Shown here one piece after another: positions 1 through 36,167 of a DNA stretch of 36,167 nt. The stretch comes from Synergistaceae bacterium (GTDB lineage Bacteria; Synergistota; Synergistia; Synergistales; Aminobacteriaceae). The stretch is taken from contig JAAYLU010000115.1 of NCBI GenBank assembly GCA_012521675.1, positions 1 through 36,167 on the forward strand, read 5' to 3'. Position numbers and translations under genes: made by a program. Below the pieces are notes generated by a model. The model ran no database searches, was not told where the DNA came from, and saw only the letters and a list, made by a program, of their open reading frames with translations. Position 1 is the first letter of the stretch, and the number at the start of each line of letters is the position of its first letter.

Positions 1-222
1 CGCTTTCTCTTCGTCGACCAGCATGCGTCCGGCGATAAGGAGCGGATCAGATCCTTTCTCTGGGGGCTCAGGGGTTATGTGGAGGTTCACTCATATACGC
101 CGGGGGGGCATTATCCGAAGAGTATGAAGGATTTGGCCCCCCTAGTAGACAGGGCCTTGGAGTTGATCAACTCCAAGGAGACGGGATTGAAGGGTGGTGA
201 GTACAAAAGTTCTCCAGCATAG
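1..222 (+). CDS. 3' end of an unidentified gene, possibly a metallo-beta-lactamase/beta-CASP hydrolase
   Basis: The window opens inside a reading frame that runs 73 codons to a TAG at 220-222, with codon use like its neighbours. It has no start here, so it is truncated by the window edge. The visible tail has HASGD at residues 8-12 and VEVH at 27-30. A His followed 22 residues later by another His after a hydrophobic strand (His8 and His30) is the spacing seen between the last two histidine motifs of RNA-metabolising beta-CASP metallo-beta-lactamases. That match is weak and the rest (a GGHYP segment and a closing helix) does not confirm it, so the family is a guess; that the frame is coding is more secure. 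It lies 45 bases upstream of cstA on the same strand. Confidence 0.5.
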   Translation, partial: RFLFVDQHASGDKERIRSFLWGLRGYVEVHSYTPGGHYPKSMKDLAPLVDRALELINSKETGLKGGEYKSSPA

Positions 223-254
223 GTTGTTGAGATATTTTTATCATTCTTACCTTC

Positions 255-260
255 GGAGGT
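255..260 (+). promoter_or_regulatory. Ribosome binding site deciding the cstA start
   Basis: GGAGGT at 255-260 overlaps the first possible GTG (259) but lies 7 bases before the second GTG (268). This favours 268 as the translation start. Confidence 0.7.
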
Positions 261-267
261 GAACAAA

Positions 268-1902
268 GTGCTTTCCACTCTTGCGACAATGTTTTTCGTA
301 GCCATCGTTCTCTTCGTCATCTGCTACAAGGTGTACGGAACGTACATGGCGAAATTATACGGGCTTGACGATTCGGTGCAGACGCCGGCCGAATGCATGT
401 TCGACGGCATCGACTACTGCCCGGCTCATCCGGCCGTCCTCCTGGGACATCACTTTGCTTCGATCGCGGGGGCGGGCCCCATAGTAGGCCCGATCACCGC
501 GGCGGCGATGTTCGGATGGCTTCCCTCGTATCTATGGTGTCTGTTCGGCTCTGCGTTCCTCGGCGGTCCGCACGACATGGGAGCTCTTGTGGCCTCCATG
601 AGGCACGAGGGCAAGTCCGTGGGAGAGGTCGTCGACAGGTGGATCGGACGCAAGGGCAAGATCCTGTTCCTCTGCTTCACCATCCTTGCGCTCGTCCTTG
701 TGGTGGCGGTCTTCCTTCAGCTCTCCGCCGGCTCGTTCGCCGAGGACCCGGCTGTTGCCTTCTCTGCCACCCTGTACATTTTCATGGCCCTTCTTTTCGG
801 AGTCCTTATCTACAAGTACAAGGTGCCGCTGTGGCTCATGACGGTGGTTATGGTTCCGATCGTCATCTACGCCTGCTGGTACGGCAACCAGGCCGAATGG
901 GTGGCCTCGGCCTTCACCCTTCCCATGGAGACCTGGCGCTGGATCCTGGTCGGCTACATCTTCCTGGCCTCGATCCTTCCCGTCTGGCTTCTGCTGCAGC
1001 CGCGCGACTACCTTGCGTCCTACTTCCTCTACTTCGCCGTGATCATCGGCTCTATAGGCATGATCATGGGCAAGGGCGAGGGCTTCGAGGTCGTGCTCCC
1101 GGCGTTCAAGGGATTCGCCGCGGGCAATCAGTACCTGTGGCCGATGCTCTTCGTCGTGGTCGCCTGCGGCGCCATCTCCGGGTTCCACTCATTGGTGGGC
1201 AGCGGCACGACGTCCAAGCAGCTGCACAAGGAAACAGACGCGGTCCTCGTGGGCTACGGCTCGATGCTTCTGGAGGGTCTCGTCGGTGTCATAGCGGTAG
1301 GCACGATAATGATCAGCGGTGCCATCGCAGAGGGCGGCCCGACCATGACCTACGCCCAGGGCTTTGGAAAGTTCGCGTCGATAGTCGGAATAGACCCCAA
1401 GGTGGGTGTCTCCCTCGGGCTCCTGGCGATGAACTCCTTCCTGCTCACCTCGCTTGACACTGCCACCCGTCTGACCAGGTACCAGATTCAGGAGCTGTGC
1501 AACATGAAGGTGGACAAGTACACGGCGACTGTTCTGGCCATAGCGGGCGCAATGGCCCTTCTGCTGACCAAGGCGCACGGGCCCACGGGGGCCGTTATCC
1601 CCGCATGGGCTGCCATCTGGCCGATTTTCGGAGCGTCCAACCAGCTTGTGGCTGCTCTCGCGCTGCTGACCATCGGAGTGTGGGTCTCGAAGGCGTTGAA
1701 GAAGGACAACCGCTTCATGATGATTCCGATGTGGTTCATGCTGGTGACCACCATAGCGGCGCTCGGATTCCTGATCAGGGACAATATGGTCTTCGAGAAG
1801 CCGAACTACATCCTGGTGGTGCCCTCGGTGATTTTGATGGTTCTGGCGATCTTGATGGTGCTCGAATCCATGAAGGCGCTCAAGGAGGAGCCGACGCTTT
1901 AA
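268..1902 (+). CDS. cstA: CstA family carbon starvation protein / putative pyruvate or peptide transporter
   Basis: A polytopic inner-membrane protein of 544 residues from GTG 268, chosen for the Shine-Dalgarno at 255-260. The CstA signature is clear: a HHFASIAGAGPIVGPI segment near residues 61-76, a GGPHDMG loop, and GFHSLVGSGTTSKQ further on, with about a dozen or more hydrophobic segments. Members of this family in E. coli (CstA, BtsT) import pyruvate or peptides and are about 700 residues, so this is a short form with a reduced C-terminus. Pyruvate uptake would fit the 2-oxoacid oxidoreductase genes downstream, although these are separated by a terminator and a divergent gene. The family call is firm; the substrate is inferred. 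Confidence 0.93.
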   Translation: MLSTLATMFFVAIVLFVICYKVYGTYMAKLYGLDDSVQTPAECMFDGIDYCPAHPAVLLGHHFASIAGAGPIVGPITAAAMFGWLPSYLWCLFGSAFLGGPHDMGALVASMRHEGKSVGEVVDRWIGRKGKILFLCFTILALVLVVAVFLQLSAGSFAEDPAVAFSATLYIFMALLFGVLIYKYKVPLWLMTVVMVPIVIYACWYGNQAEWVASAFTLPMETWRWILVGYIFLASILPVWLLLQPRDYLASYFLYFAVIIGSIGMIMGKGEGFEVVLPAFKGFAAGNQYLWPMLFVVVACGAISGFHSLVGSGTTSKQLHKETDAVLVGYGSMLLEGLVGVIAVGTIMISGAIAEGGPTMTYAQGFGKFASIVGIDPKVGVSLGLLAMNSFLLTSLDTATRLTRYQIQELCNMKVDKYTATVLAIAGAMALLLTKAHGPTGAVIPAWAAIWPIFGASNQLVAALALLTIGVWVSKALKKDNRFMMIPMWFMLVTTIAALGFLIRDNMVFEKPNYILVVPSVILMVLAILMVLESMKALKEEPTL

Positions 1903-1934
1903 CCGCCGGTAATTGTTATTTGGCGGCAAAAAAC

Positions 1935-1980
1935 AGAGGGGAGCGGCGGTTCGTCCGTCTCTCCCCTCTTCTTATTTCTT
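1935..1980. terminator. Bidirectional intrinsic terminator between cstA and the convergent zinc-ribbon gene
   Basis: A 9-bp perfect stem, AGAGGGGAG (1935-1943) with CTCCCCTCT (1961-1969), is followed by the T-rich tail TTCTTATTTCTT. On the other side, six A residues (1928-1933) give a T-run for transcripts on the minus strand. It sits between two converging genes and can serve both. Confidence 0.85.
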
Positions 1981-2001
1981 ATGGCGTGCCCGGTGTTTAG
2001 G

Positions 2002-2175
2002 CTAGGAGCTCTTTCCGACGCTGAACGACTTCGCGCTCCATGATTTTCCGCGCTTTCGGTTCTCCGCCTCGACGACCTCCACGAACCGGCACCCGCAGCG
2101 CTCGCAGCGCATTATCGGGGCCCTGTCGTCAAGCTCGAACTCGCTCTTGCAAGAGAGACATCTATACTTTCCCAT
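2002..2175 (-). CDS. Small zinc-ribbon protein resembling RNA polymerase subunit P (Rpb12-like)
   Basis: A 57-residue protein starting at ATG 2175 behind a GGGGGTG ribosome binding site. It begins MGKYRCLSC and has a second CERC pair about 20 residues later, giving the four-cysteine CxxC...CxxC knuckle of a zinc ribbon. The spacing and the YRC...C / RCxxCG pattern resemble archaeal RpoP/Rpb12, a name often transferred to such small bacterial proteins. The C-terminus is short, basic and serine-rich. A role in binding nucleic acid or polymerase is inference only. It converges on cstA and is transcribed away from korA. The longer frame starting at 2217 lacks a good ribosome binding site. Confidence 0.7.
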   Translation of the reverse strand: MGKYRCLSCKSEFELDDRAPIMRCERCGCRFVEVVEAENRKRGKSWSAKSFSVGKSS

Positions 2176-2244
2176 AGAATCACCCCCGTACAATAATCTG
2201 GAGATCAATCCAAGCAAGCCTGAGGCTTCCTAGCGTATGATGCA

Positions 2245-2273
2245 ATTATACCATGATCCCCGATTTGGGCGAA
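2245..2273 (-). promoter_or_regulatory. Promoter for the zinc-ribbon gene (extended -10)
   Basis: On the minus strand, TGGTATAAT (2253 to 2245) is a perfect extended -10. TTCGCC at 2273-2268 is a weak -35 with a 17-base spacer. The start codon at 2175 lies about 60 bases downstream. Confidence 0.6.
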
Positions 2274-2279
2274 GTGCAG

Positions 2280-2285
2280 TATAAT
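2280..2285 (+). promoter_or_regulatory. Candidate -10 of the korAB promoter
   Basis: A perfect TATAAT at 2280-2285 faces korA in the divergent intergenic region; no convincing -35 is seen at 16-18 bases. It would give a leader of about 105 bases before TTG 2398. The leader contains the inverted repeat GCGGCC (2349-2354) / GGCCGC (2370-2375). Confidence 0.45.
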
Positions 2286-2397
2286 TCTCCGAAGATGCTG
2301 CGTCTTTTCTATATGAAGGCCGGAGAGCAGGGTGCATATCCGGAGTTAGCGGCCCGGTCCGGGTGGCCTGGCCGCTGTCGAGAGAGGGGGAGAGATA

Positions 2398-4137
2398 TTG
2401 GCCTATCCATTTCCAAGGGAGTCCGAGGTCTCCTGTGTGCTGAGCGGGGCAGCCGGGCTCGGCATCCAGACCGTGGAGGACATGCTGGCCAGGGTCGTGG
2501 TGGATTCCGGCCTGTGTGTCTTCGGCTCGCGGGAGTACATGTCTCGGGTCAGGGGAGGCAACAACTCGACCGAACTTAGAATCGCCCGCTCCAGGGTGGA
2601 CGCTCTGGTCGACAGGATGGACATCCTGGTAGCCATGAGCCGGAACGTTCGAGTCAACATTCTGGAGAGGATCGCCCCGAGCACCGTGATCATCGGCGAC
2701 AGGGCGGAATTGGGCACGGAGCTTGACGACGCGGGAGGCGTGTTTGTCCAGGCGCCCCTTGCGGAGCTGGCGGCGGAGGCGGGCGGCAGGATCTACTCCA
2801 ACTCCGTGGCGGCGGGGATACTTCTGGGCATACTCGGTCTTGATCCGGCCAGGGCAGGGGAGTTTTTCGTCAAGCGCTTCGCCGGAAAGAAGCCCGACGT
2901 AGCGGAGAGGAATACACGCGCATGCAACGCGGGCTACGAGATCGGGCGGGAGCTTGTAGACGGCAAGGGGCTGTTCGGCAAGGCGAGCCCTGACGAAAGC
3001 GTCGGGAGAGCCCTGGTGAACGGCAGCGACGCCGTCTCGCTCGGCGCGATGGCAGCGGGCTGCAACTTCGTGACGGCATATCCCATGTCCCCGGCGACGG
3101 GGGTTTTGTCGTTCTTCTCGCAGAACGCGGAGAGGGCGGGGGCTGTGGTCGAGCAGACCGAGGACGAGCTGTCCGCCATAAACATGGCGGTGGGTGCCGC
3201 CTACGCCGGGGCAAAGCCGATGGTGACCACCTCGGGGGGCGGCTTCGCCCTCATGTCCGAGGGGATCAGCCTGGCGGGAGTGGTCGAGGCGCCGGTGGTG
3301 GTTCACCTGTCTCAGAGGCCCGGCCCAGCCACGGGGATGGCCACGCGCACCGAGCAGGCCGACCTCGAGCTTGCCCTTTACTCCGGTCACGGCGAGTTTC
3401 CAAGGGCCATATACGCGCCGGGCAGTATCGAGAGCGCCTTCCTGCTGACTCAGGAGGCCTTCCGGGTTGCGCACAAATACCAGACGCCCGCTATCGTTAT
3501 GACCGACCAGTATTTCGTCAACTCCTTCTACAACCTGAACCCGAACGACCTGGCGATGCTGGACGAGCTTCCGCCCGTGCGCGAGACAGGGGCCGACTAC
3601 AGGAGGTACGAGGACGACCCGTCCGGATGCTCGCCGTTCGGAGTGCCCGGATTCGGGGAGGGCATAGTTGGCGCTGACAGTCACGAGCACGACGAGGTCG
3701 GGCATGTCTACGAGGACTTCAAGCTGCGCAAGAGAATGCAGGACAAGAGGATGAGAAAGCTGCGCGGGATGAGCGACGAGGCGGTCGCGCCGAGGCTGTA
3801 CGGCCCGGAGGACTACGATGCCCTGGTGGTCTGCTGGGGCTCTGTCATCCCGATATTCCGAGAGGCTCTCTCCCTGCTTGGGCTGGAGAGGACGGCCCTG
3901 CTGGCGTTCGAGCAGGTTTGGCCGCTTCACTCTTCGACGGGCGGGCTGCTCGAAAGGGCGAAAAGGGTGATCACGGCCGAGGGGAACAGCACCGGCCAGT
4001 TCGCGAGACTGCTGCGTTCTCACACGGGAGTGAAGGCATCTGGCTCTATTCTGAAGTACAGCGGGCTACAGTTCTCCGTCGAGGAGGCCGCGCAGAGGCT
4101 GTCCGAGGGGATCGCGGGAAAGGGAGGCGATTCATGA
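2398..4137 (+). CDS. korA: 2-oxoacid:ferredoxin oxidoreductase, fused gamma-alpha subunit
   Basis: A 579-residue subunit of a thiamine-diphosphate enzyme that oxidises 2-oxoacids with CoA to acyl-CoA, CO2 and reduced ferredoxin in the cytoplasm. The N-terminal gamma domain (about residues 10-180) has the family glycine-rich start (SGAAGLGIQT) and a RGGNNS segment. The alpha/pyrimidine-binding domain (about 200-400) has TAYPMSPATG and VEQTEDELSAINMAVGAAYAG. A C-terminal transketolase-C-like domain includes VVCWGS and a TAEGNSTGQFA segment. The TTG start at 2398 follows GAGGGGGAG and includes the conserved N-terminal strand; the next Met would cut into it. The stop overlaps the korB start. The exact substrate (2-oxoglutarate, pyruvate or branched-chain 2-oxoacids) cannot be read from sequence. 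Confidence 0.9.
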   Translation: MAYPFPRESEVSCVLSGAAGLGIQTVEDMLARVVVDSGLCVFGSREYMSRVRGGNNSTELRIARSRVDALVDRMDILVAMSRNVRVNILERIAPSTVIIGDRAELGTELDDAGGVFVQAPLAELAAEAGGRIYSNSVAAGILLGILGLDPARAGEFFVKRFAGKKPDVAERNTRACNAGYEIGRELVDGKGLFGKASPDESVGRALVNGSDAVSLGAMAAGCNFVTAYPMSPATGVLSFFSQNAERAGAVVEQTEDELSAINMAVGAAYAGAKPMVTTSGGGFALMSEGISLAGVVEAPVVVHLSQRPGPATGMATRTEQADLELALYSGHGEFPRAIYAPGSIESAFLLTQEAFRVAHKYQTPAIVMTDQYFVNSFYNLNPNDLAMLDELPPVRETGADYRRYEDDPSGCSPFGVPGFGEGIVGADSHEHDEVGHVYEDFKLRKRMQDKRMRKLRGMSDEAVAPRLYGPEDYDALVVCWGSVIPIFREALSLLGLERTALLAFEQVWPLHSSTGGLLERAKRVITAEGNSTGQFARLLRSHTGVKASGSILKYSGLQFSVEEAAQRLSEGIAGKGGDS

Positions 4138-4997
4138 TGCAGGCAACACAGTTCGACCTTCCGGGAGTGGACATATCATGGTGCCCGGGCTGCGGGGATT
4201 TCAAGATTCTGGACTCGATCAAGCTGGCGCTGACGGAGCTTGCCCTGACGCCGCTCGACGTTGTGGTGGTCTCGGGCATCGGGCAGGCGGCGAAGACGCC
4301 CCACTACATGAGATCTCACTTCTTCAACGGCCTGCACGGCAGGGCTCTGTCCAACGCAACCGCGATAAAGGCGGCCAATCCATCTCTCGAGGTGATAGCC
4401 GTCGGGGGTGACGGCGACATGTACGGGGAGGGGGGCAACCACTTCCTGCACACTGTCCGCAGGAACCCCGGCATCACCAACCTCGTCTTCAACAACATGG
4501 TCTACGGGCTTACCAAGGGACAGGCCTCGCCCACGAGCCAGGTGGGCTTTCGCACCCCGGTCCAGGTGGACGGAGTTCACTCTCAGCCCTTCAACCCTCT
4601 GGCAACAGCCCTCGTGCTGGGGGCGGGTTTCGTGGCCAGGGCGAACGCGGGGGACGTCGAGGAGACGAAGGACATCATCAAGCAGGCGATTAACTACAGG
4701 GGGTACGCCCTGGTGGACATCTTCCAACCCTGCGTGTCGTTCAACAAGGTGAACACCTATGCGTGGTTCAAGGAGAACACCTACTGGCTGGAGGGGCACG
4801 ACGAAAAGGACTTCGAAAGGGCGCTGGCCCTTTCCGTGTCGGACGCCCCCTATCCCCTGGGCGTGTTGTACAGGGGCACGGAGAGGACCACCTTCGAGGG
4901 TTCGCTTGCGGCCTACAGGTTGGACGATACTCCCCTGTTCAGAAGAGGGGCACGGAGAGAGGCTTTGAAGGAAATCATCGGCTATATGTCCGTTTAG
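4134..4997 (+). CDS. korB: 2-oxoacid:ferredoxin oxidoreductase, beta subunit
   Basis: The thiamine-diphosphate-binding partner of KorA, 287 residues, translationally coupled through an ATGA overlap (4134-4137) with GGGAGG just upstream. It has WCPGCGD at 16-22, and the ThDP/Mg motif runs from GDGD (92-95) to NN (120-121). QPC at 198-200 supplies another cysteine typical of the iron-sulfur cluster site. In classical two-subunit enzymes a further ligand lies in a GIGC motif; here the segment reads SGIGQAAKTPHY with Gln51 in that place. The following segment (HYMRSHFFNGLHGRAL) also lacks cysteine. No separate ferredoxin-type delta subunit gene is adjacent. It faces the convergent lipoprotein gene 14 bases away with no obvious terminator. 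Confidence 0.92.
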   Translation: MMQATQFDLPGVDISWCPGCGDFKILDSIKLALTELALTPLDVVVVSGIGQAAKTPHYMRSHFFNGLHGRALSNATAIKAANPSLEVIAVGGDGDMYGEGGNHFLHTVRRNPGITNLVFNNMVYGLTKGQASPTSQVGFRTPVQVDGVHSQPFNPLATALVLGAGFVARANAGDVEETKDIIKQAINYRGYALVDIFQPCVSFNKVNTYAWFKENTYWLEGHDEKDFERALALSVSDAPYPLGVLYRGTERTTFEGSLAAYRLDDTPLFRRGARREALKEIIGYMSV

Positions 4998-5011
4998 GGG
5001 ATCGGGTCAGG

Positions 5012-5740
5012 CTACCTTCCCCATTCCACCGTCAGGATGCGCCTCCAGGGAAAGGCCTCCATGGCCTCCCTGGAGGGCATGCCTCCATTCGACATCCTCT
5101 CGAAATCCCTGCACAGCTCTCCGTACGCCGCGCGCATACCCTCATCCGACTGGGCCTCCCGGAAGAGGTGTGCCAGGGGCAGCAGGGCCCCGTAGACGGC
5201 GGGGGCGGCCACAAGGTTAGGGCCGCTGCAGGTGATGGTCATCGCGTACACGAAGGAGAGGGTCTCCGGGCCGTCCTGCTCTTCCAGCCCGCAGTATGCC
5301 GGCAGGCGAGGGGATATGTACAGGAACACCCCGTCCTTGGCGTCCGAAGGAGTGCAGAGCCTGTCCCAGTAGGTCGGGCCCGAGGGCGCGATGGCGAACC
5401 AGGCGGTGCAGCCGTCCGAGATCGCGGTGATCCACAGGGACAGCCTCTCCTCGCTTTTCGGCTTTTCAAAATCTATGCGCCAGAGCAGGGCGTCATCTCC
5501 CTCCTCCGTTTTGACCGGGCGAGCGGTGGAGGAGAGCAGTCGCAGGTTCTCGATCCCGTCGAGGCGGTGCAGCCCTGCCGGGGTGCGGGCGAACGCGCTC
5601 CTGATAACCCCGTACCGCTGATCCAGGGTCAGGGAGACCGGGTACTGAGGGGCGGAGAGTACCTTCAATCGGGCGTGACCGAGGTCGCAGGAGGAGAGGA
5701 TCAGCGACAGGGCCAGGACTATTGCCGACGCGGTCTTCAT
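5012..5740 (-). CDS. Predicted lipoprotein of unknown function
   Basis: A 242-residue protein. From ATG 5740 it has a short hydrophobic signal peptide ending in a lipobox (LILSSC, with Cys18), so it should be lipid-anchored at the cell surface or in the periplasm. An upstream ATG at 5764 overlaps the stop of the preceding phosphatase gene; both starts keep the signal peptide and neither has a strong ribosome binding site. The mature part is mixed alpha/beta with several cysteines (in SDGCTAWF, LCTPSD, YCGLEE and ITCSGP), which might form disulfides. I do not recognise a family. It is 14 bases downstream of the phosphatase gene and probably co-transcribed. Confidence 0.75.
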   Translation of the reverse strand: MKTASAIVLALSLILSSCDLGHARLKVLSAPQYPVSLTLDQRYGVIRSAFARTPAGLHRLDGIENLRLLSSTARPVKTEEGDDALLWRIDFEKPKSEERLSLWITAISDGCTAWFAIAPSGPTYWDRLCTPSDAKDGVFLYISPRLPAYCGLEEQDGPETLSFVYAMTITCSGPNLVAAPAVYGALLPLAHLFREAQSDEGMRAAYGELCRDFERMSNGGMPSREAMEAFPWRRILTVEWGR

Positions 5741-5754
5741 CGCTCTTGTCGCGG

Positions 5755-6405
5755 CTATTCCCATTCCGTCGAGAACCCCGAGAGATGCCCGGTCCGGTTA
5801 AGAGAGTAGAGGGTGTAACCCCGGACCTCGCTGTGGTTGAGCACCGAGTAGGCCGCCGTGTCCATGTGCAGCCGCCAGAAGTACGGGGGGCGGATTCCGA
5901 GGCAACCAGCCAGCAGCGGCATGATCACCGTCCTGTGGCTGACAGCGACGACCGTCTTCCCTCGATGCTTGCTCATTATCCTGTCGAGCGCCTCCAGGGA
6001 GCGCTTTTGAACCGCGTCCATCGACTCGGCCCCCTCCAGCCGCAGGAGCTCCGGGCTCTCCAGCCATAGCCTCCACTCCTCCGGGTGATCCTTTGCTATG
6101 TCCTTCTTCAGGCGACCCTCCCAACCGCCCAGTCCTATATTGATGAAGCCCTCCTCGACCTTTACCCCGACCCCGCACTCCCTGGCGATGGCCTCGGCTG
6201 TCTGGACTGCTCGCGTGAGCGGGCTTGTTAAGACCACATCGGGACGCAGTCCGGCCACTTCCGACGCCACCTCCCCGGCCTGTCGAAGGCCGGTCTCGTT
6301 CAGCGGAAAGTCGGTCCTGCCCCGGAACAGCCCTTCGCTGTTTCCCCGGCATTCGCCGTGCCTCACCAAAAGGACCGTAGTGCGTCCGGACGCCCTGTCA
6401 GTCAT
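5755..6405 (-). CDS. Histidine phosphatase (phosphoglycerate-mutase-like) family protein
   Basis: A 216-residue cytoplasmic enzyme of the branch using a phosphohistidine. It has VRHGE at residues 14-18 with catalytic His16, an RGRTDFPLNETG segment, TSPLTRAVQTAEAI, and a second catalytic histidine in AVSHRT. ATG 6405 follows GGAGGAG at good spacing; the longer frame adds a 30-residue N-terminus without family similarity. Close families include cobalamin alpha-ribazole phosphatase and broad-specificity phosphatases. No cobalamin genes are nearby, so the substrate is unknown. It is the first gene of a minus-strand pair with the lipoprotein, divergent from the hrcA operon. Confidence 0.88.
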   Translation of the reverse strand: MTDRASGRTTVLLVRHGECRGNSEGLFRGRTDFPLNETGLRQAGEVASEVAGLRPDVVLTSPLTRAVQTAEAIARECGVGVKVEEGFINIGLGGWEGRLKKDIAKDHPEEWRLWLESPELLRLEGAESMDAVQKRSLEALDRIMSKHRGKTVVAVSHRTVIMPLLAGCLGIRPPYFWRLHMDTAAYSVLNHSEVRGYTLYSLNRTGHLSGFSTEWE

Positions 6406-6488
6406 GCTTTTCTCCTCCGGCTTCAGCCGATGCCGTCCCTGTTCACGAGGCACCCGCGAAAAAATGTAAAAAAACAGTTTGACCAGCC

Positions 6489-6517
6489 TTGACAATCATA
6501 TCACGGATTGCTAATCT
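6489..6517 (+). promoter_or_regulatory. Promoter of the hrcA-grpE-dnaK-dnaJ operon
   Basis: TTGACA (6489-6494) is a perfect -35. TAATCT (6512-6517) is the -10 with a 17-base spacer. Transcription would begin near 6524, just before the CIRCE operator. Confidence 0.75.
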
Positions 6518-6536
6518 ACCTCTCGGGACAGTGGCA

Positions 6537-6563
6537 TTGGCACTCACATCGATAGAGTGCTAA
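6537..6563 (+). promoter_or_regulatory. CIRCE operator (HrcA binding site)
   Basis: TTGGCACTC (6537-6545), nine bases, then GAGTGCTAA (6555-6563). This is the CIRCE inverted repeat with a single change from the canonical left arm TTAGCACTC. It sits between the promoter and the hrcA ribosome binding site, where HrcA represses heat-shock operons. It is the only CIRCE I find in the window. Confidence 0.95.
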
Positions 6564-6583
6564 CGCCAGGAGGAGGTAACGCA

Positions 6584-7600
6584 ATGTTGACGGAAAGGCA
6601 GTTGGAGGTCGTTTTTTCCGTTGTCTACGAATACATCCAGACGGGCGAGCCGGCGGGCTCGAGGACGATTTCCAAGAAATACCTCCGCGGGTGCAGCCCG
6701 GCGACGATCAGGAACGAGATGGCCGACCTGGAGGAGATGGGCTACTTCTACCAGCCTCATACATCCGCGGGAAGGCTCCCCACCTCGAAGGCATACAGGC
6801 TGTATGTCGATGCAATCATGCAGCGCAGGAGGACGGCCCCGGCGGAGACGGAGGAGTGGAGGCGCTCCATCCGCGAGAGCAGGCAGGGGATAGAGTCCAT
6901 CCTGACCTACATATCCAGGCTGCTCGGACAGGCGACCAACTGCGTCGGAGTGGCGGCCATCTCCGCCCTGGAGGAGGTGCAGATCCAGCGAGTGACCTTC
7001 CTACGGCTCGGCGGGAATACTGTTCTGCTGCTGCTGGTCCTCGAGGGGGGACTGGTGCACCACAGCAATATAGTCCTGCCATGCGAGCTGTCTCAGGACG
7101 CGCTGGACGAGCTGGGAAGGCGCATAACGGCAATAGCCGAGGGGCATCCGTGGAGCGAGATCCGGGGAGTGCTGTTCAGGTACGTTTTCGACGGCCTGGA
7201 GCGGCTTTGGGACTCCTGCCGGGAGGCCATCGTGCAGATGGATTCTCTGCTGAACAAGAGGAGCTCCCGCCTGTTCGTCGGAGGAGCTCAGCACATTCTG
7301 AACCTGCCGGACTTTCAGGATATCGGCAAGTTTCAGACGGTCCTGTCGCTGCTGGAGCAGGAGCAGGCCCTGGCGGACATGGTTGAAAGATACAGCGTCA
7401 AGAAGGGAGTCTCGGTCACCATCGGCGACGAGAACGCTGACGAGGACATGAGGCAGTTCTCCCTCGTGCTTGCGCCCTCCTCTGGGACCGGCGCAAGGGC
7501 CATATTGGGATTGATCGGGCCGCTGAGGATGGACTACGAGAAGTCGATATCCATCCTGGAGGCCCTGGCGGAGGATCTGGACGACATGTTGGTCCAGTGA
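6584..7600 (+). CDS. hrcA: Heat-inducible transcriptional repressor HrcA
   Basis: 338 residues, starting at ATG 6584 behind AGGAGGAGGT; the longer frame from 6557 begins inside CIRCE and is not used. The N-terminal winged helix includes PAGSRTISKKYL and SPATIRNEMADLEEMGY, followed by HTSAGRLPTSKAYR, all typical of HrcA. The middle and C-terminal part form the GAF-like dimerisation domain. HrcA binds CIRCE when GroEL is available and is released after heat stress, so the operator immediately upstream means autoregulation of the whole folding operon. Confidence 0.97.
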   Translation: MLTERQLEVVFSVVYEYIQTGEPAGSRTISKKYLRGCSPATIRNEMADLEEMGYFYQPHTSAGRLPTSKAYRLYVDAIMQRRRTAPAETEEWRRSIRESRQGIESILTYISRLLGQATNCVGVAAISALEEVQIQRVTFLRLGGNTVLLLLVLEGGLVHHSNIVLPCELSQDALDELGRRITAIAEGHPWSEIRGVLFRYVFDGLERLWDSCREAIVQMDSLLNKRSSRLFVGGAQHILNLPDFQDIGKFQTVLSLLEQEQALADMVERYSVKKGVSVTIGDENADEDMRQFSLVLAPSSGTGARAILGLIGPLRMDYEKSISILEALAEDLDDMLVQ

Positions 7601-7636
7601 CGCTCGCACATGATGATTTAGAAAGGAGCGAAGTGA

Positions 7637-8242
7637 ATGAGGAAGATCGACGACGGCCTTCCCCCCGAGCGGGAGGATGAGGCGCCGTCTCCCTTCATAG
7701 GACGGGTGGGCGGCGTGGGAGACCTGTCGCCCGAAGAGGCCGCCTGCGAGGATGCCGACGCGGCATCCGCGGTCGAGGCTCTTGAGCGAGAGAAACAGGA
7801 GCTGGAGGACGCGCTTGCGAGGGCCAGGGCGGATTTCTTCAACTACAGAAAGAGAGTGGAGAGGGACAGGCTGAAGGAGCGAGCCATGATCGCGGAGGAC
7901 AACGTATTCAGCTTCCTCCCGGTCCTCGACAATTTGGATCGAGCTCTGGCGGTGAATCCGAAGTCCGAGGGAAGAAGCATCCTCAAGGGTGTGGAGATGG
8001 TGCGCAAGCAGTTTCTCAATGTGCTTGAGTCCCTCGGGGTGACACAGATCCCGACCGACGGGGTCCCCTTTTCCCCCGAGTGCCACGAGGCCGTCACGGC
8101 CGTCCCTACGGACGACCCGAAGATGAACGGCATCGTCGTGGAGGAGGTCATGACCGGCTTCAGAAGCAAGGATCGCGTGCTGCGCGCCGCGAAGGTGAGG
8201 GTGGCATCGTTCGCGCAGGACGACGAGGACGAGCCGGAATAA
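7637..8242 (+). CDS. grpE: GrpE, nucleotide exchange factor for DnaK
   Basis: 201 residues from ATG 7637, with AAAGGAG 8 bases upstream. An acidic, disordered N-terminus leads to a long coiled coil (about residues 35-75, ALEREKQELEDALARARADF then NYRKR) that mediates dimerisation. The C-terminal beta domain has FSPECHEAV and the GFRSKDRVLRAAKVRV ending. GrpE releases ADP from DnaK; it may also serve the second Hsp70 encoded downstream, but that is untested. Confidence 0.97.
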   Translation: MRKIDDGLPPEREDEAPSPFIGRVGGVGDLSPEEAACEDADAASAVEALEREKQELEDALARARADFFNYRKRVERDRLKERAMIAEDNVFSFLPVLDNLDRALAVNPKSEGRSILKGVEMVRKQFLNVLESLGVTQIPTDGVPFSPECHEAVTAVPTDDPKMNGIVVEEVMTGFRSKDRVLRAAKVRVASFAQDDEDEPE

Positions 8243-8317
8243 CTATAAACACTCGCGGCGTTTCAGCCGCTGAACATTCACGGGCTTTCGCTCGATCCAA
8301 CTACGAGGTGAGACAGT

Positions 8318-10147
8318 ATGTCAAAAGTTGTGGGTATTGATCTGGGAACGACAAACAGCTGCATAGCCGTCCAGGAGGGGGACGTCACGACGATAATCCC
8401 CAGCTCCGAGGGCTCAAGGACGATGCCGTCCGTCGTGGCTTTCACCAAGGAGGGTGAACGTCTCGTCGGGCAGCTTGCGAAGAGGCAGGCCATCGTCAAC
8501 GGCGACCGGACGGTGATGTCGATAAAGCGCGAGATGGGCACGGATCACAGGGTGACGATAGACGGCAAGAAGTACACGCCGCAGGAGATCTCGTCGATGA
8601 TCCTGCAGAAGATGAAGAGAGATGCGGAGGACTACCTCGGCGAGCCGGTGACCAAGGCGGTCATCACGACTCCCGCCTACTTCACCGACGCCCAGCGCCA
8701 GGCGACGAAGGACGCCGGGGCCATAGCCGGGCTGGAGGTGCTTCGCATAATCAACGAGCCGACCGCCGCCTGCCTCGCCTACGGCGAGAATAAGCAGGGA
8801 GAGCACAAGATCCTCGTCTTCGACTTGGGGGGAGGCACATTCGACGTGTCCATCCTCGACGTGGGCGAGGGGGTCTTCGAGGTCCTGGCCACCGCGGGCG
8901 ACAACCGTCTTGGCGGCGACGACTGGGACATGAGGATAGTCGACTGGATAGTGGACCAGTTCAAGAAGTCCGACGGTATAGATCTCAAGAACGACAGGAT
9001 GGCGCTGCAGAGGCTTCGCGAGGCGGCGGAGAAGGCGAAGGTGGAGCTCTCCTCAATGCCCGAGACCACCATCTCCCTGCCGTTTATAACGGCCGACTCG
9101 ACCGGGCCCAAGCACCTAGAGATCGGCCTGTCGCGCGCCAAGTTCGAGGAGATGACGACCGACCTGCTGGAGAGGACGGCCAAGCCGGCCCGCCAGGCGC
9201 TCCAGGACTCCGGCCTCTCCGCGGCCGAGATCGACAAGATCCTGCTCGTCGGCGGCTCCACCAGGATGCCGATGGTGCAGAAGAAGATAAAGGAGCTGCT
9301 CGGCAAGGAGCCGACCAAGGGGATCAACCCGGACGAGTGCGTGGCGGCCGGAGCGGCGATCCAGGGGGCGATCCTGGCGGGCGACCACAAGGACATAGTT
9401 CTGGTCGACGTCACGCCTCTCTCGCTGGGGCTCGAGACCCTGGGCGGGGTCTTCACCAAGATCATCGAGCGAAACACCGCCATACCGGTCTCCAAGAGCC
9501 AGGTTTTCACCACCGCCGCCAACAGCCAGACCCAGGTGGAGATAGTCGTTCTGCAGGGTGAGAGGGCGATGGCGGCGGACAACGTCAGGCTGGGCAAGTT
9601 TGTCCTCGACGGAATTCCCCCCGCACCGCGCGGCATTCCCCAGATAGAGGTCTCCTTCAACATAGACGTCAACGGCATCCTGAACGTCAACGCCAAGGAC
9701 AAGGGCACGGGCAAGGCCCAGAACATCTCCATCCACTCGTCCAACCTCTCGAAGGAGGACATAGAGAGGATGAAGAACCAGGCCGATGAGTTCGAGGAGG
9801 AGGACAAAAAGAAGCGCGAGATGGCCGAGGCAAAGAACGAGGCCGACAGCGCGGCCTACGCGGCCGAGCGTCTCATCGCGGAGAACGGAGACAAGATGAC
9901 GCCGGAGGAGAAGGGTAATATCAACTCCGGGCTCGACGAGCTCAGGCGTCTGCTTGCGGGCGAGGACATAGAGGCGATACGCTCCGCCAAGGATGCGTTG
10001 GAGAGGTCGATGCAGGAGTTCTCTACCAGGCTCTACTCCCAGGCCCAGCAGGAGGATTCGCAGGACGCCCGGGATCCGAGCGGCCCGCATGACGATTCGG
10101 ACGGCGAGACAGTGGACGCGGAGTTCACCGACCAGGGGCAGGCGTAG
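8318..10147 (+). CDS. dnaK: Molecular chaperone DnaK (Hsp70)
   Basis: A full-length Hsp70 of 609 residues, ATG 8318 with GAGGTGA upstream. The nucleotide-binding domain shows [10 protein letters not shown] (residues 6-15), [23 protein letters not shown] and [12 protein letters not shown]. The [14 protein letters not shown] linker leads into the substrate-binding beta domain. The helical lid follows, ending in a charged tail of Asp, Ser and Gln residues. It refolds and protects proteins with DnaJ and GrpE in the cytoplasm. It lies in the canonical order after grpE and 13 bases before dnaJ. Confidence 0.99.
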
Positions 10148-10160
10148 GAGGTGACCTCGC

Positions 10161-11303
10161 ATGAACGGCGGAGGCACGGAAGACCTCTATAAAGTGCTCG
10201 GAGTTCCTCGCGACGCCTCCGCAGCGGACATCAAGAAGGCCTACAGGCAGCTGGTGCGCAAGTACCACCCGGACGCGAACCCTGGCGACAAGGAGGCCGA
10301 GGAGCGCTTCAAGAGGATAAACCAGGCGTACGAAGTGCTGAGCGACTCGAACAAGCGCAGCCAATACGACCAGTTCGGAACGGTCGGCGACATGCCCGGC
10401 GGAGGCAGCCCGTTCGAGGGCTTCAGCGGCATGGGGGACATCTTCGGCGACATATTCGACAGTGTCTTCGGCGGACTTGGGGGGCGCAGGAGGCCCTCGC
10501 CGGACGCCCCGCGCAGGGGGGCCGACCTTGAGATGGGCGTGGAGGTAACACTGCTGGAGGCCGCCACCGGGGCGGTTAAGGAGTTCCTGGTGCCGCGCCT
10601 CGACTCCTGCGCCGCCTGCGCGGGGACCGGGGCAAAGGCCGGCACATCGCCTGAGACCTGCTCCAGGTGCGGGGGCCGCGGCCAGGTGGAGAGCCGTCAG
10701 CAGACCCCGTTCGGACGCTTCGTGTCGCTCAACACCTGCCCGTCGTGCAACGGAACGGGAAAGATCATCAGGGAGAAGTGCCCCGACTGCGCCGGCCTCG
10801 GCAGGGTCAGAAAGCAGCACAAGGTCGAGGTAAAAATACCGCCAGGGGTGGACACTGGTACAAGGCTCCGCATCGGCGGGGAGGGGGAGCCGGGGGTCAA
10901 CGGAGGCCCGTTCGGCGACCTCTATCTGGCCGTCACCGTGCAGGACCACCCGGACTTCAAGAGAGAAGGGGGCGACCTCCACACGAGGGTGGCCGTCACC
11001 TTCCCGCAGGCCGCCCTTGGCTGCACAGTCAAGATCCCTACCCTGTACGGGGAGGAGGAACAGCTGGACATCCCAGCGGGTACTCAGCCGGGCAAGGTCT
11101 TCACCGTACGTGGAGAGGGAGTCCCGCGACTTCGCGGCCCCAGGGGAAAGGGCGACCTCTTCGCTCATGTGATGGTCGATGTGCCCACCAAGCTTTCGGA
11201 CAAAGAGCGCGCTCTTCTGGAGGAGCTCGCTCGCGAGATGAAGGTGGAGGTCGAGGACACGGGGGGCTTCGGCAAGTTCTTCAGAAACCTGTTCGACGGG
11301 TAG
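10161..11303 (+). CDS. dnaJ: Chaperone DnaJ (Hsp40)
   Basis: A 380-residue class A J-protein, ATG 10161 behind TAGGAGGTGA. It has an N-terminal J domain with HPD at residues 36-38, a Gly/Phe-rich region (about 75-105), and four zinc-binding repeats of the CxxCxGxG type: [24 protein letters not shown] and CPDCAGLG. Two C-terminal beta-sandwich domains and a dimerisation tail follow. It stimulates DnaK ATPase and delivers clients. It is the last gene of the CIRCE operon, followed by an intrinsic terminator. Confidence 0.99.
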
Positions 11304-11319
11304 AAATGCGGTTTTAGCC

Positions 11320-11349
11320 TTGAAAGAACCCTGTTTCTTCTGTTAAACT
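11320..11349 (+). promoter_or_regulatory. Possible promoter upstream of prmA
   Basis: TTGAAA (11320-11325), 18 bases, TAAACT (11344-11349). It lies between the dnaJ stop and the terminator hairpin, so transcripts from it would have to pass that hairpin before prmA. The match to consensus is moderate. Confidence 0.4.
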
Positions 11350-11365
11350 CTCATAAGCTGGAGAA

Positions 11366-11397
11366 GGGAGGCCTCGCCGGCCTCCCAATTTTTTTCT
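11366..11397 (+). terminator. Intrinsic terminator after dnaJ, just upstream of prmA
   Basis: A perfect 8-bp stem, GGGAGGCC (11366-11373) with GGCCTCCC (11379-11386), and a 5-base loop, followed by AATTTTTTT. The prmA ribosome binding site begins only a few bases after the T-run, so the hairpin may act as an attenuator for prmA as well as ending the dnaK operon. Confidence 0.85.
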
Positions 11398-11413
11398 TCC
11401 GGAGGTATGGGAC

Positions 11414-12283
11414 ATGAACACGGCTTTGGATGGTTTCTGGTGGTATGTCACTCTGGAAGGGCGTCCGGGGAGCGAGGAGGTACTTGCCTCCCTGGCCGAG
11501 ATGTCCGGCAGCATCGGCTCGGAGGAGATGTCGAGGGACGCCTCCCAGCTTTTGAGGGCCTATTTCAGATCCTCGCAGGACCTGGGCTTTTGGCTGGAGC
11601 GGCTGGGCGGCGCGCTGGAGCCCTGGCCCGAGGTCAGAATAGCGGACATGGGCAAGATAGAGAACAGGCAGTGGCACACCGAGTGGAAGGAGGCCTTCCC
11701 TCCCCTTGCAGTGGGGGAGGGGCTGGTGGTGCTGGCCCCCTGGCACAGGGGAAGCGAACCGAAGGAGAGATTGCCTCTCTACATCTATCCCGGCTCGGCC
11801 TTCGGAACCGGGTATCACGAGAGCACCCAGATAGTCCTCGCCCTGCTGGAGCGGTCTCACATCAGAGGCGCGGACGCGGCTGACATCGGCGCAGGCTCCG
11901 GGATTCTGTCCATAGCGGCGATCAAGCTGGGCGCGCGTCGCGTCCTGGCAAGGGATCATGACCCGGCGGTCATCTCCGAGATCAGGCACAACCTGGAGCT
12001 GAACGAGATTCCGACGGGTGCAGTCGCGCTGGAGGTGGGAAACCTGCTCGACGGGCTTGAGGGAAAAGTGGACCTCTTGATGGCCAATATCGTGATCGAG
12101 CCCCTGCTCGAAATGCTTCCGTCCGTCCGTGGGCTTTTGAAAAAGAGGGGGAGGGCCCTGTTTTCGGGACTCCTGGTCAAGGAGCGAGATCGCTTCTTGA
12201 AGGCCCTTCAAGAGGCCGGTCTTGAGATGGTCGACGAGATTTCCCTGGGTGACTGGTGGGGGACGACGGTTGAGGCGAATTAG
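11414..12283 (+). CDS. prmA: Ribosomal protein L11 methyltransferase
   Basis: A 289-residue S-adenosylmethionine-dependent methyltransferase, ATG 11414 seven bases after GGAGGT. The C-terminal Rossmann domain has GTGYHESTQ (family GTGxHxTT), the SAM motif DIGAGSGILSIAA, and LLMANIV in place of the usual D-x-x-x-ANI. The N-terminal substrate-recognition domain is divergent but keeps the WWYVTLEG opening and WHTEWKEAFPP. PrmA trimethylates L11 in the ribosomal stalk base. Its position after dnaJ matches the order in many Firmicutes. Confidence 0.92.
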   Translation: MNTALDGFWWYVTLEGRPGSEEVLASLAEMSGSIGSEEMSRDASQLLRAYFRSSQDLGFWLERLGGALEPWPEVRIADMGKIENRQWHTEWKEAFPPLAVGEGLVVLAPWHRGSEPKERLPLYIYPGSAFGTGYHESTQIVLALLERSHIRGADAADIGAGSGILSIAAIKLGARRVLARDHDPAVISEIRHNLELNEIPTGAVALEVGNLLDGLEGKVDLLMANIVIEPLLEMLPSVRGLLKKRGRALFSGLLVKERDRFLKALQEAGLEMVDEISLGDWWGTTVEAN

Positions 12284-13622
12284 CGGTAGACTGGCGGGCA
12301 AACGGGTGAAGGTCGCGACCCTCGGATGCCGCACCAACCAGTACGAGGGCGAGGCGGTAGCCAACTCCCTGGTAAACGAGGGGGCGGTGCTGGCGGAAGG
12401 TCCCGGGTGCGACGTCGCGGTGCTGATGAGCTGCACCGTCACGTCGGTCGCGGACGCAAAGTGCCGCCGGATGGTCAGGCGCTTCAGGCGAGACAACCCG
12501 GCCGCACTCGTAGCCGTGTGCGGCTGCTGGGCGCAGCGCCTGGACGAGGCCGAGGCCAGGGAGCTGGGCATAGATATCCTGCTGGGGAACAGGAAGAAGC
12601 ACATGCTGCCGGAGCTGCTGGCGGACTTTCCCTCGGGCGGGAAGGGCCTGTCGGTGATCCGGGGAGATGTCCTCGAGTGCGATGAGTGGGATCCACTCTT
12701 CCAGTGCAGGCCCCTGCTGCACACCCGGGCCTTTGTGAAGGTGCAGGATGGCTGCGACCAGTTCTGCTCCTACTGCTTGGTGCCGTACGTTCGCGGGCTT
12801 CCCGTCGACCGGGCGCCCGAGGACGTGGTGGAGGAGGTCCGCTCGATAGTCGCCTCCGGATGTGCGGAGGTCGTAGTCACCGGGGTTCACCTGGGACTCT
12901 ACGGGAGGGGCGGGACGTCCCTGGCCGACCTGGTGAGACGCATCGCGTCGGTGGACGGGCTGAAGAGGCTGCGCTTCGGCTCGCTGGAGCCGCCCTGCAT
13001 CGACGAAGAGCTGCTTGATGTCCTCGCAGGGACTCCGCAGTTCCAGCCGCACCTTCACATCCCGGTGCAGAGCGGCAGCGACAGGGTGCTGGATCTGATG
13101 AACCGGGGGTATTCAGCGGACGAGTACGCGAATATTGTCGGACGGGCGCGTTCTGCGCTCGGTGACGACATTCACATAAGCACGGACCTCCTGGTGGGCT
13201 TCCCCGGGGAGGAAGGGAACGACTTCGAGGATTCCCTCGGCCTTCTCTCCGCCTTGCGCATGGGCAAGGTGCACGTCTTCCCCTTCTCGCCGCGCGAGGG
13301 CACCAGGGCCTTCGACATGCCGGGGCAGCTGCCCCGCGCGGAGATCGCCGCTCGGACCAGACGGGCTCTCTCTCTCGGGGAGTCGCTCCTGGGGGAGTTC
13401 GCGGCGAGCCGGGCGGGAAGGGATGTGCGGGTCCTGGTGGAGAGGGCGGCCCCCTCGACCGACCAGGGGAGGCGGACCATCGAGGCGAGAGGGCTTTCGC
13501 CCTGTTTTCTCCGAGTGGAGGGGGAGTGCCCCGATTCCGCCCGAGTGACCCGGGGCGAGGAGTTCTTGTTCGCGATCACCGGCTATTCCGGCGGAGCTCT
13601 GAAAGGGCGGCTGATATCTTGA
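12270..13622 (+). CDS. mtaB: tRNA t6A37 methylthiotransferase MtaB
   Basis: About 450 residues. This radical-SAM enzyme adds the 2-methylthio group to t6A at position 37 of tRNAs reading ANN codons. The N-terminal UPF0004 domain has TLGCRTNQYEGEA and further cysteines in MSCTVTSVAD and VCGCWAQR for the auxiliary cluster. The radical-SAM triad CxxxCxxC is Cys162, Cys166 and Cys169; a TRAM-like domain ends the protein. The start is uncertain: TTG 12270 has a GGTGGGGG sequence upstream and overlaps prmA by 14 bases, while GTG 12306 would match the usual family N-terminus. The next gene starts inside its stop codon. Confidence 0.92.
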   Translation: MRRISGRLAGKRVKVATLGCRTNQYEGEAVANSLVNEGAVLAEGPGCDVAVLMSCTVTSVADAKCRRMVRRFRRDNPAALVAVCGCWAQRLDEAEARELGIDILLGNRKKHMLPELLADFPSGGKGLSVIRGDVLECDEWDPLFQCRPLLHTRAFVKVQDGCDQFCSYCLVPYVRGLPVDRAPEDVVEEVRSIVASGCAEVVVTGVHLGLYGRGGTSLADLVRRIASVDGLKRLRFGSLEPPCIDEELLDVLAGTPQFQPHLHIPVQSGSDRVLDLMNRGYSADEYANIVGRARSALGDDIHISTDLLVGFPGEEGNDFEDSLGLLSALRMGKVHVFPFSPREGTRAFDMPGQLPRAEIAARTRRALSLGESLLGEFAASRAGRDVRVLVERAAPSTDQGRRTIEARGLSPCFLRVEGECPDSARVTRGEEFLFAITGYSGGALKGRLIS

Positions 13623-15172
13623 CTTCACCTACTCTTGGAATAGACCTTGGGACCAGGTACGCTCTGTCCGCACTGCCCTTGCCGGGCAAGGGGATCGTTG
13701 TGATCCCAAGCCGCTGGGGCGGCTTCAGGATCCCGTCCGTGACATCGTGGACCCCTTCAGGCTGGCTCGCCGGCGAGGATGCGGTGCGAGCGGAGATGAG
13801 GAGCCCGTCCACGACATGGTGGGACGTTAAGCGCAAGCTTGGCACCCAGTGGAAGGCGAGAGCGGGGCGGGTGGTCTACAAGGCGGAGGAGGTTCTGGCG
13901 CCTCTTATGAACTTGGTCAGGGAGGATGCGGAGGCCTACCTCGGGGAGTTCATTTCCTCCTGCGTGCTGGCAGTGCCCGCCTCTTTCAGCTTCAACGAGA
14001 GAGCGGCGGCCGGCAGGGTCGCCCGCTCAGCGGGCTTTTCAGAGGTCCGGATCATCAACGAGCCGACCGCGGCGGCACTGGCCTTCGGGTTTGAGGGGAA
14101 GTTCCTGATACTCGACTATGGCGCCGGGACGGTGGATATCTCCGTGGTGGAGAGCGAGAACGGAGTGTGGCAGGTCCTTGAGAGCACCGGAACTCCCGCC
14201 TCGGGCGGCAGGGATTTCGATGTCGCCCTCGCGTCCCGCCTTAAAGAAAGATTGAACATCCCCGAGCTGGAGGAGAGTTCCCCCCTCTTCAGGACTCTCC
14301 TGAACGAGGCGGAGGAGCTGAAGGCGATGCTGACCTCGTGCGCCTCCTACGAGTGGAATCCCCCTCCGGGAATCGCGTCCCCGCCGCTTCTCGTCACGCG
14401 CGAGGAGCTGGAGGAGCTGATCTCTCCCTTCATCGAAGGGGTCTGCACCATGGTCCAACGTCTCTGGAGAAGGCACAGGCCGAAGGAGCTTCTCCTTATC
14501 GGAGGCGGAAGCAGGGTTCCAATGCTCAGGCGGATGCTCGAGGAGAAAGTGGCCAGGCCGGGTCATCTGAACCAGTGCCCGGACGAGACGGTCGTGACCG
14601 GCGCGGCCCTCTACGGGGTCATGCCGGAGAAGGGGCGTCTGCTTCTCGACGTCCTGTCCCAGGACCTGGGGATCCTGGCCGCGGACGGCGCCCCTGTGCC
14701 GCTGCTGGAGAGGGGGACCTACCTGCCCGCAAAGGCCGAGAGGCGTTTTCTTAGCGTAGGGGACGGAGCTTTCACCGTGAAGGTGTTCCAGGGTAAAGGC
14801 AGAAAGAAGAGGATAATCGCCTCTGTCAAGACTCAGGAGGCGAAAAAGGGCGAGGAGATGGCACTCTCTTTCTCCGTGGACTCCGACGGGCTGCTGAAAA
14901 TTGATATAATACGCTCCGATGGCAGGATAACCTCCGTGGCGCCCTTGGAACTGGGGGAGGACTCCCGCTCCACCGAGATGGAGGCCACGGAAGAGCTCAA
15001 GGAGCTGGAGAGGCGCTTCGCCCTTCTGTCCGTATCCCTCTCGACCTCCCAGCAGGAGAGAGGCGCCGCGATATTCAGGATGGCGAAGACCTTGGGCGAG
15101 GGGGAGTACTACCTCGAGGCCTTCGAATCGCTGGAGAGGATGATCTCCGAGATGGAGGGGGTTGTTAGTTAG
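13619..15172 (+). CDS. Divergent Hsp70-family protein (second Hsp70, short lid)
   Basis: 517 residues from TTG 13619, which overlaps the mtaB stop (TTGA). The ATPase core is intact at key places: Asp9 and Thr12 in GIDLGTRYA, Lys71 in VKRKLG, Glu148 in INEPTAAALAFG, and Asp166/Thr171 in DYGAGTVDIS. The motifs are altered, however: TTNS becomes TRYA, LGGGT becomes YGAGT, and the adenosine motif is IGGGSRVP. A linker-like LLLDV follows near residue 342, then a beta domain and a shortened helical end, so it is about 90 residues shorter than DnaK. It has the look of a specialised Hsp70 like HscC rather than a housekeeping DnaK. Its partner is probably the J-protein immediately downstream (1-base gap). 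Clients are unknown. Confidence 0.85.
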   Translation: MTSPTLGIDLGTRYALSALPLPGKGIVVIPSRWGGFRIPSVTSWTPSGWLAGEDAVRAEMRSPSTTWWDVKRKLGTQWKARAGRVVYKAEEVLAPLMNLVREDAEAYLGEFISSCVLAVPASFSFNERAAAGRVARSAGFSEVRIINEPTAAALAFGFEGKFLILDYGAGTVDISVVESENGVWQVLESTGTPASGGRDFDVALASRLKERLNIPELEESSPLFRTLLNEAEELKAMLTSCASYEWNPPPGIASPPLLVTREELEELISPFIEGVCTMVQRLWRRHRPKELLLIGGGSRVPMLRRMLEEKVARPGHLNQCPDETVVTGAALYGVMPEKGRLLLDVLSQDLGILAADGAPVPLLERGTYLPAKAERRFLSVGDGAFTVKVFQGKGRKKRIIASVKTQEAKKGEEMALSFSVDSDGLLKIDIIRSDGRITSVAPLELGEDSRSTEMEATEELKELERRFALLSVSLSTSQQERGAAIFRMAKTLGEGEYYLEAFESLERMISEMEGVVS

Positions 15173-15173
15173 C

Positions 15174-16175
15174 ATGGGCGTAACCTTGGAGCTGTTCGAG
15201 TGCTTCGATATACTGGGAGTGCAGCCCGGAGCCCATCTGAAGGAGATTCGCTCGGCCTTCAGGAGGCTCGCCCTCTCCTGCCATCCGGACGTCGCGGGTC
15301 CCGGGTCGGCTAAGGAGTTCGAGACGGTGGCTGCGGCCTACGCCAGGCTCAAGTCCGCCACGCCCACGCAGGTGACCGAGTCGCTTAAGAAGAAAAAGGC
15401 CAAAGCGAAGGGCGCCCGCAGGGGAGCGTCACCCTATTCCAGGGAGTCGTCGCGTGATCGCGGCAGGTCCAGGTCCTCTCGTCGGGAGAAAAAGGCAGGC
15501 GACCGTTCGCAACGGGTGTCCGATCTCATGCTGGAGAGGGCGCTGGTGGACGCCGAGCTATATTTTGCCAGGATCATGGAGAAGGCAGCTCGCAGCACCG
15601 ACGCACCACAGTCGGCTTCACTAGCAGTGCGCCTCCTGAGCGCTCATCCCGCCGTGCGCATGCTGGCGATCGGGGCTCTTATCAAGAGCTCGATCGATGC
15701 GGCCGTTCTCTCGGCCCTGGTAGAGATGGTCAAGCGCTGGCCGCCCGACGATGACGTTATAGAGAGCCTGTTCATGCTGAACTTTTCGAAGGCTCAAAAG
15801 GAAGCGATGTTGTCTGCTCTGAGCGCGAAGATCCCGCTTCTTTCCGAGTGCTCGGCGCTTGCGCTGATGCGCTTTGCGTCCCGCTCCCCGGCAGGCGCCC
15901 TGGTGTACGAGAGGATGCTTTCCCATTCGTCTCACAGGGTGCTCGCCTCCGCTCTGCCGAAATGGCCGAGGAAGGAGCCTCCCGACGACCTGACGCTCAT
16001 AAGGCTTCTGAAGAGGGATGAGGACGTGGTCCTGGTCCCGCTTCTCCGGCTCCTCAGGGCGAGGAGGATCCCCGCCTGGGCCGCGGCCCGGGTGAAGCTC
16101 CTGGCGGAAAAGCACGAGTCGCCCGCTGTGAGAGTTTGGGCGGGGTCTATTGTGCAGGCGCAGAATTTGGTATAG
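15174..16175 (+). CDS. J-domain protein with basic linker and helical-repeat tail
   Basis: 333 residues from ATG 15174 (a TTG at 15162 is possible but directly abuts the GGAGGGGG). The N-terminal J domain (about residues 8-63) keeps HPD at 37-39 and a basic helix II. It is followed by a Lys/Arg/Ser-rich disordered linker (about 72-118) and then about 215 residues of short amphipathic helices resembling HEAT/Armadillo repeats (for example AVRLLSAHPAVRMLAIGAL and the later PAVRVWAGSI). There is no Gly/Phe region or zinc domain, so it is a class C J-protein likely dedicated to the Hsp70 encoded just before it. The basic linker suggests contact with RNA, ribosome or another acidic partner (inference). 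Confidence 0.8.
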   Translation: MGVTLELFECFDILGVQPGAHLKEIRSAFRRLALSCHPDVAGPGSAKEFETVAAAYARLKSATPTQVTESLKKKKAKAKGARRGASPYSRESSRDRGRSRSSRREKKAGDRSQRVSDLMLERALVDAELYFARIMEKAARSTDAPQSASLAVRLLSAHPAVRMLAIGALIKSSIDAAVLSALVEMVKRWPPDDDVIESLFMLNFSKAQKEAMLSALSAKIPLLSECSALALMRFASRSPAGALVYERMLSHSSHRVLASALPKWPRKEPPDDLTLIRLLKRDEDVVLVPLLRLLRARRIPAWAAARVKLLAEKHESPAVRVWAGSIVQAQNLV

Positions 16176-16178
16176 AAT
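16150..16178 (+). promoter_or_regulatory. Promoter for the HIT-rpsU genes
   Basis: TTGTGC (16150-16155), 17 bases, TAGAAT (16173-16178). It lies over the stop of the J-protein gene and about 25 bases before the HIT start. Confidence 0.55.
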
Positions 16179-16203
16179 ACTGACGCGTTGCGAGGTGAGG
16201 GTT

Positions 16204-16545
16204 TTGAGAGAGAAATGCATTTTCTGCGAGATGGCCTCGGGGGAAAGAGAGACGGAGTTTGTATACGAAGATGATTCCGTGTTCGTGATACGCGATATTG
16301 CTCCTCAAGCGCCAGTGCACCTGCTGGTGATTCCCAAGGAGCATATTGTATGTGCTTCCGAGGTTCAAAACCCCAAAGTGTGGTCGGAAGTCCTGGATTG
16401 CGCTGTGAAAACAGCCGATAACCTCGGTCTCGACAAAGAGGGTTACAGGCTTGTGGTGAACTGCGGCGCAAAGGCGGGACAGACGATTCCCCACCTTCAT
16501 ATTCACCTGTTGGCGGGAAGGTTTTTCCGCTGGCCACCAGGTTAG
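16204..16545 (+). CDS. HIT-family nucleotide-binding protein (HinT-like)
   Basis: 113 residues from TTG 16204, six bases after GAGGTG; earlier codons lack family similarity. It has the N-terminal [10 protein letters not shown] segment (Cys5, Cys8) and the histidine triad HLHIHLLAG with His97, His99 and His101, the catalytic AMP-transferring site of HinT hydrolases. Such enzymes cleave adenosine phosphoramidates and related nucleotides in the cytoplasm. Its position just before rpsU is common in Clostridia-like genomes. The codon use looks more A/T-rich than the flanking genes. Confidence 0.93.
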
Positions 16546-16563
16546 ATGCAGGTGGCAAAGAAA

Positions 16564-16569
16564 GGGGGG
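16564..16569 (+). promoter_or_regulatory. Ribosome binding site deciding the rpsU start
   Basis: GGGGGG at 16564-16569 is one base from ATG 16571 but seven from GTG 16577, and the protein from GTG 16577 starts exactly like other S21 proteins. Confidence 0.7.
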
Positions 16570-16576
16570 AATGTTT

Positions 16577-16768
16577 GTGACGACTGTCGTTCGAAGAGAA
16601 AATGAATCCCTTGACGATGCGCTGAGGCGATTCAAGAGGGAAGTGTCCAAGGTGGGAACCCTTCGAGAGGTTCGCAAGAGGGAGCACTACGAGAAACCCA
16701 GCGAAGCCAAGAAGACAAAGAGGGCCGAGGCCGCCAGGAAGAGACGGGGGAAGGGCAGGAGAAGATAG
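16577..16768 (+). CDS. rpsU: Small ribosomal subunit protein S21 (bS21)
   Basis: 63 residues, with GTG 16577 as start ([19 protein letters not shown]); the in-frame ATG at 16571 is too close to the purine-rich ribosome binding site. It shows the S21 core [19 protein letters not shown] and a very basic C-terminus. S21 sits near the 3' end of 16S rRNA and aids initiation. It is followed by a terminator and belongs to the transcript starting at the HIT promoter. Confidence 0.96.
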
Positions 16769-16837
16769 AGGAGCCCATGTTTCGACCCCTGTCGCCGAAG
16801 GCGGGCAGGGACAAGGCTCGATGGGCGTTCTTTCTAG

Positions 16838-16864
16838 AAAAAAGCCGGGGAGACCCGGTTTTTT
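16838..16864. terminator. Intrinsic terminator after rpsU, abutting the nrdR ribosome binding site
   Basis: CCGGG (16845-16849), GAGA loop, CCCGG (16854-16858), flanked by six A residues before and six T residues after, with a further T-run after CA. GGAGGT of nrdR begins at 16872. The symmetric A and T runs would allow function on either strand. Confidence 0.85.
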
Positions 16865-16883
16865 CATTTTTGGAGGTGGTCGT

Positions 16884-17375
16884 GTGAGATGCCCGGTTTG
16901 CAGTGCTCTGGAGACCAGGGTGCTTGAGACAAGGACCGCGGACGAGGGCAGGGTCGTCAGGCGCAGGAGAGTGTGCCCGGACTGCGGAACCAGGTTCACC
17001 ACTTACGAGAAGACAGAGTACAGAAGGCATCTGCGGGTGATTAAGAAGGACGGTACCAGGGAGGCCTTCGACAGGGACAAGATAATCAGGGGGCTTGTGA
17101 AGGCCTGCGAGAAGCTGCCTGTGCCGCTGGAGCAGATCGAGGAGCTGGCCTCCGGGATCGAGACCGAACTGAACGCGGACGGATACGGCGAGGTACCGGT
17201 CGATCTTATCGGGCAGAAGGTGATGGACGGCCTGAAGAGGATGAACAAGGTGGCCTACGTCCGCTTCGCCTCCGTATACAGGGAGTTCACCGACCTAGAG
17301 ACCTTTCAGCACGAGATAGCCCGCCTGATCAGCGAGAAGGACTCCAGGGAAGGAGCGGAGAACGACGAGGAGTGA
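16884..17375 (+). CDS. nrdR: Transcriptional repressor NrdR
   Basis: 163 residues from GTG 16884, six bases after GGAGGT; the longer frame runs back through the terminator and is not real. The N-terminal zinc ribbon has CPVC (3-6) and CPDC (31-34) with GTRFTTYE. An ATP-cone domain follows (VIKKDGTREAFDRDKIIRGL, and the later KVAYVRFASVYREF). NrdR senses ATP/dATP and represses ribonucleotide reductase genes, none of which are in this window. No promoter is visible between the preceding terminator and its start. Confidence 0.97.
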   Translation: MRCPVCSALETRVLETRTADEGRVVRRRRVCPDCGTRFTTYEKTEYRRHLRVIKKDGTREAFDRDKIIRGLVKACEKLPVPLEQIEELASGIETELNADGYGEVPVDLIGQKVMDGLKRMNKVAYVRFASVYREFTDLETFQHEIARLISEKDSREGAENDEE

Positions 17376-17464
17376 CACGCCGCGGCCGTGCCGTCGAAAT
17401 TTTGTCGAACAGGCAACGGCGCTGAAAAGGGAAAAATGCCCTTCCAGAAACCGGCGTTCTTGTG

Positions 17465-17470
17465 TATAAT
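17465..17470 (+). promoter_or_regulatory. -10 of the liv operon promoter
   Basis: A perfect TATAAT (17465-17470) lies 40 bases before the livK ATG. The -35 (TTCCAG at 17442-17447) is weak. A GAGGAGGGAA ribosome binding site follows. Confidence 0.55.
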
Positions 17471-17510
17471 CCGACTTGTAGCATATTCCACATTCTGAGG
17501 AGGGAACTGT

Positions 17511-18644
17511 ATGAAGCTTCGTAATGTACTTCTCGCTGCGCTGTTGGTTTTTGTCGTGGCCGGAGCGGCGGTGGCCGCCGAGCCGATCAAGATCGGCGTC
17601 TTTCTTCCGCTGACGGGAAGAGTGGCCTTCGGAGGCCAGCTGGAGCTCGAGGGAGTGGAGATGGCTCACAAGGAGGTCCCCGAGGTTCTCGGAAGGCCCG
17701 TGGAGCTGTTCGTGGTGGACAACAAGACGGACAAGGTCGAGTCCGCGAACGCGGTCAAGCGCCTTATAGAGCATGACAACGTCGTCGCGGTCATTGGCTC
17801 CTATGGTTCGTCCCACGCCATAGCGGGCGGAGAGGTGGCCGAGGCGGCCAAGATCCCGATGATGGGCACCTCCTGCACGAGCCCGCTCGTGACCATGGGC
17901 AAGGAGTACGTCTTCAGAGCGTGCTTCATCGACCCGTTCCAGGGCGCGGCGGCAGCCACCTACGCTCGCAACAAACTCGGCATCAAGAAGGCCGCCATCC
18001 TCATCGACGTGGCCAACGACTACTGCGTGGGCCTCGCGAACTTCTTCAAGCAGTCCTTCTTGAAGCTGGACGGCGAGGTGGTCTCCGAGCTCATGTACAA
18101 CTCCGGCGACCAGGACTTCACCGCCCAGCTCACCGAGATCATCAGCAAGGAGCCCGACCTTCTGTACATCCCCGCCGACTTCGCGGAGGGCGCCATCATC
18201 ATGAAGCAGGCCAGGGAGCTGGGGGCTGAGTTCCAGATCATGGGCGGAGACGCCATGGACAACCCCGAGATAGTCAGCATAGGCGGAGAGGCCGTCGAGG
18301 GCTTCATCCACACCACCTTCTCGTACGACCCCTCGATGGAGGACATGAGCGAGATCGCCAGGACCTTCACCGAGAACTGGTCGAAGCTGCATCCGGACAA
18401 GGAGCCCAACGTCAACGCGGCTCTGGGCTACGACTCCTACATGCTGGTGGTCAACGCCATAGAGCAGGCCGGCAGTGCCGAGCCGGATGCCATCAGGGAC
18501 GCCCTCGCGGCGACGAAGGACTTCCCCGGAGTTACAGGATCCAAGACGATCAACGAGACCCACGACGCCGAGGGCCCGGTGGGAGTGGTCCAGATCAAGG
18601 GCGGCAAGAAGCTGTTCATTGATATCGTTGAGCCTGTTCTCTAG
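17511..18644 (+). CDS. livK: Amino-acid ABC transporter substrate-binding protein (LivK type)
   Basis: A 377-residue exported protein. The signal peptide (residues 1-22) has KLR, then a hydrophobic core ending in AVA before AEPIKIGVF, so signal peptidase I cleavage is expected and no lipobox is seen; a periplasm, hence two membranes, is implied. The two-lobed periplasmic-binding fold is marked by FLPLTGRVAFGG, VIGSYGSSHAIA, GTSCTSPLV and YDSYMLVVNAIEQAG. It captures branched-chain or other amino acids for LivHMGF. It is separated from livH by two hairpins, which probably leaves it in molar excess. Confidence 0.95.
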   Translation: MKLRNVLLAALLVFVVAGAAVAAEPIKIGVFLPLTGRVAFGGQLELEGVEMAHKEVPEVLGRPVELFVVDNKTDKVESANAVKRLIEHDNVVAVIGSYGSSHAIAGGEVAEAAKIPMMGTSCTSPLVTMGKEYVFRACFIDPFQGAAAATYARNKLGIKKAAILIDVANDYCVGLANFFKQSFLKLDGEVVSELMYNSGDQDFTAQLTEIISKEPDLLYIPADFAEGAIIMKQARELGAEFQIMGGDAMDNPEIVSIGGEAVEGFIHTTFSYDPSMEDMSEIARTFTENWSKLHPDKEPNVNAALGYDSYMLVVNAIEQAGSAEPDAIRDALAATKDFPGVTGSKTINETHDAEGPVGVVQIKGGKKLFIDIVEPVL

Positions 18645-18658
18645 GGAGGATCTCCGGC

Positions 18659-18686
18659 TTATTTCCGCCCTTGCGGGCGGAAATAA
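18659..18686 (+). repeat. Perfect inverted repeat after livK (mRNA-stabilising hairpin)
   Basis: A 12-bp perfect stem, TTATTTCCGCCC (18659-18670) with GGGCGGAAATAA (18675-18686), and a TTGC loop. It has no T tail, so by itself it is not a classic terminator; it could protect the livK message from 3' exonucleases. Confidence 0.8.
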
Positions 18687-18703
18687 CTAATGCGCCAACA
18701 AAA

Positions 18704-18742
18704 GGAGGGCGGAGGTTCCAGCCTCCTCCCTCCATTTTCTTC
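18704..18742 (+). terminator. Partial terminator between livK and livH
   Basis: GGAGGGCGGAGG (18704-18715) pairs with CCTCCTCCCTCC (18722-18733) with one mismatch, and ATTTTCTTC follows. Read-through would be needed for livHMGF, since no promoter is seen before livH. Confidence 0.7.
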
Positions 18743-18762
18743 GTGATCAAGGGGGATCTTTT

Positions 18763-19656
18763 ATGAGCGGTAGCATGTTTGTTCAGCACCTCTTCAACGC
18801 CGTCACGCTCGGCTCTCTTTACGGTCTCATCGCCATCGGATACACGATGGTCTACGGAATTCTACGCCTCATCAACTTCGCCCACGGAGAGATCTTCATG
18901 CTGGGGGCCTACTTCGTCTTCTTCGGAATCAGCCTGTTTAAACTGCCCTGGGGCATCGCTGTCATCGGCGCAATAGCGGCCTCGTCGCTATGCGGAATTT
19001 TCGTCGACAAGGTTGCCTACAAGCCGCTGAGGGCCGCGCCGAGGATATCAGCGCTGATCAGCGCGATAGGCGTCTCCTTTCTGATCCAGAACTTGGCCAT
19101 CGTGGTCTTCGGTGGCATACCCAGGCCTGTTTATAGGCCCGACTGGCTGGTCGAGGTTATCATAATCGGCGAGATCAGGCTGGTTCCTCTTGCCATCATT
19201 GTCCCGGTCGTGACCCTTGCCCTGGTCATTGGGCTGCTCTGGATAGTCTACAGGACCAAGCCGGGCCTGGCGATGAGGGCCATATCCAAGGACATCGAGA
19301 CCACCAGGCTCATGGGCGTCTCCGTTAACAAGATAATCGCCTTCACCTTCGGCCTCGGCTCGGCGCTCGCGGCGGCCTCCGGCATCATGTGGGCGCTGCG
19401 CTACCCGCAGATACAGCCCTTCATGGGGCTGGTACCGGGGCTCAAGGCCTTTATAGCGGCTGTCTTCGGAGGAATAGGATCCATCCACGGCGCTGTGATT
19501 GGCGGCTTGATCCTCGGCATTATCGAGATAATGGCAGTCGCCTTCTTCCCCCAGCTCTCCGGATATCGCGATGCATTCGCATTCGTGCTTCTCATCATCA
19601 TCCTCCTCTTTAAGCCAACCGGGCTGATGGGAGAGAAACTGGAGGACAAGATATGA
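18763..19656 (+). CDS. livH: Branched-chain amino-acid ABC transporter permease LivH
   Basis: 297 residues, ATG 18763 after GGGGGAT. An inner-membrane permease with about eight hydrophobic segments and family motifs GSLYGLIAIGYTMVYGILRLINFAHGEIF near the N-terminus (residues 16-45) and FGGIGSIHGAVIGGLILG near the C-terminus. It pairs with LivM to form the channel. Its stop overlaps the livM start by ATGA. Confidence 0.96.
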   Translation: MSGSMFVQHLFNAVTLGSLYGLIAIGYTMVYGILRLINFAHGEIFMLGAYFVFFGISLFKLPWGIAVIGAIAASSLCGIFVDKVAYKPLRAAPRISALISAIGVSFLIQNLAIVVFGGIPRPVYRPDWLVEVIIIGEIRLVPLAIIVPVVTLALVIGLLWIVYRTKPGLAMRAISKDIETTRLMGVSVNKIIAFTFGLGSALAAASGIMWALRYPQIQPFMGLVPGLKAFIAAVFGGIGSIHGAVIGGLILGIIEIMAVAFFPQLSGYRDAFAFVLLIIILLFKPTGLMGEKLEDKI

Positions 19657-20720
19657 ACACGAGAGCTCGCAACTTGACTCTGAACGTCCTTGTCATAGCG
19701 GGGTTCGCAGCTTTCCTCCACTGGGCGCACACCAGTTTCGACGGGTACAAGATCCAGGTTCTCAACCTTATCGCGGTCAACGCCATCCTGGCCCTAAGCC
19801 TGAACCTGATATACGGCTTCACGGGGATGTTCTCGCTCGGCCACGCGGGCTTCATGGCGCTGGGCGGATACACCTGCGCCATCCTCATCCTGCCCGCCGC
19901 ACAGAAGCAGATGATGTGGATAATCGAGCCCCTCATCTGGCCCCTGTCGGTCATGAACGCGCCCTTCTTCGTCGCGGTCCTGGCCGGGGGACTGGTGGCG
20001 GCCTTTTTCGCGCTGCTCATCGCCATACCGGTGTTGCGTCTCGGGGGAGACTACCTCGGGATTGCGACGCTGGGCTTCTCGGAGATCATAAGGGTCGTTC
20101 TGACCAACCTGAACTTCATCACCAACGGCGCCCTCGGGATCAAGGGAATCCCCTCGCACGCCAATCTCTGGTGGAATTACGGCTGGCTCCTGCTGACGAC
20201 CCTGTTCATAGTGAGACTGATCAACAGCAACTTCGGCAACGTCCTCAAGGCGATACGGGACGACGAGATAGCCGCGAAGAACATGGGGATAAACACCTTC
20301 TTCTACAGGGTGCTCTCCTTCACCATCGGCGCCTTTTTCGCGGGCGTGGGCGGCGCGCTGCTGGGCAGCCTGATCACCACGATCGACCCGATGATGTTCC
20401 GCTTTGTTCTCACGTTCAACATACTGATGATCACCGTCACCGGTGGCCTCGGCTCTATCTCCGGCAGCATAATCGGCAGCGTGGTCATCACGACGTTGCT
20501 CGAGTGGCTGCGTATCGTCGAGAGCCCGATGAAGATCGGAAGCCTCGTGATACCCGGAGTCCCCGGCATGAGAATGGTGATCTTCTCCCTTGCTCTGATC
20601 CTGATAATACTCTTCAGGCGCGAGGGCATCATGGGGATGAGGGAGCTGTCGTGGGACATGCTCTTCTCGCGCGGAAAGAGCGCCCGGAGACAGGACGACA
20701 AGGGAGGGGAGACGAGATGA
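19653..20720 (+). CDS. livM: Branched-chain amino-acid ABC transporter permease LivM
   Basis: 355 residues, starting in the ATGA overlap with livH behind GGAGG. The second permease has NLIYGFTGMFSLGHAGFMALGGY, LRLGGDYLGIATLGFSEI, AIRDDEIAAKNMGIN and GGLGSISGSIIGS, all typical LivM segments. The C-terminal tail is charged and cytoplasmic. It is translationally coupled to livH and livG. Confidence 0.96.
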   Translation: MNTRARNLTLNVLVIAGFAAFLHWAHTSFDGYKIQVLNLIAVNAILALSLNLIYGFTGMFSLGHAGFMALGGYTCAILILPAAQKQMMWIIEPLIWPLSVMNAPFFVAVLAGGLVAAFFALLIAIPVLRLGGDYLGIATLGFSEIIRVVLTNLNFITNGALGIKGIPSHANLWWNYGWLLLTTLFIVRLINSNFGNVLKAIRDDEIAAKNMGINTFFYRVLSFTIGAFFAGVGGALLGSLITTIDPMMFRFVLTFNILMITVTGGLGSISGSIIGSVVITTLLEWLRIVESPMKIGSLVIPGVPGMRMVIFSLALILIILFRREGIMGMRELSWDMLFSRGKSARRQDDKGGETR

Positions 20721-21508
20721 CGGCTGCGCCGATTCTGAAACTCGACGATCTCACCATGCGGTTCGGCGGTCTCGCCGCTGTGAGCGATCTCTCGCTGGAG
20801 GTCCCGAGGGACTCGATCGTGGGCATGATAGGCCCCAACGGAGCGGGCAAGACGACCGTGTTCAACATGGTCACCGGCTTCTACCGGCCGACGCGGGGGA
20901 GAGTCCTGTTCGACGGGGATGATATAACCGGAATGCATCCGCACATGATCTGCCGCGCCGGAATATCGAGGACATTCCAGAACATCCGCCTCTTCTACAA
21001 CGAGACGGTGCTGGAGAACGTCATGATAGGCTGCCACGTGCGCCGAAAGTCGAAGTGGTGGTCCGCGCCCCTCGGGCTTCCCTCCTTCAGGGAGGAGGAG
21101 AAAGCCATCAGGGAGAAGTCCATGGATCTGTTGGGATCCGTCGGACTGGCCGACTACGCGGACGAGAGGTCTGGATCGCTTCCCTACGGCGCCCAGCGAA
21201 GGCTGGAGATAGCCAGGGCCCTGGCCACGGATCCCAAGTTCCTCCTCCTGGACGAGCCGGCGGCGGGGATGAACCCGCAGGAATCCCAGGAGCTGATGGC
21301 CTTCATAAAGGACGTGCGGAAGCGCTTCGACCTGACGATCTTGCTGATCGAGCACGACATGAGGGTCGTTATGGGCGTGTGCGAGTACATCTGGGTGCTC
21401 GACTACGGATTGATGATCGCCGAGGGGAATCCCGAGGCCATCCAGTCGAACCAGAAGGTGATAGTCGCCTACCTTGGGGAGGAGTACGTGAAATATGCTG
21501 AGAGTTGA
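20717..21508 (+). CDS. livG: Branched-chain amino-acid ABC transporter ATPase LivG
   Basis: 263 residues from ATG 20717 (ATGA overlap with livM, GGGAGGGGAG upstream). Walker A is GPNGAGKT with Lys45, the signature region reads LPYGAQRRLE rather than LSGGQ as usual for LivG, Walker B is LLLDEPAAGMNP, and the switch is IEHDM. It powers transport through LivHM as a dimer with LivF. Confidence 0.97.
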   Translation: MTAAPILKLDDLTMRFGGLAAVSDLSLEVPRDSIVGMIGPNGAGKTTVFNMVTGFYRPTRGRVLFDGDDITGMHPHMICRAGISRTFQNIRLFYNETVLENVMIGCHVRRKSKWWSAPLGLPSFREEEKAIREKSMDLLGSVGLADYADERSGSLPYGAQRRLEIARALATDPKFLLLDEPAAGMNPQESQELMAFIKDVRKRFDLTILLIEHDMRVVMGVCEYIWVLDYGLMIAEGNPEAIQSNQKVIVAYLGEEYVKYAES

Positions 21509-22217
21509 AGACCTGAACGTTTACTACGGCGCGATCCACGCCGTCAAGGGCATAGACATTCATATCCCCGAGGGGAGCATAGTGACTCTGATCGGTGCGA
21601 ACGGCGCTGGGAAGAGCAGCACGATACGGGCGATATCCGGGCTCATCAGGAACCTAAAGGGGAGGATCCTCTACACTCCGTCCAAGGGGGCGGAGCAGGT
21701 GAATTTGGCCGGCAAGCCCCCGGAGGACATGGTCAAGCTCGGTGTCGCGATGAGCCCCGAGGGGCGACGGATACTGCCCCACCTTACGGTGGAGGAGAAC
21801 CTCCAGCTTGGTGCCTTCACTCGCGACGATAAAGAGGGGATAGAGAGGGACATAGACAGGGTCTACTCTCTCTTTCCGCGCCTGAAGGAGCGCTCCTGGC
21901 AGAAGGGAGGGACCCTGTCCGGCGGGGAGCAGCAGATGCTCGCCGTTGGCCGGGCGCTGATGTGCGAACCGAAGCTCGTCATGCTGGACGAGCCCTCCTT
22001 GGGGCTCGCCCCGATCCTGGTCAAGGAGGTTTTCGACATAATCAGGGAGATCAACTCGATCGGCAAGACGGTCCTCTTGGTAGAGCAGAACGCCTTCGCC
22101 GCCCTGAAGATAGCCTCCTACGCCTACATCCTGGAGGTGGGGCGAATCGTCCTCGAGGGCAAGGGGGAGGATCTGCTCAAGGATCCGCGTGTGAAGGAGG
22201 CCTACCTGGGCGGTTAG
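21495..22217 (+). CDS. livF: Branched-chain amino-acid ABC transporter ATPase LivF
   Basis: 240 residues from ATG 21495, overlapping livG by 14 bases. Walker A is GANGAGKSS (Lys40), the signature is LSGGEQQMLAVGRAL, Walker B is VMLDEPSLGLAP, and the switch is VEQNAF. It is the last gene of the liv operon and is followed by a short terminator. Confidence 0.97.
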   Translation: MLRVEDLNVYYGAIHAVKGIDIHIPEGSIVTLIGANGAGKSSTIRAISGLIRNLKGRILYTPSKGAEQVNLAGKPPEDMVKLGVAMSPEGRRILPHLTVEENLQLGAFTRDDKEGIERDIDRVYSLFPRLKERSWQKGGTLSGGEQQMLAVGRALMCEPKLVMLDEPSLGLAPILVKEVFDIIREINSIGKTVLLVEQNAFAALKIASYAYILEVGRIVLEGKGEDLLKDPRVKEAYLGG

Positions 22218-22236
22218 CAGGGCCTCCGTCGGTATG

Positions 22237-22258
22237 CCGAACGCAGTTCGGGGTTTTT
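22237..22258 (+). terminator. Intrinsic terminator after livF
   Basis: CCGAAC (22237-22242), GCA loop, GTTCGG (22246-22251), then GGTTTTT. The stem is short but perfect. The start of pgsA is 22 bases further on, with no clear promoter between. Confidence 0.65.
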
Positions 22259-22280
22259 CTAAACAAGGGGGAACATTCTC

Positions 22281-22850
22281 GTGGGGAATAAGGTGTGGAA
22301 CATTCCGAATACGCTTAGTCTCCTCAGGGTCTTTCTGGCGCCTCTTGTCCTGATATTCCTGACGTTCAAGTTCACCTACCCTGTCTACAGGGTCGAAGAA
22401 CTCGGAATACGCGTGACGTTCGGAGATGTCGTCGCGGGCGCAGTGTTCATACTGGCCGCCCTCACGGACACGGCGGACGGCTACATCGCCCGCAAGAAGG
22501 GCATGGTGACCAATCTCGGCAAGTTCATCGATCCGCTGGCGGACAAGATACTCGTCATGGCCGCCCTGATAGCGCTGGTCGAGCTGCACAGGATCCCCGC
22601 CTGGATAGCCGTGGTCATCCTCTCAAGGGAGATGATAGTGACGGGGGTGCGGATGGTCGCTGCAGCCGAGGGGATCGTGATCGCCGCCTCCAACATGGGG
22701 AAGGTGAAGACTGTGCTTCAGATAGTGGCGATTTCGATGCTGATCTTCTCCCTTCCCTTCGGCATTCACCTGATGTGGGTGGCGATGTTTTTGACCGTCT
22801 GGTCGGGGATGGACTATCTCTACAGCGCCAAGAACCTGTTCACGGAATAG
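22281..22850 (+). CDS. pgsA: CDP-diacylglycerol--glycerol-3-phosphate 3-phosphatidyltransferase
   Basis: 189 residues from GTG 22281, with a purine-rich AAGGGGGA upstream. An inner-membrane enzyme that makes phosphatidylglycerol-phosphate for anionic phospholipids. The CDP-alcohol phosphotransferase motif is complete: Asp63, Asp66, Gly67, Ala70, Arg71, Gly80, Asp84 and Asp88. The NIPNTLSLLRV opening is typical of PgsA, with several hydrophobic helices around the motif. Confidence 0.95.
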   Translation: MGNKVWNIPNTLSLLRVFLAPLVLIFLTFKFTYPVYRVEELGIRVTFGDVVAGAVFILAALTDTADGYIARKKGMVTNLGKFIDPLADKILVMAALIALVELHRIPAWIAVVILSREMIVTGVRMVAAAEGIVIAASNMGKVKTVLQIVAISMLIFSLPFGIHLMWVAMFLTVWSGMDYLYSAKNLFTE

Positions 22851-22903
22851 CTCTCCGGGCTCTTCGCCGGGCCGACCGCGAGTTGCGAGGATGCCGCCGT
22901 CTT

Positions 22904-22933
22904 TTGACTGGCGGCACCCTTCGGGCATATAAT
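22904..22933 (+). promoter_or_regulatory. Strong promoter of secA
   Basis: TTGACT (22904-22909), 18 bases, TATAAT (22928-22933). An inverted repeat, TGCCGCC (22892-22898) with GGCGGCA (22910-22916), encloses the -35 in its loop and could be an operator. Transcription would begin near 22940. Confidence 0.8.
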
Positions 22934-22948
22934 GGATTTGCGTTCAGC

Positions 22949-22979
22949 GCCGTGCGAGGCATCTGCACGGCCGATTTTT
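22949..22979 (+). terminator. Terminator-like hairpin in the secA leader
   Basis: GCCGTGC (22949-22955), 9-base loop, GCACGGC (22965-22971), then CGATTTTT. It lies between the secA promoter and the GAGGTG ribosome binding site, so it would be inside the secA 5' leader. Attenuation is inferred, not shown. Confidence 0.65.
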
Positions 22980-22995
22980 GTGTTGAGGTGACGAT

Positions 22996-25674
22996 ATGCT
23001 TGGTTCAATAAAGAAAGCCCTGGGTCTGGATCCCAACGAGAGAGCTCTCAAGCGATACAGCGAGGTCGTCGAGGAGATAAACTCCCTCGAGCCCTCCTTC
23101 TCGGCCCTCTCCGACGAAGATCTGCGACAGAAGGGCGCTTCCTTCAAGGAACGGCTGCAGAGGGGCGAGAGCAAGGACGACCTGCTTCCAGAGGTCTTCG
23201 CCGCCGTGAGGGAGGTGTCGCGACGCACCATCGGACTCCGTCACTTCGACGTCCAGCTCATGGGCGGAATGGCCCTGCACGAGGGCAAGATAACAGAGAT
23301 GAAGACCGGAGAGGGAAAGACGCTGGTCGCCACCCTGTCCGTCGTGCTTAACGCCCTCTCGGGAGAGGGAACGCACATAGTGACGGTAAACGACTACCTG
23401 GCAAAGAGGGACGCCGAGTGGATGGGGCCCATCTACTCCTTCCTGGGCCTCACCGTCGGGGTCATCTACGCCTACATGGATCCGGAGGAGCGACTGGCCG
23501 CCTACAGGGCGGACATCACCTACGGGACCAACAGCGAGTTCGGCTTTGACTACCTGCGCGACAATATGGCCGTGTCGGAGTCGCACCTTGTCCAGAGGGG
23601 GCACGTATACTGCATAGTCGACGAAGTGGACTCGATCCTGATAGACGAGGCGAGGACGCCTCTGATAATCTCCGGACCGTCGGACGACAATGTCGATATG
23701 TACAAAGTCTCCGACCGTGTGGCGCGTCAATTGAAAGAGGGGCGAGACTTCGAGAAGGACGAGAAGGAGCGCAACGTGGCCATGACGGAGGCGGGCATCG
23801 CCAGGTGCGAGGAGCTCCTGAAGATGCCGGATCTCTTCTCCGACGCGGCCCACTCGGACCTCGCCCACCGGATCGTCCAAGCCCTTAAGGGCAGGATTCT
23901 ATTCCAACGCGATGTCCACTATGTCGTCAAGGACGGCGAGATCATCATAGTCGACGAGTTCACGGGAAGGCTGATGGTCGGCAGGCGCTACTCGGACGGG
24001 CTTCACCAGGCCATAGAGGCCAAGGAGGGGGTCAAGGTCGGGCGCGAGAGCCAGACGCTGGCCACCATAACGCTGCAGAACTACTTCAGGATGTACAGGA
24101 AGCTCGCCGGAATGACGGGCACCGCCGCGACCGAGGCCGAGGAGTTCAAGGAGATCTACGGCCTCGAGGTGGTGGTCGTCCCGACCAACGAGGAGATGAT
24201 CCGCGAGGACAACCCGGACGTGATCTACCGGACCGTGACGGAGAAGTTTTCCGCAGTGGCCGACGAGATAGAGGAGGCGAACGGCGAGGGGATCCCTGTC
24301 CTGGTCGGCACGACCTCGATAGAGAGCTCCGAAAGGCTCAGCAAGCTGCTGAAGGCGCGAAAGATCCCGCACCAGGTGTTGAACGCCAAGCACCACGAGC
24401 GAGAGGCCCAGATAGTCGCCCAGGCGGGACACTTGGGGGCGGTCACAGTCGCCACCAACATGGCGGGAAGGGGCACTGACATCCTGCTGGGAGGCAACCC
24501 GGACTTCCTTGCCAGGGAGGAGTGGAGGCGCAGGAACGGCGACGAGGCGATCGGCGAGGAGGATCACGCCGAGCTGCTGGAGCAATATCGCGAGCAGTGT
24601 CGCCTGGAGAGAGAGAGGGTAAAATCCCTGGGGGGTCTCCGCATAATCGGGACGGAGAGGCACGAGTCGCGAAGGATTGACAATCAGCTCCGAGGGCGGT
24701 CGGGCCGCCAAGGGGACCCGGGCTCCAGCAGGTTCTACCTGGCGCTGGAGGACGATCTTCTGCGCCTGTTCGGCTCCGAGAGAATCCAGGGGCTGATGGA
24801 GAAGCTGGGCATGGAGGAGGGCGAGTCAATCGAGCACAACCTGCTCACCAAGGCCATAGCCAACGCCCAGAAGAAGGTGGAGCAGCTTCACTTCGACATA
24901 CGCAAACAGCTTCTCGCCTACGACAACGTGATGAACCGCCAGAGGGAGGCGGTCTACGCGGAGAGGCAGCAGATACTTCGCGACGAGGGGATAAGGGAGC
25001 ACGTGCTGGAGATCGTCGAGGGAGTGATCGACGACGTACTGGAGAAGTACTACCCGGAGGACGGAGAGGCGGACCCGGGCCGAGCGATCGCCCGTGTAAG
25101 GCAGGTAACGGGCGGAGGCCCCGAGAAATGGCTCGAGGGAGTGGACGACGTCCGCGACATGCATGAGCGGCGGGACTTGCTGATAGACGATGTCAGGGAG
25201 CGCTTTATCAAGCGCATGGACGAGCTGGGATCGGAGGAAAGCGTCTTTCTGCTTCGATTCCTCGTGCTTCACACCCTGGACGGCGGTTGGAAGGATCACC
25301 TGCTGGCCATGGACGAGCTTCGCCGGGGGATCGGCCTGAGGGCTATCGGGCAGAAGGACCCCCTCCTGGAGTACCAGTTCGAGTCTTACAGCCTCTTTCA
25401 GTCCATGATGGAGAGGGTCCGCGAGTCGATCGCGGAGCAGGTCTTCCGCGTCCGGGCCGTCAGTGACAGGGGAGGCTCCGGTCCTCGCGACCGGGGAAGC
25501 GAGGGCAGGGAGTTCATCCTTCCCGTCGGGCCCGCCCGGCAGCCGCCCTCCTCTTTGCATGCGGGAGACGGGGCTCAGCAGCCCGTAAGAAGGGGAAAGA
25601 AAACGGGCAGAAACGAACCATGTCCCTGCGGAAGCGGAAAGAAATACAAGCACTGCTGCGGCAGGAACGCATAG
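22996..25674 (+). CDS. secA: Preprotein translocase ATPase SecA
   Basis: 892 residues, full length. It drives secretory proteins through SecYEG. Walker A is MKTGEGKTL (Lys108), with DEVDSILIDEART (Walker B region), VGTTSIESSERLS, TNMAGRGTDILLGGNPDF and RQGDPGSSRFYLALEDDLLRLF split across the motor domains. The C-terminal helical scaffold has LDGGWKDHLLAMDELR. A SEC-C zinc motif (Cys876, Cys878, Cys887, Cys888 in CPCGSGKKYKHCC) ends the protein and normally binds SecB or ribosomes. ATG 22996 follows GAGGTG. It has its own promoter and a structured leader. Confidence 0.99.
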   Translation: MLGSIKKALGLDPNERALKRYSEVVEEINSLEPSFSALSDEDLRQKGASFKERLQRGESKDDLLPEVFAAVREVSRRTIGLRHFDVQLMGGMALHEGKITEMKTGEGKTLVATLSVVLNALSGEGTHIVTVNDYLAKRDAEWMGPIYSFLGLTVGVIYAYMDPEERLAAYRADITYGTNSEFGFDYLRDNMAVSESHLVQRGHVYCIVDEVDSILIDEARTPLIISGPSDDNVDMYKVSDRVARQLKEGRDFEKDEKERNVAMTEAGIARCEELLKMPDLFSDAAHSDLAHRIVQALKGRILFQRDVHYVVKDGEIIIVDEFTGRLMVGRRYSDGLHQAIEAKEGVKVGRESQTLATITLQNYFRMYRKLAGMTGTAATEAEEFKEIYGLEVVVVPTNEEMIREDNPDVIYRTVTEKFSAVADEIEEANGEGIPVLVGTTSIESSERLSKLLKARKIPHQVLNAKHHEREAQIVAQAGHLGAVTVATNMAGRGTDILLGGNPDFLAREEWRRRNGDEAIGEEDHAELLEQYREQCRLERERVKSLGGLRIIGTERHESRRIDNQLRGRSGRQGDPGSSRFYLALEDDLLRLFGSERIQGLMEKLGMEEGESIEHNLLTKAIANAQKKVEQLHFDIRKQLLAYDNVMNRQREAVYAERQQILRDEGIREHVLEIVEGVIDDVLEKYYPEDGEADPGRAIARVRQVTGGGPEKWLEGVDDVRDMHERRDLLIDDVRERFIKRMDELGSEESVFLLRFLVLHTLDGGWKDHLLAMDELRRGIGLRAIGQKDPLLEYQFESYSLFQSMMERVRESIAEQVFRVRAVSDRGGSGPRDRGSEGREFILPVGPARQPPSSLHAGDGAQQPVRRGKKTGRNEPCPCGSGKKYKHCCGRNA

Positions 25675-25704
25675 TTCCAGCTCCTCGAAGAAAGGAGACA
25701 GGTG

Positions 25705-27546
25705 ATGAAATCGATCAGAAAAACCTTGTCCGATGTCGTCCTCCTTGCGGCGATATCAATGCTGATTCTGTCCGGCACGTGTCGCGCGGATGCCTCGGCC
25801 TCGGTCAACATATCGCGCATGATACAGGAGTGTCCCTCCTTCTCGGACTATCCGGGGGAGGACGGTGTCATATGGCTTCGCGACGTGAAATATTCCCTGG
25901 CCGCGGACGGGGCCATGAGACGGGACTCTCTCTACGTGATACTGGCCAGGCGTGGGATCGACGAGTCCTGGACCAGGTGGTCGCTGCCCTCGGGAGAGGA
26001 TGGAGAGGGAGCCGAGATACTGGAGGCCGCGATCTACGACCCGGGGACGGGGAGAATGCTCGCCCCCGTGCTGCCCCGTCTCGCGGACATGGACGGGGTG
26101 AAGGTCGCCGAGGTCCATTTTCCGGATATCCAGGATGAATACCTGGTGCTTCTCTCCTACAGGGAGGTCTTCAAGAAACGCCTCTCGGTGGACGACCTGG
26201 TGTGGGTGAACGACTCCCTGCCGGTCTGGGAGCTGCTGGTCACGGTCGACGTCCCCCCGGGGAGCGAGCTTGCGATCTCTGCGAGAGGCGCCGGAGACCT
26301 CGTGAGGGAGAGCGTCGGCGCGAAGGAGCGCTACTCCTGGCACCTGGTCAACAACCTGCCGTGGACGAGCAGGACGCTCAGGGGCGACGCCAGGTCCTAC
26401 CTTGCCTTCTCGACGAGGAAGGGGACCGAGCCTCTGGCAAGAATGCTTATGTCCCTCGAGAGCAGCCTCGCACCCTCTCCCCACCCCTCGATCGCGCACC
26501 TGGTCCCGCAGAAGAACAGGCTGAAGACCGGGAGTTCGCTGATCTCGTGGGTGAACTCCGCCCCCTCCCTGCACGGAAGCGCCCTCTCTTCCGTCGTGAG
26601 GCCGATCATTCCGGAGGAGGGGCCATGGTCGGACTGGGAGAAGGTCCTGATCCTGAACAGCTGGCTTCGCAAGGCGGGCTGGCAGAGCACCGTGCACTGG
26701 CTCACGGCTCACCCCCTCGACGACGAGACCCCGGTGACGATCGGATCGATCCTCCGTCCCGTGCTCGAGCTCAACCTGGAGGGGACCTCCCCCTTCTTTC
26801 TCGACCTGGGACAGGGGTACAGCCGCAACGAGACGCCTCCCTCCCTGTGGGGCAAACACATCTATACGGCCTCGGGCAACCGGCTGAACGGCCGGGTGGT
26901 GAGCGGAAGCTCGGCGTCGGAGCACAGACTTTCGATAGAATGGCACCTCGAGCTCGACGCCGACGGCGAGGCCTCCGGGTATGTCGACATACTTGCCCGC
27001 AACGGCTGGAGCGCCTTTATGTTTCCGGGGGACGGCCCGAGCACGGAGACCATCAGACGAGCGGCCGAGGAGCTGTTCTGGGGGCTTCCGGTCGAGGCGG
27101 ACGTTGCGGCGGTCGCCTCCAAGCCGATCAAGTACGGTCACCAGCTCTCCATGCCCGTCCGGCTGAGAAACAGCATCGTAAGCGGAGGGGCTCTTTTGTT
27201 CATGTTCCCGGGATCGGCCCCCTCCTGGCTCGAGGAGCTGGGCAGGTGGTCTGAGGATTACCGACTGGACTTCCCCTTCGTCGTGGAGCAGTCCTTGAGC
27301 CTGAAGCTCCCTTCCCGCTCGCAGGTGGTGATGGCCCCGGTCAAGGTTGAAAGGGTGATGGAAAGGGTGACTTACGAGGAGTCCGTTTTCTATAACAAGA
27401 AGAGAGGGCTGTTCAACGCCGGCAGCAAGATAGTCCTCAAGACCGAGACGCTCAACGAAGCGGCGGGCAGAAGCCTGGGCGAGGCGGTTCAACGCTGGCT
27501 GGCCTGGGGCGAAAAGAACCTGCCCCTGCGCCTCGCCGGGCAGTAG
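25705..27546 (+). CDS. Exported DUF3857 / degenerate transglutaminase-like protein
   Basis: 613 residues from ATG 25705, seven bases after AAAGGAG (a GTG at 25702 is too close). It has an N-terminal signal peptide (about residues 1-30) ending near CRADASA. Residues about 40-210 resemble DUF3857: alternating strands with DVKYSLAADGAM, IYDPGTGRML and FPDIQDEYLVLLSYREVF. A region around 310-400 follows the layout of the transglutaminase core, with WEKVLILNSWLRKAGW where a GDCxDKxxLLxxLLR helix is expected and FFLDLGQGY for the Asp strand, but the catalytic Cys and His are not present. The C-terminal part is beta-rich, like DUF3858. Probably periplasmic and non-enzymatic; function unknown. It is 30 bases after secA and likely in its transcript. 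Confidence 0.65.
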   Translation: MKSIRKTLSDVVLLAAISMLILSGTCRADASASVNISRMIQECPSFSDYPGEDGVIWLRDVKYSLAADGAMRRDSLYVILARRGIDESWTRWSLPSGEDGEGAEILEAAIYDPGTGRMLAPVLPRLADMDGVKVAEVHFPDIQDEYLVLLSYREVFKKRLSVDDLVWVNDSLPVWELLVTVDVPPGSELAISARGAGDLVRESVGAKERYSWHLVNNLPWTSRTLRGDARSYLAFSTRKGTEPLARMLMSLESSLAPSPHPSIAHLVPQKNRLKTGSSLISWVNSAPSLHGSALSSVVRPIIPEEGPWSDWEKVLILNSWLRKAGWQSTVHWLTAHPLDDETPVTIGSILRPVLELNLEGTSPFFLDLGQGYSRNETPPSLWGKHIYTASGNRLNGRVVSGSSASEHRLSIEWHLELDADGEASGYVDILARNGWSAFMFPGDGPSTETIRRAAEELFWGLPVEADVAAVASKPIKYGHQLSMPVRLRNSIVSGGALLFMFPGSAPSWLEELGRWSEDYRLDFPFVVEQSLSLKLPSRSQVVMAPVKVERVMERVTYEESVFYNKKRGLFNAGSKIVLKTETLNEAAGRSLGEAVQRWLAWGEKNLPLRLAGQ

Positions 27547-27569
27547 ACGAAATTGCGGGTGGTGACTCT

Positions 27570-29246
27570 ATGGCTGATGTGACTTTGGTCTTAAAGACGA
27601 TCGTCGAGGACGCGCTTCGGGTGGTGGCCTCCGAAAAGGGCCTCTCCGAGGCCGCCATTCCCGAGGTAGCCTTCGAGAGACCCAAGAGGGACGGGCAGGG
27701 TGACTGGTCGACGAACTGTGCCATGAAGCTCTGCAAACTCTTCGGAGAGAGGCCTATGAGCCTCGCCGACAGGCTGGCCGGGCTCATACCCCTCGGGGGT
27801 TATCTCGACAGGGTGGAGACAGCCGCGCCCGGCTTCATAAACTTTTTCCTCTCGTCCAAGTGGATGGAGGACGCCCTGCTGGAGATATTCGATGAGAAGG
27901 AGAATTACGGCTCGTCAAACCTCGGAGAGGGCAGGAGGGTGCAGATAGAGTTCGTCAGCGCGAACCCGACGGGCCCCCTGCACATCGGACACGGCAGGGG
28001 GGCCGCCGTGGGCGATATCATCTCGTCAATACTCTCCTTCACCGGCTGGACGGCGGAGAGGGAGTACTATATCAACGACGCGGGGCTCCAGATGGACCTC
28101 CTGGGCGCCTCGGTCCAGTCGCGTTACTTCGAGCTGTCCGGCTCGCCCGAGTCGGCGCCCTTCCCGGAGGACGGCTACCGGGGGGACTACATATACGACA
28201 TAGCCCGTGCGGTCATGGAGAGGGAGGGGAACCGATACGCCTCCCTGCCGGCTTCAGACAGCCTGCCCTTCTTCAAGTCATTCGCAGCCGAATCGATACT
28301 GGACACTATCAGGTCGGACCTCTCTGATTTCGGGGTCGAGTTCGACGTCTGGTTCTCCGAGAACAGCCTTTACGAGCGTGACTTGGTCCCTCAGGCCATG
28401 AACAGGCTGAAGGAGAGGGGCTTCGCCTTCGAGAAGGACGGGGCGCTCTGGTTCAAATCCAGCGATTCGGAGGACGAGAAGGACAGGGTGCTGATAAGGA
28501 GCAGCGGAGTCCCCACCTACTTCGCCTCCGACATCGCCTATCACAAGGAGAAGTTCGACCGGGGCTTCGACAAGGTCATTGACGTGTGGGGGGCCGATCA
28601 CCACGGCTACGTGCCCAGGATGAAGGCGGGCGTCGAGGCGCTGGGGAGGCCACCGGAGGACCTGCAGGTGCTCCTAATCCAGTTTGTCAACCTGCTGCGC
28701 GGGGGGGAACAGGTCGGCATGTCGACCAGGTCCGGCCAGTTCGTCACACTCAGGGACGTCATGGACGAGGTCGGCGTGGACGCCACCCGCTTCTTCTTCG
28801 TCATGAGGCGCAGCGACTCGCACCTGGACTTCGACCTGGAGCTGGCCAAGCAGTCCTCCAACGAGAACCCCGTCTACTACGTGCAGTACGCTCACGCCCG
28901 GATATGCAGCGTGATACGCGAGGCAGAGTCCCGCGGGATTCCTCTCCCCGGAGTGGAGGAGCTCGACATGGACGCCTTCTCGCTCGACGAGGAGAAACGC
29001 CTGATGGCCAGGCTCGCCGCCTATCCGAAGGAGGTCGAGAAGGCCTCGCGCGAGCTGGCGCCTCACGTGCTGGTCACCTACGCCCTGGACCTGGCGGGCG
29101 ATTTTCACTCCTTCTACAACGCCTGCAGAATCCTGGGCTCGGAGGATCCTGTGATGAAGAGCCGCATCCTGCTGGTGCGCGCGTCAGGCACGGTGCTTGC
29201 CTCCGCCCTGTCGCTTCTCGGGGTGTCGGCGCCGGAGAGGATGTAG
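27570..29246 (+). CDS. argS: Arginyl-tRNA synthetase
   Basis: 558 residues, ATG 27570 with GGTGGTGA upstream. A class I synthetase. An N-terminal additional domain has KRDGQGDWSTNCAM. The HIGH motif is LHIGHGRGAAVGD (residues 137-149), preceded by EFVSANPTGP, with NDAGLQMDLLG further on. The KMSKS position reads MSTRSGQFVTLRD, a degenerate form common in ArgRS. The DALR anticodon domain at the C-terminus has VQYAHARICSVIREA and LLGVSAPERM. Confidence 0.98.
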   Translation: MADVTLVLKTIVEDALRVVASEKGLSEAAIPEVAFERPKRDGQGDWSTNCAMKLCKLFGERPMSLADRLAGLIPLGGYLDRVETAAPGFINFFLSSKWMEDALLEIFDEKENYGSSNLGEGRRVQIEFVSANPTGPLHIGHGRGAAVGDIISSILSFTGWTAEREYYINDAGLQMDLLGASVQSRYFELSGSPESAPFPEDGYRGDYIYDIARAVMEREGNRYASLPASDSLPFFKSFAAESILDTIRSDLSDFGVEFDVWFSENSLYERDLVPQAMNRLKERGFAFEKDGALWFKSSDSEDEKDRVLIRSSGVPTYFASDIAYHKEKFDRGFDKVIDVWGADHHGYVPRMKAGVEALGRPPEDLQVLLIQFVNLLRGGEQVGMSTRSGQFVTLRDVMDEVGVDATRFFFVMRRSDSHLDFDLELAKQSSNENPVYYVQYAHARICSVIREAESRGIPLPGVEELDMDAFSLDEEKRLMARLAAYPKEVEKASRELAPHVLVTYALDLAGDFHSFYNACRILGSEDPVMKSRILLVRASGTVLASALSLLGVSAPERM

Positions 29247-29250
29247 AAAG

Positions 29251-29541
29251 ATGCTGCGGCTGCGCTGGATTTTTCTCGCGGCCCTCCTCGGGCTCTTCGC
29301 GGCGATAATGGGCACGTCCTACTACGTAGAGATGAAGAAGATCAACCGGCTGACCGCCCTGGTGGACGAGAGGATGGCGGTGCTGGTATCGATGAGCCGA
29401 ACGGTCCAGGAGCTGCAGGAGAAGATCGCCTTCTTCGGCACATCGGAGGGGCTGGCCCACCTGGCCAGGGAGAAGTACAACCTCTCCTTCCCCGGAGAGC
29501 TGGTCTTCAAGATCGAGAGGGCGCCGGAGTCCTTGCCATAA
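29251..29541 (+). CDS. Septum formation initiator (FtsB/DivIC-like) protein
   Basis: 96 residues from ATG 29251, four bases after argS. It has a short cytoplasmic N-terminus (MLRLR), one membrane helix (about 6-24), a coiled coil (about 30-65) and a C-terminal box LAREKYNLSFPGELVFKI, the layout of DivIC/FtsB proteins that bridge FtsL and FtsQ/DivIB at the division septum. The longer frame starting at 29197 lies inside argS and is not used. Its last codons carry the -35 of the rpsF promoter. Confidence 0.85.
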   Translation: MLRLRWIFLAALLGLFAAIMGTSYYVEMKKINRLTALVDERMAVLVSMSRTVQELQEKIAFFGTSEGLAHLAREKYNLSFPGELVFKIERAPESLP

Positions 29542-29561
29542 GAACGACTGTAATGTATAAT
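29533..29561 (+). promoter_or_regulatory. Promoter of rpsF-ssb-rpsR
   Basis: TTGCCA (29533-29538), 17 bases, TATAAT (29556-29561). It overlaps the stop of the septum protein gene. The start site would be near 29568, giving a leader of about 60 bases before rpsF. Confidence 0.8.
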
Positions 29562-29581
29562 CGCCTCCGGCTGTTTTCCCT

Positions 29582-29599
29582 GCCCCTCCGCGGAGGGGC
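29582..29599 (+). repeat. 18-bp perfect palindrome in the rpsF leader
   Basis: GCCCCTCCGCGGAGGGGC (29582-29599) reads the same on both strands without a loop. It lies in the transcribed leader, between the promoter and the GGAGGAGGT of rpsF. It may be part of an autoregulatory RNA bound by S6:S18, or a protein-binding DNA site. Confidence 0.75.
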
Positions 29600-29628
29600 C
29601 ATAGACCGTGGGGAGGAGGTGTGTATAT

Positions 29629-29913
29629 TTGCGGCCGTACGAGATGTTGGTGCTTATGAGCGCCGAGCTGGAGGATCACAAAGAGGAGATCGAGAAGATC
29701 GAGGAGGTCCTAACCGGTCTCGAGGGAGAGATCGTCAAGACCGACGCATGGGGGAGGAAGAGACTGGCCTACCCCATCGACAAGAAGACCGAGGGCTTTT
29801 ATGCTCTGTTCACGTTCAAGCTGAGCCCCGATCAGCTTGGTGAGTTGAATCGTGTCCTGGGTCTGCGTCCGAATGTCTATCGCCAGATGGTCATCCGTCT
29901 GGACGAGAAGTAG
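29629..29913 (+). CDS. rpsF: Small ribosomal subunit protein S6 (bS6)
   Basis: 94 residues from TTG 29629, eight bases after GGAGGAGGT; from there it reads MRPYEMLVLMSAEL, matching the usual S6 N-terminus. It contains WGRKRLAYPIDKKTEGFYALFTF, the central S6 strands. S6 pairs with S18 on the 30S platform; both genes are here with ssb between them, the conserved order. Confidence 0.97.
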   Translation: MRPYEMLVLMSAELEDHKEEIEKIEEVLTGLEGEIVKTDAWGRKRLAYPIDKKTEGFYALFTFKLSPDQLGELNRVLGLRPNVYRQMVIRLDEK

Positions 29914-29924
29914 GAGGGGACGGC

Positions 29925-30425
29925 ATGGCTAGGGGTTACAACAAGGTCGTGATAGTGGGCAACCTCGCCAGGGACCCGGAGGTGCGCTACACTGCAAGCA
30001 AACAGGCCGTCGCCAACTTCGCGGTGGCGGTCAACCGGGCCTGGAAGGACAGAAACGGCGAGTTGCAGGAGAGCGTTGATTTCATCCCCGTGGTCGTCTG
30101 GGGACCGATGGCCGAGAACTGCGAGCGCTACCTGAAAAAGGGGAACCAGGCCCTCGTGGAGGGCAGACTTCAGGTGCGCAGCTACGAGGCGAAGGACGGC
30201 TCCGGAAAGAGGTACGTGACCGAGGTGATAGCGTCTGACGTCGTCTTTTTGGGCGGACCCAGGAAGCGGGACGACTCGCCCGGCGGCTTCGAGGACGAGG
30301 GCTTCGGCGGAAGCGTCAGGAGAGATCGCCGCTTCAGCGGCCAGGACGACGACTTCCCCATGGATATTTCATCCGTTCAAGACGAGGAAGAGGAAGATGA
30401 AGAGGATGTAAACATCCCCTTCTGA
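29925..30425 (+). CDS. ssb: Single-stranded DNA-binding protein
   Basis: 166 residues, ATG 29925, 11 bases after rpsF. An OB fold (about residues 1-108) begins with YNKVVIVGNLARDPEVRYT and contains VDFIPVVVWGPMAENCERYLKKG. The flexible Asp/Gly/Arg-rich linker leads to the acidic tip EEDVNIPF, the protein-docking peptide of SSB. It protects single-stranded DNA during replication and repair. Confidence 0.98.
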   Translation: MARGYNKVVIVGNLARDPEVRYTASKQAVANFAVAVNRAWKDRNGELQESVDFIPVVVWGPMAENCERYLKKGNQALVEGRLQVRSYEAKDGSGKRYVTEVIASDVVFLGGPRKRDDSPGGFEDEGFGGSVRRDRRFSGQDDDFPMDISSVQDEEEEDEEDVNIPF

Positions 30426-30450
30426 GGTTTCTTAAGGAGGGCAACGCACT

Positions 30451-30729
30451 ATGGTTGTGAGCGAGACAAGAGGAGAGGGCAGACCCCCCGCCGGTCCCAG
30501 AGGGCCTCGAAGAGGCGGGAGAAGGCGCCCGAAGGTGTGCTTCTTCTGCGTCGACAAGATTGAGCACGTGGATTACAAGGATGTTGAAAAGCTTCGCAAG
30601 TACGTCAGCGAGCGCGGCAAGATCATGCCTCGTCGTGTGACCGGTAACTGCGCGAAGCATCAGCGCCAGCTTACGGAGGCTATAAAGCGGGCGCGTCATA
30701 TGGCCCTCCTTCCTTTCACCCTGGAGTAG
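30451..30729 (+). CDS. rpsR: Small ribosomal subunit protein S18 (bS18)
   Basis: 92 residues, ATG 30451 after AAGGAGGG. The S18 core is [25 protein letters not shown] and [29 protein letters not shown]. Cysteines in CFFC and NCAKH correspond to the zinc-binding type of S18. The N-terminus carries an extra Gly/Pro/Arg-rich stretch of about 30 residues that probably contacts rRNA. Confidence 0.97.
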
Positions 30730-30750
30730 GGTCCTGTCGGTAATTTTTCC

Positions 30751-30781
30751 ACGGGGGGAGGAGCCATGCTTCTCCCCCTGT
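30751..30781 (+). repeat. Long hairpin between rpsR and the DUF2232 gene
   Basis: ACGGGGGGAGGAG (30751-30763) pairs over 13 positions, two of them G-U, with CTTCTCCCCCTGT (30769-30781), with a CCATG loop. No T-run follows, so termination is doubtful; it ends just before a -10 element. Confidence 0.6.
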
Positions 30782-30783
30782 GC

Positions 30784-30792
30784 TGTTATAAC
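30784..30792 (+). promoter_or_regulatory. Extended -10 promoter for the DUF2232-rplI-dnaB group
   Basis: TGTTATAAC (30784-30792) fits TG-n-TATAAT with one change. No good -35 is seen because the hairpin occupies that place. Confidence 0.45.
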
Positions 30793-30824
30793 GGACCCGT
30801 GCGAATTGAAAGGAGGAGGGAGTT

Positions 30825-31796
30825 ATGACTTCCACTAGAAGCCTGGTGGAATCGGCCCTTCTGGCCGGTTTGGCCGTGGTTCTGTTCATGGCGGCGCACT
30901 TCCTGCCGATAATCGGCGCGGCCTTCTCGCTGCTGGCGCCGGCCCCGCTCGTCGTACTCGGGCTCAGGCACGATATGAAGAAGGCCACTCTGGGCCTCGC
31001 GGTAGCTACTCTACTGGCGGCGGCCTTCCTGGGGCCCGTCTCCTCTCTCTTCTTTCTGCTGGGCTTCGGGGTGCTGGGGGTAGGGCTCGGCTTTCTGGCC
31101 AGAAAGTTCGACAGGGGCGTGGAGGTCCTCATGTACGGCATCCTCGTCTCGCTCGGGAGCAAGCTGCTCCTGATGGTCGTCGCGGGGAAGCTCACCGGGA
31201 TCAACCCCTTCCAGCTCGACGGAGCGGAGATGCAGGAGATGGTCGACAAGATATTCCTCTTTTATGAGACTACCGGGATGAGCAGGGAGTCTCTCACCGC
31301 TGTGAAGGAACAGTTCACGGAGACTATACGCCTGCTGCCGGTAATCTTCCCGGCGATCCTCTCCATGGCCGCGGCGTTGGACTGCTACCTGAGCTATGTG
31401 ATCAGCTCCTTTGTCCTTAAAAGGGCCGGAGGGAATCCCCTTCCGGAGCTGCCTTCATTTACCGAGTGGCGCTTCCCGAAAAGCGTGTTCAGCGCCTTCG
31501 TGGTCTCGATACTGCTCACCATGCTGGGATCCATGGGAAAAGACTGGGGATTCGCCCTGAAGGCCGGGGTGAACCTGCGCCTCCTGGTCAACTTCCTGTT
31601 CCTCTTCCAGGGGCTCTCTCTCATATGGTTTTTTCTGAAGAGAAAGACGTCCGGGGGCTTCGGGCGCTTTCTTCGAACGATTGTTATAATATTGACCGTT
31701 ATGATCCCGATACTCTCCAACATAGCGGTGATACTCGGTATCGGAGACATGTGGCTGGATCTCAGGAGCCGCTTTTACAGGAGTGATGCGTTATGA
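30825..31796 (+). CDS. DUF2232 (YybS-like) integral membrane protein
   Basis: 323 residues, ATG 30825 behind AAAGGAGGAGGG. About eight hydrophobic segments, with an amphipathic non-membrane stretch near residues 125-165 (DGAEMQEMVDKIFLFYE...). Family membership is inferred from length, topology and its position between rpsR and rplI, where DUF2232/YybS genes lie in many Firmicutes. It may be a substrate-binding (S) component-like membrane protein; function is unknown. The stop overlaps the rplI start (ATGA). Confidence 0.75.
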   Translation: MTSTRSLVESALLAGLAVVLFMAAHFLPIIGAAFSLLAPAPLVVLGLRHDMKKATLGLAVATLLAAAFLGPVSSLFFLLGFGVLGVGLGFLARKFDRGVEVLMYGILVSLGSKLLLMVVAGKLTGINPFQLDGAEMQEMVDKIFLFYETTGMSRESLTAVKEQFTETIRLLPVIFPAILSMAAALDCYLSYVISSFVLKRAGGNPLPELPSFTEWRFPKSVFSAFVVSILLTMLGSMGKDWGFALKAGVNLRLLVNFLFLFQGLSLIWFFLKRKTSGGFGRFLRTIVIILTVMIPILSNIAVILGIGDMWLDLRSRFYRSDAL

Positions 31797-32239
31797 AAGT
31801 CATTTTGAAGCAGGATGTGAACAAGCTGGGTTCGTCCGGGGACCTAGTCGAGGTCTCCGCCGGCTATGCCCGCAACTACCTCTTTCCGCGCTCCCTGGCC
31901 GAGGAGGCCACGCCGGAGCGAATGAGGAAATGGAAGGATCAGGAGGCCGCCAGGGAAAAGAGGGAGTCTCGCCTTGAGAACGAGGCGATAGAGCTTAAAA
32001 AACGCCTCTCGGGCAAGGCGATCCGAGTGAAAGCCAGCATCGGCGAGAAGGGAAGGCTGTTTGGAAGCGTCACCGCGGCGGTCGTATCTGAGAGCATCGC
32101 CTCGCAGCTTTCCGTCAAGATCGACAAAAAGCACCTCCGCATGCCGGAAATCGTGAAGCAGGAGGGCTCCTACCCATTCTCGGCGCGCCTGTACCCGGGC
32201 GTCGAGGTGGAGCTGACTCTTATCGTTGAAGGCGAGTAG
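31793..32239 (+). CDS. rplI: Large ribosomal subunit protein L9 (bL9)
   Basis: 148 residues, starting in an ATGA overlap with the DUF2232 gene. The N-terminal domain reads MKVILKQDVNKLGSSGD followed by VEVSAGYARNYLFPRSLA, the L9 rRNA-binding signature. A long central helix (about 40-75) leads to the C-terminal domain with GRLFGSVT. dnaB begins directly at the next base. Confidence 0.98.
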   Translation: MKVILKQDVNKLGSSGDLVEVSAGYARNYLFPRSLAEEATPERMRKWKDQEAAREKRESRLENEAIELKKRLSGKAIRVKASIGEKGRLFGSVTAAVVSESIASQLSVKIDKKHLRMPEIVKQEGSYPFSARLYPGVEVELTLIVEGE

Positions 32240-33589
32240 ATGACTACGGCCTCGTGGGACAGGATGCCCCCGGTCTCCCTGGAGGCCGAGCGGGCGGCTC
32301 TAGGGGCCTGCCTGATGGACAAGGAGGCCCTGAACATAGTGGTCGAGATCCTCCAGCCGGAGGACTTCTACGACGCCGCTCACAGGACGGCCTTCGAGAT
32401 CGTCCATCGGATGTCCCAGGGGGACAAGCCGGTAGACCCCCTGACCTTTCTGCAGGAGGCGTCGAGCCTCGGCAAGGCGGATCGGCTCGGTGGCCAGGCC
32501 TTCGTCGGGTCGCTGATAGACAGCGTTCCCACGACCGCCAACGTCGAGTACCACGCCGGAATAGTGCGCGACAAGTCGATCTTCCGAAAGCTCATAAGCG
32601 CGGGCAACAGCATAGTGAAGCTCGGCTACAGCACGGAGATGGACGTGGACGAGGCCCTCGAGGAGGCGGAACGAGCAGTCTTCGAGATAGCGCAAAAGCG
32701 CAACACGATGAACTTCCGCCATGTGGGAGAGGTGCTCGGGCATACATTCCAGCAGATCGAGGATCAGTACAACAGGTCCGACCAGGACGTGACCGGCTTC
32801 AACTCCGGCTTCCTTGATCTTGACCGCCTCACCGGCGGGTTTCAGCCCGGCAGCCTAAACATCGTCGCCGCCCGCCCTTCGATGGGAAAGACGGCCCTCG
32901 CCGTCAACATAGCCCAGTTCGGGGGTCAGGGCGCAGGGCGTCCTGTGCTGATCTTCAGCCTCGAGATGGGGGCTGAGCAACTGGTCCAGAGGATGCTCGG
33001 CGCGGAGGCCAGGATAAACATCCACGACCTGAGGATAGGGTCCTTTCCCCGCTCATCGTGGGAGGCCCTCGCGGACGCGGCGGGCAGGCTGGCCGAGTCT
33101 CCCATATACATCGACGACAGCTCCATGCTGTCGACTCTGGAGTTCCGCGCCAGGTGCAGACGCTTCAAGTCCAGGTACGAAAACTTGGGGCTCATACTTG
33201 TGGACTACCTTCAGCTGATGAACTCGTCAAGGAAGATAGAGAACAAGCAGCAGGAGGTCGCGGAGATCTCAAGGACTCTCAAGGGAGTGGCGCGCGAGCT
33301 TAACACCCCTGTGATCGCTCTGTCGCAGCTCTCGCGGGCCGTGGAGCAGAGGACGGAGAAGAGACCCCAGCTTTCGGACCTTCGAGACAGCGGTGCCATC
33401 GAGCAGGACGCGGACACGGTGATGCTCCTCTACCGGCCGGGCTACTACGATGCCACGGTGCCCGGGGAGGATGAGGACATCCGGGCCTTTGTCAGCCTCA
33501 GCAAGAACAGAAACGGCCCGACAGGCGAGGTATCGTTGCTCTTCTTCAAGGAGTACACTCGCTTCGTGAACCAGGACCGACGCATTTAG
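32240..33589 (+). CDS. dnaB: Replicative DNA helicase DnaB
   Basis: 449 residues, with ATG 32240 directly after the rplI stop. An N-terminal helical domain (PVSLEAERAALGACLMD at 11-27) precedes the RecA-like motor. Walker A is ARPSMGKTAL (Lys217), Walker B is LILVDYLQLM, and RDSGAIEQDADTVMLLYR carries motif H4. It unwinds DNA at the fork as a hexamer. The order rpsF-ssb-rpsR-(DUF2232)-rplI-dnaB is conserved in many bacteria. Confidence 0.98.
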   Translation: MTTASWDRMPPVSLEAERAALGACLMDKEALNIVVEILQPEDFYDAAHRTAFEIVHRMSQGDKPVDPLTFLQEASSLGKADRLGGQAFVGSLIDSVPTTANVEYHAGIVRDKSIFRKLISAGNSIVKLGYSTEMDVDEALEEAERAVFEIAQKRNTMNFRHVGEVLGHTFQQIEDQYNRSDQDVTGFNSGFLDLDRLTGGFQPGSLNIVAARPSMGKTALAVNIAQFGGQGAGRPVLIFSLEMGAEQLVQRMLGAEARINIHDLRIGSFPRSSWEALADAAGRLAESPIYIDDSSMLSTLEFRARCRRFKSRYENLGLILVDYLQLMNSSRKIENKQQEVAEISRTLKGVARELNTPVIALSQLSRAVEQRTEKRPQLSDLRDSGAIEQDADTVMLLYRPGYYDATVPGEDEDIRAFVSLSKNRNGPTGEVSLLFFKEYTRFVNQDRRI

Positions 33590-33601
33590 GCCGAAGCGCG
33601 C

Positions 33602-33630
33602 TTGAAGGAAGAACGGGATACCGTTAGAAT
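33602..33630 (+). promoter_or_regulatory. Promoter of the parB-like gene
   Basis: TTGAAG (33602-33607), 17 bases, TAGAAT (33625-33630), about 50 bases before ATG 33679. It starts the downstream group parB-like, HlyD-like, yggS. Confidence 0.7.
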
Positions 33631-33678
33631 GAACGACGAGAGCATGCGGATTATCACTACTTTTAAGGTGGCTAGGCG

Positions 33679-34545
33679 ATGAACGACATGAACGAGTCCC
33701 GCCCGGGAGTCGCGTCCAAGAGACGTTTGCTTGAGGTGCCGATCGACAGTATAAAGCCCAACCCCGCGCAGCCCAGGCAGTACTTCGAGGAGGCGGAGCT
33801 GGAGGAGCTAGCCGCGTCGATAGCGGCCGTCGGTGTCATTCAACCGGTGGTGGTCAGGCCCTCGGAATCCGAGTACGAGCTTGTCGTCGGGGAGCGAAGG
33901 CTCAGGGCCGCGTCGATGGCCGGTCTTGACTCCATACCTGCGGTGATCGCGGAGACGGAGACGAGGGACATGAGGGTGACGGCCCTCATAGAGAATATTC
34001 ACCGAAGCGATCTGTCCGCGATCGAGGAGGCGGAGGCGCTGCAGTCCATCCTCGAGGATACGAAGTGGAGCCAGACGGAGCTGGCCGCCCGGCTGGGGCT
34101 ATCCCAGTCCGCCGTGTCGAACAAGCTGAGGCTGCTGAAGCTGGAGGCGCCGGTCCAGACGCTCGTGATGCAGGGCAAGCTGGGCGAGCGCCAGGCGCGA
34201 GCCCTGATCGGGCTGTCGCGGGAGGAGCAGGTATCGATGGCCCTCGTGGCCGTCGAGGAGGAGCTGCCCGCCAACGAGCTCGAGCGCAGGGTCAAGGAGG
34301 GGCGTATCATCTCCGCGAAGGAGCGGAGGACGGTCGAGCCCTCGGTGCCGAAGACCTCCCGGGGGTCGCCCGCAGTTGCGGGAGGCCCTACGGGTGAGAT
34401 TTTGAAGGACATAGCCGAACTGGTGGAGAGAAACAGGAGAAAGGGAATCCAGGTCGCGTGGAGTGTAAAAGAGCTGGCGCAGAGAGAGCTGATACTGGAG
34501 CTGATAGTGGATCTTAAAAGCGCCTCTGAAGAGCCTCGGGAATAG
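33679..34545 (+). CDS. parB: ParB/Spo0J/Noc-family DNA-binding protein (no ParA neighbour)
   Basis: 288 residues from ATG 33679 (ATG 33688 also possible). The CTP-binding ParB/Srx domain begins at VPIDSIKPNPAQPRQYF, followed by VVGERRLRAA with the GERR box at residues 71-74, and ENIHRSDLSAIEEAEAL. The helix-turn-helix is LAARLGLSQSAVSNKLRLL (about 138-156). The C-terminal part is a linker rich in charged residues and a dimerisation domain ending in LILELIVDLKSASEE. Chromosomal ParB usually lies next to parA; here no parA and no parS is seen, so Noc-like or other ParB-like roles remain open. Confidence 0.88.
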   Translation: MNDMNESRPGVASKRRLLEVPIDSIKPNPAQPRQYFEEAELEELAASIAAVGVIQPVVVRPSESEYELVVGERRLRAASMAGLDSIPAVIAETETRDMRVTALIENIHRSDLSAIEEAEALQSILEDTKWSQTELAARLGLSQSAVSNKLRLLKLEAPVQTLVMQGKLGERQARALIGLSREEQVSMALVAVEEELPANELERRVKEGRIISAKERRTVEPSVPKTSRGSPAVAGGPTGEILKDIAELVERNRRKGIQVAWSVKELAQRELILELIVDLKSASEEPRE

Positions 34546-34601
34546 CGGGGCTTCAGGCCCTGGGATCGCACTCGGGGCCCGTCCGGGCATACAGGCGGAG
34601 C

Positions 34602-35522
34602 ATGGCGAAATATCTATTTAAAAGGCTTTTGTATTTCGGCACGATCCTGGCGGTGACGGCACTGGCGGTATCGCTGTACACCATGTGGTGGGAGCAAAGC
34701 GCGTTGGAGGCCCCCGACCTCGTGACAGCCGTGCCCTACGTGCACAAGGAGAGGTTTCCCGTCAAGGGCGCCCTCGTGTGGGAGGAGTCGCTGGTGATCT
34801 CGCCCGGTGATGGAACTGTCTCCTTCGCAGCGCCTCGCCCGCACAGGGTGGCACGCGGAGAGACGATCGCCATGGTCGAGGGCCCCTCGGGCAGGACGGC
34901 GGTGAGGGCAGACACGGTTGGCTACTTCGTTCCGGGCCTTGACGGCGCCGAGGGGGAGTGGCGCTACGCGGCCCTTTGGCCGGGCATGGCCCCGCTGCCC
35001 GAGCCTCCCGATCTCTTGGACTATTCCGCCGGCGTGATAGTCAGGCGCGGCATGCCCATAGGGAAGATGATCCCCCAGCCGCAGGAGCTCAGATGTGTGC
35101 TGTACACGGACCTCTCACCGTCGCTGGAGAAGGACATCGCGGCCGGGTTTGTTCGAGTGAAAAAGGACAGGCACGGATGGGCCGCCAAGGCGAACGTAAG
35201 GGCCGTAACCTATTTCGGAGCGAGGGCCAAACTCTACCTGACTCTCCCCTTTTTCCCGGTGGAGAGCGTCCTCTCAAGAGGGATAAAGCTGCTGCTCGAA
35301 TCAGGAGAGAGCCAAGGCGTGGTGCTGCCCGAGTCGGCGGTGCTGTACCGGGAGGGAAGGCTCGGGGTGCTGCTGGTCGAGGGAAACGTTGCCGGCTTCA
35401 GGGAGATCATCGGTCTGCCCGTCGAGGGGCGGCGGTTTTTCGTCCAGAAGGGACTGCGACCGGGCAATCTCGTGGTCCTCGACGCGGACGGAGCGAAAGA
35501 AGGGAAAATTCGACTATGGTGA
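34602..35522 (+). CDS. HlyD-like / membrane-fusion-type protein of a cell-division neighbourhood
   Basis: 306 residues from ATG 34602. It has one N-terminal membrane helix (about 8-27) and a large extracytoplasmic part, with strand patterns of the lipoyl-like and beta-barrel parts of HlyD adaptors (FPVKGALVWEESLVISPGDGTVSF, then VARGETIAMV, later LRPGNLVVLDADG). There is no long coiled-coil hairpin and no transporter genes, so efflux is doubtful. In Clostridia and relatives a protein of this type precedes yggS and sepF, suggesting an envelope or division role (inference). It overlaps yggS by 7 bases. Confidence 0.65.
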   Translation: MAKYLFKRLLYFGTILAVTALAVSLYTMWWEQSALEAPDLVTAVPYVHKERFPVKGALVWEESLVISPGDGTVSFAAPRPHRVARGETIAMVEGPSGRTAVRADTVGYFVPGLDGAEGEWRYAALWPGMAPLPEPPDLLDYSAGVIVRRGMPIGKMIPQPQELRCVLYTDLSPSLEKDIAAGFVRVKKDRHGWAAKANVRAVTYFGARAKLYLTLPFFPVESVLSRGIKLLLESGESQGVVLPESAVLYREGRLGVLLVEGNVAGFREIIGLPVEGRRFFVQKGLRPGNLVVLDADGAKEGKIRLW

Positions 35523-36167
35523 GCTGTATCAAGGACAACCTGGAACGCATCGGGGAGGCGATGGAAAACGCGGCGATCCGAAGCGGAAGGGCGGCCGGGG
35601 AGGTTCGCCTCGTTGTCGTCGCGAAGACCCGAACCGTGGACGAGATCGCGGAGGTGGTCCTCTGCGGCGTAAAGGAGATAGGCGAGAACAGGGCCCAGGA
35701 GCTCGAGGAGAAGAGGCGCCTGTGGAGCGGAGGGGACGTCGTGTGGCGATTCATAGGGCATCTGCAGAGGAACAAGGTCCGCAAGGCGATCGAGTTTGCC
35801 TCGACGGTCGACTCGGTGGACTCGACCAGGCTTGCAGGAACCCTCTCCAGGGTGGCGATGGAGAAAGAGCTCGTCCTGCCCGTGCTGGTCGAGGTCAACA
35901 CCTCCGGCGAGGAGAGCAAGCACGGGGTTGATCCGTCGCGGGCCCGGGAGCTGGTTGAGTTCGTCGTGGAGGACTGCCCCGGCTTGAAGCTCGACGGGCT
36001 TATGACCATAGGACCCCTCACCGATGACGAATCCGCCGTCCGCAGGGCCTTCTCCTCTCTTCGCGAAATACGTGACGAGATGTCCCGCGACTTCGAGCTG
36101 CCGCTTGCGGAGCTCTCGATGGGGATGAGCGGGGACTTCGAGCTCGCGATCCAAGAGGGATCTACAA
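35516..36167 (+). CDS. yggS: YggS-family pyridoxal-phosphate homeostasis protein, 3' end outside the window
   Basis: The frame from ATG 35516 overlaps the previous stop and is open to the window edge (217 codons seen; the family is about 225-235 residues, so little is missing). Lys37 in VVVAKT is the PLP-binding lysine of this TIM-barrel family; further motifs are GENRAQELEEK, WRFIGHLQRNKVRK, LDGLMTIGP and LSMGMSGDFELAI with QEGST. YggS/YlmE binds PLP without known catalysis and affects vitamin B6 and amino-acid pools; in Gram-positives it lies beside sepF. Confidence 0.96.
   Translation, partial: MVSCIKDNLERIGEAMENAAIRSGRAAGEVRLVVVAKTRTVDEIAEVVLCGVKEIGENRAQELEEKRRLWSGGDVVWRFIGHLQRNKVRKAIEFASTVDSVDSTRLAGTLSRVAMEKELVLPVLVEVNTSGEESKHGVDPSRARELVEFVVEDCPGLKLDGLMTIGPLTDDESAVRRAFSSLREIRDEMSRDFELPLAELSMGMSGDFELAIQEGST

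Follow-up and report, generated by a model that had tools for sequence, protein, structure and literature searches.

HspX, a divergent Hsp70, and J-HEAT, the J-protein encoded next to it, form a conserved Synergistota family which, judging from the sequences and as far as sampled, is confined to this single phylum. The two proteins are probably the parts of one dedicated Hsp70-J machine, in which full-length forms of HspX would be triggered by the J-protein and the members of a reduced clade would operate via another Hsp70. Both genes are present in 108 of the 188 Synergistota genomes, neither in 62, and one alone in 18; they are adjacent in 68 genomes, and HspX is full-length in 72. Besides, the protein distances of HspX and J-HEAT are correlated with an r of 0.96 (partial r 0.88 given mtaB), a value that none of 2000 permutations reaches. 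The original prediction that this Hsp70 has a J-protein partner of its own is thereby strongly supported in terms of co-occurrence, linkage, and correlated evolution: scattered, unlinked homologues were looked for across Synergistota and are not what was found, and chance is excluded since the pair recurs with intact frames throughout the phylum. Co-occurrence in Clostridia, which had been envisaged as well, was not borne out, no pair being found among some 650 genomes sampled from Bacillota and Chloroflexota, including 398 Bacillota. Peptoniphilus (L290) and Chloroflexaceae (L292) do have Hsp70 pairs; these resemble DnaK (42-46% identity) and were judged independent. The contig search with J-HEAT gave mostly ordinary J domains among the matches listed and provides no distribution map.

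In the window, i.e. the whole stretch of 36,167 nucleotides that was analysed, coordinates, frames, and Pfam matches (HSP70 at 2e-59 for HspX, DnaJ at 5.5e-12 for J-HEAT) agree with the predicted divergent Hsp70 and J-protein genes lying 3' of a complete hrcA-grpE-dnaK-dnaJ set (Table 1). The genes prmA and mtaB were also confirmed 5' of the pair, and the TTG start of HspX (13619) does overlap the mtaB TGA (13620-13622). HspX had been called a second Hsp70; the divergent Hsp70 is real, but it is the third in the source genome given an extra canonical DnaK on contig C45, while GrpE is present there as a single copy. A CIRCE site with one mismatch (0.01 expected by chance) is found at positions 6537-6563, and a terminator-like hairpin (11366-11386) lies between dnaJ and prmA, so that HrcA control of the pair does not follow from its proximity to the heat-shock genes. 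The mtaB overlap and the conserved neighbours prmA, mtaB, and rpsU could be taken to reflect a service to translation, with MtaB, PrmA, or the ribosomal proteins of neighbouring genes as targets of the pair. Such a role is nevertheless very unlikely, a clostridial genome (L216) and other Synergistota (L092, L093) having the dnaJ-prmA-mtaB-rpsU order but not the pair, and J-HEAT lying away from this block in the g10 genomes. With this block thus present in genomes devoid of the pair, the earlier link to tRNA modification and L11 methylation has no support.

Table 1. Position of the HspX/J-HEAT pair, its domains, and the preceding gene in the window
Feature	Position	Strand	Remarks
mtaB-like gene	12303..13622	+	conserved neighbour 5' of HspX
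HspX, divergent Hsp70, 517 aa	13619..15172	+	basis: ORF, Pfam, family across Synergistota
HspX NBD, aa 1-335	13619..14623	+	D9, T12, K71, E148, D166, T171, D173 kept; GrpE signature deleted
HspX interdomain linker LLLDVLS, aa 341-347	14639..14659	+	D344 = DnaK D393
HspX SBD-beta, ~aa 348-446	14660..14956	+	F at DnaK pocket position V436; strands from low-confidence model
HspX short lid, ~aa 451-516	14969..15166	+	three helices, without long helix A/B; pLDDT 52-75
J-HEAT, class C J-protein, 333 aa	15174..16175	+	ATG at 15174
J-HEAT J domain, ~aa 5-61	15186..15356	+	HPD at 37-39
J-HEAT HEAT-like alpha-solenoid, aa 146-332	15609..16169	+	model pLDDT ~90; HEAT_2 matches in f11 homologues

The catalytic residues initially listed for HspX (Asp9, Thr12, Lys71, Glu148, and Thr171) proved exact, corresponding to D8, T11, K70, E171, and T199 of the E. 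coli DnaK. As for the altered nucleotide loops, GTRYA (11-15) and DYGAGT (166-171) are present as described, but GGGSR (295-299) is hardly altered, the DnaK of the window having GGSTR with the Arg kept. With respect to DnaK, T12 is consistently replaced by R, G197 by A, D148 by F/L, and N366 by C, and an RWG motif (aa 32-34) is invariant within the HspX family. In a residue map of 28 full-length HspX, with PMC8215388 as the source of the yardsticks, the catalytic, linker (L391, D393), and J-docking (E206, P419) positions are kept, and R167 mostly so; the GrpE signature is gone, and the client pocket is filled by the replacement of DnaK V436 with F, L, or I. With catalytic and linker residues retained in 26-28 of these 28 sequences, the idea of a decayed DnaK is ruled out for the full-length forms, in line with the first reading. 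The shortened lid also holds, three helices being present and the long helix A/B region deleted; the AlphaFold model of HspX, obtained from sequence only, has a pLDDT of 41 and served merely as a hint for this lid. With its phosphate and adenosine motifs, linker, SBD-beta, helical lid, and a score above the Pfam cut-off of 20.6 bits, HspX belongs to the Hsp70 superfamily. It is no DnaK equivalog, reaching 179.5 bits against an NCBIfam cut-off of 822.55 and having the GrpE signature deleted.

J-HEAT has DnaJ as its sole Pfam domain and an HPD motif, invariant in 43 of 43 family members, without G/F region, zinc finger, or DnaJ_C, which places it in class C. Its C-terminal HEAT-like domain was absent from the earlier reading; a solenoid of tandem HEAT helix pairs is shown by the model and by HEAT_2 in the f11 homologues, the J-HEAT of the window itself staying under the Pfam cut-offs. 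The matches from a PDB fold search were weak (best E 0.0095); they agree with ARM/HEAT and J folds without proving them. Neither HspX nor J-HEAT contains a transmembrane-like stretch, the top 19-residue hydropathy of J-HEAT (1.69) being located inside the solenoid, with no C-terminal anchor. In all J-HEAT, the DnaJ residues K48 and K51 are lost, which parallels the loss of the Asp at DnaK position 477 in HspX. The basic linker of J-HEAT, considered as a hint of ribosome binding, was dropped from consideration as its basicity is not conserved.

From the sequences, we infer that HspX and J-HEAT would pair physically and that the J-protein would stimulate the Hsp70 ATPase. In species with a full-length HspX, the J domain would dock on the NBD and linker and trigger ATP hydrolysis, while the HEAT solenoid would pick the client or the docking site. 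Nucleotide exchange may be independent of GrpE, which is plausible because the GrpE signature is deleted, and the shallow client pocket and small lid could favour few, weakly held clients, HspX working in the manner of HscC and its partner DjlC, or of HscA and HscB. The narrow client set proposed by analogy with HscC is plausible because of the V436 change in the pocket. The dedicated-machine explanation is weakened by the substitution, in 27 of the 28 full-length HspX, of the DnaK D148 position, implicated in substrate-stimulated hydrolysis (PMC8215388), by one genome (G100) with a full-length HspX and no detectable J-HEAT, and by the reduced relatives.

These relatives belong to one Synergistota clade in which HspX was reduced stepwise, a new observation. 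SBD-beta was lost first, with the lid retained, followed by NBD subdomain IB together with Lys70, Thr199, and mostly Glu171 (DnaK numbering); the linker is also missing. The remnants of the g10 genomes were detected with a profile built on short forms, a PF00012 search alone missing them, and their lid helices are the best-kept part. As the catalytic residues are gone and the HPD is retained in 19 of 19 g10 J-HEAT with whole frames, J-HEAT would there need a different Hsp70 to act on, in all likelihood DnaK, which might be the motor in a Ssz1-Zuotin-like arrangement. The loss of client binding and catalysis in lineages that keep the pair argues against a classical client-folding cycle as its sole role, and client folding is perhaps not the core role. 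The same stepwise loss of catalytic residues and domains, the complete lack of the pair in 62 genomes, and the two g20 genomes retaining J-HEAT only would also fit genes decaying on the way to loss, the pair being a minor redundant chaperone. This is highly improbable in view of the 34 g10 genomes whose frames are intact at 300-344 aa, a median dN/dS of 0.17 indicating purifying selection, an unchanged position 3' of mtaB where checked, and the conserved motifs DFGAS, TGG, and LTRxQKDRLYxLFRQ. The g10 remnant retains D8 together with DFGAS and TGG, K70 and T199 being gone, and would thus be expected to bind nucleotides but not to hydrolyse them.

The persistence under purifying selection of an Hsp70 deprived of K70, T199, SBD-beta, and linker, with its lid preserved and its J-protein intact, raises another possibility, namely that HspX is family-wide mainly a stable structural partner of J-HEAT, whose J domain would act on DnaK as Zuotin does on Ssb in the company of Ssz1. 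Yeast offers a precedent, with an Ssz1 that is inactive in ATP hydrolysis and an Ssb that is driven by the J domain of Zuo1 (PMC7083937, PMC8476630). We consider this rather doubtful: full-length HspX retains a complete catalytic and linker apparatus, superfluous in a pure scaffold; J-HEAT has lost K48 and K51, by which DnaJ is positioned on DnaK; and the two genes are unlinked in g10, where J-HEAT is located elsewhere. In a related and equally tentative proposal, a bacterial pseudo-Hsp70 made of NBD core and lid, devoid of peptide-binding domain and hydrolysis, would be the lasting partner of a HEAT J-protein and pass clients or activation to DnaK, in convergence with Ssz1-Zuotin, full-length HspX representing the older ATPase-competent form.

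The preferred reading remains that of a dedicated HspX/J-HEAT machine, and HspX adds a further bacterial Hsp70 type beside DnaK, HscA, and HscC. No description of a J-protein combining J and HEAT domains was found in the open literature searched, nor of a selected non-catalytic bacterial Hsp70; the latter, if true, would be unusual. Full-length, SBD-beta-less, and IB-less forms make up a natural series, in which the place in the gene order is constant and the J partner intact; with it, one can test a question of long standing, namely which parts of an Hsp70 are needed for partnership with a J-protein.

By its features, HspX is neither HscC nor HscA. Like HspX, the E. coli HscC is a short divergent Hsp70 (556 aa) without the GrpE signature and with dedicated class C J-proteins, DjlB and DjlC, encoded nearby. 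However, HscC keeps GTTNS, D148, E217, and Q378, which are changed or absent in HspX; its SBD-beta carries an L1,2 insertion of 4-8 residues that HspX lacks, its helix B deletion covers nine residues whereas far more are deleted from the helix A/B region of HspX, and DjlB and DjlC have HPE and a membrane tail where J-HEAT has HPD and a soluble HEAT-like domain. The best tree tentatively groups HspX with HscC, at an unstarred support of 92/77 and with one HscC sequence and long branches. The HscA/HscB system shares with the pair a deleted GrpE signature, a large residue at pocket position 436, and an adjacent dedicated J-protein, but HspX has none of the Fe-S assembly neighbours, N-terminal extension, and full lid of HscA, and scores 176.2 bits against the TIGR01991 cut-off of 708.55. 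The atypical Hsp70 and J-protein of the eukaryotic Ssz1-Zuotin system (RAC) resemble the reduced forms, in which catalysis and the client domain are lost and the J domain is intact. Yet Ssz1 keeps SBD-beta and lacks the lid, whereas reduced HspX keeps the lid, found in all HspX forms, and lacks SBD-beta; no zuotin domain was found in J-HEAT, and the two are not homologous as systems. Finally, a DnaK paralogue from other Synergistota (f11, in G002-G004), a 570 aa Hsp70 with a J-HEAT protein directly 3' and rpsU adjoining in G004, resembles HspX at the DnaK positions 13 (Tyr) and 429 (V/I), but differs by its 57-58% identity to DnaK and its GrpE signature; a common origin with HspX, not rejected by the AU test (p 0.33), is conceivable.

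The original prediction of two adjacent genes, for a divergent Hsp70 (517 aa, here HspX) and for a J-protein (333 aa, here J-HEAT), is borne out by the reading frames and their Pfam matches, and its residue numbers for HspX are exact. J-HEAT is named here for its J domain joined to a HEAT-like alpha-solenoid. The hrcA-grpE-dnaK-dnaJ set announced upstream of the pair is present, followed by prmA and a UPF0004/radical SAM gene (mtaB), and genes for a HIT protein, rpsU and nrdR lie downstream. The proposed lack of a dedicated GrpE holds for the whole genome, which encodes a single GrpE and four J-domain proteins. A further canonical DnaK of 628 aa, sharing 54% identity with that of the window, is encoded elsewhere in this genome; the tree places it in a separate clade that is also found in other Synergistota. 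A CIRCE operator with one mismatch overlaps a GTG at 6557, so that hrcA probably starts further downstream. Since a terminator-like hairpin follows dnaJ, the heat-shock transcript may not extend to the HspX/J-HEAT pair. Two other open frames of the window (348 and 614 aa) have no Pfam match at 1e-5, the longer one facing a rival 578 aa frame on the opposite strand.

Coordinates of the features discussed (window positions unless a genome or locus code is given)
Feature	Position	Strand	Remark
HspX	13619-15172	+	TTG start within the TTGA that also ends mtaB; Pfam HSP70 2e-59
J-HEAT	15174-16175	+	Pfam DnaJ 5.5e-12
CIRCE operator	6537-6563
Terminator-like hairpin	11366-11386
348 aa open frame	4763-5809
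614 aa open frame	25702-27546
Second canonical DnaK	G000:C45:2737-4623		L107
Short J-protein, genus g54	L078:9293-9712		G176; also in G177
Peptoniphilus genes	L290:2800-5614
Chloroflexaceae genes	L292:2-3159

Of 188 genomes taken as Synergistota, 115 were scored as having HspX in any form and 119 as having J-HEAT: 108 carry both, 62 neither, 11 J-HEAT only and 7 HspX only (Fisher p 6e-30, the genomes being treated as independent and their kinship ignored). As these are draft genomes, apparent absence can reflect assembly loss; three unpaired exceptions (G038, G099, G158) are at contig ends, and G100 looks like a true one. The two genes are neighbours in 68 genomes (three of them with the pair of family group f11), with at most 166 bp between matched stretches, and the order mtaB-HspX-J-HEAT-rpsU recurs across families. 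Genera g3 and g22 include individual members with neither gene, among relatives that carry both. Pairwise distances of the two proteins correlate with r 0.96, or 0.88 once mtaB is removed, a value reached in 0 of 2000 permutations. When 398 Bacillota and 251 Chloroflexota genomes were searched with a profile, the pair did not turn up, the best matches being DnaKs in frames of 613-686 aa. A Peptoniphilus locus encodes a 516 aa DnaK-like Hsp70, then a 420 aa protein with a J-domain-like start devoid of HPD, apparently a divergent Hsp70-J pair that arose independently; at a Chloroflexaceae locus, another small dedicated set places side by side a J-domain protein, a protein bearing some similarity to GrpE and an Hsp70 of 579 aa.

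To map the residues of HspX, 28 full-length members were aligned to E. coli DnaK in a single MAFFT alignment, least sure in the lid. D8, T11, K70, E171, D194, T199, D201, E206, G341, G342, R345, P419 and, in the linker, L391 and D393 (DnaK numbering) are kept in at least 26 of the 28, and R167, which in DnaK touches the HPD Asp, in 22. Replacements affect T12 (R in 27), S14 (A in 26), D148 (F/L in 27), G197 (A in 25), E217 (Q in 26), N366 (C in 22) and Q378 (mostly Y). K55 and E264, one half of each of two cleft salt bridges, are lost, and the GrpE signature (290-295) is absent, with a gap at 290-292 in 26-27 members and no conservation at 293-294. In SBD-beta, F426 is retained, V436 of the pocket is F/L/I in most members and A429 of the arch is most often V. 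Judged by the yardsticks of Mayer's review (PMC8215388), this pattern is expected to make nucleotide release fast and independent of GrpE, and the client pocket shallow. The lid, expected to be shortened, indeed comprises about 66 residues, with three helices in a sequence-only model that is too uncertain for use on any other point.

J-HEAT consists of a J domain (10-61), a variable linker and a predicted alpha-solenoid (146-332, pLDDT about 90), whose model best matches importin-alpha, TOG and Pumilio solenoids, besides J domains, in the PDB, with weak E-values. Its f11 relatives, of the same architecture, give clear HEAT_2 matches (3e-24 to 2e-26), and in a profile-profile comparison the two align over the J domain and the first repeats (probability 99%). 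HPD is present in all 43 J-HEAT sequences, and DnaJ K48 and K51 are substituted in all 43, matching the loss in HspX of the Asp at DnaK 477. In genus g54, the J-protein that adjoins a fast-evolving HspX has shrunk to some 140 aa, made up of the J domain and a single HEAT-like unit.

HspX forms one clade (100/100) that has a long stem and branches apart from both DnaK and HscA. The best tree joins it to HscC with weak support, and grouping with the f11 DnaK paralogue (AU 0.33) or HscA (AU 0.149) is not rejected. The f11 pair, a DnaK-type Hsp70 of 570 aa plus J-HEAT that stands beside rpsU in G004, hints at a possible origin of HspX/J-HEAT from a duplicated dnaK that had J-HEAT next to it.

Reduced forms nest within full-length HspX (100/99). 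In g11, g17 and g19, the gene 3' of mtaB encodes 381-417 aa with NBD and lid helices, devoid of SBD-beta; of four aligned, D201 is lost in all and D8 and K70 in three each. In g10, a profile of the short forms revealed a remnant of 300-344 aa, missed by PF00012 alone, in 34 of 43 genomes; in each of four contexts examined, its gene immediately follows mtaB. The remnant retains the GID-G-S loop, DFGAS, K270 and TGG, the lid motif LTRxQKDRLYxLFRQ being among its best-kept parts, and lacks subdomain IB (including K70), the linker and SBD-beta, as well as T199, R167 and mostly E171. The g10 and g11 forms are sisters (99/89). Two losses of SBD-beta are probable, though a single loss is not rejected (AU 0.176). 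Simple NG86 estimates of dN/dS are 0.17 (median) in g10, 0.22-0.34 in g11 and 0.15 in full-length HspX. HPD persists in 19/19 g10 J-HEAT sequences; if its J domain is unable to act on reduced HspX, J-HEAT should need another Hsp70 there, and DnaK is found in these genomes. Three g10 genomes (G085:C1, G046:C7, G049:C6) also contain 900-914 aa frames with Hsp70-type NBD matches, corresponding to large Hsp70-like proteins.

For full-length species, we favour a dedicated, J-triggered ATPase cycle of HspX with J-HEAT, whose HEAT solenoid would select few clients. HspX/J-HEAT would then work like HscC-DjlC and HscA-HscB, but by its features it belongs to neither type. For reduced species, the nearest working model may be Ssz1-Zuotin, in which ATP is not hydrolyzed by the Hsp70 partner and the J-protein serves to drive a different Hsp70 (PMC7083937, PMC8476630). 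Ssz1 lacks the lid whereas reduced HspX lacks SBD-beta, so any likeness would be convergence.
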